Assembly (NCBI RefSeq): GCF_014695395.1
Contig: NZ_JACJOF010000025.1
Span: 1 to 64,000 of the forward strand
Source of the DNA: Nodosilinea sp. FACHB-131
GTDB lineage: Bacteria; Cyanobacteriota; Cyanobacteriia; Phormidesmidales; Phormidesmidaceae
DNA length: 64,000 nt
Reading direction: 5' to 3'
A program made the translations under genes and the position numbers. Numbering within the stretch: the stretch's first letter is position 1; every line of letters starts with the position of its first letter. The notes under the pieces were generated by a model that saw nothing but the letters and a program-made list of their open reading frames with translations, was not told where the DNA came from and searched no databases. This document shows positions 1 through 64,000 of this stretch, one piece after another.

Positions 1-86
1 CCCAGCGGTGTCGGGTGTTGCTCAACCGACAGGCGTTCATTCAAGGGCTAACAGGCTTTCACTGGTGGCTAGATGCCGTAAGCTAA

Positions 87-1804
87 TTATTCCTAAATAG
101 GCGGATTTGATATGATTTGGTCCTTCCGCGATGCCTGTATGTACCGCCGCCATGAACGGCGGTTGCGGTCATCTTGCTACTGGTGCAGTTCTAGGCAACC
201 AGTTCTCAGATTTTGGTCTCAGCCTGGTCAGTGTGCAAAGTGCGGCATAGAGTTGGATGCAGAAAATATAAGCTATTACAGTTCAACCTTCGAGGAAGCC
301 TAGAAAGCTGACACTGTAGATTACTTGCTTTTCCAGTGGAGTAGGCTTGGACCCGGTACGCGAAAGAAACCCCAAACCCTTGAGAGGGTGCTCACCTCGA
401 GCTGTGGAACAAGAGATATAGTAGAGAGTTTGCTTGCTGATCAGTGATACCCGAACTTTGTCAAGCATATTCTGTCAAAAACGGACAAAATATGCTTGAC
501 ATCGCAGCCCCAATTACCTTGACCACGAACGTTTGAATAGTTGCGTATACCGCAAACAATCAAACACCCAAACTGTCTACTGGATAAGGATTTCAGGTGA
601 GCCAGATTTTTGACGGACTAAATTTGGACTAAATTTTTGAGCCTCGTTAAGGCGTCTTGCGAGGGCGTAGAAACTCAAGAGGCACCGCTTCACTACACAC
701 AAGGGTAGCCGACACGCCTCGGCCTAGCTCACGGTCCAATCCAAAATTATTGGACAAAATGAGGTCTCACTGTTAGTCTTTTAAGCTGCCTTGCGAGACT
801 ATCAAAGAGATTTATGAGTCTTAGCGTAGGACTGATTAATGGACTCTTGCTTTTTAGATAAGGCTAAAGAGCAGAATTTGCATGGCTGCAGTCGCCCCTT
901 CAATCCCTTCGTCCTCCATCACCCTCTCTTCACGAACCTAAAAACAGCTATTCTCAAAATCAAGTCTTTGTGGTATCAATATAAGACTAATTTCCAGGCA
1001 CCCAAGTCTCAATGTGAGATTTGACTAAGGTAAAATCACAAGCCCGCTAGATTTACTTCTTTGGGTATAGGCAATCTGCTTGGAAACTTGAAGTTTAAGA
1101 CGGTTATTTCTACCCACTGCAAAGCTTAGAGACTGAGAGAGTAGTGTGAAAGTTGAACTTTCCTGTCTTTTTCTCGTGATTCCAAAGGGTTTGGCAGCGC
1201 ACTTGATGAATAGCTGAGCGTTTACGCCTAGCTAAAGTGCCTGTTAGCCCAATTCTTTACAAAAGTTATTTGCGATAGATTTCAATTATGGGTAGGGCAA
1301 AAATTGGAAAGCTATAATTAACGAAACAACGAATATCTTCAAAGGAGCTAATGGGCTTTTTTGTAGAAATCCTCAATAGAATCTGACTCCCTTGAGTCAG
1401 CAACCAGACAGTTAAAAGCAATTAAAAAATAGAAGTGCTGCACTAGTTTCAATCAATTACTAACAGGCATCGACCAAAACCGGTGCTGAAATGATTGATG
1501 ACGTGCACAGCATCTAAGTTTTGATTGCTTTCTTCAGATCATCAGGTAATAGGCTAAGGGATCTATGCCCTAACGCATCAGGCCTAATCCTTTAGCTATT
1601 GCCCCGCTTCAAGGCCATCAAAAACGGCAGCTAGCTTACTTAGGGTAGGTCGCCGTCAGTTTGTCCATTCTTCTAATTCCTCCGTCGTCTGCTGGCGAAG
1701 GAAAGCGTTTGGCAGTGTCTCCATCCTTTGATTTAGTTACTCAGGTCAAATAAACGCGAACGGGTCACCGCTTTCGGTCTACATCCCCTCACTTCCCAGC
1801 CGCT
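87..1804. other. Gene-poor region before the beta-oxidation cluster
   Basis: No convincing coding region is visible in about 1.7 kb. The open frames here are short, unlike any family I recognise, and lack cyanobacterial codon bias. At the extreme left an open frame (positions 3-83, stop TAA at 84-86) could be the last 27 codons of a gene cut by the window edge, but this is weak. A strong inverted repeat lies at 460-500. A TATAAT-like -10 element occurs at 1313-1318 without a good -35. The stretch is AT-richer than the genes to its right and may be decayed mobile or gene remnant DNA. Confidence 0.5.
460..500. repeat. 17-bp inverted repeat around a 7-nt spacer
   Basis: Arms 460-476 (begins GTCAAGCATATT) and 484-500 (ends AATATGCTTGAC) are reverse complements over 17 bp with one mismatch, separated by AAAAACG. 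There is no following T-run, so it is not an obvious Rho-independent terminator. It could be an operator, a miniature element end or an RNA hairpin. No adjacent gene explains it. Confidence 0.6.
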
Positions 1805-3865
1805 ATGACTACCCCGACTCTCTTCAATCTCGCGCTTCGCGAAGCGTATAGCCTTTGGCACCCCAAAAACGAAAACCATCTCGAAACGAGTATCCCTACA
1901 GGAAGTGCATGTCCCAGTCCCGCCATTCTCCACCGCACCCTGCCGTCTTTGCTTGATGGTGCAAATGGCTTAGCCATTGCCAACGATCGCGTTCTTAACC
2001 AGTGGCGCAAGGGAAGCTGGCAATCCTTTTCTACCGAGGCCTTTCGTCGAGCGATGGAAGAATTTGCCTTGGGGTTAGAGACCTTTGATCTGCACCGAGG
2101 CGATCGCGTTGCTCTGATGATGCACAGCGATGTGGGGTTTGCGATCGCCGACCTTGGCACTTTGCTAGCTGGGTTTGTCAACATCCCCATCGACCTCACC
2201 CAGACGATCGAAAACATTCTGCTAATTTTGCAAGAAGTCGAAGCGCCGCTGCTAGTAATCTCTAACCCAGCTTTGCTCGACCAAATTCGCCCCTACCTGT
2301 GGGAAGTGCCTACCTTAAAGGCTGTGATTGTGGCCGAGGTGCCCGACAGTTGGCAGGCCGAGCAGACCGGAGGTAGTGAGGCAGTCTCGGCCGCAGCGTT
2401 GCCGACACCAGCTCCTGAAACCTGTTTGCAAATTCCCCATCTACTCTGTGAAACCCCTACTCAGCAGCCGTGTCCGCCAGTACCCCAGGCGCTGCGAGTG
2501 TGTGCGCTAGCCGAGGTGCGTGAGTGGGGACGACAGCGTTGGTCAGCCGAGGCTGTTCAGGCTTTAGAAGATGCGATCGCGCCCGCCGATCTGGCCACCA
2601 TCATCTACATCGCCAGCGAAACCAAGCGCCCCAAAGGAGTAATGCTTAGCCATGAGGCGATCGCGGCTAACGTACTGGCTTCGTTTTCTAGCTACCCCAA
2701 CCTTCAAACCGGCCCCGACGAAGTGGCCCTACTGTTTTTGCCCCTCAACCACATCTTTGCCCGCGTGTTTTTGTATGGCCACCTGGCCTGGGGCCACAGC
2801 ATTTATTTCTCTGACCCCAACCACCTAATCAAGCACCTGCGCCGGGTCAAGCCCACCTTTTTAATTACCGTGCCTCGGCTGTTGGAAAAAGTGCATGAGC
2901 GCATTCTCGACCAAGTTAACCACCTCAGCCACTTCGACCGGCGGGTGCTGCAATGGGCTATCAACCTCACGACTCGGTTCGACCCGGCTCAGCCGCCTCA
3001 AAAGCTCTACCGTCTGCAAATGCAGCTAGCCGAACGGCTCGTATTTATCAAATGGCGCGAGGTGTTTGGCGGCCGGCTCAAGGCCTGCATCTGTGGCGGT
3101 GCCGCCTTGTCTGGCAATCTGGTCAAGTTTTTCTCGGCGGCAGGGGTGCCCGTCTATCAAGGCTACGGCCTCACCGAAACCAGCGGCGTCCTCACCTACA
3201 CTCGCGCCGGCCACAATCGTCTTGATACCGTTGGCCGGCCCATTCCCGGTGTTGAGATTGCCCTAGCCCCCGACCAAGAAGTTTTGGTGCGCGCCCCCTT
3301 CCTCATGCAGGGCTACTACCACGACCCCGCCGCCACCGCCGCTGCCCTCACCCCTGACGGCTGGCTACACACTGGCGACTTCGGCACCCTCGACGCCGAC
3401 GGCTTTCTCACTATCACCGGGGTAAAAAAAGCTCTCTTCAAACTCTGCACCGGCAAATATGTCTCCCCCCGACCCCTAGAGCAAGAATTAATGGCCTCCC
3501 CCCTGGTGGACAAAGCCATCACCGTTGGTGCTAACCACAAGTTCTGCGCCATGGTGATCGTTCCTGACCTAGACGCCCTACGCCACCAAGTCGAGAATTG
3601 GGACCTTGATCTGACCCAACCCGACTGGTGGCACCATCCCCGCATCACCGCTCTCTACCAAAGCCTGATCGACACCGCTAACTGCCATTTCCCCTACTGG
3701 TCTACCGTGCGCAAATTTGCCCTAGTTGATCAAAGCGAGGGGTTAGACGAGGTGGTGGAGCGGTTGTATGGGGAGGGCGGTGGTAGAGGAGATGGGGGAG
3801 ATGAGGGGGATGGGGGAGAGGGAGAGGCTTGTCCGGTGTATGCGCGATCGCTAATGCGCTACTAA
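1805..3865 (+). CDS. Acyl-CoA synthetase (AMP-forming), FadD-like, with atypical P-loop
   Basis: Predicted 686-aa cytoplasmic adenylate-forming enzyme that would activate fatty acids to acyl-CoA. The ANL-family core is clear: YGLTET at residues 454-459, the hinge region with WLHTGDFG, and a C-terminal GKYVSP segment as in long-chain acyl-CoA synthetases. The phosphate-binding loop, normally YTSGTTGxPKG, reads YIASETKRPKG (268-278), so only its end is conserved; activity may be altered. Residues about 170-240 are a poorly conserved insertion. The last ~30 residues are Gly/Asp/Glu-rich and encoded by a purine-rich repeat, so the natural C-terminus has probably been extended by repeat DNA. First gene of a co-directional run with fadN-, fadA- and fadE-like genes, which points to beta-oxidation rather than lipid recycling. 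Function confident; substrate unknown. Confidence 0.85.
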   Translation: MTTPTLFNLALREAYSLWHPKNENHLETSIPTGSACPSPAILHRTLPSLLDGANGLAIANDRVLNQWRKGSWQSFSTEAFRRAMEEFALGLETFDLHRGDRVALMMHSDVGFAIADLGTLLAGFVNIPIDLTQTIENILLILQEVEAPLLVISNPALLDQIRPYLWEVPTLKAVIVAEVPDSWQAEQTGGSEAVSAAALPTPAPETCLQIPHLLCETPTQQPCPPVPQALRVCALAEVREWGRQRWSAEAVQALEDAIAPADLATIIYIASETKRPKGVMLSHEAIAANVLASFSSYPNLQTGPDEVALLFLPLNHIFARVFLYGHLAWGHSIYFSDPNHLIKHLRRVKPTFLITVPRLLEKVHERILDQVNHLSHFDRRVLQWAINLTTRFDPAQPPQKLYRLQMQLAERLVFIKWREVFGGRLKACICGGAALSGNLVKFFSAAGVPVYQGYGLTETSGVLTYTRAGHNRLDTVGRPIPGVEIALAPDQEVLVRAPFLMQGYYHDPAATAAALTPDGWLHTGDFGTLDADGFLTITGVKKALFKLCTGKYVSPRPLEQELMASPLVDKAITVGANHKFCAMVIVPDLDALRHQVENWDLDLTQPDWWHHPRITALYQSLIDTANCHFPYWSTVRKFALVDQSEGLDEVVERLYGEGGGRGDGGDEGDGGEGEACPVYARSLMRY

Positions 3866-3965
3866 AAGGCGATCGAGAGATCAAGTAGTGGGTTAACAGC
3901 CATCACTCCCCACCTTCCTCATCCCCCTCATCCCCCTCACCTTCCCTACCCCATCACTCCCCTAC
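3775..3965. repeat. Purine/pyrimidine low-complexity inverted repeats
   Basis: A G/A-rich tract (about 3775-3825, units like GATGGGGGAGATGAGGGGGA) inside the 3' end of the acyl-CoA synthetase gene is mirrored by a C/T-rich tract (about 3903-3965, units like CATCCCCCTCATCCCCCTCA) in the intergenic gap. They are near reverse complements and could fold into a long hairpin. Similar pyrimidine tracts recur at 6455-6505 and 18105-18137, so this is a dispersed repeat family of this genome. Confidence 0.6.
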
Positions 3966-3999
3966 TCCCCTCCAACTACGCCAAACCAAGGAGCCAACC

Positions 4000-6372
4000 A
4001 TGCAAACACCCTTCCAAACCGCTGCTGTCCTCGGAGCCGGGGTCATGGGTACCCAAATTGCGGCTCACCTGGCTAATGCCGGGCTCACGGTTCACCTATT
4101 AGAACTGCCCTCTCAAAAAGGCAGCAAAAACGACCTGGTAGAAGGAGCCTTCAAAAAAGCCTGTAAGCAGTCGCCGCCAATCTTCTACAGTCAGCAAGCG
4201 GTGAAGCGAGTCATTCTGGGGAACTACGAAGAACATTTCGAGCGCCTGGCCACGGTGGACTGGGTGATTGAAGCGGTGGTCGAAAACCTCGCCGTCAAGC
4301 AGGAGTTGTTTGCGCGGGTTGAGCGCACCGTTGGCCCAGATGCGGTAATTTCTACCAACACCAGCGGGCTGCTGATTCACCAGGTGGCAGAGGGACGCTC
4401 GAAATCCTTCAAAAAGCGCTTTTTGGGCACCCACTTCTTTAACCCGCCCCGCTACCTGAAACTGCTAGAACTTATCCCCACTGCCGACACCGACCCTGCC
4501 ATGGTTGAGCGCATGGCCGCCTTTGGCCGAGACAGGCTGGGCAAAGGCATCGTCGTCGCTAAAGACACCCCCAACTTCATTGCCAACCGCATCGGGGTCT
4601 TTGTGTCGATGCTGGGCCTGCGCTCCTTCATTCCGGGTGACTACACTATCGAAGAGATCGACACCCTCACCGGCACCCTGGTGGGGCGACCTAAGTCAGC
4701 CACCTTCCGCACGGCAGATCTAGTGGGGCTCGACACACTACTCTATGTCGCCGATAACCTCTACCCTGCCATCCCCCACGACGAGCGGCGCGAGCTGTTT
4801 CAGCCCCCCGAGCTGATGCGCAAGCTAGTGGCCACTGGCACGTTAGGGGCCAAGTCGGGCCAGGGCTTTTACAAAAAAGTAGGAGGCGAGATTCGCTCGC
4901 TGAACCCTCAAACCTTTAGCTACGACTCGCCCCGCCCCGTCAATCTAGGGAATTTAGACGGGCTGAAGAAACACGATTTAGCTGAACGGCTGCGTCATTT
5001 ATATAGAGATCGCGGGCGGACCGGAGATTTCTTCCGCCAGGCCATGCTCGAAACCCTGGCCTACAGCGCCAACCGCATTCCCGAAATTGCCGATAGCCCG
5101 GCCGACATCGATCGCGCCATGGCTTGGGGCTTTGGCTGGGAGATGGGGCCCTTCGCCATCTGGGATGCCCTCGGTTTTGACCGGGTCATTCAGGACATGA
5201 CCCAAGCCCGGTTGACCATCCCCTCCTGGATAGAACGTATGCAGGAAACGGGAGCCACAAGCTTCTACAGTGCTGACCCCGCCCTCACTGCGCCCTCTGT
5301 TTATGTACCTGGTGAGTACTATCTACCCCTAGAAGTCTCTACCAATGAACTCCACCTTGCTGACCTTAAGGAGCGCCCACTTCTTTGGCACAACAGCGAG
5401 GCCGCCTTGCTCGATGCTGGCGATGGCGTTGCCCTGTTCGAGTTTCGCTCCAAGGCCAATACACTCAGCACCAAAGTGGTCGAGGGCCTGGGTGCCGCCC
5501 TCGACTGGCTGGCTGCCCACGACAACTACCACGGCATGGTGATCGGCAACGAAGGCCCCAACTTCTGCGTCGGTATCAACCTGGCCGAGGTGGGCAAAAT
5601 CGCCCAGTGGGAAAACCTCAACCCCCTCAACCGCAACCATCGCACCATTGCCAAACTGCTCCATGACGTCCAAGCCCTGGTGCAGCGTATCTACTACTTC
5701 CCTAAACCCGTAGTTGCCGCCATTCAGGGGCGGGCGCTGGGGGGCGGTTGCGAACTCGCTATGGCCTGCCCCCATGTGGTTGCCGATGCCGAAACCTACA
5801 TCGGTCTGGTGGAACTCGGCGTTGGGCTGATTCCCGCTGGGGGCGGCCTCATGCGCCTGGCCCGCTGGGCCGGTCAGCGCGCCATCTCCGACGAACCCGC
5901 TGACATTCTGCCCTGGCTGAAGCAGGTGTTTCGCACCGTCGGTATGGCCCAAGTCTCTAACAGCGCCCACGAGGGCATCGAGCTAGGCTTCTTGCCCGCC
6001 ACCACCCAGATCGTGATGAATAGCGATCGCCGCCTCTACGCCGCCAAACAAGAAGTGCTCTGCCTGCACCGCATGGGCTACGCGCCCCCACCCCGCCAGC
6101 CCATCCCCGTGCTGGGGCAACCCGCCCGCGCCATCCTCGAACACATGGCCTACGTCATGCACGCCGGTAGCTACATCAGCGACTACGATCGCAGCCTCGC
6201 CAACCGCCTCGCCTACGTCCTCACCGGCGGCGATCTTACCGTCCCCGCCGCCGTAGACGAGACCTACCTCTTCAACTTAGAACGCGACAACTTCCTCCCC
6301 CTCATCGACGAACCCAAGACCAAGGAGCGACTGCTGCACATGCTGAAGACGAAAAAACCGCTGAGAAATTAG
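4000..6372 (+). CDS. fadN: 3-hydroxyacyl-CoA dehydrogenase / enoyl-CoA hydratase fusion (FadN type)
   Basis: 790-aa bifunctional beta-oxidation enzyme: hydration of 2-enoyl-CoA and NAD-dependent oxidation of the 3-hydroxyacyl-CoA. The order is dehydrogenase first (GAGVMGTQIA NAD-binding loop near residue 12, then NTSGLL and THFFNPPRYLKLLELIP) and hydratase/isomerase second (PNFCVGINLAEVG and PVVAAIQGRALGGGCELA near residues 570-590). That order and length match Bacillus FadN/YusL (about 790 aa), not proteobacterial FadB, where the hydratase is N-terminal. A Shine-Dalgarno AAGGAG sits 7 nt before the ATG. It lies between acyl-CoA synthetase and thiolase genes on the same strand. Confidence 0.93.
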   Translation: MQTPFQTAAVLGAGVMGTQIAAHLANAGLTVHLLELPSQKGSKNDLVEGAFKKACKQSPPIFYSQQAVKRVILGNYEEHFERLATVDWVIEAVVENLAVKQELFARVERTVGPDAVISTNTSGLLIHQVAEGRSKSFKKRFLGTHFFNPPRYLKLLELIPTADTDPAMVERMAAFGRDRLGKGIVVAKDTPNFIANRIGVFVSMLGLRSFIPGDYTIEEIDTLTGTLVGRPKSATFRTADLVGLDTLLYVADNLYPAIPHDERRELFQPPELMRKLVATGTLGAKSGQGFYKKVGGEIRSLNPQTFSYDSPRPVNLGNLDGLKKHDLAERLRHLYRDRGRTGDFFRQAMLETLAYSANRIPEIADSPADIDRAMAWGFGWEMGPFAIWDALGFDRVIQDMTQARLTIPSWIERMQETGATSFYSADPALTAPSVYVPGEYYLPLEVSTNELHLADLKERPLLWHNSEAALLDAGDGVALFEFRSKANTLSTKVVEGLGAALDWLAAHDNYHGMVIGNEGPNFCVGINLAEVGKIAQWENLNPLNRNHRTIAKLLHDVQALVQRIYYFPKPVVAAIQGRALGGGCELAMACPHVVADAETYIGLVELGVGLIPAGGGLMRLARWAGQRAISDEPADILPWLKQVFRTVGMAQVSNSAHEGIELGFLPATTQIVMNSDRRLYAAKQEVLCLHRMGYAPPPRQPIPVLGQPARAILEHMAYVMHAGSYISDYDRSLANRLAYVLTGGDLTVPAAVDETYLFNLERDNFLPLIDEPKTKERLLHMLKTKKPLRN

Positions 6373-6454
6373 AGCGTGAGAGGGTGATGGAGTGATCGGG
6401 TAATGGGGTGATCCGACGTTCAAAATTCAAAACTAAAAACTTTGAACTTTGACA

Positions 6455-6510
6455 CCCCCACCCCCTCACTCATCCACCCTCACACCCATCCACCCATCCA
6501 CTCCGGAACC
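6455..6510. repeat. Intergenic pyrimidine-rich repeat
   Basis: A C/T/A tract (units CATCCACCC, CATCCACTCC) fills the gap before the thiolase start. The same unit recurs at 18110-18137, next to the prolyl oligopeptidase stop, and related C-rich tracts lie at 3903-3965. Upstream at 6420-6450 is an A/T-rich stretch with repeated AAAACT/TTGAAC words like that at 7711-7797. Both are typical short dispersed intergenic repeats. Confidence 0.55.
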
Positions 6511-6517
6511 TCCCGCT

Positions 6518-7702
6518 ATGAACACCACCGCCTACATCGTCAGCACCGTCCGCACCGCCGTGGGCAAAGCGCCCCGCGGTACCCTCCGCCACACCAGCCC
6601 CGACGTTTTGGGAGCTGCGGCTTTAAGGGGCGCGATCGCTCACATCCCCGCCCTGGTCTCTGACCACATCGACGATGTGATCATGGGCTGCGCCATGCCC
6701 GAGGCCGAGCAGGGGTATAACCTGGGTCGGCTCATTGCTTTGCGAGCAGGCTTGCCCGACTCGGTCTCTGGTTGCACTGTCAATCGACTGTGCGCCTCGG
6801 GGCTGCAATCCATTGCCATGGCCACCCAAGCCATCGCCTGGGGCCAGGCCGATGTGATCGTGGCGGGCGGCGTCGAGTCTATGAGCATCATCCCCATGGG
6901 CGGGCACCAGTTTTCCCCCAGCACCGAGCTGTTTGCGGAGATGCCCGATGCCTACATTCCCATGGGCCTCACCGCCGAGAGAGTCGCCGATCGCTTCCAG
7001 GTTTCCCGCGCTGACCAAGATGCCTTTGCCCTGCGATCGCACCAAAAAGCCCTCGCCGCCCACGCATCCGGTCGGTTCAAAGCCGAAATTGTCCCCGTTA
7101 CCGTGCGCACCACCGAGTACCTTGACGGCCAGCCCCATACCCAAGAGCTCACCTTTGACACCGACGAAGGCCCCCGCGCCGACACCAGCCTGGAGGCCCT
7201 GGCCCAGCTCAAACCCGTCTTCAAAGCCAACGGCACCGTCACCGCTGGCACCTCCTCCCAAATGTCGGACGGAGCCGCCGCCACGGTCGTCATGGGCGAA
7301 AACACCCTCCACGAACTCGGTCTGCAACCCCTGGGTCGCCTACTTGGCTTCGCCGTCGCCGGGGTGCCCCCCGAGATCATGGGCATCGGCCCCATCGCCG
7401 CCATCCCCAAAGTGCTGAAGCAGGTCGGCCTCACCCTCGCCGACATCGGCCTAATTGAGCTCAACGAAGCCTTCGCCGCTCAATCCCTCGCCGTCATCCG
7501 CGAACTGGGCTTGAACGAAGAAATTGTGAATGTGAACGGGGGTGCGATCGCCCTCGGCCACCCCCTTGGCTGCTCCGGCGCCAAACTCACCGCTACCCTA
7601 CTCCATGAAATGCAGCGACGCGGCACCCGCTATGGTCTGGTGACTATGTGCGTTGGCGGGGGGATGGGCGCAGCGGGGGTGTTTGAAAACTTGATGCGAT
7701 GA
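6518..7702 (+). CDS. fadA: Acetyl-CoA acyltransferase (thiolase)
   Basis: 394-aa thiolase that would cleave 3-ketoacyl-CoA to acetyl-CoA and a shortened acyl-CoA. All three active-site elements are present: nucleophile Cys92 in [10 protein letters not shown], His348 in [11 protein letters not shown], and Cys378 in [11 protein letters not shown]. The frame is open further upstream, but those codons come from the pyrimidine repeat; the ATG at 6518 begins the conserved [17 protein letters not shown] terminus. It follows the FadN-type gene and precedes the FadE-type gene, the usual partner order. Biosynthetic acetyl-CoA acetyltransferase is the alternative, but context favours degradation. Confidence 0.93.
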
Positions 7703-7710
7703 GCTGCGAA

Positions 7711-7797
7711 AAAAGTTTTGAGTTTTGAGTGCTGAATTTTGAATGCAATTGCTACTTCAAGCAATCAAAACTCAAGACTGAGAACTTAAAACTTTTC
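7711..7797. repeat. Imperfect inverted repeat of AAAACT/AGTTTT words
   Basis: The left arm (7711-7730, AAAAGTTTTGAGTTTTGAGT) is imperfectly complementary to 7765-7797 (contains CAAAACTCAAGACTGAGAAC). It fills the thiolase-FadE gap and could form a long AT-rich hairpin. It belongs to the dispersed low-complexity class also seen at 6420-6450; no coding role is seen. Confidence 0.5.
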
Positions 7798-7824
7798 CCC
7801 ACCTCCCACTACCCGAGGCCCACC

Positions 7825-10164
7825 ATGCTCCACTACCTCCCCATCTCCCTCACCCTCCTCACATTCCTCATCGTCGTTATCCTCCTCATCCCCTCCCTCC
7901 GCCGCACCCTCATCTCCACTCCCCTTGGCAAAGTCGCTCGCAAACAGCTGCCCAAAATCTCCGACACCGAGCGGGCTGCGATCGAAGCAGGCCAGGTCTG
8001 GGTCGAGGGCGAATTCTTCTCTGGCCAGCCCGACTGGCAAAGGATGCTCAACGAGCCCTACCCCCAGGTGCCGCCCGACGTGCAGGCCTTCCTCGACGGG
8101 CCGGTGGAGCAGGTCTGCCAAATGGCCACCGACTGGGAGATCTACCAGCGCAAAGACCTGCCCCCGGCGGTGTGGAAGTTTCTCAAGCACGAAAAATTCT
8201 TCGGCATGATGATTCCCCAAGAGTTTGGCGGCTTGGGTTTCTCGAATTTGGCCTACAGCGCTGTGATGGTGAAGCTGGCTTCCCGCTCCTTTACCCACGT
8301 AGCCACGGTGGGGGTGACCAATTCCCTCGGCCCAGCCAAGCTGCTGCTGCGCTACGGCACCCCCGAGCAAAAGGCCCGCTACCTACCGCGCCTAGCTATT
8401 GGCGAAGAGATTCCCTGCTTTGCCCTCACCGAACCCCTGGCCGGGTCTGACGCCGCCAGTCTCACCTCGCGCGGTGAAGTATTTAAAGGAGAAGACGGCC
8501 AGCTGTATCTGCGGCTGAACTGGAAGAAGCGGTATATCACCCTGGGGGCGATCGCAACGCTGCTCGGTCTCGCCTTCCGCCTCTATGACCCCGACAATTT
8601 GTTGGGGCTAGGGCATGACGTGGGCATCACCTGCGCCCTAGTGCCAAGGGAAACCCCTGGCGTTGTCATCGACCATCGCCATGACCCCATGGGCGTACCC
8701 TTCTTTAACTCTCCCATCGAGGGCCACGACGTAGTGCTGCCCATCGACCAGATCATCGGCGGTGTTGCCCAGGCAGGGCAGGGTTGGAAGATGCTGATGC
8801 AGACTTTGGCGGCGGGTCGGGGTATTAGCTTCCCCGCCACCTGTACTGGGGTGGCCAAGTTAGTATCGCGGGTGGCCAGCGCTCACAGCGTCGTACGTCA
8901 GCAGTTTGGCCTGCCCATCGGTCGCTTCGAGGGGGTCGAAGAACCGCTCGCCCGCATTGCCGGGTTGACTTACGTGGTTGATGCCGCTCGCCTCTACACC
9001 TGTGGCGCGGTGGATAGTGGAGCGCAACCGGCGGTGGTGAGCGCGATCGCCAAGTACCAAAGCACCGAGCTAGCCCGCACCATCGTCAACGACGGCATGG
9101 ATATCCTCGGCGGTTCCGGCATCTGCCGGGGGCCGCGCAACCTGCTGGCCAACGTCTATACCGCTATCCCCATCGCCGTCACCGTTGAGGGAGCCAACAT
9201 TCTCACCCGCACCTTAATGATCTTTGGCCAGGGCGTCATCCGCTGCCACCCCTACCTCTACGACGAAATTCAGGCTCTCTACGACAGCGACTGGCTCGCC
9301 TTTGACCGGCTGCTGTGGGGCCATGTTGGCGCGTTTATCCACAACGTCGGGAGCTCCACTGGGCTGGGTCTCACCCAGGGGCGATTGGCCAAGGCTCCTG
9401 TCGTCGGTCCCACCGCCCGCTACTACCGCAAACTCTCCTGGGCTTCGGCCACCTTCGCCGTTCTCACCGATGTCGCGCTAATCCGCTACGGCGGCAGCCT
9501 CAAGCGCCACGAAAACCTCACTGGCCGCTACGCCGATGCCCTCTCCTGGCTCTACCTGACCAGCGCCGTGCTGCGCCGGTTTGAGGCCGAAGGGCAACCC
9601 GACGCCGACCTGGCGACAGTGCGGTGGGCGGCTCACTATGGCCTGGTTCAAATTCAAACCGCCTTTGAGGGCATTGTCAGCAACCTGTCTCTCCCGGTAG
9701 TTGGGCCACTGCTGAAACCGCTGATAGGGCTTGGCCTCCGGCTAAATCCCCTAGCGACCCTGCCCACGGATGCCCTGGGTCACCAGGTCGCCAAGGATCT
9801 GCAAACGGCTGGGGAAATGCGCGATCGCCTCACCGCAGGCATCTACTTGCCCACCGACCCCACCGAAGCCCTGGGCCGTCTGGAGCAGGCTCTCCGCTTC
9901 AGCCATCAGGCCGACCCCATTCACCGCCGCCTCAAAGACGCCGTTCGCACCGGTCAGCTCGCGACTGATGGTTCAGAATCCCTAGAAACCCTGGCCCACC
10001 GAGCAGGTCTGCTAACCCAGCCCGAGTGGGATGTGCTGACAGCAGCAGATGAAGCCCGTAAGGACGCCATCCAGGTCGATGCTTTTACCTTTGAGGAGTA
10101 TGCGGCGGGCAGCACAGTAGATCTGACTAGCATCCCTCAGCCCTTACTATCGGATCGAGGCTAA
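7825..10164 (+). CDS. fadE: Acyl-CoA dehydrogenase, FadE type
   Basis: 779-aa flavoprotein predicted to catalyse the first oxidation of beta-oxidation (acyl-CoA to trans-2-enoyl-CoA). The N-terminus is a membrane segment (about residues 5-28, Leu/Ile/Val-rich), as in the large FadE class of E. coli (814 aa). Acyl-CoA dehydrogenase signatures are CFALTEPLAGSDAAS and, later, GGSGICRGPRN. Length fits FadE, not the ~400-aa short-chain class. I chose the ATG at 7825 because the upstream in-frame codons fall in an AT-rich intergenic repeat and the hydrophobic segment follows immediately. Last gene of the beta-oxidation run. Confidence 0.92.
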   Translation: MLHYLPISLTLLTFLIVVILLIPSLRRTLISTPLGKVARKQLPKISDTERAAIEAGQVWVEGEFFSGQPDWQRMLNEPYPQVPPDVQAFLDGPVEQVCQMATDWEIYQRKDLPPAVWKFLKHEKFFGMMIPQEFGGLGFSNLAYSAVMVKLASRSFTHVATVGVTNSLGPAKLLLRYGTPEQKARYLPRLAIGEEIPCFALTEPLAGSDAASLTSRGEVFKGEDGQLYLRLNWKKRYITLGAIATLLGLAFRLYDPDNLLGLGHDVGITCALVPRETPGVVIDHRHDPMGVPFFNSPIEGHDVVLPIDQIIGGVAQAGQGWKMLMQTLAAGRGISFPATCTGVAKLVSRVASAHSVVRQQFGLPIGRFEGVEEPLARIAGLTYVVDAARLYTCGAVDSGAQPAVVSAIAKYQSTELARTIVNDGMDILGGSGICRGPRNLLANVYTAIPIAVTVEGANILTRTLMIFGQGVIRCHPYLYDEIQALYDSDWLAFDRLLWGHVGAFIHNVGSSTGLGLTQGRLAKAPVVGPTARYYRKLSWASATFAVLTDVALIRYGGSLKRHENLTGRYADALSWLYLTSAVLRRFEAEGQPDADLATVRWAAHYGLVQIQTAFEGIVSNLSLPVVGPLLKPLIGLGLRLNPLATLPTDALGHQVAKDLQTAGEMRDRLTAGIYLPTDPTEALGRLEQALRFSHQADPIHRRLKDAVRTGQLATDGSESLETLAHRAGLLTQPEWDVLTAADEARKDAIQVDAFTFEEYAAGSTVDLTSIPQPLLSDRG

Positions 10165-10312
10165 TCCTGTTTTGAGACTTAAAAAAGTCAAGTTGGGACT
10201 TCCTTGGATGTAAAGGAGTCCCAGCTTGAGACTGTTAATCGCGGTTAGCCTCAATTTCTTTGCCGGGTTGGTCAAGACGCGGTTCAGCATCCATAAATTT
10301 GTACAGACTCGA

Positions 10313-10966
10313 TTAAGGCTGGCACACCACGCTGACCGACTCAACTAGCTCGCCATCCACAGCAATTTTTAGCCAGCAGGATGAGTTCGCCGTGTAGTAC
10401 TCCATAAAACGACCATCCTCGCGATCGCTCACTATCGGCTCACCATAGCGTTCGCGCACCTGCTCAAAATCCATGCCAGGGCAAACTCCCGCTGGGGTGC
10501 AATATTGGTCGCTGGTGCTAGTCATGCCGATCACCGTCCCTCCCTCCATCAAAACGATGAAACTGGGGTAGTCGAGCTGACTATAAAACGAGCTGCTCAC
10601 TTGACTCGGTTGACCAAATTCACGAATGACTGTCTTCCCCTCATCCCCAATTGAAAGACCACCTAGGCGAAGTTCTTGCTCCGGCAAATCTTGCGATTGC
10701 AATGCAGGAGATTGCTCAGCCACAGTCTGCGTCTCCTGACTCAGGCTCGTAGGCATGTTTTCTTCTGCGCTGGCCTGCTCTACCTGGGGTGATAAGTTAG
10801 TTGATGCTTCGGGCAAAGAATTGTTGGATAAGTCAGACTCGACTGAAAAAATCGGCTCAACATTAGCTGTAGTCGAGCTAGTACAGCCCATGAATATAAA
10901 TCCAGCTAAACCCGAACCAATCACACTGAGTAAAGCCGGACAATCAAACTTCCAACTTTTCCACAT
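10313..10966 (-). CDS. Predicted lipoprotein, unknown function
   Basis: 217-aa protein with an N-terminal hydrophobic segment ending in a lipobox (FIFMGC near residue 27), followed by a Ser/Thr/Asn-rich linker and a C-terminal globular part. That part (LGGLSIGDEGKTVIREFG, later GMDFEQVRERYGEP) resembles small repeated SmpA/BamE-like or bacterial lipoprotein folds, but I cannot assign a family. The ATG at 10966 lies 1 nt after the stop of the upstream lipoprotein gene (TGAAATG), so the two are likely translationally coupled. An upstream in-frame start would overlap that gene and bury the signal peptide. Confidence 0.7.
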   Translation of the reverse strand: MWKSWKFDCPALLSVIGSGLAGFIFMGCTSSTTANVEPIFSVESDLSNNSLPEASTNLSPQVEQASAEENMPTSLSQETQTVAEQSPALQSQDLPEQELRLGGLSIGDEGKTVIREFGQPSQVSSSFYSQLDYPSFIVLMEGGTVIGMTSTSDQYCTPAGVCPGMDFEQVRERYGEPIVSDREDGRFMEYYTANSSCWLKIAVDGELVESVSVVCQP

Positions 10967-10967
10967 T

Positions 10968-11690
10968 TCAATTGCCCTGCTCAGATAGACTTTCTTCCAC
11001 CGATCGCCATCCGTTTTCAGTGCATACCCCGGCTTCATCGGGGCGAGGAAGGCACCAGTAATTTTCACCGTCAGATATTACCCCCTGTTGAATATAAGTT
11101 AGCTCTACCAGAGGATTCCATTCTTTCTCGCCCATTTCATCGTAATAGCGATACTGGTCGCCAAAAACCTCTAGTCCCTGGTCAGTACCGCCCATCACAT
11201 ACAACCCATCCAAAATGGGCGGCGATGCCGTGGCTTCATAAAGCTCTGACTCGCAGGGCTCATCTTCCCCATTACAGCCGCTGATCACGTCACCATCCTC
11301 AGATATTTTAGAGATGGTGTTTCCCTCTATCCGCAAGCGCTCTCCATCCTCCAGAATCAGAGGATTAGAAAACTGTCCCCGATAGAGCACAGAACTGCTC
11401 TCGGTGCCGTGCTGTTCCACAGTAGTCGCGCCATCCAGTTCAATGGTGATCGATTGTCCGGTGCCATTGCCGCTGTAGAAATTGAAGTAGCGATCGCCAA
11501 AAAATGGCGGCTCTTTTGCCGAGTCTGAGCTGCTAGAGGACTCATTTAAGGCTGTTGTTGGGGCGTAATTAGCATCTGCCAAAGTACCAGGAGGCGTGAC
11601 GTTAGCACATCCAGTCATGAACCCAGATAGCCCGACCAGGGCAATGGCGGAAACGCGAGTTGGCCACAATTGCAAACGTCTTTTCAGCAT
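10968..11690 (-). CDS. Predicted lipoprotein, unknown function
   Basis: 240-aa protein with a signal peptide and lipobox (GFMTGC near residue 23 from the ATG at 11690). The rest is rich in Ser, Asp, Glu and Gly and contains paired cysteines (SGCNGEDEPC), consistent with an exported protein. Earlier in-frame starts exist to 11786, but they would place the signal peptide 30+ residues in. It abuts the next lipoprotein gene by 1 nt. No recognised domain. Confidence 0.68.
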   Translation of the reverse strand: MLKRRLQLWPTRVSAIALVGLSGFMTGCANVTPPGTLADANYAPTTALNESSSSSDSAKEPPFFGDRYFNFYSGNGTGQSITIELDGATTVEQHGTESSSVLYRGQFSNPLILEDGERLRIEGNTISKISEDGDVISGCNGEDEPCESELYEATASPPILDGLYVMGGTDQGLEVFGDQYRYYDEMGEKEWNPLVELTYIQQGVISDGENYWCLPRPDEAGVCTENGWRSVEESLSEQGN

Positions 11691-11874
11691 AAGAATTTCG
11701 TTTAATGGGCTGTGCTTTATAGGTGATGTAGCCATCAATGGAGGCGGCATCACCGCAGAAATAAGCGGGCGATCGCCCGTAATCACCCCGATCCAAACCT
11801 ACCAGAGGAGTTTTGCCCATAAAAAAGCGCCAGATTCTAAACTGGACTCAGTTTTCTACGGCAACAACACCCCC

Positions 11875-12720
11875 CTACAGCGCTGGAGGCAGTCCGGTTT
11901 GAAGATAGTTGGCATAACCGCGCCAAAAGTCGGGATGGTCGTAAGGGTCGAGCTGCCAGGTTGGGTTGGCCTCATACAGCTGAGCCAGTTGTTCTAGGGT
12001 CTCCAGTATGGGCTGCTGGGTCGTAGTGGGTAGAGCCGTAAACCATCGGGCGAGTTCTTGCCCCGCCACTTCTGGGTCCTCATCTGAGCTGAAGTATCGA
12101 TCGCCTATATTCAACTTAATTAGCAGGCTGAGATAGCGCTCGTAGGGCTCGGGATACCCTGGCTTAGTAGCAATCACCTGGCGATAAAGATCGAGCGCCT
12201 GCTCCAAATCCTCTTGCTGGTCGTACAGACGGTTGGCGATCGCCCACTGTTGCTCAGTAGGCGTCGCTTGCTGCACCGTGACCTGACACCAACGCTCGTC
12301 AACTAAGTTGTCGGGAGAACCCATCGGTTCGGTTTCGCCAAGCAAATTTCTAATTGGGGTAGTTTGCACCACCCGATAGCGATAGAGCCCAGCATTTTGA
12401 TCATCAATTCGCACCACCACACTATCGCTATAGGGGGTCTGCATGATGTAGTCGCCGAGTATGAGATCAACGCGCAGGTCACTCACAAATTCGGGATAGC
12501 AGGACGGCGCTGGGTCATCTGGGCTCGTTGCCACGTTAATAGAAATGACATCCCCCGGTTCAGCAACAAAGCTATAAACCCCGCTTTCGTCAGGGTCGGG
12601 GGACACTTCTAAGCTCACCAGGGTAGGAGCCTTTGGCTGGGCCGATGCTGATGCGGCTAGGGCTAGCAGGGGCAACACCCAGCCAAAGGAGCGCATTGTA
12701 ATAGTTGATATTGGAGCCAT
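11875..12720 (-). CDS. Exported protein with TPR-like C-terminus, unknown function
   Basis: 281-aa protein from the ATG at 12720, with a signal peptide ending near ASASAQ. The N-terminal half is a beta-rich domain (repeated V/I-x-V strands and two cysteines). The C-terminal half has tetratricopeptide-like character (IANRLYDQQEDLEQALDLYR followed by PGYPEPYERYLSLL). The open frame runs further upstream to 12849, but that part has no signal-peptide logic. Same strand as two lipoproteins downstream; possibly an envelope-associated cluster. Confidence 0.65.
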   Translation of the reverse strand: MAPISTITMRSFGWVLPLLALAASASAQPKAPTLVSLEVSPDPDESGVYSFVAEPGDVISINVATSPDDPAPSCYPEFVSDLRVDLILGDYIMQTPYSDSVVVRIDDQNAGLYRYRVVQTTPIRNLLGETEPMGSPDNLVDERWCQVTVQQATPTEQQWAIANRLYDQQEDLEQALDLYRQVIATKPGYPEPYERYLSLLIKLNIGDRYFSSDEDPEVAGQELARWFTALPTTTQQPILETLEQLAQLYEANPTWQLDPYDHPDFWRGYANYLQTGLPPAL

Positions 12721-12917
12721 AGGATCGTTTATTTGGGGGCGACTAACCGTGTCTGGGTTAGTCTTCTCCGACGAAAGCCAGCATTCCGCAAAACTTAGAT
12801 GTAGTTTTGAAGAATTACTTCGTCCAGAGCTTAAACCCGAGTTCAACATCCCAATGCAAAAACGGGCCGCCTCCCAGGGGTAAACGCATTTGCCTTGGTG
12901 AGAACCAACATTTGGTA

Positions 12918-13982
12918 TTACAGCCCCGACAACCGCACCTTGTAGGGGATTTCTTCGATCGGCACGTCTTCAACGTCCCAGTCGTCGTAGCGCAGCTGGA
13001 GCCGCTTTTCTCCGGCATACCCCACCAGCTTGCCGCCGTAGTGTTTAGCCTCGGTGCCCAAGCTTTGGATGCGCACCATGCCGTTGAACACCGTAGCGCG
13101 AGCCAGGTAAATTACCAGGTCATCCCGAGAAGGACGATTCACCGTTGTGCTGGCGGTCAGGTGCCCCAGGCCGCGCTCATCCATTTCCTGCCCCAAGGCC
13201 AGGGCCGTATTGCGAATGCCGCGAATCGCCACGATCGCCGCTGCCACCGCCATGGTGATATCGACCCCTTCATCGGTCAAAATTTGCTGGGTCGATAAAA
13301 ACTGAAAATTGCGCTCCCCCAGATCGTTGCGAATGCGGCGGTGAATCAAATTCTCTGACTGGTATTCGGTCAGTGCCCCTACGATCGCCCCACAGGCCGC
13401 CCGAGGTTCTCGCCAGGGAGACTCGCGGGTTTTGCCATAGACCTGCTTGCCATCTTCTTGAATGCGCCCCACGTGGGTCTTGAGATCGATCGCTACCAGC
13501 GAGATCGACTGCGGATTGCCTTCATAGACCCGCCGCTTGAGCTTTTCATCTAGCTCGTGGGCGACAGTGACATGGGCTAGGGTGGCCCCATTATCGGTGC
13601 CGCCCCCGGCGGGGAAAAACGCCTCTAGCTTGAGTTCGCCAATCTCAGACAGGGTCGCAAACCGGGAGGCCACCACGTCGCGGTAGCGCTTTGTCGCCTC
13701 GCCCTGGTGGATGCGATCGCCGCAGTTGGTGTAGGCCAGCGTCGTCACCGCGCTGGGTAAATTCATGTCGGCTCCGCAGGCCTGAATATCCGTCGGGCTG
13801 GCCCCAGCAAATTGCAGCTCGTCGCGCAGCAGTTGCAGCCCCTTGATCAGCGCATAGCGATCGCTGACGATCTCGTTTAAATAGTTGTGATAGGCATTGC
13901 GCTCCATTCCGAAGCTGGCGGGCAGCTGCCAAAATCGCTCAATTCGCACCTGGCTTGGGGCAGCGTCAAAGGGCAAAGTCAT
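12918..13982 (-). CDS. Conserved hypothetical protein, soluble
   Basis: 354-aa protein without signal peptide or membrane segments. Notable stretches are FFPAGGGTDNGATLAHVTVAHE and EILDEGVDITMAVAAAIVAIRGIRN-type helices (shortened here). I do not recognise the family. Codon use and HIP1 sites match the neighbours, so it is probably a native cyanobacterial gene. Its upstream region (14040-14439) is shared with a divergent lipoprotein gene. Confidence 0.6.
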   Translation of the reverse strand: MTLPFDAAPSQVRIERFWQLPASFGMERNAYHNYLNEIVSDRYALIKGLQLLRDELQFAGASPTDIQACGADMNLPSAVTTLAYTNCGDRIHQGEATKRYRDVVASRFATLSEIGELKLEAFFPAGGGTDNGATLAHVTVAHELDEKLKRRVYEGNPQSISLVAIDLKTHVGRIQEDGKQVYGKTRESPWREPRAACGAIVGALTEYQSENLIHRRIRNDLGERNFQFLSTQQILTDEGVDITMAVAAAIVAIRGIRNTALALGQEMDERGLGHLTASTTVNRPSRDDLVIYLARATVFNGMVRIQSLGTEAKHYGGKLVGYAGEKRLQLRYDDWDVEDVPIEEIPYKVRLSGL

Positions 13983-14439
13983 GGAAAGTAGACCCTTTTG
14001 GGTGAAATGGCTGGTTTGAACTCATGCCATAGTAAGCGGTCTAGCTCAAAAATCATCCCCTTAAAATAGCCTTAAGCGGAGACGGAACTTCTTTACATCT
14101 CAGCAGTCTTACACTAAGTCCACTAAGCATTCAAATGAGACGAATTAAAAGATAGTTGAGTCTCATTGTGGGACTTTGATCTTTCTGAGTGTGTTTGGGA
14201 TGCGATCGCACATCTTCCACCTCACCATCTTGTAGGTTAGGCATCCTGCCTGCTCTTGGATAGCCGTCTCAGCTGTCCTGCATTATTAAATCCTTACTCC
14301 CTAACTCTTGTTCGCTAAAGTCTTTCGCTAGCTAAAGGTTTCGGTAATTAACAACAGCGTGCGCAAAACCGATATCGTCCTATATTTTCAGTATTTTGTT
14401 GTCCTAAATACATTAATGAGCCCTTACTGAGATAAAACC
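13983..14439. promoter_or_regulatory. Divergent intergenic region with an 8-bp inverted repeat
   Basis: This 457-bp gap separates two divergent genes and must hold both promoters. AATGAGAC (14134-14141) is repeated inverted at 14160-14167 across an 18-nt AT-rich loop, and AGGCATCCTGCCT near 14240 is a small palindrome. No clear paired -35/-10 is visible. It contains one HIP1 site and no gene. Confidence 0.4.
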
Positions 14440-14922
14440 ATGCTTAAACCCTTCGGCCTTTCTGCCCTAGCCGCCAGTGCATTGTTGATGACCTTGGCCG
14501 CCTGCCAGCCTACGGCCACCACCCCTGACACCAGCGAAGACACCACCACCGAAGCCCCCGTTGCTGAGGCACCAGACAGTGATGCCACCGTTGTTGGCGA
14601 TCGCACCGACTACACCGAAGTGCCCGTGCCTGGCGGGGCCGTCGGGGAAGAGCCCACCGAAATCGCCCTTGCCGCCTTTGGTAGCACCGAGCCGGGGGAA
14701 GGCAACTTTGAGGAAGAGGTTGAACTGGTAGGGCAAACCGACGACCAGGCTTTGGTAGTTCTTACCCAAACCGGCCTCGCCGATGACTCCGTCAATGGCA
14801 CGCGCTATCGCCTGGAGTTTGTGCCCGAGGGCGACCAGTGGCGGCTCGACTGGGCTGGTAGCCAGGTGCGCTGCCAACCCGACCGTGGCTCCCAAGAGTG
14901 GTCTACCGACCTGTGTATATAG
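14440..14922 (+). CDS. Small predicted lipoprotein
   Basis: 160-aa protein with a signal peptide and lipobox (LAAC, Cys near residue 22), then a Thr/Asp/Glu/Pro-rich tether of about 60 residues and a compact C-terminal domain (RYRLEFVPEGDQWRLDWAGSQ) with two cysteines. This resembles small cyanobacterial periplasmic lipoproteins of unknown role. It lies about 100 bp upstream of the phosphofructokinase gene on the same strand. Confidence 0.7.
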   Translation: MLKPFGLSALAASALLMTLAACQPTATTPDTSEDTTTEAPVAEAPDSDATVVGDRTDYTEVPVPGGAVGEEPTEIALAAFGSTEPGEGNFEEEVELVGQTDDQALVVLTQTGLADDSVNGTRYRLEFVPEGDQWRLDWAGSQVRCQPDRGSQEWSTDLCI

Positions 14923-15025
14923 AAGATTATTCTCCATTAAGACTGTTAAAGACTATTGAAGAAGGTAATCTGCAAGGCTCGATTGGCTTGAGGATTGAGG
15001 AGATCAGCCCTTCGGACACCGTTCT

Positions 15026-16237
15026 ATGACATCCATTCAGCGCATTGGCATTCTCACCAGCGGCGGCGACTGCCCCGGTCTCAACGCCGTCATTCGAGCG
15101 GTGGTTAAATGCGCTAACCGGCGCGGGTGGGATGTCATTGGCATACCCTACAGCACCGACGGGTTTATGCAGGTGGCCGACGGGCAGTACGAGCCTGAAA
15201 ACTTACTGCTCACCGACCACGGCTACGATATCCCCGGCATTTTGCAGGGGATAGACGTGCTGCAATTTCTGAGCGGCACCATCCTGGGCTCGCTCAGAAA
15301 AAGCCGCTTCGACGGGCCTGATCAGATCAGCAAAATCTTGGCGGGCTACGAAAAACTCAACCTTGACGCCCTGATCGCGATCGGCGGCGACGGCAGCCTC
15401 GACATCATCTATGACCTGGCCCAGCGCGGCGGCTGGAACCTGATTGGCATTCCCAAAACTATCGACAACGACGTACCGTTTACCGAAAAATCCATTGGGT
15501 TCAACACAGCGGTGCAGACGGTAAACAGCGCCCTCTACGACCTCACCTTTACCGCCGCCAGCCACGATCGCGTCATGGTGGTCGAAGTCATGGGTCGCGA
15601 CGCGGGGCATTTAGCTCTCCACGGCGGCATTGCGGGCGGGGCCGACGTCATTCTCATTCCCGAACTGGTGCCTGACCTGAGCCCCCTCGTGGTCACCCAG
15701 ATCTGCCAGCACATCGCCGATCTGCGCCAGCGGGGCCGCAAGTTTGCCCTAGTGGTGGTGGCCGAGGGCGTCCACGGCGAAGACGGCAAACCCCAGCACC
15801 TGATTGGTGAATCTCTGGCGACGGCGATCGCCGATCGCAGCCGCACCCTCTGCCAAACCGGCGAAACCGCCTACTGCGACATGGACCGAGTCGAAACTCG
15901 CGCCATGGTGCTGGGCCACATCCAGCGCAGCGGCATCCCCACCGCCAGCGATCGCCTCTTGGCCTCAGCCTTTGGCCGCAAAGCCGTGGATCTGATTGCT
16001 GAAGGCCGCTACAACCGTTTGGTGGTTTGGGAAGCGGGCCGGGTCCGCTCTAAAGACCTCAGCGATGTGATCGCCACCGTGCGCGAGTGCCATCTGCGCG
16101 GCATTTGTCCCAGCCCAGTCGAAACCGACAGCACCATGGTCAAAGTGGCCCGGTCATTGGGCATCTATGTGGGCGATCCCAATACGCTGCCCGACCCGAA
16201 GGCCGTCATGCAGGAAATACCGGCGATCGCTCAGTGA
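15026..16237 (+). CDS. pfkA: 6-phosphofructokinase
   Basis: 403-aa glycolytic kinase (fructose 6-phosphate to fructose 1,6-bisphosphate). The N-terminus RIGILTSGGDCPGLNAVIRA, the phosphoryl-donor loop GGDGS, the catalytic PKTIDNDVP and VMGRDAGHLALHGGIAGGAD are all visible. The donor loop has Gly where pyrophosphate-dependent enzymes carry Asp, suggesting ATP, while the Lys in PKTIDND is the residue found in PPi enzymes; this mixed signature is characteristic of the mixed-substrate PFK group. Length exceeds the 320-aa E. coli PfkA, as expected for that group. HIP1 sites and codon use are native. Confidence 0.93.
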   Translation: MTSIQRIGILTSGGDCPGLNAVIRAVVKCANRRGWDVIGIPYSTDGFMQVADGQYEPENLLLTDHGYDIPGILQGIDVLQFLSGTILGSLRKSRFDGPDQISKILAGYEKLNLDALIAIGGDGSLDIIYDLAQRGGWNLIGIPKTIDNDVPFTEKSIGFNTAVQTVNSALYDLTFTAASHDRVMVVEVMGRDAGHLALHGGIAGGADVILIPELVPDLSPLVVTQICQHIADLRQRGRKFALVVVAEGVHGEDGKPQHLIGESLATAIADRSRTLCQTGETAYCDMDRVETRAMVLGHIQRSGIPTASDRLLASAFGRKAVDLIAEGRYNRLVVWEAGRVRSKDLSDVIATVRECHLRGICPSPVETDSTMVKVARSLGIYVGDPNTLPDPKAVMQEIPAIAQ

Positions 16238-16280
16238 CGCTAACGGGTTGAGCGAGCAAGCGTTTGTCCGGTTAACCCGT
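16238..16280. terminator. Possible bidirectional hairpin between convergent genes
   Basis: ACGGGTT shortly after the pfkA stop is repeated inverted as AACCCGT near 16275, enclosing a loop of about 25 nt. It lies between pfkA (plus) and a convergent hypothetical gene (minus). There is no strong T-run, so this is a weak call. Confidence 0.3.
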
Positions 16281-16729
16281 CAGTACACTAAGTTTGGATA
16301 CTCCGCCACATCAAACTCAAAGCAGTGGCGACCTTCGGGGTGCTGCCAGCGCTCGGCATCGGGGTTTGAGTTTTGATCGCTGAAGCGGTGGGTGCTGCTG
16401 TCGGTATCGAAGGTGGCACAGAGGTTAAAGTCGCGATCGCCTAGCCGCTCATACTCATAGGGCTGATTGGTCAGCGGGTCGTTGCGCAATTCGATCGCAT
16501 TCAGGGTAGCGGGCAGCTCAAAGCTGTCGTCATCAGCCAGATATTGCTCGTGGAGTCGCTGGGCGATCGCCGCCACATCCTGCAACCGCTGGCGATCGGC
16601 GGCAATCTCTCGTTGCCGCCCCGGCGTGCCCAGCACCCAGAAGCCAGCGACGATCGCTAATCCTACCGCCGCCGTGGCTACTGCCGCAAACGCTCGGTCA
16701 AAAGTTTGATTGTCAAACGTCTTATTCAT
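16280..16729 (-). CDS. Membrane-anchored prepilin-like small protein
   Basis: 149-aa protein with one N-terminal membrane segment (about residues 14-34) followed by a helix (ADRQRLQDVAAIAQRLHEQY) and a small globular domain (LPATLNAIELRNDPLTNQPY, then LCATFDT). This layout resembles pseudopilin-like proteins, where a DPxTxxPY motif follows the long helix, but there is no clear prepilin peptidase site. It overlaps the upstream DUF5671-like gene by 8 bp, so the two are surely co-expressed. Confidence 0.6.
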   Translation of the reverse strand: MNKTFDNQTFDRAFAAVATAAVGLAIVAGFWVLGTPGRQREIAADRQRLQDVAAIAQRLHEQYLADDDSFELPATLNAIELRNDPLTNQPYEYERLGDRDFNLCATFDTDSSTHRFSDQNSNPDAERWQHPEGRHCFEFDVAEYPNLVY

Positions 16730-17414
16730 GGGCCAAATTTAGAACCTTAGGGGCAGGCTTGCGCCGAATCCAGTCGAAGTAGTACCACAGCACGCCACCG
16801 TCAAGCACCAGCACTACCAGCACCTTGAGCAAAAAGCGCGGTGTTAATTCACCCCGTAAAAATGAGGTCAAAAAGGCAATCACGGCGCTAATCGCAATGA
16901 TGGCGGCCACCAGCAGCGTCAGATAGGTCAACCACTTGCGCACCCCCGAAAAATGCTTCTCTCGGTGGGCCGCTAGGTCGCGGTTGATCTGCCGCATCAG
17001 CCCCAGGTATACCGGGTAGGCCACCAGCAGCCGCGCCAGGGCAAATGCCACCTGCCAAGATGGATCGTAGGAGCCGTAGCCACTGTTGAGGCTGTCGGGT
17101 ATTAGATGATCGATAAAGATAAAGGCCATCTCACCGAGCGCCTGAATCCAGATGCCTAGGGTGACAAAGGCCAACAGATAAAAGAAGGCATCACGCGCCA
17201 GCTCGCCCGAACCGCCGCGCGGCGTCGGCAATGGGCGGCCCACCAGCCCTTCGTACACTTCAAAAAAAGCGCGCTCTACTTCGCGGGAAGGCCAGCCGTA
17301 GTCGCGCAGCAGCTTGCTGATGAACTCGTCGGAGGAGCCGCGATCGCGCGCCAGCAAAATAAACTGCACCAGCTCGCTGCGACTGTCGGGGGTAGGAGGA
17401 AGATCTGTACTCAT
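16722..17414 (-). CDS. DUF5671-like multi-pass membrane protein
   Basis: 230-aa protein. Residues 1-65 form a soluble helical region (LVQFILLARDRGSSDEFISK, REVERAFFEVYE), and about four membrane helices follow (ARDAFFYLLAFVTLGIWIQA near residue 73, and later helices). The sequence around the first helix fits DUF5671, a family of unknown function. Its 3' end overlaps the prepilin-like gene by 8 bp, implying a two-gene unit whose products may act together in the membrane. Confidence 0.6.
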   Translation of the reverse strand: MSTDLPPTPDSRSELVQFILLARDRGSSDEFISKLLRDYGWPSREVERAFFEVYEGLVGRPLPTPRGGSGELARDAFFYLLAFVTLGIWIQALGEMAFIFIDHLIPDSLNSGYGSYDPSWQVAFALARLLVAYPVYLGLMRQINRDLAAHREKHFSGVRKWLTYLTLLVAAIIAISAVIAFLTSFLRGELTPRFLLKVLVVLVLDGGVLWYYFDWIRRKPAPKVLNLAHE

Positions 17415-17717
17415 GGGCCTACGGTAATCCGCCGTAGATATTCTAAAAAGAATGAGTGATCCACCTGTTTAACTGTCCTTTAAAACCGGAACCGGAAGGA
17501 GGCTCAACGGCGTATCCGCTGGCTGAGAATGCGGGTTGGTTGGTGGTAGGGTTTGCGACCGGCTCGGGGTTCAGACACGTGCGATCGCATGCCTGACACT
17601 CATGAGCGCATGCCTGACGATCACCAGCACTTGTTTGGCGATCGCGGTCATGAAGCATATCACGTTGGTGTAACGACAAAATTCTCATTAAAGGGTGCAA
17701 TTGAACCGACTACCCTG

Positions 17718-17782
17718 CGAGGGCAAATAACCATTTGCCCCTACAGGGGACTGCCGTAGGGGCAAATGGTTATTTGCCCTCG
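17718..17782. repeat. Perfect 27-bp inverted repeat (REP/MITE-like)
   Basis: Arm 17718-17744 and arm 17756-17782 are exact reverse complements (core GGGCAAATAACCATTTGCCC), separated by 11 nt. Such palindromes are the hallmark of REP sequences mobilised by Y1 (RAYT) transposases. A RAYT C-terminal fragment begins about 30 nt downstream, which supports the link. Confidence 0.85.
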
Positions 17783-17812
17783 TCATCCTGGCGCAATGAT
17801 TACCATCGCCTG

Positions 17813-18049
17813 GTGCCAGCGATGAAGCCGCGATCGCTAGCCTCATTCATCGCCGGGTTCAAATCTGCCACAACCAAACGCATCAACACCCGGCGCGATG
17901 CGGCAGGCACGCCGGTTTGGCAGCGCAACTATTACGACCACATCATTCGAAACGAGCGATCGCTTCAGCACCTGCGTCACTACATCAAAAACAATTCTCT
18001 AACCTGGGCTGACGACCAACTGCATCCATGCAACCCATCAAAATGGTGA
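17813..18049 (+). pseudogene. REP-associated tyrosine transposase (RAYT) fragment
   Basis: About 79 codons in one open frame match the C-terminal third of IS200-like/RAYT transposases: SLASFIAGFKSATTKRIN, then PVWQRNYYDHIIRNERSL and LRHYIKNN. The catalytic HxH and Tyr-bearing N-terminal part is missing; its place is taken by the palindrome and unrelated sequence. It is therefore a truncated, inactive relic. Confidence 0.8.
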
Positions 18050-18137
18050 TGGCTTCCTCAGCTCTGGGCGATTAGCAGGGCGATAGCAAACAGGAGAAAA
18101 CTGCGATCGCCCATCCACCCATCTACCCATCCACTCC

Positions 18138-20258
18138 CTACATCCCCAAATTCGCCGCCAAAAACGCCCACTTATCCGACACCTCTTCGATCACCTTTGC
18201 CGTCGGCTTGCCTGCCCCGTGGCCCGCCTTTGTCTCAATGCGAATCAGCACCGGAGCCTCGCCTTGGTGAGCCGCTTGCAGCGCCGCCGCAAACTTAAAG
18301 CTGTGGGCCGGCACCACGCGATCGTCATGGTCAGCAGTAGAAATCAGCGTCGCCGGGTAGGCCGTCCCCGGCTCCAAATTGTGCAGCGGCGAATAGGCAT
18401 AGAGCGCCCTAAACTCCTCCTCATTCTGCGGCGAGCCATAGTCCGACTCCCAGGCCCAGCCAATGGTGAACTGGTTAAACCGCAGCATATCCATTACCCC
18501 CACAGCGGGTAGCGCCGCTGCAAAGAGATCCGGACGCTGGGTCATGCAGGCTCCCACCAGCAGGCCACCATTGCTGCCCCCTGCGATCGCCAGCTTTTTC
18601 GCCGATGTATAGCCTTCAGCGATCAACCACTCTGCCGCCGCAATAAAGTCGTCGAACACATTCTGCTTATTCAGCTTCGTGCCCGCCAAGTGCCACTCTT
18701 CGCCATACTCACCGCCGCCGCGCAGGTTCGGCATCGCATAGACACCGCCCATCTCCATCCACACCAAGTTGCTCACCGAAAACGACGGCGTCAGCGAAAT
18801 GCTAAAGCCTCCGTAGCCGTAGAGCAGCGTTGGGTTCTGCCCGTTCAGCTCAATCCCGGTTTTGTGGGTGATGAACATCGGCACGCGCGTACCGTCTTTG
18901 CTGGTGTAAAACACCTGAGTTGTGGTGTAGGCACTGGGGTCAAAATCGACCTCGGGCTGGCGGTAAAGGGTGCTTTCGCCCGTTACCATGTCGTAGCGGT
19001 AGATCGTAGGCGGCACTGTAAAGCTAGTAAAGCTGTAGAAGGTTTCGGTATCTTCCCGCTTGCCGTCAAAGCCTCCCGCCGAGCCAATCCCCGGCAGCTC
19101 TACCTGCCGCACTAGCTCCCCGGTCAGCGAAAAAATGCGAATCGTGGTGTAGGCATCCTTTAAGTAATCGGCGACGAACTGGTTATTCAGCAGGCCCACT
19201 CCCTCAAGGGTGTCGTCGCTTTCGGGAATAATCTCTTGCCAGTGCGATCGCTCCGGCTGGGCAACGTCGATCGCGATCAGCCGCCCCTTCGGCGCATCCA
19301 AATCAGTCGTAAACCAGAACAGCGACCCCTCATTATCCACAAAGCTGTAGCTGGCCTCAAACTCCGAAATTAGCTCTACCACCGGGCTTTCTGGATTGCT
19401 CAGATCTTTATAAAACACCAGGTTGTTGGGGTCAGTCCCCTTCCACACCGAGATGATCAAATAGCGCCCGTCTTCGGTGACGCCGCCGCCAAAGCCCCAC
19501 TCTTTTTGATCGGGGCGCTCATACACCAGCACGTCCTCACTTTGGGGTGTGCCCAGGCGATGGTAGTAGAGCTTTTGGTAGTAGTTGATCGCCTCTAGCT
19601 TGCTCGCCTCATCCGGCTCGTCGTAGCGGCTGTAGAAAAAGCCCTGGTGGTCGTGACTCCACGATGCGCCCGAGAACTTCACCCACTTCAGCAAGTCGTC
19701 GGTGTCTGCGCCAGTCTCAATATCGCGCACGCGCCACTCAACCCAGTCTGACCCCGCGCTCGACAGGCCATAGGCCATGTAGGCCCCATTCTCACTTACC
19801 TCCATGCCGCTGAGCGATACCGTGCCATCCTCCGACAGGGTGTTGGGGTCGAGCAGCACCCGTGGCTCAGCCTCCAGGCTGAGCAGGGTGTAGAGCACGC
19901 TCTGGTTTTGCAGCCCGTCATTCTTGAAGTAAAAGTACCGCCCACCCCGCTTAAAGGGGGTGCTGTAGCGCTCGTAGTTCCAGATCTGGGTGAGGCGATC
20001 GTTAATAGCCTGCCGCCCCGACAGTCCCTCTAGGTAGGCTGAGGTTACCTGGTTTTGGGCCTCAATCCACTCCTGGCTGGCGGGCGATTGCGGGTCTTCG
20101 AGCCAGCGATAGGGGTCGGGCACCGTCACGCCGTGGTAGGTATCAACCTGGTCGTGCTGGGGGCTGGGGGGGTAAGTGAGCGAGTTAGCAATCATAGGAG
20201 CTTGAGATAGACCAAGGGCTAGTAGTAACCCTAACAAGAAGCGTAGAGAATCGCGCAC
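18138..20258 (-). CDS. Prolyl oligopeptidase (S9 family), exported
   Basis: 706-aa serine peptidase that cleaves after proline in short peptides. The beta-propeller occupies roughly residues 80-430 and the alpha/beta-hydrolase domain the rest. The catalytic triad elements are visible: nucleophile in GGSNGGLLVGA, Asp in TADHDDRVVPAHS, His in AGHGAGKP. The N-terminus is a hydrophobic signal sequence (LLGLLLALGLSQA), suggesting a periplasmic or lipid-anchored location. The start codon is GTG at 20258; no in-frame ATG gives the signal peptide. Alone on its strand, downstream of vapBC. Confidence 0.92.
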   Translation of the reverse strand: MRDSLRFLLGLLLALGLSQAPMIANSLTYPPSPQHDQVDTYHGVTVPDPYRWLEDPQSPASQEWIEAQNQVTSAYLEGLSGRQAINDRLTQIWNYERYSTPFKRGGRYFYFKNDGLQNQSVLYTLLSLEAEPRVLLDPNTLSEDGTVSLSGMEVSENGAYMAYGLSSAGSDWVEWRVRDIETGADTDDLLKWVKFSGASWSHDHQGFFYSRYDEPDEASKLEAINYYQKLYYHRLGTPQSEDVLVYERPDQKEWGFGGGVTEDGRYLIISVWKGTDPNNLVFYKDLSNPESPVVELISEFEASYSFVDNEGSLFWFTTDLDAPKGRLIAIDVAQPERSHWQEIIPESDDTLEGVGLLNNQFVADYLKDAYTTIRIFSLTGELVRQVELPGIGSAGGFDGKREDTETFYSFTSFTVPPTIYRYDMVTGESTLYRQPEVDFDPSAYTTTQVFYTSKDGTRVPMFITHKTGIELNGQNPTLLYGYGGFSISLTPSFSVSNLVWMEMGGVYAMPNLRGGGEYGEEWHLAGTKLNKQNVFDDFIAAAEWLIAEGYTSAKKLAIAGGSNGGLLVGACMTQRPDLFAAALPAVGVMDMLRFNQFTIGWAWESDYGSPQNEEEFRALYAYSPLHNLEPGTAYPATLISTADHDDRVVPAHSFKFAAALQAAHQGEAPVLIRIETKAGHGAGKPTAKVIEEVSDKWAFLAANLGM

Positions 20259-20294
20259 GAAAACATGCCCTTCGTTAATTCAGGAATCTGCGCT

Positions 20295-20705
20295 CTAGTC
20301 TTGGCTATCCACCCAATTTTCTAGAACAATGTTGGGATAGCTGCGAAAATCTTCAAGGTTATTGGTGACCAGAGTGAGGTTGAGACCGATGGCATGGCTG
20401 GCAATCAACTTGTCGAGAGCATCGCTGCGGCGATCACGGGTAGCAGCGCGCACATCTGCATAAGCCGCCGCCGCGGCAGTGTCAAAGGCCACCACTGGAA
20501 TTAACTCAACCAGAGCATCGAGCGCCTGTCGATTCTGTAGTCGAGCTGCTTCTCTGCTTACGTAAACCCCATATTCCAATTCAGCTAGCGTAATCGAGGA
20601 GATCACTACATCACCCTGACGACATTCTGCAAAACGCTTCGCGACAGAAGGCGGCTGGTGCTTCATTAAATAAATGCAGATATTGGTATCGAGCATATAT
20701 TTCAT
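20295..20705 (-). CDS. vapC: VapC toxin, PIN-domain ribonuclease
   Basis: 136-aa PIN-domain protein, the toxin of a type II toxin-antitoxin pair; PIN toxins are Mg-dependent RNases. The N-terminal YMLDTNICIYLMK contains the first acidic residue, ITLAELEYGV the second (Glu), and the C-terminal part a further Asp cluster (SDALDKLIASHAI and NNLEDF). It overlaps the antitoxin gene by 4 bp (ATGA), the usual coupling. Length is typical (130-140 aa). Confidence 0.92.
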   Translation of the reverse strand: MKYMLDTNICIYLMKHQPPSVAKRFAECRQGDVVISSITLAELEYGVYVSREAARLQNRQALDALVELIPVVAFDTAAAAAYADVRAATRDRRSDALDKLIASHAIGLNLTLVTNNLEDFRSYPNIVLENWVDSQD

Positions 20706-20935
20706 AGCGTGTCTCGATCTTGATCAGATTGCGCTGGGCGTCCCTCAGCCATAAAGTCTTCAGAAAAAGCGGCAAACCGTTCTAAAACATTGATCAACGG
20801 CGCTCTTACTGGGCGAATAATCAGAGTGTCGCCTTGGCGTTCAATGTCGTATTCCACATCTAGCTGCTCAAACTGAAGTTCTTTCGGAATTCGCACCGCT
20901 TGGGAATTGCCGCTTTGAAAAACACGCGTGCGCAT
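20702..20935 (-). CDS. vapB: VapB antitoxin, AbrB/SpoVT-type DNA-binding
   Basis: 77-aa antitoxin. The N-terminal swapped-hairpin AbrB domain is clear (VFQSGNSQAVRIPKELQF), followed by an acidic C-terminal tail expected to wrap the VapC toxin. It overlaps vapC by 4 bp. An imperfect palindrome 25 bp upstream (20961-20980) is a good autoregulatory operator candidate. Confidence 0.9.
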   Translation of the reverse strand: MRTRVFQSGNSQAVRIPKELQFEQLDVEYDIERQGDTLIIRPVRAPLINVLERFAAFSEDFMAEGRPAQSDQDRDTL

Positions 20936-20960
20936 AGGTAGATTCCCGTCGCAGAAATAG

Positions 20961-20980
20961 TGTATCTACAAGTATATACA
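20961..20980. promoter_or_regulatory. Candidate VapB/VapBC operator
   Basis: TGTATCTACA followed directly by AGTATATACA forms an imperfect palindrome with 8 of 10 positions complementary. It sits 25 bp upstream of the vapB ATG and overlaps a minus-strand TATA-like element, where autorepression by the VapBC complex would act. The position also lies within the shared upstream region with divergent ligA. Confidence 0.45.
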
Positions 20981-21068
20981 TCCCTGCGCGAGGAGATAGG
21001 CGGCGAATAGCACTGCACTGAGCCCACGGCAGCGCTACACTAGCCACCGGGCGATTTTAGGAAACTGA

Positions 21069-23183
<2,115 letters not shown>

Positions 23184-23646
23184 TACTCGACCAGGGGTTG
23201 CGACAGGCTCTAGGGGTTCAGGGTTCAGGGTTTAAGGTCTAAGGCAAACCGTGAACCGTACACCTCAAACCTTGAACCCTAGACCCTTGAAATCCTGGAT
23301 GTGACAGGCCACCAAGTCAGTGATCTAGATTCCCACCTCTAGGGCAGCGCAGCGTTAGCATAGAAAAATCTCTCATTCTCCATAAAAATTTGGGCATCTT
23401 AAATGGGCCGATAATAGTATCGACCTGATACAAAATGAGTAATCCCTTGATTTGCGGCTTTAAGGTGGGGTTCGTCATCTTCAGGGCTTAGTTAAAACTA
23501 TCGGCGGACTGGGCTGTAGGGCTGGGATTGAGCCAATACCTACACCCACGCGCTCGGCCTGGCCAAGCTGTTGGGCTATGTCTAAAACCATCTGCAGCTG
23601 AAATCGTCTGAAGTACTACTGCGGCATACTGCTTGGACTCCGCTAA
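23184..23646. other. Intergenic region with GGGTTCA-type inverted repeats
   Basis: No gene is seen in 463 bp. Between 23205 and 23290 the words GGGTTCAGGG and its complement (CTTGAACCCTAGACCC) form a long imperfect hairpin; this is a dispersed, repeat-like structure rather than a terminator because no T-run follows. The promoter of the GAF-EAL gene must lie to its right, but no clear boxes are seen. Confidence 0.4.
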
Positions 23647-24906
23647 ATGACTGGACAACCGATTCCGGACCCGATAGCCAACAACCTATCGTTACTACCC
23701 TACGTCCTCTTGTCGGCGTCTAGTGCTGGGGCAGAATCGACCGACGAGATCGTGCTCGATGCCCTGTGCGCCATTCGCGTTTACCTCGACATGGAAGTGG
23801 CGTTTGTTGGTGAATTTTCAGGCGGTAGACGCCACTTTCGCTATGTAGATTCGTCCCTAGAGCATCCGCCGATCGCCGTTGGTGACTCAGGCCCGCTTGA
23901 AGAGAGCTATTGTCAGCGCGTTGTGGATGGTCGGCTGCCAGAGCTGATTCAAGATGCCTCATTGATTCCGGAAGCGATGGAGCTACCGGTCACCACGGCC
24001 CTGCCGGTGGGAGCCCATCTCAGCGTGCCGATTCGCTTGGGAAACGGGCAAATCTACGGGACATTCTGCTGCTTTAGCACTCGGCCCGACTTTACACTGG
24101 GCAATCGCGACCTAGCCCTCATGCGCCTGTTTGCCAATTTTGCCTCCCGCCAAATTGGCCGAGAGCTAGATGCCGAGCGCCAGCATCGAGAGATGCGCCG
24201 CCGCCTTGACTCAGTGCTGGAGTCTAAATCGTTCACTATCGTCTACCAACCGATTGTCGAACTCACCGAAGACAAGATTGTTGGCTTTGAGGCGCTGACG
24301 CGGTTTTGGTCGAGGCCCATTCGCAGCCCCGATGTGTGGTTTAGCGAGGCGGCTGAGGTGGGCCTGAGCGAAGAGCTGGAGATGGCGGCGATCGCCAAGG
24401 CCCTTACGGGCTTCGACCACCTTCCTGACGATATTTATTTGTCTCTCAACGTTTCGCCTCACAATATATTGAATGAGGCTATCCACCGCACCCTTCGCGA
24501 TGCGCCCCTCGATCGCATTGTGCTGGAGGTCACCGAGCATGTGCCTATCTCCGACTATGCTCGGTTCAGCCAGTCCCTTGAGTCCCTGCGCGATCGCGGC
24601 ATTCGCCTCGCCGTTGACGATGCTGGATCTGGCTACGCAAGTTTTCTGCACATTCTCAAGCTCAAGCCAGAGATCATCAAGCTCGACATCGGACTCATTC
24701 GCGATGTTGATACCGACAGTAATCGGCGAGCTTTAACCGCCGCCCTGGTTGGGTTTGCCCAAGAAAGCGGCAGCAAACTCGTCGCCGAAGGGGTAGAGAC
24801 GGCCCCAGAACTCGCTGCTCTCAAGCAGCTTCGCGTTGACAAAGTGCAGGGGTATTTGCTCGGGCATCCTCTACCAATCTGTGAGACCGCAGCGCTGTTT
24901 CGGTAG
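23647..24906 (+). CDS. GAF-EAL protein, probable c-di-GMP phosphodiesterase
   Basis: 419-aa signalling enzyme. A GAF sensor domain spans about residues 20-175 (HLSVPIRLGNGQIYGTFCCF) and an EAL domain about 195-415. The EAL catalytic set is complete: FEALTRFW, LNVSPHNIL, VLEVTEH, VDDAGSGYASF, IKLD and AEGVET. No GGDEF domain is present, so the protein is predicted to hydrolyse c-di-GMP under control of a GAF ligand. A window-mate at 60081 encodes a PAS-GGDEF cyclase of opposite activity. Confidence 0.92.
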   Translation: MTGQPIPDPIANNLSLLPYVLLSASSAGAESTDEIVLDALCAIRVYLDMEVAFVGEFSGGRRHFRYVDSSLEHPPIAVGDSGPLEESYCQRVVDGRLPELIQDASLIPEAMELPVTTALPVGAHLSVPIRLGNGQIYGTFCCFSTRPDFTLGNRDLALMRLFANFASRQIGRELDAERQHREMRRRLDSVLESKSFTIVYQPIVELTEDKIVGFEALTRFWSRPIRSPDVWFSEAAEVGLSEELEMAAIAKALTGFDHLPDDIYLSLNVSPHNILNEAIHRTLRDAPLDRIVLEVTEHVPISDYARFSQSLESLRDRGIRLAVDDAGSGYASFLHILKLKPEIIKLDIGLIRDVDTDSNRRALTAALVGFAQESGSKLVAEGVETAPELAALKQLRVDKVQGYLLGHPLPICETAALFR

Positions 24907-25195
24907 ACAAGCTCAGGCCAGGGTCAGGCTTAAGAAGTTTCAAGATTGCATCCCCACGACAAAAGTCCTCTCAAATTGAAGAATTTGGGGGGACAGATAG
25001 CGCTTGGCAGGCCACTAAGACGCTTTGTACCCTGCTAAGGTTTTGCCCCCTGCTCCCCAATGTTTTGGGGTTCTAAAATGCCCTACCGATCTCACCCGCC
25101 GAGACAGCGTGTATTCTAGAGTGTCAGTCTGACCCGAGACACCCGCCCGTACCCAGGCAGTTACCCCCCAGGCAGTTACCTAAGGAGACAACGCT

Positions 25196-27103
<1,908 letters not shown>

Positions 27104-27107
27104 GCCA

Positions 27108-27140
27108 AGATGGCAAGGTTCTTGAGGAATCTTGCCATCT
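27108..27140 (+). terminator. Hairpin after glmS
   Basis: AGATGGCAAG (27108-27117) pairs perfectly with CTTGCCATCT (27131-27140), and inner bases TTC/GAA extend the stem. It begins 5 nt after the glmS stop. No proper T-run follows, so it may be a terminator or a 3'-end stabiliser. Confidence 0.5.
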
Positions 27141-27188
27141 CAAATAATTTGAGGATGCTGTTCTCACCAGCTTTGTACAGCGACGTTC

Positions 27189-27605
27189 ATGGCAGCAAGA
27201 GATCTTTTTCACACGGCAGTGAAACATGGTCTTGAGAAAGACCAGTGGCGTATTTCTAGCGATCCTCTAGAGCTGGATTGGGAAGAAGTCAAAGTTAAAA
27301 TTGATTTGGCGGCTGAACGGTTGATTGCGGCAGAACGAGGCGAAGAAAAAATTGCCGTAGAGATTAAAAGCTTTATTAGCCCATCTCCAGTGAGCGATTT
27401 TCATACTGCTTTAGGGCAGTTTTTGAACTACAGAATTATGCTAGAGGTTAAAGAGCCCGAGCGTGAGCTTTATCTGGCGATACCGATAGATACCTACGAG
27501 ACATTTTTTCAAAGTCGTTTTGCTCAGACGGCTGTGGAGCGTTACCAGCTTAAGCTCATCGTCTACAACCCAATCTCAGAGGAGATTGTCAGATGGATAA
27601 GTTAG
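27189..27605 (+). CDS. xisH: XisH family protein (PD-(D/E)XK fold)
   Basis: 138-aa XisH-family protein. XisH and XisI were named as factors controlling excision of the fdxN element in heterocystous cyanobacteria, but they are widespread and often multi-copy, and XisH has a restriction-endonuclease-like fold. Visible motif residues fit this: DLAAERLIAAERGEEKIAVEIKSF contains the E-x-K pair of the PD-(D/E)XK core. The downstream xisI gene overlaps its 3' end by 13 bp. The true role is unknown; a nuclease-plus-partner accessory module is plausible. Confidence 0.92.
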   Translation: MAARDLFHTAVKHGLEKDQWRISSDPLELDWEEVKVKIDLAAERLIAAERGEEKIAVEIKSFISPSPVSDFHTALGQFLNYRIMLEVKEPERELYLAIPIDTYETFFQSRFAQTAVERYQLKLIVYNPISEEIVRWIS

Positions 27606-27928
27606 AGCATTATCGAACATGCATTCAAGAGCTGCTAGAGCAGCATAGTCAGTACAAAACTCAGGAAAAAGAGGTCGATAATATACTTGTGTTTGATACG
27701 ACGCGTGACCACTACCAGTTGATGCGCGTGGGCTGGAAGGGGTTAAGTCGGGTTTACCATACGGTGCTTCATTTCGACATTGAGGATGGCAAAATCTGGC
27801 TTCAGCAAAACACAACGGATATTGATGTTGGCCAAGAACTCGTCGATATGGGTGTTGCTAAGGAGGATATTGTTCTTGGTTTGCATCCTAGCTACAAGCG
27901 CCCCTATACGGGTTATGGAGTCGCCTAG
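27593..27928 (+). CDS. xisI: XisI family protein
   Basis: 111-aa XisI-family partner of XisH. The typical opening (MDKLEHYRTCIQELLEQHS) and the middle (VFDTTRDHYQLMRVGWKGLSRV) are easily recognised, as is HPSYKRPYTGYGVA at the end. It overlaps xisH by 13 bp, so the two are co-translated. Its presence beside an HNH nuclease gene marks this as an accessory locus rather than an excision system, since no fdxN element is visible. Confidence 0.92.
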   Translation: MDKLEHYRTCIQELLEQHSQYKTQEKEVDNILVFDTTRDHYQLMRVGWKGLSRVYHTVLHFDIEDGKIWLQQNTTDIDVGQELVDMGVAKEDIVLGLHPSYKRPYTGYGVA

Positions 27929-28006
27929 AACCCCAATCGCGCAGATGAGCTATTCTGGGAGACTATATTTGAGATACGAGGCCGAAGTGTTAGGAGCTAG
28001 CTGATC

Positions 28007-28345
28007 ATGCCGAAGAAGAAAACTGCGTCAGTTGTCGGAACCTGGCACATCTACGAAATGGAACTATGGGATGAGAATTATTTCAATATGGAGGTGCAGG
28101 CCTACATCACGATCAACCTAAGTGGGATTGGAGATTTTCAATTCGGCTTGGTCGCGGGAGGTTTGGATGGAGAGTTTGTCCGAGAGGGCGACTCTGAACG
28201 ATTTGAGTTCAACTGGGAAGGTAATGATGAGTGTGATGAAGCCTCTGGTAGTGGCTGGCTCAGGTCAAAGTCAGCTGATGAGGTAGAGGGGAGCATTAAG
28301 TTGCATGGGGGCGATCGCTCTGCCTTTGCCGCCCGGAGAGCTTGA
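28007..28345 (+). CDS. Small conserved hypothetical protein
   Basis: 112-aa acidic protein: basic start (MPKKKTASVVGTWHIYEMEL), then beta-rich sequence with YITINLSGIGDFQFG and FEFNWEGNDECDEASGSGW. I recall similar small proteins in many bacteria, found singly beside accessory genes, without a known function. No membrane segment or signal peptide. An AGGAG-like sequence (TAGGAGCTAGCTGATC) precedes the ATG. Confidence 0.65.
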   Translation: MPKKKTASVVGTWHIYEMELWDENYFNMEVQAYITINLSGIGDFQFGLVAGGLDGEFVREGDSERFEFNWEGNDECDEASGSGWLRSKSADEVEGSIKLHGGDRSAFAARRA

Positions 28346-28482
28346 TAGTTTGATCGCCGCCTTCAGAACAGCGCGTTTGCTGCACAGATCAGATATGAAT
28401 CACTGCTAGAGACGGATGAACCGATTGCCTGGAATGGGCGATCGTACTTGTCAATAGTTTGTAGGTTGCTGCGGTTAGCCAG

Positions 28483-28617
28483 GTGAGTTTGGCGGAAGTT
28501 AAGGAATTTTCACTAACCGATGAATTTCAAGACCGCTGGGCTACTTTAGAGAGGCCTAGGCCCTGTATATAGAAAGGCTGAAGGAAACTGGTGCTAGATG
28601 CCCCCTCTGGCTAAACG
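28483..28617 (+). pseudogene. Possible frameshifted small ORF remnant
   Basis: A GTG-started frame (28483-28572, SLAEVKEFSLTDEFQDRW near its start) stops at 28570, and the next frame continues with protein-like sequence (ERLKETGARCPLWLND) into the start of the HNH gene. Together these could be one degraded gene split by a frameshift. The family is not recognised, and the call is tentative. Confidence 0.25.
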
Positions 28618-29577
28618 ATGCCGAAAGACCTGCAATACTACGCCAAGAAGTTCGCGAAGCTGAACGTCAATAAGCATCGAGAGCGGGGGGCTGCACCTCA
28701 CAAGCCTGTGCTGTTGATCTCAGTGATGGAGCTGATCGAGCAGGGCAAGATTCGGTTAAATCAGGTGCCGCTGTCGCCAGAGCTAATCTCGACGTTTTTG
28801 AAGTATTGGCGCAGTTTGGTCAGAACCGATCATCGCTCGGATGTTTCACTGCCGTTTGTGCATTTGACGGGGGATGGGTTTTGGCACCTGGCGTTTTACC
28901 CCGATAGTGAAACGGCAACACCGACGGGGTTGGGCCGCAAAGGGGTGACGGCGGTGCGGCGCATTGTGCAATATGCGTGGTTGGACCCGGAGTTATTTGC
29001 AATATTGCAAGACCCAGGGCAGCGGGTGATTTTGCTGCGGGTGCTGATCGATAGCTGGTTTGCGGGGCGCTCATCTCAGATTGAGCAGCTATCATTAATC
29101 GATGAATTTGAGTCGGTGAAAACTCAGCTTTTGCGGGAGGGTGGCGCGACTTATAAGGTCGAAGATCTGAAGGATGAAGAGAATATCGTCGTCAGGAATG
29201 GGGCATTTCGCAAGATTGTGGTGTCGCTCTACGACCAGCGCTGCGCGTTTTGTGGGTTGAGCATTATTAGCGCTGATGGCCAAGACATTGTGGATGGTGC
29301 CCACATTAAGCCGTTTTCTGAGTTTAGGGATGATCGCTTTGTAAACGGGCTGGCACTCTGCAAGAACCACCACTGGGCGTTTGACCACGGTTGGTTTGGA
29401 GTGGATGACGACTACCGAATTTTGATTCCACCGGAGCGATTTGCGGAAGAGCCTGCGGTGGAGAGCAGAGAGATGGTGGCGTTTAGGGGAGAGGCGATTG
29501 GGCTACCGAGAGAAAGAGAGTATAGGCCGAGTCTAGAGGGGTTGAAGTGGCATCGGGAGAGGTGGGAGATGGGATAA
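28618..29577 (+). CDS. HNH endonuclease, restriction-type
   Basis: 319-aa protein with an N-terminal helical region and a C-terminal HNH nuclease domain: CAFCGLSI, then DGAHIKPFSEFRDD and NGLALCKNHHWAFDHGWFGVDD. This is the arrangement of a large family of putative HNH restriction endonucleases usually found as solitary or defence-associated genes. It lies on the same strand as xisHI, about 0.7 kb downstream, with no methyltransferase beside it. GC content is close to the neighbours. Confidence 0.88.
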   Translation: MPKDLQYYAKKFAKLNVNKHRERGAAPHKPVLLISVMELIEQGKIRLNQVPLSPELISTFLKYWRSLVRTDHRSDVSLPFVHLTGDGFWHLAFYPDSETATPTGLGRKGVTAVRRIVQYAWLDPELFAILQDPGQRVILLRVLIDSWFAGRSSQIEQLSLIDEFESVKTQLLREGGATYKVEDLKDEENIVVRNGAFRKIVVSLYDQRCAFCGLSIISADGQDIVDGAHIKPFSEFRDDRFVNGLALCKNHHWAFDHGWFGVDDDYRILIPPERFAEEPAVESREMVAFRGEAIGLPREREYRPSLEGLKWHRERWEMG

Positions 29578-30343
29578 AAGGTCTGTCCTTCAAATGCTTT
29601 TACCAAAAGCCAGAGGATCAAAAGCCCCTATCTCAGCCCTTATCAGCTCTCATTAGTGGCTAAAGTCTACTTCTTAGCTGCTAACGCTTATTGCCTAAAG
29701 CTTAAGACACAAATAAACCAGATTAATGCCTACTCCTTAGCCGCTAAGCAGTTCTGCTTAAGCATAAGTATAGTTCTCCAAAGCAGCTCAGGAGTTCTCG
29801 TTGGCCACAAAACAGTTCTCCTTAACAGCTTATGAGTTCTGAGGAGATAGTATGCCCCGACTATGGCCAGGTATGTTAAGTAAACGGACAACTTCGGTGA
29901 TGGCGATAGACCTCTACTCTCGCCCCTTATAAACCTGGAAAATCCTCTGTACGAGTGGGTTTCGATGTAGCTCCTCTCAACGAATCAGTGCCGCAGATGG
30001 TCGGTAAAGTAGAACTTCAAACTGGCAAAGTATGCCGCTTTCCGGGTTAATGGAAGGAAAGCCTCAGAATATGGGAGAAACCGTGAGCAGGCCATATAGC
30101 AACCCGGCTAATCGCGCGCGCAGGCAACTATTCAACCCGCAAGCATCCAGTAGGTTAAGGCCATTGAGCACTCAGTTTGATCGATAGACACTTCAGCTAC
30201 CTCCTAACAGTGTCATTCATCCTATGCAAAGTTGATATTTTAAGGAACAGGTTGATTGCAGGCGGTCTAACGGAATAGTTGAGCGGCAATAGGTAACTTT
30301 GGCTAAACAGCTAGGACAGTTTGCTCGCCGCTCCAACGAAGTG
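29578..30343. other. AT-richer noncoding region with decayed repeats
   Basis: No gene is visible in 766 bp. The segment is AT-richer than the flanking genes. A 24-bp direct repeat (20 of 24 identical) lies at 29661-29684 and 29724-29747, and the pair 29784-29799 / 29826-29841 (CAGCTCAGGAGTTCTC versus CAGCTTATGAGTTCTG) is a second. It marks the left edge of the fabF-thrS island. Confidence 0.5.
29661..29841. repeat. Imperfect direct repeats
   Basis: TAAAGTCTACTTCTTAGC and TAATGCCTACTCCTTAGC begin two 24-nt copies 63 nt apart with 4 differences; further on, AGTTCTCC-containing units occur several times. No coding frame crosses them. They may be remnants of a tandem array or a mobile-element end. 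Confidence 0.45.
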
Positions 30344-31606
30344 TTAGGTGTCGGACGAAAACTTTTGAAAGACAACTGTTGTGTTGTGCCCTCCAAAACC
30401 AAAAGCATTGGATAAGGCTACGTTTACCTCACCTGCTTGGGGTTTTGACAACGTATAATCGAGGTCAAGATCTGGACTGAGAGTCTCCACATTAATAGTT
30501 GGAGGAATCACGTTATATTGAATTGCAAGAATACTAGCAATCGCCTCAATCGCACCCGCGGCTCCTAGTAGATGTCCAGTCATACTTTTGGTTGCAGATA
30601 GCTTCATCTGAGCTGCATAAGTTCCAAAAATTTGCTTGATTGCATTTGACTCAGCTACATCTCCCAACTGTGTTGAGGTTGCATGCATATTGATGTAATC
30701 CACCATTTGAGGGGCTATGTTTGCGTCTTGAAGTGCCCGTTGCATAGCTAAGACTACCCCTACACCTGATGGATCAGGTGCTGCATAATGATACGCATCA
30801 GAAGAGGCTCCAAACCCTAATACTTCTGCGTAAATCTTGGCACCTCTTGCTTGGGCGTGGCTGCGTGTCTCAAGGATAATCGTCCCTGCGCCCTCACCGA
30901 CTACAAATCCATCACGATTAATATCAAAGGGACGACTCGCTGTTTTAGGCTCATCATTGCGTCCGGAAAGGGCACGCATGGCTGCAAAACCGCCTATCCC
31001 TAGTGGTGTAATAGGGGCTTCACTTCCACCACAAACGATAACATCAGCGTAGCCCTGCCGCAGCAGCAGCACCGCATCTCGAATCGCATCATTCCCAGTT
31101 GTACAGGCAGAAGTAACGCCATGATTAGGACCCTTGAGTCCATAGCGCATCGCTATCATTGCAGATGCCATATTACCGATCATCATCGGGATCATGAACG
31201 GTGATAGTGCATTAGCTCCCTTTTCCAATAGCACCCTAGCTTGCGTTTCTAACACTTGCAATCCACCGATGCCTGAGCCAAAGACCACACCCACGCGATC
31301 GCGTTCTTCTTTGGAAAACCCACTCAGCTCAAGCCCAGCATCCTCGACGGCTTGTTGAGCCGCTGCCAGTGCATACTGGCAAAACAAATCGAGCCTTCCG
31401 GCCTGCTTTCGTTCCATATAGTTCAAGGGATCAAATCCCTTCACTTCGCAAGCAAAGCGAGTTTTGAAGGAACTGGCATCAAAACGGGTAATTGGGGCAG
31501 CACCGCTCTCTCCGCGCATCATGGCTTTCCAGAAGGTGTCTACTGAGAGACCAATCGGGGTTACTGCCCCCAGTCCTGTCACTACAATCCGCTCTTGGGT
31601 TTGCAT
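30344..31606 (-). CDS. Beta-ketoacyl-ACP synthase II (FabF paralogue)
   Basis: 420-aa condensing enzyme. The catalytic Cys lies in SACTTGNDAI, the first His in INMHATSTQLGD, and the second in TKSMTGHLLGAAG; the C-terminus NAFGFGGHNTTVVF is classic. The Cys motif SACTTG differs from the usual ACATG of housekeeping FabF, and the gene is AT-richer than most of the window, so it is likely a second, acquired copy. It is divergently transcribed from a TetR gene with a palindromic operator between them, implying that TetR controls it. Confidence 0.92.
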   Translation of the reverse strand: MQTQERIVVTGLGAVTPIGLSVDTFWKAMMRGESGAAPITRFDASSFKTRFACEVKGFDPLNYMERKQAGRLDLFCQYALAAAQQAVEDAGLELSGFSKEERDRVGVVFGSGIGGLQVLETQARVLLEKGANALSPFMIPMMIGNMASAMIAMRYGLKGPNHGVTSACTTGNDAIRDAVLLLRQGYADVIVCGGSEAPITPLGIGGFAAMRALSGRNDEPKTASRPFDINRDGFVVGEGAGTIILETRSHAQARGAKIYAEVLGFGASSDAYHYAAPDPSGVGVVLAMQRALQDANIAPQMVDYINMHATSTQLGDVAESNAIKQIFGTYAAQMKLSATKSMTGHLLGAAGAIEAIASILAIQYNVIPPTINVETLSPDLDLDYTLSKPQAGEVNVALSNAFGFGGHNTTVVFQKFSSDT

Positions 31607-31650
31607 AGGCGATTAGAAGATTACAACTCTAGCTGGCTTTACTGTAGTAT

Positions 31651-31670
31651 AATACCGACCAATCGGTATT
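31651..31670. promoter_or_regulatory. TetR operator overlapping the divergent promoter
   Basis: AATACCGA-CCAA-TCGGTATT is a perfect 8-bp inverted repeat around a 4-nt centre, in the 76-bp gap between fabF (minus) and tetR (plus). A TATAAT -10 element (31648-31653) overlaps its left edge, so bound repressor would block the promoter. The half-site resembles those of many TetR/AcrR proteins that bind ACCGA...TCGGT palindromes. Confidence 0.8.
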
Positions 31671-31682
31671 TTTTGAAATCTC

Positions 31683-32294
31683 ATGGGTAAAGGCGACAAA
31701 ACTCGGCAAGACATTCTTCACAAGGTCGCTGTCCTTTTCAATGAGCAGGGCTATGGGGCAACGTCCATGCACGATATTACACGGGTGACAGGCATTCAGC
31801 GGGGAGGGATCTACAACCACTTCGACAGTAAAGAAGAGTTAGCCGTAGAGACATTCGAGTATGCTTGCTCTGTCTTGGCTCAACGGTTGAGGCAAGGTAT
31901 CAGCCGTCAGAAAACCGCCTTTGGTCAGTTAAAAGCGATCGCAACCAGCTTTGCCGAACTTTATACTCAGAATTCGCTGTTCCCTTGTGGCTGTCAGGTA
32001 CTTAACACGGCTGTTGAAGCGAAGCGGCAAATGCTCCCCCTGCGGCATAAAGCACAAGAGGCGATGAGCCAACTCAAAAAACTAATTGTGCAAACAATGC
32101 TTGAAGCGATCGAGCAAGGTGATTTACCAAATTCTATTGATACTGATGCTGTAGCAGCAATTTTTATATCAACGTTGGAAGGAGCAATGCTGTTGAGCGT
32201 TTTATACGATGACTCGACCTATCTTGATCATGCGGTTAGGCATCTCCACTGGTATATTGACACCTTGGCGCTAGATTCACATTCTTCTATATGA
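31683..32294 (+). CDS. TetR/AcrR family transcriptional regulator
   Basis: 203-aa repressor. The N-terminal helix-turn-helix is clear (TSMHDITRVTGIQRGGIYNHF, residues about 25-46), and the C-terminal part is an all-helical ligand domain with LFPCGCQVLNTAVE. This C-terminal style is common in regulators of NemR/AcuR type that sense small electrophiles or metabolites. It is divergent from fabF with the operator between them, so it should repress itself and fabF; the ligand is unknown. Confidence 0.9.
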   Translation: MGKGDKTRQDILHKVAVLFNEQGYGATSMHDITRVTGIQRGGIYNHFDSKEELAVETFEYACSVLAQRLRQGISRQKTAFGQLKAIATSFAELYTQNSLFPCGCQVLNTAVEAKRQMLPLRHKAQEAMSQLKKLIVQTMLEAIEQGDLPNSIDTDAVAAIFISTLEGAMLLSVLYDDSTYLDHAVRHLHWYIDTLALDSHSSI

Positions 32295-32488
32295 AGAAAA
32301 GCTTTACTACATGCGAGCGGAAAAGCTTTCAATGCGAAATCCGCTACAGTCTTCTTTGAATCACTTCCTTAAGCAAGAACCTGAATGCACCTAACGTTGC
32401 AGTTGAGTGGTGGCAAATAACTTCCGCATCCACACCAGCAGCTTTCAAAAGCCGCTTCAACTGAATTGTTAGATTGCACAGCTACAGT

Positions 32489-33220
32489 TTAGATTTTCTG
32501 AGCAGCAACGCATATCATTCCATTAATTGTTTCATTCCGAACCACTTGAAATCCTTCTTTTTGTAGCTGATCAAAAATCCAGTTTTTATTGATGCGTAAT
32601 TTCGGATAAGAACTAACATTCAATATCCATTGTTCTCCATCCTTTCGATAGAGTAGGTCGTAAACTTCCACAAAGTCTTCATGATACTCAAGAAAACAGG
32701 TGAGAATTGTAGACTCATCACTTCGGACAGGGATAAAACGCTGTGTTCCGCTAAGCTCTGTAGAAGCGTAGTCACGGAAAGTCAAAATCAGTTTACCATC
32801 TTTAACCAATGCACGTTTTACGTTTAAGAGCAAAGACTGGACTGAACTCAATGACTCCAAATGTGTCAGCGTGTCGCCCATGCAAACAATGACCTGCGCT
32901 TGCTCTTCGACATGCTTGGAGAAATTAAGAATGTCGTCATGAACCGTGCGGACAGGAAGATACTTGGCACGAGCACTCAATTCTGACAATAACGCTGCAC
33001 AAAAATCCACAGCAACGACTGAAAATCCCAACTCTGCTAATGGAATAGATTGAAATCCCGATCCTGCTCCTAAATCGATGGCTAATCCCCGCGGTGTTGA
33101 ATCAAGTCCAAGCTGACAGAAAAGGTCATGATTGAGTTTAAGTACCGTTTCTGGAGCGCCCGCCATCCAACTGTAAACAGAGGCAATCTGCTGATCATAG
33201 TGCTCTTTCGCTGTGTTCAT
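32489..33220 (-). CDS. SAM-dependent class I methyltransferase
   Basis: 243-aa Rossmann-fold methyltransferase. Motif I is AIDLGAGSGFQSI, the acidic end of beta-2 is VVAVDF, and ALVKDGKLILTFRDY fits the later core strand. The substrate cannot be predicted; the N-terminal YDQQIASVYSWMAG resembles small-molecule methyltransferases. It lies 85 bp downstream of the thrS paralogue on the same strand, so it probably shares the attenuated transcript. Codon use is AT-richer than the rest of the window. Confidence 0.82.
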   Translation of the reverse strand: MNTAKEHYDQQIASVYSWMAGAPETVLKLNHDLFCQLGLDSTPRGLAIDLGAGSGFQSIPLAELGFSVVAVDFCAALLSELSARAKYLPVRTVHDDILNFSKHVEEQAQVIVCMGDTLTHLESLSSVQSLLLNVKRALVKDGKLILTFRDYASTELSGTQRFIPVRSDESTILTCFLEYHEDFVEVYDLLYRKDGEQWILNVSSYPKLRINKNWIFDQLQKEGFQVVRNETINGMICVAAQKI

Positions 33221-33304
33221 TCTTCAACTCGATAATCTGATAACACTTCAGGTATAACCTCTAAATCTTGTTGCAGCTTGCGATTGCGCATCTTCTTCTG
33301 GCAA

Positions 33305-34546
33305 TCAGGGTGAGAAACCTAAGCTCGGCATGGCAAGATCTGCCAACATAAACTCAAGTTGAGCAAGGCTGATTTCTTGTTGTTCGACAGCACCCAAACA
33401 TCGAAGATTCAACGTTTGGCTCTTGGCTTCCTGCTCACCCACAATCGCAATTAACGGAACCCTGTGTTTAGAAAGATCCCGAATTTTCTTACTAATTGTT
33501 CGATCTTGATTGTGAAGTTCTACTCTAATCCCCAGGTGCTTGAGCCGAGAGAAAATCGTTTCTGCCCAGACCGATGCCTTATCAGAAATAGAGGCGATCG
33601 CAATCTGTGTCGGGGCAGCCCAAACGGGAAGGACACCGCGATGGTGTTCTAACAAAATGCCGATCCACCGCTCTAGCGACCCTAAAATTGCCTGATGCAG
33701 CATGACAGGGCGTTCTAGTTCCCCCCGTTCATTCACAAACGCTAACTCAAACACCTGAGGAAGGTTGAAATCAATTTGAAACGTGCCACACTGCCACGAT
33801 CGCCCCAACTGATCTTGCAAACTAATTTCGAGTTTTGGCCCATAAAATGCTCCTTCATTTGGAGCTAATTGGTAGCTGTGCCCGAGTGATTGAACCGCTT
33901 CGACTAACAACGACTCAGCGCGATCCCAGAGGTGATCAGAGCCAAGCCGTTGCTCAGGTCTCAGAGAAACTTGCAAGGAAAAGTGGTCATAGCCAAAGGC
34001 AGCGTACACCTGCTGCACCATTTTGAGGAAATTGCTAATTTCATGCTGCACATCAGATTCTCGGCAGAAGATATGAGCATCATCCTGAACAAACTGTCGT
34101 AGTCGCATACAGCCTGACAAGGTTCCAGAGAGTTCATTGCGATGACACATGCCAAACTCCATCAATCGCATCGGATGCTCTCGATAGCTGCGCTTGTGGG
34201 ACTGATAAATAGCGATGTGGGCAGGGCAAGACATGGGCTTGAGCGCATAGTCAGGGTTGAGGATGGATTGAGCTGAGTCATTGTTTGCGTCTGACTCTCC
34301 ACTACCCACCACAAACATGCCTTTGCGAAATTTTTCCCAATGCCCTGAACGTTCCCAGAGTGATCGGCTCAGCGCAATGGGCGATCGCACTTCTTCAAAG
34401 TTATAGGCTTGATAAACCTGTCGCATCAAGTTTTCAATGCTGCGAAAAAGCTGAAATCCTTGAGAGTGCCAAAATACCATTCCCGGACTATGCTCCTCAA
34501 AATGAAACAAGTCCATATCTCTTGCAAGTTCACGGTGATCCGCCAT
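33305..34546 (-). CDS. thrS: Threonyl-tRNA synthetase paralogue lacking the editing domains
   Basis: 413-aa class II synthetase that charges tRNA-Thr. It starts at the catalytic core: the TGS and N2 editing domains of full-length ThrRS (about 600-640 aa) are absent. The zinc-binding residues are present (Cys107 in PMSCPAH, His158 in DDAHIF, His284 in VMLHQAI), and the C-terminal ~105 residues are an anticodon-binding domain. The ATG at 34546 is chosen because AGGAGA precedes it at 9 nt; the open frame further upstream runs through the terminator hairpin. Known parallel: the Anabaena stress-induced T2 ThrRS has impaired proofreading. Two tandem Thr-rich leader/terminator modules precede it. 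Confidence 0.93.
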   Translation of the reverse strand: MADHRELARDMDLFHFEEHSPGMVFWHSQGFQLFRSIENLMRQVYQAYNFEEVRSPIALSRSLWERSGHWEKFRKGMFVVGSGESDANNDSAQSILNPDYALKPMSCPAHIAIYQSHKRSYREHPMRLMEFGMCHRNELSGTLSGCMRLRQFVQDDAHIFCRESDVQHEISNFLKMVQQVYAAFGYDHFSLQVSLRPEQRLGSDHLWDRAESLLVEAVQSLGHSYQLAPNEGAFYGPKLEISLQDQLGRSWQCGTFQIDFNLPQVFELAFVNERGELERPVMLHQAILGSLERWIGILLEHHRGVLPVWAAPTQIAIASISDKASVWAETIFSRLKHLGIRVELHNQDRTISKKIRDLSKHRVPLIAIVGEQEAKSQTLNLRCLGAVEQQEISLAQLEFMLADLAMPSLGFSP

Positions 34547-34579
34547 TTTAGTTTCTCCTGATGTAAAAGTAATTTGGCA

Positions 34580-34613
34580 ACAAAAAACCCTCCACTCTTG
34601 ACTCGGAGGGTTT
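34580..34613 (-). terminator. Attenuator terminator 2, just before thrS
   Basis: On the minus strand AAACCCTCC (34613-34605) pairs with GGAGGGTTT (34593-34585), a 9-bp stem with an 11-nt loop, and runs into six T. It lies 34 nt before the thrS ATG and after the second Thr-rich leader. Its CCCTCC arm is complementary to GGAGGG at the end of leader 2 (34648-34653), an alternative antiterminator pairing. Confidence 0.88.
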
Positions 34614-34641
34614 AGAAAAAATTGCGTATGCAATCTAATCG

Positions 34642-34716
34642 TCACGTCCCTCCTGGCGTGATGGTAGTGGTGGTATTAGTAGTTATTACAAGCAGCATTG
34701 TCAGCAACATGAGCAT
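34642..34716 (-). CDS. Thr-rich leader peptide 2 (thrL-like)
   Basis: 24-codon ORF with 9 Thr codons, six of them in the run VITTNTTTTIT, ending GGT before TGA. AAAGGA precedes the ATG. Codons GGA GGG near its end form the sequence complementary to the terminator arm. A ribosome stalled at the Thr run for lack of charged tRNA-Thr would leave that sequence free to pair and prevent termination. This is the logic of the E. coli thr leader, although no homology is implied. Too short for routine gene finding. Confidence 0.85.
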   Translation of the reverse strand: MLMLLTMLLVITTNTTTTITPGGT

Positions 34717-34728
34717 TCCTTTCCATTC

Positions 34729-34764
34729 AAAAACATTGCCCCCCAGATTTTGTCTGGAGGGCAA
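34729..34764 (-). terminator. Attenuator terminator 1
   Basis: On the minus strand TTGCCCTCCAGA (34764-34753) pairs over 12 bp (one G-U) with TCTGGGGGGCAA (34747-34736), loop CAAAA, followed by TGTTTTT. It sits between the two leader ORFs. Its CCCTCC is complementary to GGAGGG (34805-34810) inside leader 1. Confidence 0.9.
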
Positions 34765-34798
34765 CTAAAGTAGTAAGACTGTGTTTGTGTGCAGCGCC

Positions 34799-34861
34799 TT
34801 ACGACCCTCCTAGATGGATAGTTGGGGTAGTAGTGGTAGTAAGGGCGATCGCTACTCTCAT
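34799..34861 (-). CDS. Thr-rich leader peptide 1 (thrL-like)
   Basis: 20-codon ORF (ATG 34861, TAA at 34799-34801) with five consecutive Thr codons (residues 8-12) and a sixth at 14: ALTTTTTPTIHLGGS. GGA GGG codons again sit just before the stop. No strong Shine-Dalgarno is seen, which is common in cyanobacteria. A terminator follows 34 nt after the stop. It is the promoter-proximal of two similar modules. Confidence 0.82.
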   Translation of the reverse strand: MRVAIALTTTTTPTIHLGGS

Positions 34862-34891
34862 GGCGGGAGAAGTTCTGTTTTGATATATCTT

Positions 34892-34920
34892 CTCTAACTC
34901 AATTCTCTAGAAAATGTCAA
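34892..34920 (-). promoter_or_regulatory. Candidate promoter of the leader-thrS transcript
   Basis: Reading the minus strand, TTGACA (34920-34915) is a consensus -35, and 17 nt later TTAGAG (34897-34892) is a weak -10. Transcription would begin near 34885, about 25 nt before the first leader ATG. No Zur-box-like palindrome is obvious nearby. Confidence 0.45.
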
Positions 34921-35033
34921 GTACTTAGGAAAACTGAACAATATGTTTAGCAGGCTAACGGTGAAGTTGTGCGGCGGCAGATCACCTTGAGTGACCACTA
35001 ATAAACTCTGTACCATCCGCACCAACGCAATGC

Positions 35034-35323
35034 GTACGTCCAGCATGGGCGTGAACTAATGGGGTGAAAGTGCCCTGTGGAAGAACCAGCCATCCAAATG
35101 CTCGAAAGTCGCAGGAGCCAAGAGATGGACAACCACTAGCTTAAGGCAAGAGCGTTTCCGCAAGGAAGGGTTTGACACTCTAAAACGGAGTGGGACAGAC
35201 AAGGGGGTTGCCCAATTCGACCTTGGTGTGGGGATTCAGGCAGGGGAGGAGCCGTGGAGGGGAAACTCTCACGCACGGTTCCGGAGGCGGGCGGGTCTTG
35301 GTGAAAGGGCTCGCCTAGCTAAC
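35034..35323 (+). mobile_element. Degenerate ORF-less group II intron
   Basis: The 5' start GTACG followed by a CGTCC/GGGCG stem-loop, then GTGAACTAATGGGGTGAAAG, resembles bacterial group II domain I. Near the 3' end a textbook domain V occurs (35248-35282), then a domain VI-like stem (GCGGGTC with GGCTCGC) with a likely bulged A near 35317 and a 3' end at AC (35323). Total length of about 290 nt is far too short for domains I-VI plus an ORF. So most of domains I-IV and the reverse transcriptase are deleted, and this is an internally deleted relic in the plus orientation. Confidence 0.65.
35248..35282 (+). ncRNA. Group II intron domain V
   Basis: 35-nt helix: GGAGCCGTG pairs with CACGGTTCC (one G-U), a bulge (ACG) separates it from a 5-bp stem GAGGG/CTCTC closed by a GAAA tetraloop. 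The AGC catalytic triad is at 35250-35252. This matches the most conserved RNA structure of group II introns. Confidence 0.8.
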
Positions 35324-35326
35324 AGT

Positions 35327-35358
35327 CTAAGGCCGTCTAGAACCCTCAGGGGCCTTAG
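35327..35358. terminator. Hairpin at the 3' end of the kinase-cyclase gene
   Basis: CTAAGGCC (35327-35334) and GGCCTTAG (35351-35358) form a perfect 8-bp stem around 16 nt, overlapping the kinase-cyclase stop codon at 35355. No T-run is seen. It also abuts the intron 3' end, so its role is uncertain. Confidence 0.4.
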
Positions 35359-38300
35359 CGTGGCCCTGCCAGCCAGTAGGTGACCATTTCGCCCCAGCCT
35401 TTGACGGCGATCGCTCCCCGCCGCTGCAAGTAGTAGCGCCCCTTAAGCTGTTCGTAGGTGGTGGTGGAGACCTGAATTTTACCGCCCTGCCCCTGGGTTT
35501 CCATGCGGCTGGCGACATTGACCGTATCGCCCCACAGGTCGTAGGTAAACTTTTTGGTGCCGATTACCCCAGCTACCACGGGCCCTGTGTGAATACCAAT
35601 GCGAATGGCAATGTCTTGGGGGGGCAGCCATTGGGGCAGAGTGGATAGGACTAGGGGTTTCTGAATGGCAGCTTGCATGGCCAGGGCCATATCGGCAATG
35701 GCGGCGGCGTGGTCGGGGTGGGGCTCGGGCAAGCCACCGGCCACCATGTAGGCATCGCCGATCGTTTTGATTTTTTCTAGGCCGTGCCGATCGCAGAGTT
35801 GGTCGAACTGGGAAAAGATGTGGTTGAGCAGATCTACTAGCTGTTGGGGGGGAATCTGGCTGGCAAAGCGGGTGAAGCCGACAATGTCGGCAAACAGCAC
35901 GGTGACCGCGTCAAAGCCGTCGGCGATCGCCTGATTCTGCCGTTTGAGCCGCTCTGCCACTGACTCCGGCAAAATGTTGAGCAGCAACCGCTCGGAGAGG
36001 GCCTTTTCAGCAGTTAATTCCTGGGTGCGCTCCAGCACCTTTTGCTCCAGGGTGGCGTACAGGCGGGCATTCTCCAGAGAAATGGCTGCCTGGGCCGACA
36101 GCAGCTTGAGCAACTCCAGGCGATCGTGGGTAAAGACCTCGGCCACCAGGCGATTCTCTAAATACAAAATGCCGGTGAGCTTGCCCTGATGGATCAGCGG
36201 TGTACAGAGGATCGATTGGGGGCGATGGCGTTGAATGTAGGGATCCTGGCCCAGTGCGGTTTCGGTTATCTGGTGGAGCACTAAGCTGTCTTGGGTGCGC
36301 AGCACATAGTTGATCACGCTCACGGGTACCCGGTCGGCTATAGGCAGCGAGGCCAGCACCGTGGTTTCGCCATCGATCTCGCTGGTGGCCTCGATATAAA
36401 AGCTGCCCGCCGACTCCAGCATCAGATGGCCCCGCTGGGCTCCAGCATTTTCTACCAGCACCTCCATCAGCCGAGCCAGCAGTTGGTCCAGCACGATCTC
36501 GCTGGCGATCGCTTGGGAGGCCTTCATTAGCGTGCTCAGATCGAGGGCCTGGCCGGAGGTGGTCCCAGTGGTGGTGGTGCCGCTGGGGTGCCAGAGGCTC
36601 TCCGAGTTGCCACTCTCCGGCAAGTCTAGCTGTTTTACCTTGCCCGTTGCCCCCCATTGGCCGTAGGTGTAGCGGGCTTTTTGCCTGTGGCTGCGGGCAA
36701 AGTCGGGCTTGTGGCGGCGCTGCCAGAAGCTGACGGCGCACTCGTGGCCGATGGCCTCATCCTGCAAAAAACCCTGGGCGGCAGCGGCGGCGATCGCCCG
36801 GTCGTAGCGGTCGAGAGTGTAATCCAGGGAACTGCCTTGGAGCTGGGCCAGTTCGGCCTCCAGCAGCCAAACCTTGTGCTGAAAGTTGTCGGGGCAACTG
36901 GTGGCCCAGCGCTCCAGTTTGGCAAAATGGAGGGCCACCTGCTGCTGGTACTCCGCCCGCTGGCGATCGGTGGCGTTGTGGGCCAGGCGCAGCAAAATCA
37001 GCGCTCCGTAGAAATGCAGATCGGCGTTGGAGATCACCCCCAAAATATAGTTTTGCAACGCCAGCGCCCGCTCGATGCAGGCCCAGGCCGCTACGTCTTC
37101 GTGGTACAGGTAGAGCGCCAGGGCCTTGGCAATAGCGTAACGGCACAGGGCGCTATAGTTTTTGTGAGCTTCGCAGGCCTGGAGATAGTCACTTTCGCTC
37201 AGGGTCGGCAGCTCAAAGCTGAGGCGATCGGCGGTCTGCCCGGCCAGGTTGGCCAGTATCAGCTGGTAACCCTCCAGCACATCGATCGCCCACTGATTGT
37301 TCACCCCCTGGCAAAACAGCAGCGCCTCCTGCACCTGCTCGGTGAGTTCTGGCAGGGGTTTGCCCTGGGCCATCAAATTGGAGATGCGGTAGCTGAGGGA
37401 GTAGCCGACGTACTGAAATTCCCCGGATTCCAGACCGGCACGCACCCCCTCCTGGTTAATCGCATCGGCCAGCCGCAGGGGCTGCACCCAGGAGTGGACA
37501 AAATTGCTCAGAATGAAGCAGTCCCGCGATCGCTGGGTGAGGCTTTGGTAGCGATCGCTAAGCTGCATCGAGATCAGGCAGGATTCGTAGCCCGCTGCGT
37601 AGTCGCCCAGTACCGAGCCCAGCAGGGTGCCGTAGTTCGAGTAGCCGTAGCACGACTCGGGCCCGTTGCCGTACTCCAGAAAGAGGCTCATCGACACGGT
37701 GACCACCACCTGCCAGATCACCTGCCGGTATCGGTAGGCCGCCGACCCCATATTCGAAAGCACCTTCACCGCCAGGCGCTGTTCGGCCTCGGCAATTTCT
37801 GGCTGATCCAGCAGTGCCGACAGCGGGCGATCGCCCAGGCGGGCCTGAAACTGCCGATATTGCTGCTCAAAGGCCGCCTCGTACTGGTCTGCGGGAAACT
37901 CGACCCCCAGCAGGGCCAGGGCTCGCCGCCCGTAGTCTAGAGCAGCGGCGTAGTCGGTTTTGAGAGTAGACTGCACCACCAGCAGGTTGTAGGCCTCTGC
38001 CTGGTCGACCACCGCCGTAGCATGGCGGAGAATGGTATTGAGGATCTGCCGAGAGGCCTCAAAGTTGCCGATTAGGTACTCTACCTCCGCCTGCTCCTGA
38101 TGGAGCGCTAGGGTGAGGGCGTACTGTTGATCCCAGGCAGCGGCAGGCAGGCAGGCTAACCCCACCGCCAGGTAGCTGTGGGCGGCCTGGTAAGCGGTAG
38201 AAGCTTTGGCCTTGCGGGCCGATCGCAGATTGAGCTGGGCCAACTCCAGGCGCTCAGCCTCGGTGGTCAGCTGCGATCGCCCCATGTTGAGGTGATCGAC

Positions 38301-40505
38301 GATGGTAAACAGGGCCTCATCGCCGCTCTCGGCCCGTGGGTGACTGGGGCTGTCGTTGAGTAACAGCTGGCCAATTTGCCAGTGCAGCCGCTGCTTCTGC
38401 GGCTCTGGAATCAGGGCATAGGCCGCCTGCTGCACCCGGTCGTGGAGAAAGCGATAGGCCTGCATCGCCCCCTGATCGTCGAGTTCGCTGGGGGCCAGTA
38501 CCAGTCCCGCCTGGAGGGCGGGAAACAGATCGGCGCCGGTCGCCGCCTGTGGCTGCTGGGCGATCACCGCCAGGGTGTTGAGGCTAAAGCTGGCCCCAAT
38601 ACAGGCGGCTAACTGCAACACCTCCTGGGTTTTGGGGGTCAGCTTGCGCAGCTTCTCCGTCATCAACTCGACCACATTGTCGGTGATGGCCTGGGCCTGA
38701 ATCTGGGCAATGTCCCAGACCCAGAGGCGCTGATCTAGATCGAAATGCAGTAAGTTTTCCGTCGCCAGGGTCTTTAGAAACTCGTTGGCAAAGAAGGGGT
38801 TGCCGTTGGTTTTGTGGTGAATCAGCTCGGCCAGGGGCCGGGTGGTGTCGACATCGCTGTGGAGACTGTCGGCCAGGAGCTGGCTGAGGTGATCGACGAT
38901 GAGGGGGTGGAGCAGAATCTGGGTGAGGGGCACTCCCCCAGCCGCCAGACCTTTCAGGGCCATAGTCAGCGGGTGGGTGCTGCTGACCTCGTTGCTGCGG
39001 TAAGCCCCAATCAGCAGCAGCGATCGGGCGTCGCGATCGCTCAGCATCAGCTGAATCAGCTGCAGGCTACCGGCATCGGCCCACTGCAAATCATCAAGAA
39101 AGATCACCAGCGGGTGGGCCGGATCGCTAAGGGCACGAACAAACGTTTGGAAGACCCGTTGAAAGCGGTTTTTGGTTTCGGCGGGCCCCAGGGCGGGCAC
39201 CGGCTGCTGCGGGCCAATCACCAGTTCTACAGCGGGAATCACCTCGACAATCACCTGGCCACTAGCTCCCAGCGCCGCCCGCAGCTTAGCCTGCCACTGC
39301 TGTAGGGCCTCTGGGCTTTCGGTCAGCAGCTGTTTGACCAGGTCGCTAAAGGCAGCCGCCAGGGCGCTGTAGGGAATGGTGCGCTGGAGCTGGTTAAACT
39401 TGCCGGTAATAAAGTAGCCCCGCCGCTCGGTGATTGGCCGATAGATCTCGCGCACCAGCGTCGTCTTACCAATGCCCGAGTAGCCGGTGACAGTGATCAT
39501 TTCTGGGCGGTGGGACTGGGCTCCGGTGGCCTCGGTGGTGACCTCGCTGCCAGTGGCAATGCGGTCAAAGGCCGCCAGCAGCGCAGCCAAATCGTCCTCT
39601 CGACCGTAGAGTTTTGGGGAAATGCTCAGCCAGGCAACATAGTCTTCGCGGCCCAGGGGCACCATTGCGATCGCCCCCTGCTGTCGCCATTGGGCCAGGC
39701 AATACTCCAAATCTGCCTGAAGGCCCAGGGCGCTTTGGTAGCGATCCTCAGGATTTTTGCTCAGCAGTTTGAGCACGATGGCCGACACTAGGGGCGGGAT
39801 TGCCGGATTCAGGGCTGTGGGGTCGGGGGGCTGCTTGGCCAGGTGGCTGTGGATCAGTTCCAGGGGATCGGCGGCATAGAAGGGCAGCTGCTGGGTCAAC
39901 AGCTCAAAGCAGGTTACCCCAAGGGAATAAAAGTCGGTGCGGTAGTCTAAAAGCCGATTCATCCGCCCAGTTTGCTCTGGCGAAAGATAGGCTAGGGTGC
40001 CCTCTAAAACGTTGGGATGCTTGAGGCTGGGTCTGAGTTGGTTGATGCGGGTGGCAATGCCAAAGTCAATGATTTTGACCTGCCCGGTTTGCCAATTCAA
40101 AACAATATTGGCGGGGTTGATATCTTTGTGAATAATATTGGCAGCGTGAATTTGGGCCAGGGCAGCGGTGATGGCAATGGCTAATTCTAAAAATTGCTCT
40201 AGGCTAAGGGACTCCTGGTGGATCACATCGCGCAGGGCGATCGCTCCAAAATCCTCCAGAATAATCACCAGGGTTTTTTCATAGGATGCCAAGCTGTAGG
40301 CTCGGACAATGCCCGCCCCGGATAGGCTGCTGAGGATTTCGTACTCTCGCCGGTAACGGGCTAGCTCGGCCGGTGTCGGGTAGTCTGGGCTGAGCACCTT
40401 GAGAATCACGGGCTGGGCGTCAGCTGCCGTGGTAGCTCGATACACCCGCGAATTGGCGCTCTCGTACAGCAGCGCTTGGGGGTGATAACCGAGCAGTGCA
40501 ACCAT
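35355..40505 (-). CDS. Ser/Thr kinase - AAA ATPase - GAF - adenylate cyclase hybrid
   Basis: 1716-aa multidomain signalling protein. The N-terminal Ser/Thr kinase (residues about 8-265) has HKDINPANIVLN and IIDFGIA, with GTLAYLSPEQ downstream. An AAA/STAND-type ATPase follows (Walker A TGYSGIGKTTLVRE, Walker B LVIFLDDLQWAD), then a long helical/TPR-like region, a GAF domain (about 1330-1490) and a C-terminal class III cyclase. The cyclase has ADIVGFT metal-binding residues, Lys in EKIKTIGDAYM and Asp in YDLWGDTVN, the pair that specifies ATP over GTP. The usual cyanobacterial multi-kinases of this type end in histidine kinase; here a cyclase replaces it. A GTG lies two codons upstream; the ATG at 40505 is preferred. 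Confidence 0.93.
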   Translation of the reverse strand: MVALLGYHPQALLYESANSRVYRATTAADAQPVILKVLSPDYPTPAELARYRREYEILSSLSGAGIVRAYSLASYEKTLVIILEDFGAIALRDVIHQESLSLEQFLELAIAITAALAQIHAANIIHKDINPANIVLNWQTGQVKIIDFGIATRINQLRPSLKHPNVLEGTLAYLSPEQTGRMNRLLDYRTDFYSLGVTCFELLTQQLPFYAADPLELIHSHLAKQPPDPTALNPAIPPLVSAIVLKLLSKNPEDRYQSALGLQADLEYCLAQWRQQGAIAMVPLGREDYVAWLSISPKLYGREDDLAALLAAFDRIATGSEVTTEATGAQSHRPEMITVTGYSGIGKTTLVREIYRPITERRGYFITGKFNQLQRTIPYSALAAAFSDLVKQLLTESPEALQQWQAKLRAALGASGQVIVEVIPAVELVIGPQQPVPALGPAETKNRFQRVFQTFVRALSDPAHPLVIFLDDLQWADAGSLQLIQLMLSDRDARSLLLIGAYRSNEVSSTHPLTMALKGLAAGGVPLTQILLHPLIVDHLSQLLADSLHSDVDTTRPLAELIHHKTNGNPFFANEFLKTLATENLLHFDLDQRLWVWDIAQIQAQAITDNVVELMTEKLRKLTPKTQEVLQLAACIGASFSLNTLAVIAQQPQAATGADLFPALQAGLVLAPSELDDQGAMQAYRFLHDRVQQAAYALIPEPQKQRLHWQIGQLLLNDSPSHPRAESGDEALFTIVDHLNMGRSQLTTEAERLELAQLNLRSARKAKASTAYQAAHSYLAVGLACLPAAAWDQQYALTLALHQEQAEVEYLIGNFEASRQILNTILRHATAVVDQAEAYNLLVVQSTLKTDYAAALDYGRRALALLGVEFPADQYEAAFEQQYRQFQARLGDRPLSALLDQPEIAEAEQRLAVKVLSNMGSAAYRYRQVIWQVVVTVSMSLFLEYGNGPESCYGYSNYGTLLGSVLGDYAAGYESCLISMQLSDRYQSLTQRSRDCFILSNFVHSWVQPLRLADAINQEGVRAGLESGEFQYVGYSLSYRISNLMAQGKPLPELTEQVQEALLFCQGVNNQWAIDVLEGYQLILANLAGQTADRLSFELPTLSESDYLQACEAHKNYSALCRYAIAKALALYLYHEDVAAWACIERALALQNYILGVISNADLHFYGALILLRLAHNATDRQRAEYQQQVALHFAKLERWATSCPDNFQHKVWLLEAELAQLQGSSLDYTLDRYDRAIAAAAAQGFLQDEAIGHECAVSFWQRRHKPDFARSHRQKARYTYGQWGATGKVKQLDLPESGNSESLWHPSGTTTTGTTSGQALDLSTLMKASQAIASEIVLDQLLARLMEVLVENAGAQRGHLMLESAGSFYIEATSEIDGETTVLASLPIADRVPVSVINYVLRTQDSLVLHQITETALGQDPYIQRHRPQSILCTPLIHQGKLTGILYLENRLVAEVFTHDRLELLKLLSAQAAISLENARLYATLEQKVLERTQELTAEKALSERLLLNILPESVAERLKRQNQAIADGFDAVTVLFADIVGFTRFASQIPPQQLVDLLNHIFSQFDQLCDRHGLEKIKTIGDAYMVAGGLPEPHPDHAAAIADMALAMQAAIQKPLVLSTLPQWLPPQDIAIRIGIHTGPVVAGVIGTKKFTYDLWGDTVNVASRMETQGQGGKIQVSTTTYEQLKGRYYLQRRGAIAVKGWGEMVTYWLAGPR

Positions 40506-41078
40506 AGACACGTTGACTAAAGATACCTGGACGCAATCTGACTATTTCTCGTTTGACCCAAACTGGAGAAGAGAGAACGAATGCCAGGTTTACAACTGGG
40601 GATGCACTCCCAGATTATCACCCCAAACGGCGTTGTTGCATGGTATGGGGTGTTACGGACGGGGTGATGGCCCAAGGTTTAAGTACCACCCAAAACCTGA
40701 CGCCGATGCAGTACCGAGTCCGCAACTGGTCTGAGTATAAAGCTGGTCTGAAGCACGTCAAATACATCCCCACAGCTGGTTTTGGCACATCAAATCCACT
40801 TTCTTGACGAGCAGAGGTTGCACCATAGCTTATCTTGCTGCCTCCCAAGCGTCTCACCTATAGTTAAGAAAGCTTGTCCGGTTTGTTGCTTGTGACCTGG
40901 CAATTGCCTGCTCCAACTGGTATACAACTTTATTTTTCAGAATAAGTTCGTTCGAAGCCACCTCGACTCCGAGTAGTGTACAACTTTAAAGATCTCGGCC
41001 TTTAAAGAGAGCACAAGACATCAAGGGTTCAGAGTTTTCTGGTGTAGAAGTTTATTTTGTGTGTACACCCGTTTAGCC
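40506..41078. other. Intergenic region with transposase remnant
   Basis: 573 bp between a divergent kinase-cyclase gene and a small plus-strand gene. An IS5-type transposase N-terminal fragment is visible at 40706-40807. The remainder holds no recognised gene; repeated words (ACAACTT) near 40925 and 40980 suggest decayed element sequence. The promoters of both flanking genes must be here. Confidence 0.4.
40706..40807 (+). pseudogene. IS5-family transposase N-terminal fragment
   Basis: The segment starting MQYRVRNWSEYKAGLK matches the conserved N-terminus of IS5-group transposases (YxVRNWxEYNxGL). The homology is lost after about 16 residues and the frame ends in a stop at 40805. The rest of the transposase and both terminal inverted repeats are absent. 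Confidence 0.5.
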
Positions 41079-41651
41079 ATGCCAGCTCAGCCTAAAACCA
41101 GACCCCTCGGAGAAATGCTGCAACGGGCAGGATTGCTGTCCCAGGCGCAGCTTGATGTAGTGCTCCAGGATCAGCAGTGGCAGCCTGATCTGAGAATAGG
41201 CGACATTCTTGAGCTGCGCGGTTGGGTCAAGCGCGACGCTATTGAGTTTTTTGCTGAACAGTGGCCGCAGCTTGCTACAGCCGGTCGGGATAACCCCATT
41301 GGCTATTACTTTCAGCAGGCGGGGCTGCTGAATTCTCAACAAGTAGACGCCCTACTGAAGGAACAAAAGCAGGCGGGGCTGAGAATTGGAGCGCTGGCGG
41401 TTTTGCACGGCTGGCTTTCTCAAGAGACGCTAGATTGGTTTCTGCGATCGCTGGCACCGGAGGAGTCTGCGTCCTCTGCTTTCATGAAGCGGAAGCAGGC
41501 GAATGAGAGCGATCGCCTTAACCAAGCCGGTCAGGCTCAGTCAAAACCGCAGGCTACTCAGGCGCAACCCAGCCCGCAAACGACGGTTGAAGGCTCACCA
41601 GCTAAAGAGCCAACCGAGCCTACAGTGGATGATATTTCTTGGGTTGATTAG
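41079..41651 (+). CDS. DUF2949-like or two-repeat helical protein
   Basis: 190-aa soluble protein with two similar ~50-residue units: LGEMLQRAGLLSQAQLDVVLQDQ and YYFQQAGLLNSQQVDALLKEQ, each followed by RIG(D/A)ILELRGW-type sequence. Such GLLS..QL..L..Q units occur in cyanobacterial proteins of unknown role. The C-terminal 55 residues are Gln/Ser/Pro-rich and probably disordered. A GTG 18 nt upstream is in frame, but the ATG at 41079 better fits the repeat. Confidence 0.65.
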   Translation: MPAQPKTRPLGEMLQRAGLLSQAQLDVVLQDQQWQPDLRIGDILELRGWVKRDAIEFFAEQWPQLATAGRDNPIGYYFQQAGLLNSQQVDALLKEQKQAGLRIGALAVLHGWLSQETLDWFLRSLAPEESASSAFMKRKQANESDRLNQAGQAQSKPQATQAQPSPQTTVEGSPAKEPTEPTVDDISWVD

Positions 41652-41843
41652 AAGGGATAGTAGCTAAACCATGGGCGTGGTAGCTCTTCCCTTACTCACT
41701 CTAGAGTTGCTGGAGCAAATGACTAACGAAAGCCCCTGGCAAGTATTTGCCAAGAGAGTAGCAGTGAAGAGCTGAGGAAAGAACCGTAGCCCCTAACCTC
41801 TTTTCCTCATCCACAGGAGTTAACGGTCAGATTTGCTAGCCAC

Positions 41844-41870
41844 AAAAAACCCCACTGTCGCCAGCGGGGT
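41844..41870 (-). terminator. Rho-independent terminator with no upstream gene
   Basis: On the minus strand ACCCCGCTG pairs with CAGTGGGGT (one G-U) around a GCGA loop, followed by six T. No minus-strand gene ends here; the next minus-strand gene to the right starts far away. It implies a minus-strand noncoding transcript ending at about 41844. Confidence 0.7.
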
Positions 41871-42003
41871 AAGTAGGTCGTTGTTGTAGGAGGAAAGTCG
41901 TTAAGTTGTCTATCGGGTGCAGGAAACGCCGCGATAGGTAGGTTGCATAGCTGGGGGGCTCCTGAGTGACGCTTAGTTTGTCTCAATGAATTCATAATCC
42001 CCT

Positions 42004-42078
42004 GAATCCTCGATTCACGAAGTGATAGCGGTGTTGGTCGCTCGGTGATAGTTCTAGCCCTAGAACGTGAGCAACACC
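42004..42078 (-). ncRNA. Candidate structured noncoding RNA (5' part)
   Basis: GGTGTTG (42030-42036) pairs with CAACACC (42072-42078), enclosing an inner perfect palindrome GTTCTAG-CC-CTAGAAC (42051-42066). Two small hairpins lie to its left. Together with the orphan minus-strand terminator at 41844-41870 this suggests an RNA of about 240 nt. It is not one of the conserved RNAs I can recognise (6S, SRP, tmRNA, RNase P). Confidence 0.3.
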
Positions 42079-42325
42079 CTCCTCTGAGATGATGCAGATC
42101 ACAATTTCAAACTGGCCCAACCCAACAGACCTGCCCACATCGGTAAAACAGATCTAGAGAACAACCGGGTAAAATCAGCCCAAACTGTAAGAGAGCGCCT
42201 GTAAGAAGGGAGATTGAGCCTGGACACACCCCTTTCTAGGGGGGGCAGGGGAAGCATCCAGTGACTAAAGCCCCGACAGATCCCTTGCCAAACCGCTTCT
42301 AAAACGTAGCTGCCAAAATTCTGCT

Positions 42326-43237
42326 GTGCCACCCACCTCCGTTGACCCCATCTCCTACACCGCTAAAATCGTGGCGGCCAAGCGGGCCATTGAGCAATCC
42401 CTGCCGCTGCCACTGTTTAATGATCCCTATGCGGCGGCATTGGCAGGGGATGAGGTTGAGCACCTTCTGGCCAAATGGCAGCAAGTTTCTGCACAGCAGG
42501 GGCGCGCCTTAGAAGACGTGATCATCAAGCGCACCCGCTACATTGCCATTCGCACCCGCTTCTTCGATGACCTGCTGCTAACCACCCTGACCCAGCTACC
42601 TGAGCTTCAAGTTGTCATCCTGGGTTCGGGGCTAGATACTCGAGCCTATCGACTACCCTGGCCATTAGCCACTAGCCTCTACGAAGTCGATGTGCCAGCG
42701 GTCTTAGACTATAAAGCCAATATTCTGCAAAACCAGGAGCCCAACTGCCGCCACCACCTGATTGCTGGTGACTTAGAAGACGTGCAAACCGGCTGGATGG
42801 CCCGCCTCCTAAAGGCAGGCTTGAGACAACTGCCCACAATTTGGCTCCTCGAAGGCGTGGTGATGTATTTGCCAGAGCCTTCAGTCCACGCCCTTCTAAA
42901 AACTATCGCCACGCTAAGCTGCCCTGGCAGCGTTTTGGGTATGGATGGAGTAACCAGTGGTTCCATTCGGGCTGCTCAGCGAGCTCAGAAAGACGATAGA
43001 GGGCGTGTAGTGCGCCACTGGCAGTTTGGCTGCGACGAGCCCCAGCAGCTGCTAAAGCACTATGGCTGGAGCGCTAGAGTTAGCCGACCCCAGGATGTTG
43101 GCATTGCCCATGGCAGATATCCAGAGTCTATGCCGGTTACGGCAGAGGTGGGTGGCCATCAGCCAGAACGAGGAGTTTGGCTAGTGCAGGCTACAAAAGA
43201 CCCGCAACCGCGATCGCATCAATCGCATCTTAAATAA
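42326..43237 (+). CDS. Leucine-carboxyl-methyltransferase-family SAM methyltransferase
   Basis: 303-aa class I methyltransferase of the LCM/PPM1 family. Landmarks are LPLPLFNDPYAAALAG, the RTRYIAIRTRFFDD helix, SAM-binding VVILGSGLDTRAYRLPW, ELYEVDVPAV-like acidic strand, and IWLLEGVVMYLPEPSV. Bacterial members methylate small molecules; the substrate here is unknown. The start is GTG at 42326, with no better ATG. A hairpin (43281-43301) follows. Confidence 0.88.
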   Translation: MPPTSVDPISYTAKIVAAKRAIEQSLPLPLFNDPYAAALAGDEVEHLLAKWQQVSAQQGRALEDVIIKRTRYIAIRTRFFDDLLLTTLTQLPELQVVILGSGLDTRAYRLPWPLATSLYEVDVPAVLDYKANILQNQEPNCRHHLIAGDLEDVQTGWMARLLKAGLRQLPTIWLLEGVVMYLPEPSVHALLKTIATLSCPGSVLGMDGVTSGSIRAAQRAQKDDRGRVVRHWQFGCDEPQQLLKHYGWSARVSRPQDVGIAHGRYPESMPVTAEVGGHQPERGVWLVQATKDPQPRSHQSHLK

Positions 43238-43280
43238 AGAAACGATCAACAGCCCGGAATTCTAATAGGGGTAGATGATT

Positions 43281-43301
43281 AGGACGGTATAGGGCCGTCC
43301 T
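43281..43301. terminator. Small hairpin after the methyltransferase gene
   Basis: AGGACGG (43281-43287) pairs with CCGTCCT (43295-43301) around a 7-nt loop, 44 nt after the stop. No T-run follows, so it is a weak terminator candidate. Confidence 0.35.
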
Positions 43302-43347
43302 GCGAGAAGATCCTATAAAACAGTGATCAACAAGGGCAAGCAGTCTA

Positions 43348-43926
43348 ATGAGACAACTCCAACTCGGTGGCGTTTGGGTTTTGGTGCTGGCGATCTTGGC
43401 TCAGCCTGCGATCGCCCAGTCTGAGCGATATCCAACTGCGACAGAACTTCAGCAGCTAGCCCAGGAACTGAGGCGCAAGATTCCAGACCTTCAAGCCAGC
43501 GGTTTCTACAGTGATCGCCGCACCTTTGAAGAGTGGCAGGAGAGATCGGCTTACGCAGAAGCTTGGGCTGACGTTGATCCGGCGATCGCCCCATTTCTGG
43601 GCGAATGGACTGCCATTGAAGAATCCCTTCATATCTATCCGGCTACCGCCAGAGGAGGAGTTTGCATCCTCGATGTATACCAAGATGAGAGCAAGCTTTA
43701 CACCGGTCAGGTCAGAGACGGCAAACTGTACACCGACCAAAACCAAGTCTTCTTTCTAGACAACAACTTCTTGGGCAACGCAGCGGTCTATGACAATCAG
43801 CCCAGTTTTTATGAGTATGCTCATCCCCGACCGCTGCCCAATCTGTCTGAAGATCTAGGGCAATACTACCCTGAGACTATAGCTGCTTTTGAGGCATCAA
43901 ATTGTCTTGTAGGTTTGCCTCAGTAG
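43348..43926 (+). CDS. Exported hypothetical protein
   Basis: 192-aa protein with a signal peptide (WVLVLAILAQPAIAQ, cleavage near residue 24). The mature part is acidic and aromatic, with two cysteines (GGVCILDVYQDES and ASNCLVG) and the phrase FLGEWTAIEESLHIYP. No family is recognised. It converges with the helical carotenoid protein gene, and a hairpin lies between them. Confidence 0.65.
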   Translation: MRQLQLGGVWVLVLAILAQPAIAQSERYPTATELQQLAQELRRKIPDLQASGFYSDRRTFEEWQERSAYAEAWADVDPAIAPFLGEWTAIEESLHIYPATARGGVCILDVYQDESKLYTGQVRDGKLYTDQNQVFFLDNNFLGNAAVYDNQPSFYEYAHPRPLPNLSEDLGQYYPETIAAFEASNCLVGLPQ

Positions 43927-43946
43927 TTCCGCAGCTTCAGAGTATC

Positions 43947-43978
43947 TCCTCCCAGCACAACTCAATTGGCTGGGAGGA
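43947..43978. terminator. Bidirectional hairpin between convergent genes
   Basis: TCCTCCCAGC (43947-43956) and GCTGGGAGGA (43969-43978) form a perfect 10-bp stem, extended inside by CAA/TTG. It lies between convergent genes, as bidirectional terminators often do, although T-runs are poor. Confidence 0.5.
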
Positions 43979-43993
43979 ACACCTGCGCTAAGC

Positions 43994-44479
43994 CTAGATG
44001 TCAGAACCGCTGGCGGGTTCCGCGCCCATGCCAAGGGCAGCGTCGCGCAGAAAGGTAATTTGCTCTTCGAAGCCCATGGTTTCTAGAGCAGCCAGCAGGT
44101 CTTGCCCCTGGTTAGAAAGCTCATAGTCGTCGGGCATCGGGATAATCTCACCACTATCCATACCTTGGGCCAGGTAGTACCAAAAAGCCAGTTTTGTGTT
44201 GGCGCTCAAAGAGCCATACTCTCGGCTGATTTGGTTAGAGGCATCGCATCGTGCGATCGCCCGCATGGTGTCAAGCTGCTTTTGCTGATCTACCTCTTTG
44301 ACCTGGTTGTAAAGACCATTGGCAATTTCAGGGGATGCAGAGCCAGGCGCAGCAGGCGTGATGCGCTCTCCCATCTCCTCGTAGACAAACCACAGCAGTG
44401 CTAGTTGCGCATCTGTATCTAAGCTTTTAAAGACATTCAGAGCCTGGTTAGGGTCGTTAGCGGTTGTGTAAGCAGTCAT
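43994..44479 (-). CDS. Helical carotenoid protein (OCP N-terminal-domain homologue)
   Basis: 161-aa all-helical protein homologous to the N-terminal domain of orange carotenoid protein; such proteins bind ketocarotenoids and quench singlet oxygen and, in some paralogues, phycobilisome excitation. Landmarks are LDTDAQLALLWFVYEEMG, ITPAAPGSASPEIANGLYNQV and LSANTKLAFWYYLAQGM. The C-terminal regulatory domain of OCP is missing, so it should be constitutively carotenoid-bound or need a separate CTD homologue. The ATG at 44479 follows AAGGATTTTTT; longer in-frame starts to 44590 add unrelated residues. Confidence 0.93.
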   Translation of the reverse strand: MTAYTTANDPNQALNVFKSLDTDAQLALLWFVYEEMGERITPAAPGSASPEIANGLYNQVKEVDQQKQLDTMRAIARCDASNQISREYGSLSANTKLAFWYYLAQGMDSGEIIPMPDDYELSNQGQDLLAALETMGFEEQITFLRDAALGMGAEPASGSDI

Positions 44480-44883
44480 AAAAAATCCTTTTGTTGCAGC
44501 TTGTACAGGTGGCCCCAAAAAGCACGCTTTAGCAGTAAAGTCCGAACTCTGAGCCATCACCTGCAACTTAACGGAGGATTGAATCCGCATCCTCCTGCTA
44601 GGGCTATAGTCGAGGCTATGCCAGTGGATGGGTAAAGGTATTTAACGGTGATCCCGACCGTCTACTGCTGCTGCCGCGATCGCTTGTATCGTAGGCGTTG
44701 TGCGGTTTAACAGAGGGCTAAGCCATCTTTCAAAATTAGCCGGAAAAGATTTTGCACTTCAGCGTTGTATCTCAACCCAAAAATCGTTGCGCTTTCAGAC
44801 ACGTTCTACCCTATGGTTCTACTCGATCGCTGAAAGATTTCTTAACTTGAAGAAGCCTATCGCTAAATCAGGAGGAATATTTC
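44480..44883. promoter_or_regulatory. Divergent promoter region of hcp and hdeD-like genes
   Basis: 404 bp between divergent helical carotenoid protein and HdeD-like genes. Both are stress-related, so shared control is plausible. It contains HIP1-like sequence near 44677 but no clear -35/-10 pair or palindrome that I can defend. Confidence 0.35.
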
Positions 44884-45456
44884 ATGGTCAGTGATACTTC
44901 AGTAGATATTAAACAGGTTCGCGATCGCTCCCTGTGGACCGGCGTTGTTCTAGCCATTTTGGGTGTGGTTGCGATCGCATTGCCCATCGTTTCGACCATT
45001 TTTGTTGAGACCTGGGTAGCCATAATTCTGGCTTCCGCTGGGGCAACTAAACTGGTCTATGCCTATCAGACACGTGAGCAAGGCGGAACCCTTTGGAAAG
45101 CGCTGCTGGGTATTCTCTACATCGCTACAGGTATTATGCTGTTCGTTAATCCACGCAATGGGATACTCACGTTGACCCTTTTGCTTGGTAGCTTTTTGCT
45201 CACCGAGGGCGTGTTTGAGCTCATTCTCGCCTTTCGACTGCGGCCTCAACAAAACTGGACCTGGGCTTTGGGCAACGGCATCGTCACCCTAATTCTGGGG
45301 GCCATGATCTGGTTTCAATTTCCCTTCGATGCTCCTTGGCTACTAGGTACTTTAGTCGGTGCCAGTATTCTCTTCTCGGGCATTTCTCGTATTGGGCTAT
45401 CTCTAAAGGCCCGCGAAGTCCTAGACCGCGAGCCCGAATCAGCAGCTTCTGCTTAG
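44884..45456 (+). CDS. HdeD/DUF308 family membrane protein
   Basis: 190-aa protein with six predicted membrane helices in three pairs, as in the HdeD/DUF308 family (E. coli HdeD is associated with acid resistance). Typical phrases are TGVVLAILGVVAIALPI, ILYIATGIMLFVNPRNG and FLLTEGVFELILAFRLRP. A strong Shine-Dalgarno (AGGAGGAA) precedes the ATG and a textbook terminator follows. Divergent from the carotenoid-protein gene. Confidence 0.9.
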   Translation: MVSDTSVDIKQVRDRSLWTGVVLAILGVVAIALPIVSTIFVETWVAIILASAGATKLVYAYQTREQGGTLWKALLGILYIATGIMLFVNPRNGILTLTLLLGSFLLTEGVFELILAFRLRPQQNWTWALGNGIVTLILGAMIWFQFPFDAPWLLGTLVGASILFSGISRIGLSLKAREVLDREPESAASA

Positions 45457-45482
45457 GCAAGTATTGAGCCATGTCGGGTTGT

Positions 45483-45516
45483 AACCACCTCTCAGTAGGT
45501 ACTGAGAGGTGGTTTT
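45483..45516 (+). terminator. Rho-independent terminator
   Basis: AACCACCTCTCAGTA and TACTGAGAGGTGGTT are exact reverse complements over 15 bp with 2 nt between, followed by TT. It lies 27 nt after the HdeD-like stop. Confidence 0.85.
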
Positions 45517-45737
45517 CAGCGTTCTGCCTTCTGTAACAGAAAGACGATAGCCTAGCATGAAGGTAGAGCGGAACCGGTTGGCTGCTGAGTTGAATGATGG
45601 TCAATACCCGCCCTCCGAGTTTTTGCTATCCGAGACGGTTTAGGCAGAAATTAGCGAGGAAGCAACCTCGCTCTTTAGCAGCAGGTAAGAGGATGGTTAC
45701 AATTAGCGCAGCTCATTTATAAAGGAGCCAATTGGCT

Positions 45738-46094
45738 ATGGATCAACTCGATGCAGAAGTACTGCCTGCGTTAGCTTTTGCCTCAGCTATTGAGGCCGTT
45801 AGGAGTAAGCAGTTTGAGATTGCAAAACTCTGCCAACTCAATCAAGTTGCTCAGCTCGATCTCTTTGGTTCGGCTACACAACTAACCTTCGACCCTGCTA
45901 CTAGCGACCTTGATTTTATAGTAGATTTTCTGGTCGATACTCCCGAAGGGGCAGCCGATCGCTTCTTTGGGCTAAGGCAGGGGTTAAGCGATACTTTAGG
46001 GCGAACCATAGACTTAGTTGATGTCAAAGCGATCAAAAACCCTTACTTTTTGCAAGCCATTGCCCCTAGTCGTTTAACTATCCATGGATGCTGA
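45738..46094 (+). CDS. MNT-domain nucleotidyltransferase antitoxin
   Basis: 118-aa minimal nucleotidyltransferase. The catalytic motif GSATQLTFDPATSDLDFIVDF has the Gly-Ser and double-Asp pattern of the MNT family, and a third Asp lies in IDLVDV. In HEPN/MNT toxin-antitoxin pairs this enzyme neutralises the HEPN RNase by adding AMP residues. AAAGGAG precedes the ATG at 45738. The adjacent, overlapping HEPN gene carries a premature stop codon, so the antitoxin now seems to be without a functional toxin. Confidence 0.9.
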   Translation: MDQLDAEVLPALAFASAIEAVRSKQFEIAKLCQLNQVAQLDLFGSATQLTFDPATSDLDFIVDFLVDTPEGAADRFFGLRQGLSDTLGRTIDLVDVKAIKNPYFLQAIAPSRLTIHGC

Positions 46095-46428
46095 CATTCA
46101 AACCTACTTATATGACATTCAACAGGCCTGCCAGCTTATTTAGGGCTTTGTCGCTGACCAAACTTTTGACAGCTATCGAACCAACACGCTAATTAGCTCT
46201 GCTGTAGAGCGCCAGTTTATTACCATTGGTGAAGCCTTAAATCTAGTCATTAAGCGATCGCCCGACCTAGAAAGCCAAATTTCTGATGCCCGTAAAATCG
46301 TAGGCTTCCGCAATCTATCAACCCACAGCTACGGAGCTGTCTCAGATGCTGTTGTCTGGGATATCATCCAGACCAACCTTCCTAAACTGATCAGCGATAT
46401 TAACCAGCTCATGGGGCCAGCCTTGTAA
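46084..46428 (+). pseudogene. HEPN (DUF86) toxin with an in-frame TAG
   Basis: The frame from ATG 46084 to TAA 46426 encodes a 114-codon HEPN protein: DADIQTYLYDIQQACQLI, then a TAG at codon 20 (46141-46143), then continuing homology. The RNase motif R-x4-H is present (GFRNLSTHSYG). The ATG overlaps the MNT stop by 11 bp, the usual coupling. Codons on either side of the TAG remain in frame, so one substitution would restore the gene. Either it is a recently inactivated toxin or a sequencing error. Confidence 0.82.
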
Positions 46429-46472
46429 TCTTTCAAATCCTGATTCTGCACCCCTTACCCTGCCGCATAGCG

Positions 46473-47384
46473 CTATTTGAACCAGGTCTGTTGCAGCGCT
46501 GCGGTATCCCAATTGGCTAGATTAGCAGCGGCCTCATAGGTACTGTGCAGAAACTTTAGCAGCGCTTGGTCAGGGTCAGCAGCCTGGCGCACCGCATCGT
46601 AGGGCAAGACAAACTCCCCCAGCCCTTCGTGGAAAAAGGCCGCCTCCGGCTGAACCGGCGCATTCTTGAAGCCCTCTGGCACCGGATAGGCGTAGGAGTA
46701 GAAGGCTGGGTAGCCCAGGCCCATTCCAGGCCAAAACCCGGCGCTGCTCACCTCTTGGCAGTAGGCTTCTTTAGCGACATCGTCGGGCAAGTTGGGCACA
46801 CCCCCGCCATGCTCCGGTGCCGGTCGCCCCGAAAATCGCGTCACCGCCAAATCAAAGCTGCCCCAAAAAAAATGTACTGGGCTCACCTTACCCGCAAAGT
46901 GAGAGCGAAACTCCCGAAAGACGCGATCGCTCTGCAACAGCACCCGCCAAAACCGCTGCGCCGCATCGGCGTCGTAGGCCCCATGGGTTTCATCCTGCTC
47001 AAAGGGAATTGCGTCCGCAATCTCGTTGGGCGTGGTGTGAATGCGAACGGTAATATTCAGGTCTGCCAAAGCCGCCATCACGGCGCGATAAAAGTCGGCT
47101 ACTGACCGAGGCCGTAGCTCGACCGTTCGCACAATGCCTTCGCTGGTGGCAATGCGCAGCTGGTGGTCAAAGAAGTCAAAGTCAATCTGAAAAATCTGGT
47201 CAGCACTCGGAATGGTGCTGGTCGTTAGACCCCGTGCGGTCAAATACAGTGGCACATGCCAGGAGTGGTTAATCCAGGGCGTTTGCACTAGCCGAATCTT
47301 GCCCACAATTTGAGTCCACAGGTGCAGCGTGGCGTAAGTGTCCTGCCAATCGTCGAGAGGTAGCGGTGGCCAGACGTTAGGCAT
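46473..47384 (-). CDS. DUF5996 family protein
   Basis: 303-aa cytoplasmic protein matching DUF5996: WPPLPLDDWQDTYATLHLW at the start, INHSWHVPLYLTARGLTTS, VSPVHFFWGSFDLAVTRFSG and AAFFHEGLGEFVLPYDAVR. The family is widespread, with no demonstrated function. It converges with the broken HEPN gene. Codon use and HIP1 are native. Confidence 0.9.
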   Translation of the reverse strand: MPNVWPPLPLDDWQDTYATLHLWTQIVGKIRLVQTPWINHSWHVPLYLTARGLTTSTIPSADQIFQIDFDFFDHQLRIATSEGIVRTVELRPRSVADFYRAVMAALADLNITVRIHTTPNEIADAIPFEQDETHGAYDADAAQRFWRVLLQSDRVFREFRSHFAGKVSPVHFFWGSFDLAVTRFSGRPAPEHGGGVPNLPDDVAKEAYCQEVSSAGFWPGMGLGYPAFYSYAYPVPEGFKNAPVQPEAAFFHEGLGEFVLPYDAVRQAADPDQALLKFLHSTYEAAANLANWDTAALQQTWFK

Positions 47385-47583
47385 AACGTTTCCCCAGTTG
47401 GTTTAAAACAAATTGGAGCACAAGATCAGCGATTTGTCAGGGAATGGGGGCGATCGCTTCTCTTTCTGCCAGACGGAGTTGACCCATAGTGCAGAATTTC
47501 CCTAGCGACTATGAGCCAGCCCTAATGTTTGCCAGGGGGAGCGCAGACAGATGACCTACAGCAGATGCCCTATCAAATAGCCT

Positions 47584-48927
47584 CTAAACGGCAAAGCCGG
47601 TTTTTTGCTTTTGTTTGCCCTTCGACTTTTTCTTTGAGGAACCTTGATCCACCTCTTTCATCGCTTCCTGAAACAAATCTTGCAGATGCATCGGCACGCT
47701 GGCAATCTCTGGAAGCTTCGGTTCTAAGGGCTTGCCGGCCTGTACTAAAACATCGTCCAGATCGTCTACGGTTAGGTCTAAACGGTTAAACTGTCTCCCC
47801 AGAGACTCCATCAACGGTGTGGCGTTGTCTTCAGCAAAGCAGCGCCAAACATAGGCGTTGACCGCATCTTCCTTAAGATATTTTTGAATCAGCTGGTCCG
47901 CCTTGGTCACAGATGCGTCATCGGTCGCTTCAAACAGCTGGGTCAGACGCACATAGTCTTTTAGGAACGTCTGGCCCCAGCGGGGGTGAACAAACACTGT
48001 CACAGCTTCTGCCCGACGCAGCTCATCGGGGAGATTGATGGGCGGCGTTGCCATCTTAATCGCCTTGTCATCCTTTAGAAGACGTTCTACCTCGTGCCCG
48101 TCTTTGCCAAATGAGGCCATCGACTCAGCCACCTCTTCCTCAGAAACCCCAGACTCAGCAACCAATTCCTTAAGTGACTTAGAACTGTCAATGCCGAGCG
48201 CTTCTAACCGGCGCTGGGTAGAAATCTCTTGATACTCTTTGAGCTTTTTGTTCAGCTCATATCCCGACAGGGTAATGCGATCGCTCCCAAAAAAATCCAC
48301 AAAATCGTGGTGATAACGCTCCACAGATTTCCAAGCTTCTTCTAAAAGCTCAGGGGCATCGCCATACAAATGGTTGGGAAACCAATTTTTGAAGTTGCCG
48401 ATCGCAACGGCAAGCTTGGGCTTGCCCAGCTTACCCAGCAGCATTAAAGGACCTGAGAACGTCCAGGCATCGCCCACGTCCGGCGACAGACGAGTGACGA
48501 CAATCTCTCCAGGGCCAAGGCGAGCCAGTTCCTCGGCTGACTGTGCTTCATTCGGCTCAACCCAGTAGCGCTTTTCCGTCAGCCAGTTCATTACCTCATA
48601 GCGCCCTGGGGTAGCTTGAAGTACCTTAAACAGGCCATTAAAAGTTTTTTTCCAACCCTCAGCCAAAGCCTGGTCACTCTGAGACAAGCTGGGTTGATTT
48701 TCAATAAAAATGTCCAACACCGACTGGCCAGCCACCTGACCCTCGGTTAAAAACATATCAATCGCTAGGTTTGAACGATTAACGCCTTGCAAGTTGGTAG
48801 CTGACCAAAGCTTCAGCTGATCGGCGCTGTATTGTTCTAAGGCTGTTGCCAGATCGCCCTCAGCATCTAGTACAAAGGCCTGTAGCGTCTGTTTTAAGAC
48901 CTGAGACTGGTTTACGTTATCGCTCAC
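47584..48927 (-). CDS. Conserved hypothetical protein with a basic tail
   Basis: 447-aa soluble, largely helical protein. It is acidic overall, but the last ~15 residues are Lys/Gln-rich (SSKKKSKGKQKQK). Notable phrases are GPGEIVVTRLSPDVGDAWTF, KNWFPNHLYGDAPELLEEAW and VTVFVHPRWGQTFLKDY. I do not recognise a family. The start codon is GTG at 48927; the first 35 residues are helical. Codon use is native. Function unknown. Confidence 0.65.
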   Translation of the reverse strand: MSDNVNQSQVLKQTLQAFVLDAEGDLATALEQYSADQLKLWSATNLQGVNRSNLAIDMFLTEGQVAGQSVLDIFIENQPSLSQSDQALAEGWKKTFNGLFKVLQATPGRYEVMNWLTEKRYWVEPNEAQSAEELARLGPGEIVVTRLSPDVGDAWTFSGPLMLLGKLGKPKLAVAIGNFKNWFPNHLYGDAPELLEEAWKSVERYHHDFVDFFGSDRITLSGYELNKKLKEYQEISTQRRLEALGIDSSKSLKELVAESGVSEEEVAESMASFGKDGHEVERLLKDDKAIKMATPPINLPDELRRAEAVTVFVHPRWGQTFLKDYVRLTQLFEATDDASVTKADQLIQKYLKEDAVNAYVWRCFAEDNATPLMESLGRQFNRLDLTVDDLDDVLVQAGKPLEPKLPEIASVPMHLQDLFQEAMKEVDQGSSKKKSKGKQKQKTGFAV

Positions 48928-49098
48928 ACAAAACCTATCGACACAACGCAGGAGAAACTGCTGCTAACCTACCTCAAAAAATGATTTGGGACAACTTGCT
49001 TCACCGCTGCCCTCGACTATTACACCCATACGCACAAAAATAGATAAGCCCAGTTAGTGGAAGAGAGTCACCGGGCAGTGTGCCAAGTTTTGACCCCC

Positions 49099-49122
49099 AG
49101 CGGGTGGCGATCGCCACCCGCT
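49099..49122. repeat. Perfect 24-bp palindrome centred on HIP1
   Basis: AGCGGGTGGCGA followed by TCGCCACCCGCT is a gapless perfect palindrome, with GGCGATCGCC at its centre. It lies between two minus-strand genes. It may be an extended HIP1 palindrome, a recognition site or a 3'-end structure for the GlsB transcript. Confidence 0.6.
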
Positions 49123-49177
49123 TACAATCCGGTTTATTGGTGCTTATCTATTTCGATTTATGGCTAGTAGCTGACAA

Positions 49178-49447
49178 TTAAACGGCACGCTTGGCAACTG
49201 CGTAGTAGATGAACAGGGCAACAATTGCGCCCAAAACAGCGATTACTACACCACCAATGCTGAGACCAGTTGCCGTTAGGGCTAACGATCCTGTGGTTAG
49301 CAGAGTGTAGAGGCTACCCCCAACAAATGCACCAATCACACCTAGAATTAGCGTACCCAAGATGCCGCCACTCTGATGTCCGGGATAAATAGCTTTAGCA
49401 ATTGCACCAGCAATCAAACCCAATACGATCCAAGCTAGAATGTTCAT
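49178..49447 (-). CDS. GlsB/YeaQ/YmgE family membrane protein
   Basis: 89-aa protein with three membrane helices: ILAWIVLGLIAGAIAKAIYPG, GGILGTLILGVIGAFVGG and GGVVIAVLGAIVALFIYY. This is the GlsB/YeaQ/YmgE stress-associated family. A Shine-Dalgarno (GGAGAGAAGGGA) precedes the ATG at 49447. Function within the family is unproven. Confidence 0.9.
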   Translation of the reverse strand: MNILAWIVLGLIAGAIAKAIYPGHQSGGILGTLILGVIGAFVGGSLYTLLTTGSLALTATGLSIGGVVIAVLGAIVALFIYYAVAKRAV

Positions 49448-50172
49448 TCCCTTCTCTCCAAATGTTGTAGGCAATCAGTGCCTTTTCCTTACAAATAACA
49501 ATAGCCAAACGATTTAGTTGGCGAGACCATCCAAAGAAATAGTTAACCTTTGTCTAAAGGCATACATGAGGTTGTAGTACCTAAAATTGCTGGGATTTGG
49601 TTGCCTTTTTTACGTATTGCCCACCTATTTTCCAGGGTTGGGCGTCGAATAGGGCTCACCAACGGTAGGTAGCTATGCCAACAGTCAGTGCAATTCTGGG
49701 GAACCCCGTCAAGGTGGCTAGGCACCTTGACGGCTAGGGCGTGTGGTTCATTCCGGCTAAAATTCTGCATCAGTGTTACCCCGCCCGACAAAACCAGGTT
49801 AGAGGCTGTAACTGCTGAGCTTGAGCTATCAGCGATCAAGGGCTAACAGCCCCTAGACAGTATTTCTAAATTAGGCAACAAACCGTTGGCCTTCCTGACT
49901 GTAGGGTCAAACTCTAAAGCGGATCGATTTGATTCAGGGCGCTGGGCGGCGGTGCTTTACTGGGCGAATGGCTCATTCAACAAAAGGTTTAGGGCTAAGT
50001 CAATCAGGGCATCTTGAGACGATGCATCTCGTCAACAGTTTTTGCTGGATTGTTCTGCTTTGGCCACTGGCGGCGTGCTGTCGGTGCCGAGCTTGATTCA
50101 CTTGTTATGGCACAGCACCAGCGGGCCGCACAGGGCGGCAACTGACAGTCTTACGCTTAGAGGTCTAACCCC
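49448..50172. other. Intergenic region upstream of the KAS III fusion
   Basis: 725 bp with no gene. A perfect 11-bp-stem hairpin (49706-49733, CCGTCAAGGTG and its complement) lies within it, without a T-run. The promoter for the KAS III-oxidase operon should lie between about 49900 and 50150, but no clear boxes are seen. Confidence 0.4.
49706..49733. repeat. 11-bp inverted repeat
   Basis: CCGTCAAGGTG-GCTAGG-CACCTTGACGG; the arms are exact complements with a 6-nt loop. It could be an operator or a hairpin end; no neighbouring gene explains it. Confidence 0.55.
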
Positions 50173-52098
50173 ATGCCGTCTTTCACCCCCTTCGACCGGG
50201 CTCAACCCCGGGCGGCCTACATCACCCACATCGGCAAATGTCTACCAGGAGAGCCGATCGCCAACGATGAGATGGAAGCCTACCTGGGCCAGGTGGGCGA
50301 TCGCCCCTCCCGAGTCAAGGCCCGCATTCTCAAAAGCAACGGCATTCAGCAGCGCTACTATGCCCTCGATCGCCAGCAGCAGACTACCCTCAGCAATAGC
50401 CAGATGGCGGCAGCAGCGGTGCGAGACACCCTGACCCAGGCTGAGCTAGACCCCAAGACCATTGACCTGTTGGCCTGCGCCACCACCTGGCCCGACCTAC
50501 TGGTGCCGGGCTTTGCCAGTATGGTGCATGGGGAGCTGCCGGAGCTGGCCTCGGTAGAGGCGACCTCTCACCAGGGGGTGTGCTGCGCTGGCGTGGCAGC
50601 GCTCAAATACGTGGCGGCCCAGGTGCAGCTGGGTCAAAAGCGGCAGGCGATCGCGGTGTCCTCAGAACTGGCCTCGCGGTTGTTTAAGCACACTCGGTTT
50701 GAGGCCGAAACCGCCCATCGGGCGGGGGCTGCCCTGCCCTTCGACACCGAGTTTCTGCGGTGGATGCTGTCGGACGGCGCGGGGGCATGCTTGGTCAGCG
50801 ATCGCCCCAGCGCCAGCGGCCTCAGCCTCAAAGTCGAGTGGATTGAGTCGGTCTCCCACGCCAATTCCCATCCGCTGTGCATGTATGCCGGGGTCGATAG
50901 CCCCACAGCGCTGACCAGCTGGATGGATTTTCCTAACCAAGGGGCGGCGGCAGCGGCGGGAGCGCTCAACCTGCGCCAAAATATTCGTCTGCTCGACCAG
51001 GTGGTGCAGCTGGGCGTAGAGGGCTGGATCAGGCTAATCGAAGCTGGTCGGGTGCACCCCGACCAGGTGGACTGGCTGCTGTGCCACTACTCGTCACATT
51101 TCTTTCGCAGTCAAATCATCAATCTGCTCGAACAGGCGGGCTGCATGATTCCTGAGGAGCGGTGGTTTACCAACCTCTACACCCGGGGCAACACCGGCTG
51201 CGCCTCAATCTACCTGATGCTGGAGGAGTTGTTTAACTCGGGCAAGCTGCGAGCAGGGCAGCAGATCTTTTGCTTTGTGCCCGAAAGTGGCCGGTTCACC
51301 ACCGCCTACCTGCTGCTGACGGTGGTGGAGGCAACTGGGCCAAGCCAAGGTTCTAACCCCACGCTGCTGCCGGCCACTGCGGCGATCGCCCCCCCTGACT
51401 GTTCCCCCTCGCCAACCACTGCCCTGGAAGCCGAAACCGAGTCTACGGTCTCTGAAGCGCTGTTGCGCCAGCTGATGCTGGTGTGGCTGACCTTTGAGCG
51501 AGAGCTGCGGTCTGTCCCCATCGTCAGGCGACTGCACCGGGGGGAGTTTACCCTCGCCGACTACCGAGCACTGCTGCGGGCCTTGCGCCCCCAGGTGGTC
51601 GATGGTGCCCGGTGGATTGCCCGGGCCGCGTCGAATATGACCGACTTTGAGCTGCGATCGCACCTGATCGGCCACGCCCGCGACGAGCACCGCGACTTTC
51701 AGATGCTGGAGCGCGACTACGTCTCGGTCGGAGGACAGCTCGAAGAGATTCTGGAGGCTGAGCAAAACCTTGGTTCAGAGGCCCTGTCTGCCTTTATTTT
51801 TCAGCGCGCCTCCCGCGAAAACCCGATTGATCTACTGGGCAGCATCTTCATTGTAGAAGGGCTGGGCAACCGCATGGCCGGCCAGTGGGCCGCACTGATT
51901 CAACAGAGCCTGGGATTAGATAAGACCCAGATCTCCTTCCTCAACTATCACGGCGAGAACGACGAGGCCCATGTGCAAAAGCTCGATGCCTTTCTCAATG
52001 CCGACTGGATGACGGCGGCGATCGCTGCCCGCATTGTCAAAACGGCTCAAGTCACCGCCCGCCTGTACCGCCTGCAACTGGAAGAGATTGACCTATGA
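50173..52098 (+). CDS. KAS III-like condensing enzyme fused to a heme-oxygenase-like diiron oxidase
   Basis: 641-aa fusion. Residues about 1-385 are a FabH/KAS III-type thiolase-fold enzyme with triad Cys138 (CCAG), His305 (LLCHYSSHFF) and Asn340 (RGNTGCAS). A Pro/Thr/Ser linker (about 386-425) leads to a heme-oxygenase-like domain (HDO) at 430-640. It carries the HDO ligand pattern His593-x3-Asp597-x2-His600 (YHGENDEAH), Glu562 (VEGLGNR), a DEH cluster (504-506) and Glu442/444. Known HDOs include UndA (fatty-acid oxidative decarboxylation to alkenes), CADD and SznF. The pairing suggests condensation of an acyl thioester followed by oxidation, product unknown. The stop overlaps the next ATG by 4 bp. 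Confidence 0.88.
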   Translation: MPSFTPFDRAQPRAAYITHIGKCLPGEPIANDEMEAYLGQVGDRPSRVKARILKSNGIQQRYYALDRQQQTTLSNSQMAAAAVRDTLTQAELDPKTIDLLACATTWPDLLVPGFASMVHGELPELASVEATSHQGVCCAGVAALKYVAAQVQLGQKRQAIAVSSELASRLFKHTRFEAETAHRAGAALPFDTEFLRWMLSDGAGACLVSDRPSASGLSLKVEWIESVSHANSHPLCMYAGVDSPTALTSWMDFPNQGAAAAAGALNLRQNIRLLDQVVQLGVEGWIRLIEAGRVHPDQVDWLLCHYSSHFFRSQIINLLEQAGCMIPEERWFTNLYTRGNTGCASIYLMLEELFNSGKLRAGQQIFCFVPESGRFTTAYLLLTVVEATGPSQGSNPTLLPATAAIAPPDCSPSPTTALEAETESTVSEALLRQLMLVWLTFERELRSVPIVRRLHRGEFTLADYRALLRALRPQVVDGARWIARAASNMTDFELRSHLIGHARDEHRDFQMLERDYVSVGGQLEEILEAEQNLGSEALSAFIFQRASRENPIDLLGSIFIVEGLGNRMAGQWAALIQQSLGLDKTQISFLNYHGENDEAHVQKLDAFLNADWMTAAIAARIVKTAQVTARLYRLQLEEIDL

Positions 52099-53003
52099 CC
52101 CACACCCCCGTGCCCCACAACCGGCAAGACCCCAGCTACTGGGATGCCATCTATGCCGACTGGGCCATTCCCCTCGACCCCACCGCTAAGGCCTACATGG
52201 TCAAAGACCTACAAAGCTGGTCGCGCTGCTACCTGCTGCTGCCGATCAAGCTCTTCGCCAACCTGGCCATGGCCCTGATTATGACGCTCAAGCGGCTCTT
52301 ACCGTTTCAGTTTCGCAACTACTGGCTGATGCACCAACTGGCAGTGAGGTTTCTTAACACCTTCACCACCCCCGAAGCCTGCTACCTGATCGTGCGCCAC
52401 TTTGCCATCGGCTCTAACATCGTCAATTTTTTAATCGACAATGGCCCCGACCCGACCCTGCCCCACGCCACGCTCTACCCTCGCCGGGTAGAAGACCTGG
52501 CCGCCAACGCCTTTTTAGAGCACGACATCAACCTCTACAACTTTGTGCTCGACTACCACCGCGCCCAAGCGCAGCACCCTAACTGGCTAGAGACTGTGCA
52601 TCAGCGAGGGCTCAGCTATGACGGCATTCGCCCTGTGTCGGTCGAGATCGACATCAGCCGACGGGGCTGGCTCCAGGTGCTCGATATGGAGTCCTCCCTA
52701 GAGCTGTTCAAAATCTGCTATTCCCTCTGGGTCACCAGCGACGAGTTTGAGCGGGCGGTGCTTTCCCTTCAGTTTGACGAAAGCTTTGCCCTCTACTTTA
52801 GCCGGGTCACTGGCGACTACGCCTGGAACCACACCGTGACAAACCGTCATCCCCTGGCTCCTAACAGCTTCTTTGGGGCAGCCCGCAACCTGCTGCTGCA
52901 CGGTCTGGCCTCGGAGTCGCTCCAGCGCTATCTGGAGCTAGCTATGGCAGATAGCGGCCCTGAGGCTCAAGCGGCTGTCGCCATGAACCGCGTTGCTCCC
53001 TAG
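52095..53003 (+). CDS. Partner protein of the KAS III-oxidase, unknown family
   Basis: 302-aa protein overlapping the upstream fusion gene by ATGA, so the two are translated together. Residues about 45-95 are hydrophobic and helical (LLLPIKLFANLAMALIMTLK), possibly membrane-associating. The rest is helical, with NAFLEHDINLYNFVLDYHRAQ and SVEIDISRRGWLQVL. I cannot assign a family. Tight coupling implies a shared pathway or complex, perhaps membrane delivery of a lipid substrate or product (inference). Confidence 0.7.
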   Translation: MTHTPVPHNRQDPSYWDAIYADWAIPLDPTAKAYMVKDLQSWSRCYLLLPIKLFANLAMALIMTLKRLLPFQFRNYWLMHQLAVRFLNTFTTPEACYLIVRHFAIGSNIVNFLIDNGPDPTLPHATLYPRRVEDLAANAFLEHDINLYNFVLDYHRAQAQHPNWLETVHQRGLSYDGIRPVSVEIDISRRGWLQVLDMESSLELFKICYSLWVTSDEFERAVLSLQFDESFALYFSRVTGDYAWNHTVTNRHPLAPNSFFGAARNLLLHGLASESLQRYLELAMADSGPEAQAAVAMNRVAP

Positions 53004-53086
53004 CGACGCGATCGCGCCGCTAGGGGCTTAGCATATCCTGACAGGTTAGGTAAGCTAAAGGCAATGCCCTTTGCTCCCTTGCCCCT

Positions 53087-54904
53087 ATGCCCATCCTCCA
53101 TCAAATCTGGGATAACAGCCACTTCTTCGCGGGCAGTGATGATCCCCAAATCGCCGCCACGGTTGAGCGGATCAGAGCGGAAATCGACACTTTATCTACC
53201 CTCTGCGCTCCGTTCATCGAGCATATCGAACCGGCCGAACCCCTAACTCAGGAAAAGTTTGAGGGTTTGCTGGCTCAAGTTAGAACTGCCCACCAGCAGC
53301 GTACCGACATCGCCAAACGTCTGGGGAACCTGCGTACCTTTATCTCCTCTATTCTCAGCGTTGACTCCCGCGATGCCAGTGCCAGCGAGTGGAAACCCAC
53401 CCTACAACAGCTCAGTGCCGAAATTAGCCAAGCCACCAAAGCCTTAGACATTTTTCTGCTGCGGGTTGACGACGCCTTCATCAAAGCCTTGACCGCCGAT
53501 CCGGTTCTCGAAGAGCTGAGTTTCTCCCTGCTGCACCAGCGTCAGCTCAACGATCAGCTGCTCAGTCTAGCCGAAGAAAAGCTGATCACCGGCCTGGCCG
53601 TCAACGGTCTGCAAGGCTGGGGCAACCTCTATACCGAGTTATCGGGCACCCTGCAATGCACCGTAGACGGCAGCCCTGTGGGGTTGGCCAAAGCCTCTAA
53701 CCTGCTCAGCTCCCCCGATCGCACCCTGCGCTCTGAGGCCTGGCACGGGGTTAACGCCGCCTGGGAGAGTCGGGCCGAGACGGTGGCGGCTGTTCTCAAC
53801 GCCATCAACGGCTGGCGGCTAGAAGAAACCAAACAGCGATCGCACCACCGCAGCCTGCACTACCTCGACAAAAGCTGCCACCAAAACCGCATCGATCGCG
53901 GCACCCTCGACGCCATGATGGAAGCTACCTATCAGCGGCGTCACCTCGGCCAGCGCGCCCTAACGGCGATGGGCAAAGTGCTCGAAATCCAGCCCATGGC
54001 CCCCTGGGATTTGTTTGCTCCACCCCCAGCAGCAGGCCAGAGCGAGGGAGTTTCCTTTGAGGCGGCGATCGAGCTGGTTGCCAACGCCTTTCGCCAGTTC
54101 AGCCCCGCCATGGGCGACTTTGCGATGATGATGGCCGAAAAGGGCTGGATTGACGCCCAACCGACCCCCAACCGGGCCACGGGGGCCTACTGCACCAGCT
54201 TTGCCGAGCCCAAGGAACCGCGCGTTTTTATGACCTTTGAGGGCAGCATGAACAACGTGCTGACTCTGGCTCACGAACTGGGCCATGCCTGGCACAACTG
54301 GGTGATGCAGGATCTGCCCCGCTACAAAACCTTTTACCCCATGACCCTGGCCGAAACCGCCAGCATCTTTGGCGAAACCCTGGTACGCGATGCCCTGTTT
54401 GAGCAGGCCAGCACCCCCGAGCAAAAGCTCAAGATTGCATGGGAAGAAGGGTCCGCCGCGGCCACGTTCTTGCTCAATATTCCAGCTCGGTTCACCTTTG
54501 AGCAAAAACTGGTTGAGGCCCGCAAGCAGGGGTTTGTGATTGCCGACAACCTCAGGACCATGATGCGCGACAGCTGGCAGCACTGGTATGAAGATAGCCT
54601 GGCCAGCTACGATGACATGTTTTGGGCCAGCAAGCTGCACTTCTCGATCGCAGAGCTGGGCTTCTACAACTATCCCTACCTGTTCGGCTATCTGTTTAGC
54701 CTGGGCATCTACGCCCAAAAAGACCACTACGGCGCTCAGTTCAACGATCTCTACACCAAGCTGCTGCGCGACACCGGCAGCATGACAGCGGAGGATGTGG
54801 TGCTGCGCCACCTCCAGCAAGACATTCGCCAACCCGCATTTTGGCAGGCCAGTTTAGACATTGTCGATCGCGCCGTCAGCCGATTAGAAAGCCTGGTGGT
54901 GTAG
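53087..54904 (+). CDS. M3-family oligoendopeptidase (PepF-like)
   Basis: 605-aa zinc metallopeptidase that degrades oligopeptides. The gluzincin motif is TLAHELGHAWHN, and the third zinc ligand Glu lies in AETASIFGE, with the downstream GFYNYPYLFGYLFSLGIY typical of PepF. Length is normal (about 600). No signal peptide, so it is cytoplasmic. It follows the KAS III-oxidase operon by 83 bp, but functional linkage is unlikely. Confidence 0.93.
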   Translation: MPILHQIWDNSHFFAGSDDPQIAATVERIRAEIDTLSTLCAPFIEHIEPAEPLTQEKFEGLLAQVRTAHQQRTDIAKRLGNLRTFISSILSVDSRDASASEWKPTLQQLSAEISQATKALDIFLLRVDDAFIKALTADPVLEELSFSLLHQRQLNDQLLSLAEEKLITGLAVNGLQGWGNLYTELSGTLQCTVDGSPVGLAKASNLLSSPDRTLRSEAWHGVNAAWESRAETVAAVLNAINGWRLEETKQRSHHRSLHYLDKSCHQNRIDRGTLDAMMEATYQRRHLGQRALTAMGKVLEIQPMAPWDLFAPPPAAGQSEGVSFEAAIELVANAFRQFSPAMGDFAMMMAEKGWIDAQPTPNRATGAYCTSFAEPKEPRVFMTFEGSMNNVLTLAHELGHAWHNWVMQDLPRYKTFYPMTLAETASIFGETLVRDALFEQASTPEQKLKIAWEEGSAAATFLLNIPARFTFEQKLVEARKQGFVIADNLRTMMRDSWQHWYEDSLASYDDMFWASKLHFSIAELGFYNYPYLFGYLFSLGIYAQKDHYGAQFNDLYTKLLRDTGSMTAEDVVLRHLQQDIRQPAFWQASLDIVDRAVSRLESLVV

Positions 54905-55177
54905 GCGCAGCAGTTCCTAGGATGATGATTGCTAGTCACTAAAGCGGTTGGGCAAGGTGGAATTTCGCAATCACTGAACTTCGACTGGCGCTGGCCGATT
55001 TATTGAGAAGATGAGCAACTGGAGTCGCGAACTGTCGTACAGCAAGCGATTTGGGAAAGCTGGCCTCACCGTTCGGTGATAGCAATAGTTTTAGACGGTC
55101 TTCGCAGCCAACGTGCAGCAGGCGTTTGAGCAGGGTTCTGCTATAGCATTGAACACCTGCTAATTTCCCTAAACTCT

Positions 55178-55732
55178 ATGACTATCGTTCACGATCTATG
55201 GATACCCGACGTATCTATTCTCGAAAAGATTATTCGGCCAATTTTGGTCTACGGCTTTTTGCTCGTTGCCCTACGGCTGGGGGGCAAACGAGAGCTAGGG
55301 CAGCTAACGGGCTTTGATTTGGTCGTAGTGCTCATGCTTTCCAACGCTGTGCAAAACGCCATCATTGGCGACGACAACTCGGTCTTAGGAGGGCTAGTTG
55401 GGGCCACTACCCTGCTGATCACCAACTACTTGGTGGTGCGTTTGGCCTATCGCTATCCCCGCATTCAGCAGGTGGTAGAAGGCCGATCGACGCCGCTGCT
55501 ATTAGATGGGCAAATGATTTCCAAAAATTTGGCCAAAGAGCTGATTAGCGAGAAAGAATTCCGCACGGTACTGCGCCGCCAGGGGTTTGAGAACCTGGCG
55601 GAAATTAGGGAGGCCATTTTAGAAACCAGCGGCAGCATTACTGTAGAACGAGCCACCGACTTGCCCACCCCCGTTGAGGCAGAACTGCTGCACCGGCTCG
55701 ATCGCATCGAGCAACGGCTCCAGCAGCTATAG
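55178..55732 (+). CDS. DUF421 (YetF-like) membrane protein
   Basis: 184-aa protein with N-terminal membrane helices (ILVYGFLLVALRLGGKRELG, FDLVVVLMLSNAVQNAIIG and a third) and a C-terminal cytoplasmic DUF421 domain (VVEGRSTPLLLDGQMISKNLAKE). Its stop lies only 4 bp from the convergent signal peptidase stop, leaving no room for separate terminators. Function unknown. Confidence 0.92.
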   Translation: MTIVHDLWIPDVSILEKIIRPILVYGFLLVALRLGGKRELGQLTGFDLVVVLMLSNAVQNAIIGDDNSVLGGLVGATTLLITNYLVVRLAYRYPRIQQVVEGRSTPLLLDGQMISKNLAKELISEKEFRTVLRRQGFENLAEIREAILETSGSITVERATDLPTPVEAELLHRLDRIEQRLQQL

Positions 55733-55736
55733 CGCT

Positions 55737-56294
55737 TTAGTCGAGATCGCCGAGGCGATCGGGGGGCCAAAACCGAAAAACAGCGCGGCCAATCACATGG
55801 TCGGCTGGCAAAAAGCCCCAAAAATGGGAATCATAGCTCTTGTTGCGGTTGTCCCCTAAAACCAGGTAAGAGTCATCTGGCACCGTCACCGGCCCGTACT
55901 GGTAGTCAGGCTTGGCCGCAATGTAGGGTTCTGACTGGGGTTCGTCGTTGATATAGAGCTGGCCGTTTTTGACCTCAATCACATCCCCCGGTAGACCAAT
56001 CAGCCGCTTGATAAAGGCCTCGTTCTGACCTAGGGCATCGGGCGGACGAAACACCACAATGTCGCCTCGCTGAGGGTCGCCAAAGTCGTAGCTCACCTTA
56101 TCGATGATGAGGCGATCGTTGATCTCCAGAGTGGGCAGCATTGAGCCCGAGGGAATGTAGCGGGCCTCGGCCACAAAGGTGCGAATGCCCAGGGCCAGCA
56201 GCACGCTCAGGCCCAAGGTTTCGACGGTTTCACGCAAAATTCCTTTGCCTCTGGGGGCCGAAGGGCGGGGAGGGGTAGAGCTGGAATCGATCAT
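55737..56294 (-). CDS. lepB: Signal peptidase I
   Basis: 185-aa membrane-bound serine protease that removes Sec/Tat signal peptides. One N-terminal membrane segment precedes the catalytic Ser in ARYIPSGSMLPTL. The general base Lys is in AFIKRLIGLPGDVIE, and GDNRNKSYDSHFWGFLP is the late conserved box. Length is typical of cyanobacterial LepB (about 185-200). It converges with the DUF421 gene 4 bp away. Confidence 0.95.
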   Translation of the reverse strand: MIDSSSTPPRPSAPRGKGILRETVETLGLSVLLALGIRTFVAEARYIPSGSMLPTLEINDRLIIDKVSYDFGDPQRGDIVVFRPPDALGQNEAFIKRLIGLPGDVIEVKNGQLYINDEPQSEPYIAAKPDYQYGPVTVPDDSYLVLGDNRNKSYDSHFWGFLPADHVIGRAVFRFWPPDRLGDLD

Positions 56295-56358
56295 GGCTGA
56301 CTCACTTACAGGGGCTGAACGCTAATTCTCGCTGAGGCAGGGTCATTACAAGGTTAAA

Positions 56359-56700
56359 TCACGCCATCGTCGCTGCACCAATGCTAGCGGCAAATAATCC
56401 AGTGAGCATAAGTGACCTCAAGAATGCCCTGGGGTTAGTTAGTAATAACGACGCGATCGCGGCTGTGATTGAGCCAAGCATAGACAGTAGGGTCAATGTA
56501 GCAGAGCAAAATCTACCAAAAGACAGTTGAATTACTTTAGCCCAGTTCGCCAGTCTCGCACCGTCAAGGCACTCTACCCGCCAAGCTTTACCCAGCCGTT
56601 GAGAGGGATAGCTAATACCGCTACCTGAATGCTTGGGACCATACTGTCGATACCATTGATTTCTACCTATAGATTCTAGGCTAAGCGCCAGGTATGTCAT
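56359..56700 (-). CDS. Doubtful small membrane protein
   Basis: 113-codon frame with two C-terminal hydrophobic segments (ATLTLLSMLGSITAAIASLLL and SLMLTGLFAASIGAATMA). It has no family resemblance, is AT-richer than its neighbours and lacks a good ribosome site, so it may be spurious. It lies in the 587-bp gap between lepB and a DUF2949 gene, which otherwise shows no gene. Confidence 0.3.
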   Translation of the reverse strand: MTYLALSLESIGRNQWYRQYGPKHSGSGISYPSQRLGKAWRVECLDGARLANWAKVIQLSFGRFCSATLTLLSMLGSITAAIASLLLTNPRAFLRSLMLTGLFAASIGAATMA

Positions 56701-56881
56701 TACAGTGGCATGACTGTGACAAAGCGATCGATTTAGGCCCCATGCAACCGGGCTGAAACGCCAGCGACACAGTATTGCCACAACCGCTGTTTAAGCTTTG
56801 CCTTCAAATTGACCCGTCCTAGTTAGCCTACTGTGGCTACTAGCGGGCAAGACCAACGCTCCTCACACCAGGAAACTTGCT

Positions 56882-57091
56882 ATGACCTCACCACTGCTCA
56901 GCCGGTTGGTTAGCTTCGTGCAAACCGAATTTGGGGTATCCAATGAAGAAGTGGCTACCGCATTCCACCACACCGACTCCGCCACCCAGCTGCCGATGAT
57001 TCTCTGGCAGTATGGCTTTATTAACACAACCCAGCTCGACGCACTGTTCGCCTGGCTAGAACGGGCCAGATTTCGCTCCGTTGAGGGGTAA
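56882..57091 (+). CDS. DUF2949 family protein
   Basis: 69-aa cyanobacterial protein. The family pattern is plain: LSRLVSFVQTEFGVSNEEVATA, then LPMILWQYGFINTTQLDALFAWLE. The role is unknown. CAGGAAAC precedes the ATG as a likely ribosome site. It converges with the AI-2E permease gene. Confidence 0.9.
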   Translation: MTSPLLSRLVSFVQTEFGVSNEEVATAFHHTDSATQLPMILWQYGFINTTQLDALFAWLERARFRSVEG

Positions 57092-57153
57092 GGAACAAGG
57101 GTTATAGAGGGTTAGAGGCGGTTAGGCGATCGCCGGTCTTCCAGACCCACAGG

Positions 57154-58203
57154 TCAGCTAACCGGGTTAGCTCCAGAGGGGTAATACACCTCCTCAAAAA
57201 TCCGCTTGAGAGCCCCCGCCAGCGGCACGGCCAGCAGCAACCCCAACACCCCTGCTATCTGGGAGCCAAGCAACAGCAGCACCAAAATCCACACGGGGTT
57301 TAGTCCAATCAAATCGCCGAGAATCTTTGGGGCAACAGCATTATCAATTATCTGGTCGACTAGCAGGGCCGCCACCACCAGCTCTCCCCCCAGCAAAAGG
57401 CTGTTAAAGCTCACGATAATGGCGGCTGTTAAGATGCCCACCACATCGCCAAACGGAATTAGCGCCATCAGGCCAATGCCAATGCCAAACACCAGCCAGT
57501 AAGGAATGTGGAGCACAAAGAAGACGGTCGTCAGACTGGTGACCATCAGCAGGGCGATCGTCGCCTGACCCACAAAATAGTTCTTAAACTTTTCCTGAAA
57601 CGCCAGCCGAATCTGACCGCCAAGGTTGCCCGGTAGCCAGCGCAGCAGACCGCTCCAAAACCCATCCCCATGCAGCAGCAGGTAGAGCGTCAGCACAGCC
57701 GTAATCAATACTTCTAGCAGGCTGTCAGCGACACCAACAATCACCTCAAGCAGTTGGTCAGGCAGCTGAGCCACCTCGTCGGGCAGCATTTGCGCCAGCT
57801 GCGTTGTCAGCGCTGTGACATTTAAAGGAATGTGCTGAACCACTAGCCAAGCGTCTAGCGCCTGAAACTGCTCGCTACCCGACTCTAGCCAGTTGGGCAA
57901 GCGCGTTCCCAAATCTCCGAGCTGCAGTAGCAGAGCCGGCACCAGGGTAAAACCCAGAACCCCCACTAACCCAACCGTCAAAAGCAAAATTAGGGCAATA
58001 CTGACACCGGGTCTAATGCCGCGCTTTTCGAGTTGCTCAATCGGATAGCTCAGCAGAAACGACAGCAGCGTGGCGGCAATCAGCATGGTAAACGGCGCTT
58101 GAAAGGTCTGAAAGACCTTGTAAAGCAGCCAGATATTCAGAATGGTTAGAGGCAGGGCAATTTCCCACACCAGCCAACGGGGCAGCTTATCAAATGCTTG
58201 CAT
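57154..58203 (-). CDS. AI-2E (PerM) family membrane permease
   Basis: 349-aa membrane protein with about eight helices; PerM/AI-2E family (FLLSYPIEQLEKRGIRPGVS, LPYWLVFGIGIGLMALIPFGD, ILGDLIGLNPVWILVLLLLG). Some members export small molecules or act as Na+/H+ antiporters; AI-2 transport itself is unproven here. The open frame extends to a TTG at 58269; the ATG at 58203 is preferred. Convergent with the DUF2949 gene. Confidence 0.9.
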   Translation of the reverse strand: MQAFDKLPRWLVWEIALPLTILNIWLLYKVFQTFQAPFTMLIAATLLSFLLSYPIEQLEKRGIRPGVSIALILLLTVGLVGVLGFTLVPALLLQLGDLGTRLPNWLESGSEQFQALDAWLVVQHIPLNVTALTTQLAQMLPDEVAQLPDQLLEVIVGVADSLLEVLITAVLTLYLLLHGDGFWSGLLRWLPGNLGGQIRLAFQEKFKNYFVGQATIALLMVTSLTTVFFVLHIPYWLVFGIGIGLMALIPFGDVVGILTAAIIVSFNSLLLGGELVVAALLVDQIIDNAVAPKILGDLIGLNPVWILVLLLLGSQIAGVLGLLLAVPLAGALKRIFEEVYYPSGANPVS

Positions 58204-58580
58204 GGTCAAGAGGCATAGCCTATTAATGCGGTCTATAAGACCTACGGTAGCGTCTTGCGATTGAGGCAAACGGCGCGCTGAGGTAGAGATTAGCGACTAA
58301 CAAATGCCTTGGAAGGTCTGCCTGAGAGAGCGAAAAATTAGAGTTCCGCTAAACCTAAGTTTTTGAGGGAGACGGTATCTCTGGGCAACCTGCTGTCTGT
58401 CGGTTGGTGACGTCTTCTAGGGTAGGTGGTCAGGTGGCGGCGGCAGACGCCAAAAGCCGCAGCAGACTCAGCTTCAAACTGCCTTACTGTTCTTTAAAGG
58501 TAGTGCAACGTTGGGGTTCCATACTGCGCTCGCTAGGAGTGTAGAGGGAATGCTTAAGAAGCCATCCCTCAAGGTTAAAC
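58204..58580. promoter_or_regulatory. Divergent intergenic region
   Basis: 377 bp between the AI-2E permease (minus) and the papain-like protease (plus) genes. No ORF, repeat or clear promoter boxes are evident. Confidence 0.35.
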
Positions 58581-59879
58581 ATGTTTACGCAAACCCGTAA
58601 GTTTCGCATTGGCGGTTATCAGCCGGGGCAAAAGCCGGACGACGTTAAGCATCACCAGATTGGCCGCTTTGGGAAAGAGGAGCTGCCGGGGCGGGTCGAT
58701 TTGCGCCACCACATGACTGAGGTCGAAGCGCAGGTGGGCAACAGCTGCGTGGCCAATGCCTTTGTGGGGGCCTACGAATATCTAGCTAAGCGCGATCTGG
58801 GCGATGCCGGTGACGTCAGCCGTCTGTTTGTCTACTACAACGCGCGATCGCAGACCGGCAGCCACAACGAAGACCGCGGCACCCAGATGTACTGTGCGAT
58901 CGAAACCCTGATGCAGCATGGGGCCTGCTCCGAAGACCTCTGGCCCAACGACGAAGAGCTGATCTTCACCGAGCCCGACACCGGAGCCTACGACCACGCC
59001 TCCAACTTCAAAATTATTGAAGCCGAGACCATCGACACTGACTTAGATCTCTGGCGGCATACGCTGGCTGAGGGCTACCCGATCGCCTTTGCTCTCAACA
59101 CCTTTGAATCGTTTGACGAAGCCACCCGCAACAAAGGCCGCGTGCCCCAGCCCAAGCGCTCCGACAACGTGCGCGAAACCCACGGCTGGCACGCCATGCT
59201 CTGCGTTGGCTACTCTGACAAAGACCGCTTCTTTATTGTGCGTAACTCCTGGGGGCCAGAGTGGGGCGATCGCGGCTACTGCTACATTCCCTACGACTAC
59301 ATCATCCACGACGACTACAACGGCCATGACTCTTGGATTATCAAATCCCTGAGCGAACTCGACTTTAGCGCCGAAGTTTGGGAAGAGGACGAGTCATTCT
59401 TTGCCGACGATTGCTCGCTCTTGCTCTACGACTTCTATATTCACACCGAAGACCCCGAAGGCTTTACCGACGCGATCGCGGCCCTCTGCCTCAACTACGT
59501 TGAAAGCGAAGACGACTACTACTTCGACTACGACTATAACGAAGATGAAGGCAGCCCCTACCTGCTCAACATCCTCAACTTTGACCTCAGCGTCGAAGAC
59601 GGCACCGAATTTGTCGCCGAGCTAGACGCCCTCTGCCAAGAGTATGCCGTCGATGAGTCCTACAGTTTTGGCTACGGCAGCAGCGACGAAGAGACAACCG
59701 AGGAAGACGAGGCCGGGGAGGAAGAATTCACAGAAGAGGAATCCGAGGAAGAGTACACCGACGAGGAGTCTGAGGAGGAGTACACCGACGAGGAGTCTGA
59801 GGAAGAATCCGAAGAAGAGGAAGAGGAGTATTCTGAGGAAGACGAGGAGTCCGAAGACGAGTACACCGAAGAAGAATAG
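58581..59879 (+). CDS. Papain-like (C1) cysteine protease with a Glu/Asp tail
   Basis: 432-aa protease of the papain clan. Catalytic residues are Gln51, Cys56 (QVGNSCVANAF), His204 (GWHAMLCVGY) and Asn222 (VRNSWGPEWGDRGY). There is no signal peptide or classical propeptide, so it appears cytoplasmic. Residues about 265-360 are acidic and aromatic (DDYYFDYDYNEDE); the last ~65 residues are almost all Glu, Ser, Asp and Tyr/Thr, with EESEEEYTDE-like repeats, which could bind Ca2+ or be highly charged and unstructured. The substrate is unknown. Confidence 0.9.
   Translation: MFTQTRKFRIGGYQPGQKPDDVKHHQIGRFGKEELPGRVDLRHHMTEVEAQVGNSCVANAFVGAYEYLAKRDLGDAGDVSRLFVYYNARSQTGSHNEDRGTQMYCAIETLMQHGACSEDLWPNDEELIFTEPDTGAYDHASNFKIIEAETIDTDLDLWRHTLAEGYPIAFALNTFESFDEATRNKGRVPQPKRSDNVRETHGWHAMLCVGYSDKDRFFIVRNSWGPEWGDRGYCYIPYDYIIHDDYNGHDSWIIKSLSELDFSAEVWEEDESFFADDCSLLLYDFYIHTEDPEGFTDAIAALCLNYVESEDDYYFDYDYNEDEGSPYLLNILNFDLSVEDGTEFVAELDALCQEYAVDESYSFGYGSSDEETTEEDEAGEEEFTEEESEEEYTDEESEEEYTDEESEEESEEEEEEYSEEDEESEDEYTEEE
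59690..59876 (+). repeat. Coding tandem acidic repeats
   Basis: The 3' end of the protease gene carries GAGGAATCTGAGGAAGAG-like repeats; the peptide unit EESEEEYTDE recurs with little change. Such repeat tracts expand and contract easily. The frame is intact to the stop. Confidence 0.7.
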
Positions 59880-60080
59880 CCGACTGACGGTACCCTGATT
59901 TCGATCAGCATGGCCTGCGTTTGAAGAATTTGCTAACGCAAGCCATGCTCACGGCAGCTGAGGATAGTTAGCTATAAGTAGGTCAATGGGCTGCATCGCT
60001 CTGGACAGCATGATAAAAGCTGCTTAGGCGGGTGCTACGCTTCAAAAGCTCACTGCGCGTCGACGAGCTACAACCCTTGA

Positions 60081-61127
60081 ATGGATGCTAATTACATCTC
60101 AACGTTGAAACAGCGGGTCAGACAGCTTGCTCTAGAACTTGAGCAAACCAAGGCTCAACTGCAACTGGAACAGCAAGAACGTGCCCACGTAGAAGCGACC
60201 CTGCGCGAAAGTAACGAACAGCTTCAGCAGATTCTCAATTCTACCGACGCGGGTATTGCGTTTGTCGACGCTGAGCGGCGCTATCAGTTCGTCAACCGGT
60301 TTTATGAAGTGCGCTTCAACCGTTCCCGAGAGAGCATTCTAAATAAATACGTCTGGGATGTGATTGGTGAAGAAGCCTACGCCTCTGTCAAAGACTATGT
60401 TGAGCGCGTTTTAAAGGGAGAGCCTCAAAGCTTTGAATTTGGCATGGCCTACCTCAATGGTGACTGTGCCTATCTCACCAGCTGTTTGACGCCAGCCTTC
60501 AATAGTAATCAGGAGGTGATTGGCTACTACTTATTTGTTTTCGACAGCACAGAGCGCCGTCGTCTTGAGCAATCTCTTCAGGCAGCCAACACAAAGCTAG
60601 AGAAATTAGTCACCATAGATGGCCTCACTCAAGTCGCAAATCGACGAAAATTTGATGACTATTTAGAGCAGGAATGGCGGCGTGCCCTACACAGTCAGCA
60701 GCCACTCTCGTTAATTATGTTTGATGTTGATGCATTCAAACGCTACAACGATTACTACGGCCACCAAATTGGCGATGCCTGCTTGATTAGCATTGCTCAG
60801 ACGGTGAAGTCAACCGTTGAACGGACGACTGATGTGGTGGCCCGCTACGGGGGCGAAGAATTTGTGGTTGTTTTACCGGATACTAATTTGTCCGGTTCAG
60901 CTGCGATCGCAGAGCAGATTCAACAGGCCATTAAAGCCTTGGCCATCCCCCACGAAGCCTCAACGGTCAGCCCCATTGTCTCAGTTAGTTTGGGTGTTGC
61001 CAGTCTAGTACCCACAGCTACCGGGTCGCCCAAGCAGCTCATTGCCAGTGCCGATCGGGCGCTCTATGCCGCTAAGCAGCAGGGGCGCGATCGATACGTT
61101 GTCGACAGCACCCAAGGGGAGGGGTAA
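60081..61127 (+). CDS. PAS-GGDEF diguanylate cyclase
   Basis: 348-aa c-di-GMP synthase. An N-terminal coiled coil (LKQRVRQLALELEQTKAQLQ) leads into a PAS domain (about residues 45-165) and a GGDEF domain (about 180-345). The active site is RYGGEEFVVVLP, preceded by RTTD, the I-site for product inhibition. No EAL domain, so the protein is predicted to make c-di-GMP, opposite to the GAF-EAL protein at 23647. Confidence 0.93.
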   Translation: MDANYISTLKQRVRQLALELEQTKAQLQLEQQERAHVEATLRESNEQLQQILNSTDAGIAFVDAERRYQFVNRFYEVRFNRSRESILNKYVWDVIGEEAYASVKDYVERVLKGEPQSFEFGMAYLNGDCAYLTSCLTPAFNSNQEVIGYYLFVFDSTERRRLEQSLQAANTKLEKLVTIDGLTQVANRRKFDDYLEQEWRRALHSQQPLSLIMFDVDAFKRYNDYYGHQIGDACLISIAQTVKSTVERTTDVVARYGGEEFVVVLPDTNLSGSAAIAEQIQQAIKALAIPHEASTVSPIVSVSLGVASLVPTATGSPKQLIASADRALYAAKQQGRDRYVVDSTQGEG

Positions 61128-61211
61128 GGCTGAATAAGAAGTAGCCCAAAAATGACTTGCCTTTATGCTATCTAAAGCCGGGTATCTCGGCTTTTCCCCT
61201 ATGGAGTAGCT

Positions 61212-61598
61212 ATGGATCCCTTTCAACAGTCTGGTGCGTTTAGCTGGTGCGAGCTGACTACCCCCGATGTCGCCGCCGCTAAAGAGTTTTATGGCCCCCT
61301 ATTTGGCTGGACACTCAAAGAAGGGGCCGTGGGCAGTACTCCCTACACCGTCATAGAAGCCGGGGGAAGGGAAATTGGCGGCATGGCCCCACCGCCACCA
61401 AACCAGCCCAACATGCCGCCCACTTGGGGGGTCTATATCACGGTGGAGGATGTGGATGCGATCGTAGAACAAGCCAAAGCCCTAGGTGGCCAAGTGCTGC
61501 TGCCCCCCATCGTGATTGAAGGTACGGGCAAATTTACGCTGATTCGCGATCCGCAGGGAGCGATGTTCTGCGCGATTGAATATACCCAGCGCAGCTAA
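61212..61598 (+). CDS. VOC (glyoxalase/bleomycin-resistance fold) protein
   Basis: 128-aa protein of the vicinal-oxygen-chelate superfamily. Landmarks are FSWCELTTPDVAAAKEFYGPLFGW, IGGMAPPPPN, WGVYITVEDVDA and LIRDPQGAMFCAIEYT. Members range from glyoxalase to dioxygenases; the function is not predictable from sequence. It is downstream of the GGDEF gene by 84 bp on the same strand, although a link is unproven. Confidence 0.9.
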   Translation: MDPFQQSGAFSWCELTTPDVAAAKEFYGPLFGWTLKEGAVGSTPYTVIEAGGREIGGMAPPPPNQPNMPPTWGVYITVEDVDAIVEQAKALGGQVLLPPIVIEGTGKFTLIRDPQGAMFCAIEYTQRS

Positions 61599-62084
61599 AT
61601 GAAGCCTGCGGTATCTACGTCTGCAGAACAGGATGCAGTATTACAAATCAGACGCATTGATCAGATGACGGCGATCGCGATCGTCATTCAAACGAGAACC
61701 GGGCAGGCAAAGAGGAAAATGACTTCTTTAGACCAACAGTCATGGACTTTGCTTAATTCAGGCAAAATAGTTAAAAAACTTTAACTGGGTTCTATATTCT
61801 CAATTAAAAATCAGGTGAAAGATAGACAGCTAACAGTGCGCTTGAGCGGTAGGCAACCTCGAACTTAATCTAGAGGCTTTCAAAGTTTGCTCCAAGCAAA
61901 TTAGAGCTTGCAATCGTACTCCCTGCTAGACAAGTAGCTTGAATGGGCGACGATCGCGCGCTAAATTGACCTCAGCCTAGCGTGCCTTCTTTCTCTGCCA
62001 TTCGATAGGGGCTTCCGCTTGAAGAACTTTTTAGCATTAACAATGAACGCCTCAGTTTTACCTCTTTAACCCAGCCCTAATCCT
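61599..62084. other. Intergenic region, no gene seen
   Basis: 486 bp. A HIP1-centred inverted repeat (ATGACG at 61665 and CGTCAT at 61682) lies near the left edge. Nothing else is recognised. The base composition shifts to AT-richer here, leading into the next gene. Confidence 0.4.
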
Positions 62085-63242
62085 ATGAGTTTTCTTTCAC
62101 TAGAAGAATTAAAAGAACTCGTCGAACAACCGCAGGGTTTGTGCATATCAATGTATATGCCGACTGTACAAGCGGGTTCAGATACAAAGCAAAATTCTGT
62201 CCGATTCAAAAATCTAATTCGGCAAGCGGAAGCGCAGCTAGAACAACATGAATCGCATCCGGTTGATCCAGCTCAATTCCTTGCGCCCGCCCTCGAACTG
62301 GATGAAGATGAGTTTTGGCAGCAGCAGAGCGCAGGTTTAGCTTTGTTTGTTGCGGAAGGATTCTTTCGTTTTTATTGCGTGCCGATCGAAATGCTTGAAT
62401 TGGTGGTTGTGAGCGATCGCTTCCACCTTAAACCGCTAATTCCATTACTAAGCGGAGATGACCGCTTTTATATTCTCACGCTTGGTCAGCGCGATGTGCG
62501 CCTTTTGGAAGGCAATCGCTACGGCATCACTCGTGAAGTTGAAATCGAAGGCTTGCCGAAGGATATGGATGAAGCCTTGCAGTATGACGAAACATCGAAG
62601 GATCAACAGCGGCGGCAGGAAGGTGGTGCTGGTCGTGCAGGCTTGCAAGGAGGTGGCTCATATCATGGACAAGGAGCCGATCGCGAAAACGTCAAGGAAG
62701 ATTTGTTGCAATATTTCCTGTTAGTAGATAAAGCGCTGCACAACTTTTTCCGCAATCGCCGTGCGCCGCTTGTTTTAGCCGGAGTTAGTTATTTGCTGCC
62801 AATTTACCACGAAGCGAATACCTACAACTTCATTGTAGAAGAAGGCATTCAACACAACACAAAGGAACAAACAGCGCAAGAACTTCATGCAGAGGCTTGG
62901 GCGATCGTGGAGCCACAGTTTGAGGCAGGCAAGCAAAGTGCGCTCGATTACTATCACGAGTCGATTGCCGCTGGTAAAGGATCAGATGACTTAGACGAAG
63001 TGATTCAAGGTGCGTTTTACGGTCGTGTAGATCAACTTTTCGTTCCTGTTGGGGTGCAGAAATGGGGACATTTTGATCCGGAAGCCATGGAACTTGAAAT
63101 ACACAATGATGCTCAACCGGGTGACGAAGATTTATTGAATGCAGCAGCAATTCAAACTATCTTTCACGGTGGAACTGTGTATGCAGTTGAGCCGCAAGAA
63201 ATGCCGGATGAGGTATCTATCGCGGCAGTGTTTCGCTACTGA
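62085..63242 (+). CDS. baeRF3-like protein (bacterial archaeo-eukaryotic release factor family)
   Basis: 385-aa protein resembling the baeRF3 family, bacterial proteins with the fold of archaeal/eukaryotic peptide release factors (eRF1). Landmarks are GLCISMYMPTVQAGSDTKQNSVRFKN, RFYILTLGQRDVRLLEGNRYG, and a Gly-rich loop (GGAGRAGLQGGGSYHGQG) at about residues 180-200 before DLLQYFLLVDKALHNFF. In eRF1 a GGQ loop contacts the peptidyl-transferase centre; here no exact GGQ is seen. Function of the family is speculative, perhaps ribosome rescue or stress. It is AT-richer than most of the window. Confidence 0.75.
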   Translation: MSFLSLEELKELVEQPQGLCISMYMPTVQAGSDTKQNSVRFKNLIRQAEAQLEQHESHPVDPAQFLAPALELDEDEFWQQQSAGLALFVAEGFFRFYCVPIEMLELVVVSDRFHLKPLIPLLSGDDRFYILTLGQRDVRLLEGNRYGITREVEIEGLPKDMDEALQYDETSKDQQRRQEGGAGRAGLQGGGSYHGQGADRENVKEDLLQYFLLVDKALHNFFRNRRAPLVLAGVSYLLPIYHEANTYNFIVEEGIQHNTKEQTAQELHAEAWAIVEPQFEAGKQSALDYYHESIAAGKGSDDLDEVIQGAFYGRVDQLFVPVGVQKWGHFDPEAMELEIHNDAQPGDEDLLNAAAIQTIFHGGTVYAVEPQEMPDEVSIAAVFRY

Positions 63243-64000
63243 TTGCGTGTAACAAGTCATACCCTCCTCTGCTCGGTCAGTAGGGATGAATACCTTGCAC
63301 GCGATCGCTTTGCTGTGCCCTCCGTTAAAGGTTTAGAGGGCGATCGCATCATGCTGAAAAAACACGGTGTTGAGTTTGTATCAACTCAATCCGTGAGCGG
63401 GGCGATCGCAAGGAGGGCACTCCTACCCTAGCCACCTCAGTTTGCACTTCATTGATGGGTAGCCAGGATTCTTCGTCCTGTTTTCCTCCACCTTGCCCCC
63501 TCCTGGGACAAGGCTTGCTCACTGCAACACAGAAGGAAACAGACCCCATGCCCTCAATACCTTGAAACAGACGCCAATGGGGCGCTAATCTTCCGTCTGC
63601 CTAGCTGACAAACTCCATCCTCGGCCAAAGCGAGTGCACCACATGCTTTACGGTAGTCTCGCCGCTCTAGCCCGCATCATCAAAATCCTCTACACCCTAG
63701 CTACGCCGACCCCAACATATGGAGCTGCCCCATCCCGATGCCGTCCAACGCAGCCGACCCAAAAAAATGGTACGGTCGCTCGGGGATGAGACATGGATGG
63801 TTATCACAACCAAGACTGTGCGGATCGAGTGAGGCCTTCACTCCTACGAGCGTTGACTAACCAGTTGAATACAGTAGTTTGAGCTACAAACTCTCGCGAT
63901 ATCTCCTCCGAACGGGGGGCCGACTTTGGTTTAGTTTCTGCCCTTAGAGCGAAGGAGACACGCAGCTATTCTCCTAGGCTGAGACCATATTCAACCCGCA
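63243..64000. other. Right-end region, no clear gene
   Basis: 758 bp. Three HIP1 sites within about 110 bp (63300-63410) and a 36-codon open frame at 63719 (MELPHPDAVQRSRPKKM) are visible, but no ORF has family resemblance. A gene may continue past the edge. Confidence 0.35.

Follow-up and report, generated by a model that had tools for sequence, protein, structure and literature searches.

Organisation of the Locus

The window, a 64,000-nucleotide stretch of contig NZ_JACJOF010000025.1 of Nodosilinea sp. FACHB-131, carries on the forward strand a single open frame (50,173–52,098) for a protein of 641 aa, in which a DarB/StlD-like ketosynthase (KS) domain is joined through a linker to a heme-oxygenase-like oxidase (HDO) domain. 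The linker (about residues 386–425; 51,328–51,447, forward strand) is predicted to be disordered, with pLDDT values below 50 at residues 391–422, and its length differs among relatives. The next gene on the same strand (52,095–53,003) encodes a 302-aa protein of the DUF6999 family (PF22523, Pfam). The 4-bp overlap with this partner described in an earlier note on the sequence was seen as an ATGA start/stop overlap at 52,095–52,098 of the forward strand, and the translation of the fusion and DUF6999 genes is likely to be coupled.

The fusion with its coupled partner gene is confirmed as a real observation. An assembly accident was ruled out, since a shared reading frame for KS and HDO is seen at 61 of the 73 loci holding both and in nine genomes of the phylum sample, Nodosilinea sp. 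FACHB-131 included. Chance adjacency of the parts was set aside given the 61 fused loci. The downstream M3 oligopeptidase gene (53,087–54,904) was rejected as a part of the system: it is absent from the other clustered loci and is also missing among the gene clusters present in at least three loci of a set of 48. Among the ORFs listed (at least 80 to 100 aa), no other constant partner gene was seen beside the module, nor was a constant gene for an acyl carrier protein (ACP) or a precursor; a smaller ACP gene may therefore have escaped notice. Some neighbour-gene clusters were disregarded because their ORFs, from G+C-rich loci, were antisense or out of frame.

The Ketosynthase Domain

The KS domain (residues 15–385; 50,215–51,327, forward strand) is matched over its length by the StlD/DarB model NF005293 with an E-value of 3.5e-133 and 444.3 bits, just below the naming cut-off of 450, and by the DarB model NF053539 with 389.3 bits, below the cut-off of 550. 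A cyanobacterial stand-alone DarB scored 557.8 and 505.1 bits, respectively. As both scores lie under the NCBIfam cut-offs, the domain is filed as DarB/StlD-like and not as DarB. The PDB sequence match is StlD (5gk0, E 3e-82), and the modelled fold matches 5gk0_C with Z 51.5, an rmsd of 1.8 and 39% identity over 368 aligned residues; the Z-score against OleA is at most 37.3. The KAS III-type domain named in the earlier note is borne out by an ACP_syn_III_C match in Pfam (residues 291–367, 37.6 bits against a cut-off of 26.6) and by the Cys-His-Asn triad that it had reported (C137, H305 and N340). A generic FabH/KAS III identity was rejected, StlD being far closer by profile, PDB sequence match and fold.

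The triad is kept in all 44 module KS compared and in 19/19 stand-alone DarBs; the positions that distinguish the two sets are few, and none is catalytic. In the KS tree, from which loci L068 and L112 and part of the near-identical fused loci were omitted, the module KS fall outside the branch of DarA-linked KS (support 97/96); the grouping of all of them in one clade is neither established nor contradicted (p-AU 0.349).

Enzymes of the DarB/StlD type are reported to close rings as cyclohexanediones, and a passage of PMC5515871, citing Fuchs 2013, gives the DarB product as a 4-carboxy ring. Since the KS is DarB/StlD-like and not a generic FabH, the oxidase is more likely to act on a ring acid or ring diketone than on a linear fatty acid.

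The Oxidase Domain

The HDO domain (residues 426–641; 51,448–52,095, forward strand) matches Haem_oxygenas_2 (PF14518, Pfam) at residues 475–632 with 32.5 bits, above the gathering cut-off of 28.9. Its sequence-profile match in the PDB is 3dde (E 2.3e-10), with the HDO region aligned. The C-terminal domain of the fusion model is helical and confidently predicted; the structural match lists of the model were filled by KS matches. Comparison of the module HDOs by hhalign with two canonical HDOs from the same genome gave a weak match (probability 2.1).

Seven candidate metal ligands, H501, E505, D508, E562, H593, D597 and H600, are invariant in 88 of the 88 distinct module HDOs, down to about 32% identity. 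They include the H-x3-D-x2-H pattern with an upstream Glu noticed earlier (H593-x3-D597-x2-H600 and E562), and a loss of HDO conservation among KS-HDO relatives, which the earlier note had named as counter-evidence, was not found. The ligand motif of HDOs is E-H-E-H-(D/E)-H (PMC11363339). E505, E562, H593, D597 and H600 fit it; by alignment to 3dde, the second position is Asp508 in all 88 module HDOs where characterised HDOs carry His, and the motif is therefore incomplete. With Asp508 in place of the canonical Fe1 histidine, the candidate site may bind a single metal or follow a different mechanism. In a passage of PMC13108848, the substrate is described as ligating Fe1 in five HDO structures.

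This substitution, the score of only 32.5 bits to PF14518 and the split Pseudoalteromonas copy, whose HDO has no Pfam match at E 0.001, would suit a structural or relic domain that is no metal enzyme; the invariance of seven His/Asp/Glu positions across such divergent sequences makes this extremely doubtful. Very improbable, too, is the transfer of a linear long-chain product to an UndA-like decarboxylase with release of an alkene or hydrocarbon, as the earlier note had worded it. The HDO sequence family and the precedent of UndA speak for it, while the KS is of the ring-closing type, closer to StlD than to OleA, and the first-helix ligand is not the canonical His. An alkene-like end product is on both grounds less likely than an aromatic lipid. 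The UndA-type chemistry proposed along with it may survive in another form, as oxidative decarboxylation of a ring acid would itself yield an aromatic lipid.

The DUF6999 Partner

The partner protein, in which no recognised domain had been noticed before, matches DUF6999 over its full length (337.2 bits against a cut-off of 27, Pfam), though this is a family without an assigned function, and the open-access literature (PMC) yielded no paper on it. In a 40-row alignment, R101, H102, H143, D144, D228, N250, H269 and E274 are invariant; N149, E203 and R220 are so only when the Pseudoalteromonas copy is set aside (39 rows). The model is all-helical and confidently predicted. Searches of the PDB gave no usable match (best E 0.11 by sequence, best E 0.86 with Foldseek, best Z 3.4 with VIA-align), which does not show that the predicted fold is new.

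Distribution of the Module

KS, HDO and DUF6999 occur together, alike in order and strand, at 73 of 81 DUF6999 loci, 61 of them fused and 12 split. The DUF6999 loci belong to Cyanobacteria, Melainabacteria, Bacillota, Myxococcota, Bacteroidota and Pseudomonadota. Nodosilinea nodulosa PCC 7104 and Leptolyngbya sp. PCC 6406 are among the organisms with the module, and the split forms include those of Pseudoalteromonas and Aquisalinus. Seven of the eight genomes with the remaining loci hold KS-HDO at another site; a MAG with a truncated DUF6999 (L119) gave no match to KS-HDO. At L084, L107 and L109, DUF6999 stands apart from KS-HDO, and the genome of L107 has the fusion in pieces, with a stop. 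Within cyanobacterial lineages that otherwise have the fusion, a stop or frame change separates the two domains at L068 and L112, and in L123 a desaturase gene sits between HDO and DUF6999. In the Bacteroidota and Pseudomonadota samples taken with the family HMM, KS and HDO lie upstream of 8/8 intact DUF6999 loci (two of which were the chosen centres). Among 386 genomes of the phylum, the nine with an intact fusion are the same nine with DUF6999 above the cut-off; a tenth fusion (G099) is broken, and its genome has no DUF6999 match. The control genome of Caulobacter vibrioides matched both PF14518 and PF22523, as genome-level presence.

It is thus shown that the DUF6999 family goes with DarB-like KS, and the three parts form a portable module. 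The co-occurrence survey proposed in the earlier note strongly supports its view of a KS-HDO coupling with the partner as a part of the system, fused or split, in several phyla and nearly always with DUF6999.

Apparent Exchange with DarA

No DarA homologue was found in the 17 module-only genomes, nor does DarA stand beside the module at any of the 98 loci of the module list. All five genomes with stand-alone DarB have one, and it adjoins 18 of 19 stand-alone DarBs (the exception is L169). In a genome with both the module and a stand-alone DarB (G583), the DarA homologue adjoins the latter. The 1.5-kb flanks of the 19 stand-alone DarBs contain no HDO. The module seems to replace the usual partner of DarB, the aromatase DarA.

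Two loci with DarB-like KS have flavin monooxygenase genes, so that hydroxylation rather than aromatisation is possible. The first (L171, genome G620) combines the KS with a divergent DUF6999-like protein and an FMO-like gene (PF00743), with no HDO match there; the second, on Streptomyces plasmid NZ_CP108315, combines it with an ACP and FAD_binding_3. A DUF6999-like identity was rejected for the 321-aa protein adjoining the plasmid KS. The HDO might correspondingly be a ring oxygenase, not an aromatase, hydroxylating the cyclohexanedione or resorcinol to hydroxyresorcinol or quinone-type lipids, and the extra carboxylate at its candidate site recalls the 3H/4C N-oxygenase SznF, as described in a passage of PMC13108848. 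We consider this unlikely: with no DarA homologue found in any of the module-only genomes, another protein must remove two electrons if the product is aromatic, and ring hydroxylation is not among the HDO reactions described in the review and paper excerpts consulted.

Action before ring closure, on the fatty acyl partner (e.g., an enoyl or chain-modified KS substrate), is a still fainter prospect. Fatty acids are HDO substrates in the case of UndA, desaturation is an HDO reaction, and fatty-acid hydroxylase genes (L118, L121 and L133) or the desaturase gene of L123 lie near some modules. However, ordinary fatty acid synthesis already supplies the enoyl and ketoacyl thioesters, and the exchange with DarA would be left unexplained.

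Proposed Pathway

Our tentative reading, to which we give slightly less than an even chance, is that the three parts act as one enzyme module that makes an oxidised dialkyl ring lipid, with HDO and DUF6999 in the place of DarA. By close homology to DarB, the KS would join beta-ketoacyl and enoyl thioesters and close the ring to 4-carboxy-2,5-dialkylcyclohexane-1,3-dione. The tethered HDO, with O2 and a putative dimetal site, would then remove two electrons from the ring product and so do the job of DarA, as fusion, synteny and partner exchange suggest. DUF6999 may catalyse a further step or serve as a membrane- or ACP-docking or hand-over subunit, given its co-occurrence. Together, HDO and DUF6999 would oxidise the (4-carboxy)-2,5-dialkylcyclohexane-1,3-dione, probably to a dialkylresorcinol-type lipid.

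In a passage of PMC13185094, UndA is described as coupling desaturation to CO2 loss. The simplest HDO chemistry would be of this kind: loss of the C5 hydrogen and C4 carboxylate would create a C4=C5 double bond, and the product would tautomerise to 2,5-dialkylresorcinol, presuming that the 4-carboxylate lasts until it reaches the HDO. The narrower proposal of an O2-dependent dimetal aromatase, in which the Asp-for-His HDO aromatises the ring acid of the fused KS by oxidative decarboxylation and DUF6999 helps as a catalytic protein of unsolved fold, is possible, if rather doubtful.

The module hints at an undescribed way of making aromatic lipids, and it provides a testable setting for DUF6999 and for a branch of HDOs whose ligand set is unusual. 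Many filamentous cyanobacteria, and other bacteria where DarA was not found, are predicted to have a pathway to resorcinols or ring lipids. If this is true, searches for DarA/DarB pairs would misread the module, HDO chemistry would reach carbocycles and dialkylresorcinols could be produced with a cassette of two genes; if the aromatase proposal is true, there would be a second, unrelated dialkylresorcinol route and a new HDO reaction.

Comparison with Known Systems

Nothing joining heme oxygenase-like proteins with dialkylresorcinol was found in the open-access literature (PMC). For a diiron heme oxygenase-like enzyme fused to a ketosynthase, the same literature gave one listed work, on chalkophomycin, and the papers that paired an iron-containing redox enzyme with 3-oxoacyl chemistry looked unrelated from their listing. 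The DarA/DarB dialkylresorcinol systems (flexirubin, arcuflavin and bartoloside-like clusters) share with the module an StlD/DarB-type KS that has the Cys-His-Asn triad, and both are small gene sets with an oxidising partner; the module differs in having HDO and DUF6999 in place of DarA and a KS often fused to the oxidase. StlD of stilbene synthesis has the same KS fold, but its solved chain (PDB 5gk0) is a KS alone of 402 residues, whereas the KS here is tethered to an HDO. With the HDO family (UndA, SznF, BesC, MboA and CADD), the oxidase domain has in common the PF14518 match, E562 and H-x3-D-x2-H. In MboA, the first helix carries Glu86-x2-His89; E505 of the module takes the place of Glu86, and the His of E-x2-H is replaced by Asp508. 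Linkage to a KS and an extra invariant histidine, His501, seven residues upstream of Asp508, set the module HDO apart from this family.

The fusion gene and its partner

A single open frame on the forward strand (50173-52098) encodes a protein of 641 aa, in which a KAS III-type C-terminal domain and a PF14518 ('iron-containing redox enzyme') domain both exceed the Pfam cut-off. It shares an ATGA overlap with the next forward frame (52095-53003, 302 aa). The earlier note's reading of a KAS III enzyme and a heme-oxygenase-like oxidase (HDO) in one chain, with a partner overlapping by 4 bp, was borne out; the partner, described there as having no recognised domain, matches DUF6999 (PF22523) at 337 bits. 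The predicted structure of the whole fusion (37-row alignment) has a mean pLDDT of 87.5 and a pTM of 0.84, and residues 391-422, under pLDDT 50, lie between two well-predicted parts. Elsewhere in the window, the sole Pfam match of 43994-44590 (reverse strand) is the orange carotenoid protein N-terminal domain (PF09150), and 58581-59879 (forward strand) encodes a protease domain of the papain family (PF00112) followed by a C-terminal tail of repeats rich in Glu, Asp, Ser and Tyr.

Identity of the ketosynthase

Judged by sequence, the ketosynthase (KS) domain is StlD/DarB-like. It matches NCBIfam NF005293 at E 3.5e-133 (444.3 bits, slightly missing the naming cut-off of 450), and among PDB sequences StlD (E 3e-82) ranks far above the best FabH (E 3.7e-16). 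A generic FabH/KAS III identity was set aside. Structural alignment overlaid 368 residues of the KS model on StlD (Z 51.5, rmsd 1.8); the best non-StlD entry was AbyA1 (Z 38.3). The expected Cys-His-Asn triad is kept at C137, H305 and N340, and the residue differing in the StlD H302A mutant entry 5gk2 aligns with H305.

Distribution and linkage of the module

KS, HDO and DUF6999 form a portable three-part module. In a phylum sample of 386 evenly drawn genomes, including the Nodosilinea source genome, the fusion (identity over 60% in both parts) was present in 10, with 9 copies intact. PF22523 exceeded its cut-off in precisely the 9 intact-fusion genomes. The tenth copy (genome G099, locus L051) is broken by stops and truncated, and its genome has no DUF6999 match; fusion and DUF6999 appear to have been lost together. 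The 9 intact loci belong to four family groups (f1, f11, f15 and f21), with gene neighbours unlike between groups.

Scanning named genomes with a DUF6999 alignment provided 80 loci, the best 80 of 155 relatives, to which a plasmid locus of Pseudoalteromonas sp. THAF3 was added. The survey of fusion and partner co-occurrence proposed earlier found KS, HDO and DUF6999 adjoining, in this order and on one strand, in 73 of 81 loci, with KS-HDO in one frame in 61 and split in 12. On the KS tree, the fused or split state needs 2 changes (44 module rows, 10 split). Of the remaining 8 loci, which lack an adjoining KS-HDO, 4 have a contig end that cuts off the sequence upstream of DUF6999; KS-HDO is located elsewhere in the genome for 7 (for locus L107, as pieces with a stop), and a search for KS-HDO in the genome of L119, a MAG with a truncated DUF6999, gave no match. 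Carriers include the cyanobacteria Nodosilinea, Leptolyngbya, Microcoleus and Nostoc and a Melainabacterium; others include Paenibacillus koleovorans, Sorangium cellulosum, Corallococcus, Flagellimonas, Niastella, Aquisalinus and Sphingomonadales.

Since these 81 loci were collected via DUF6999, they address whether DUF6999 implies KS-HDO. With a family HMM, DUF6999 was detected in 3/247 Bacteroidota genomes (one the chosen centre, one the divergent G620) and 6/329 Pseudomonadota genomes (one the chosen centre), and KS and HDO lie directly upstream in all 8 intact loci of these samples. Conversely, 9/9 intact fusions of the phylum sample are accompanied by DUF6999, and the two KS-HDO genomes of the Bacteroidota sample are the same two with intact DUF6999. 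The module was not found in the literature searched, and the terms ketosynthase, fusion and resorcinol are all absent from a 2026 review of HDOs.

Exchange with DarA

At module loci, HDO and DUF6999 seem to take the place of DarA, with which DarB is usually paired. As query we used a 311-aa protein encoded next to a cyanobacterial stand-alone DarB (L054:8308-9243), which we take to be DarA from its place and its matches beside Bacteroidota DarBs; NCBIfam gave no match at E 1e-20. It matched 6 of 23 genomes searched, namely all 5 with stand-alone DarB and G583, which has both module and stand-alone DarB and where the match adjoins the latter. No match was obtained in the 17 module-only genomes or in the 98 loci of the module list. 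That list counts some genomes twice and includes the 8 loci lacking KS-HDO nearby, a single broken copy and two stretches from the contig that bears the window; its flanks run from 0 to about 10 kb. DarA adjoins 18/19 stand-alone DarB loci, and no HDO was found in the 1.5-kb flanks of the 19. On the KS tree, DarA-linked DarBs and two plasmid DarBs of other context comprise one branch (support 97/96), with module KS outside it; the analysis neither establishes nor rejects a single clade of all module KS (p-AU 0.349). On Streptomyces plasmid NZ_CP108315 (L182:5739-9843), genes for an ACP, a DarB-like KS, a 321-aa protein and an FAD-dependent ring hydroxylase lie in series.

DarA is called DAR-aromatase in a published table (PMC3949708), darA and darB together yielded dialkylresorcinol in a foreign host (PMC3992019), and DarB is known from cyanobacteria, where DarA accompanies it in gene clusters of the dialkylresorcinol and bartoloside-like kinds (PMC8406957).

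The DUF6999 protein and neighbouring genes

The DUF6999 model is helical nearly throughout (pLDDT 90.9, pTM 0.88), and no convincing structural relative was found (Foldseek best E 0.86; VIA best Z 3.4). The invariant residues, 23 in 39 sequences and 17 once the Pseudoalteromonas copy was added, include R101, H102, H143, D144, D228, N250, H269 and E274 and look like an active site. Cyanobacterial copies have a hydrophobic helix near 47-65 (19-residue means up to 2.67; weaker elsewhere), which makes membrane contact possible. In G620 (L151, L171), the gene for a divergent DUF6999-like relative (hhalign E 7.6e-5, probability 62) overlaps that of a DarB-like KS, followed by an FMO-like flavin monooxygenase; no HDO match was found at this locus, so DUF6999 may be part of the KS chemistry instead of that of HDO. 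The locus is possibly a second version of the pathway.

A small protein with a Coq4-like HDxxH stretch is encoded near the module at L071:7105-7656 and 9 more cyanobacterial loci (27 clustered), and by eye also at L046:8071-8580 and L052:6865-7350; it reaches only E 0.07 against Pfam Coq4, below the cut-off. Fatty-acid hydroxylase genes (PF04116) adjoin modules of distant bacteria (L118:11004-11675, reverse strand; L121:7273-8082; L133:7334-8065), and a desaturase gene (PF00487) lies beside another (L123:7626-8504). These genes hint at modified alkyl chains.

Candidate metal site of the HDO domain

HDO was matched in 96/104 loci, giving 88 distinct module sequences, divergent Pseudomonadota copies of 32-35% identity among them. 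H501, E505, D508, E562, H593, D597 and H600 are invariant in 88/88, and nearby positions vary (H506 in 84/88, E513 in 83/88). The H-x3-D-x2-H pattern with upstream Glu noticed earlier (H593, D597, H600; E562) is thus fully conserved. Characterised HDOs share the published motif E-H-E-H-(D/E)-H; of the HDO groups analysed, about 85% were assigned E-H-X-H-(D/E)-H (PMC11363339). In the profile alignment with 3dde, E505 and D508 fall on the E and the H of its E-x2-H, and H501 falls on a His of 3dde that precedes this H by seven residues. Compared with the published motif, the module HDOs carry a carboxylate at the expected His position and, two helix turns before it, an additional His. We infer that the seven residues, 3 His and 4 carboxylates, bind metal. 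The ligands of MboA are Glu86, His89, Glu143, His172, Asp176 and His181; one of its chains shows Fe1 bound by Asp90, and there His89 has partial occupancy (PMC13185094). Asp90 is a precedent for a carboxylate at that site, though one residue further on than D508.

Proposed reaction and comparison with known systems

DarB converts a ketoacyl and an enoyl thioester into 4-carboxy-2,5-dialkylcyclohexane-1,3-dione (PMC5515871, citing Fuchs 2013). The module KS very probably carries out DarB-type chemistry, and HDO probably works on its product. Net aromatisation is a tentative proposal, and its course via oxidative decarboxylation is less likely than not. Passing from the dione to a resorcinol would require the loss of CO2 and two electrons; in other systems, DarA is taken as the source of oxidation. 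UndA couples desaturation to CO2 loss, with the substrate carboxylate on Fe1 (PMC13108848; PMC13185094), and an UndA-type reaction on the ring C4-COOH and C5-H would produce a C4=C5 double bond, from which tautomerisation would lead to the resorcinol.
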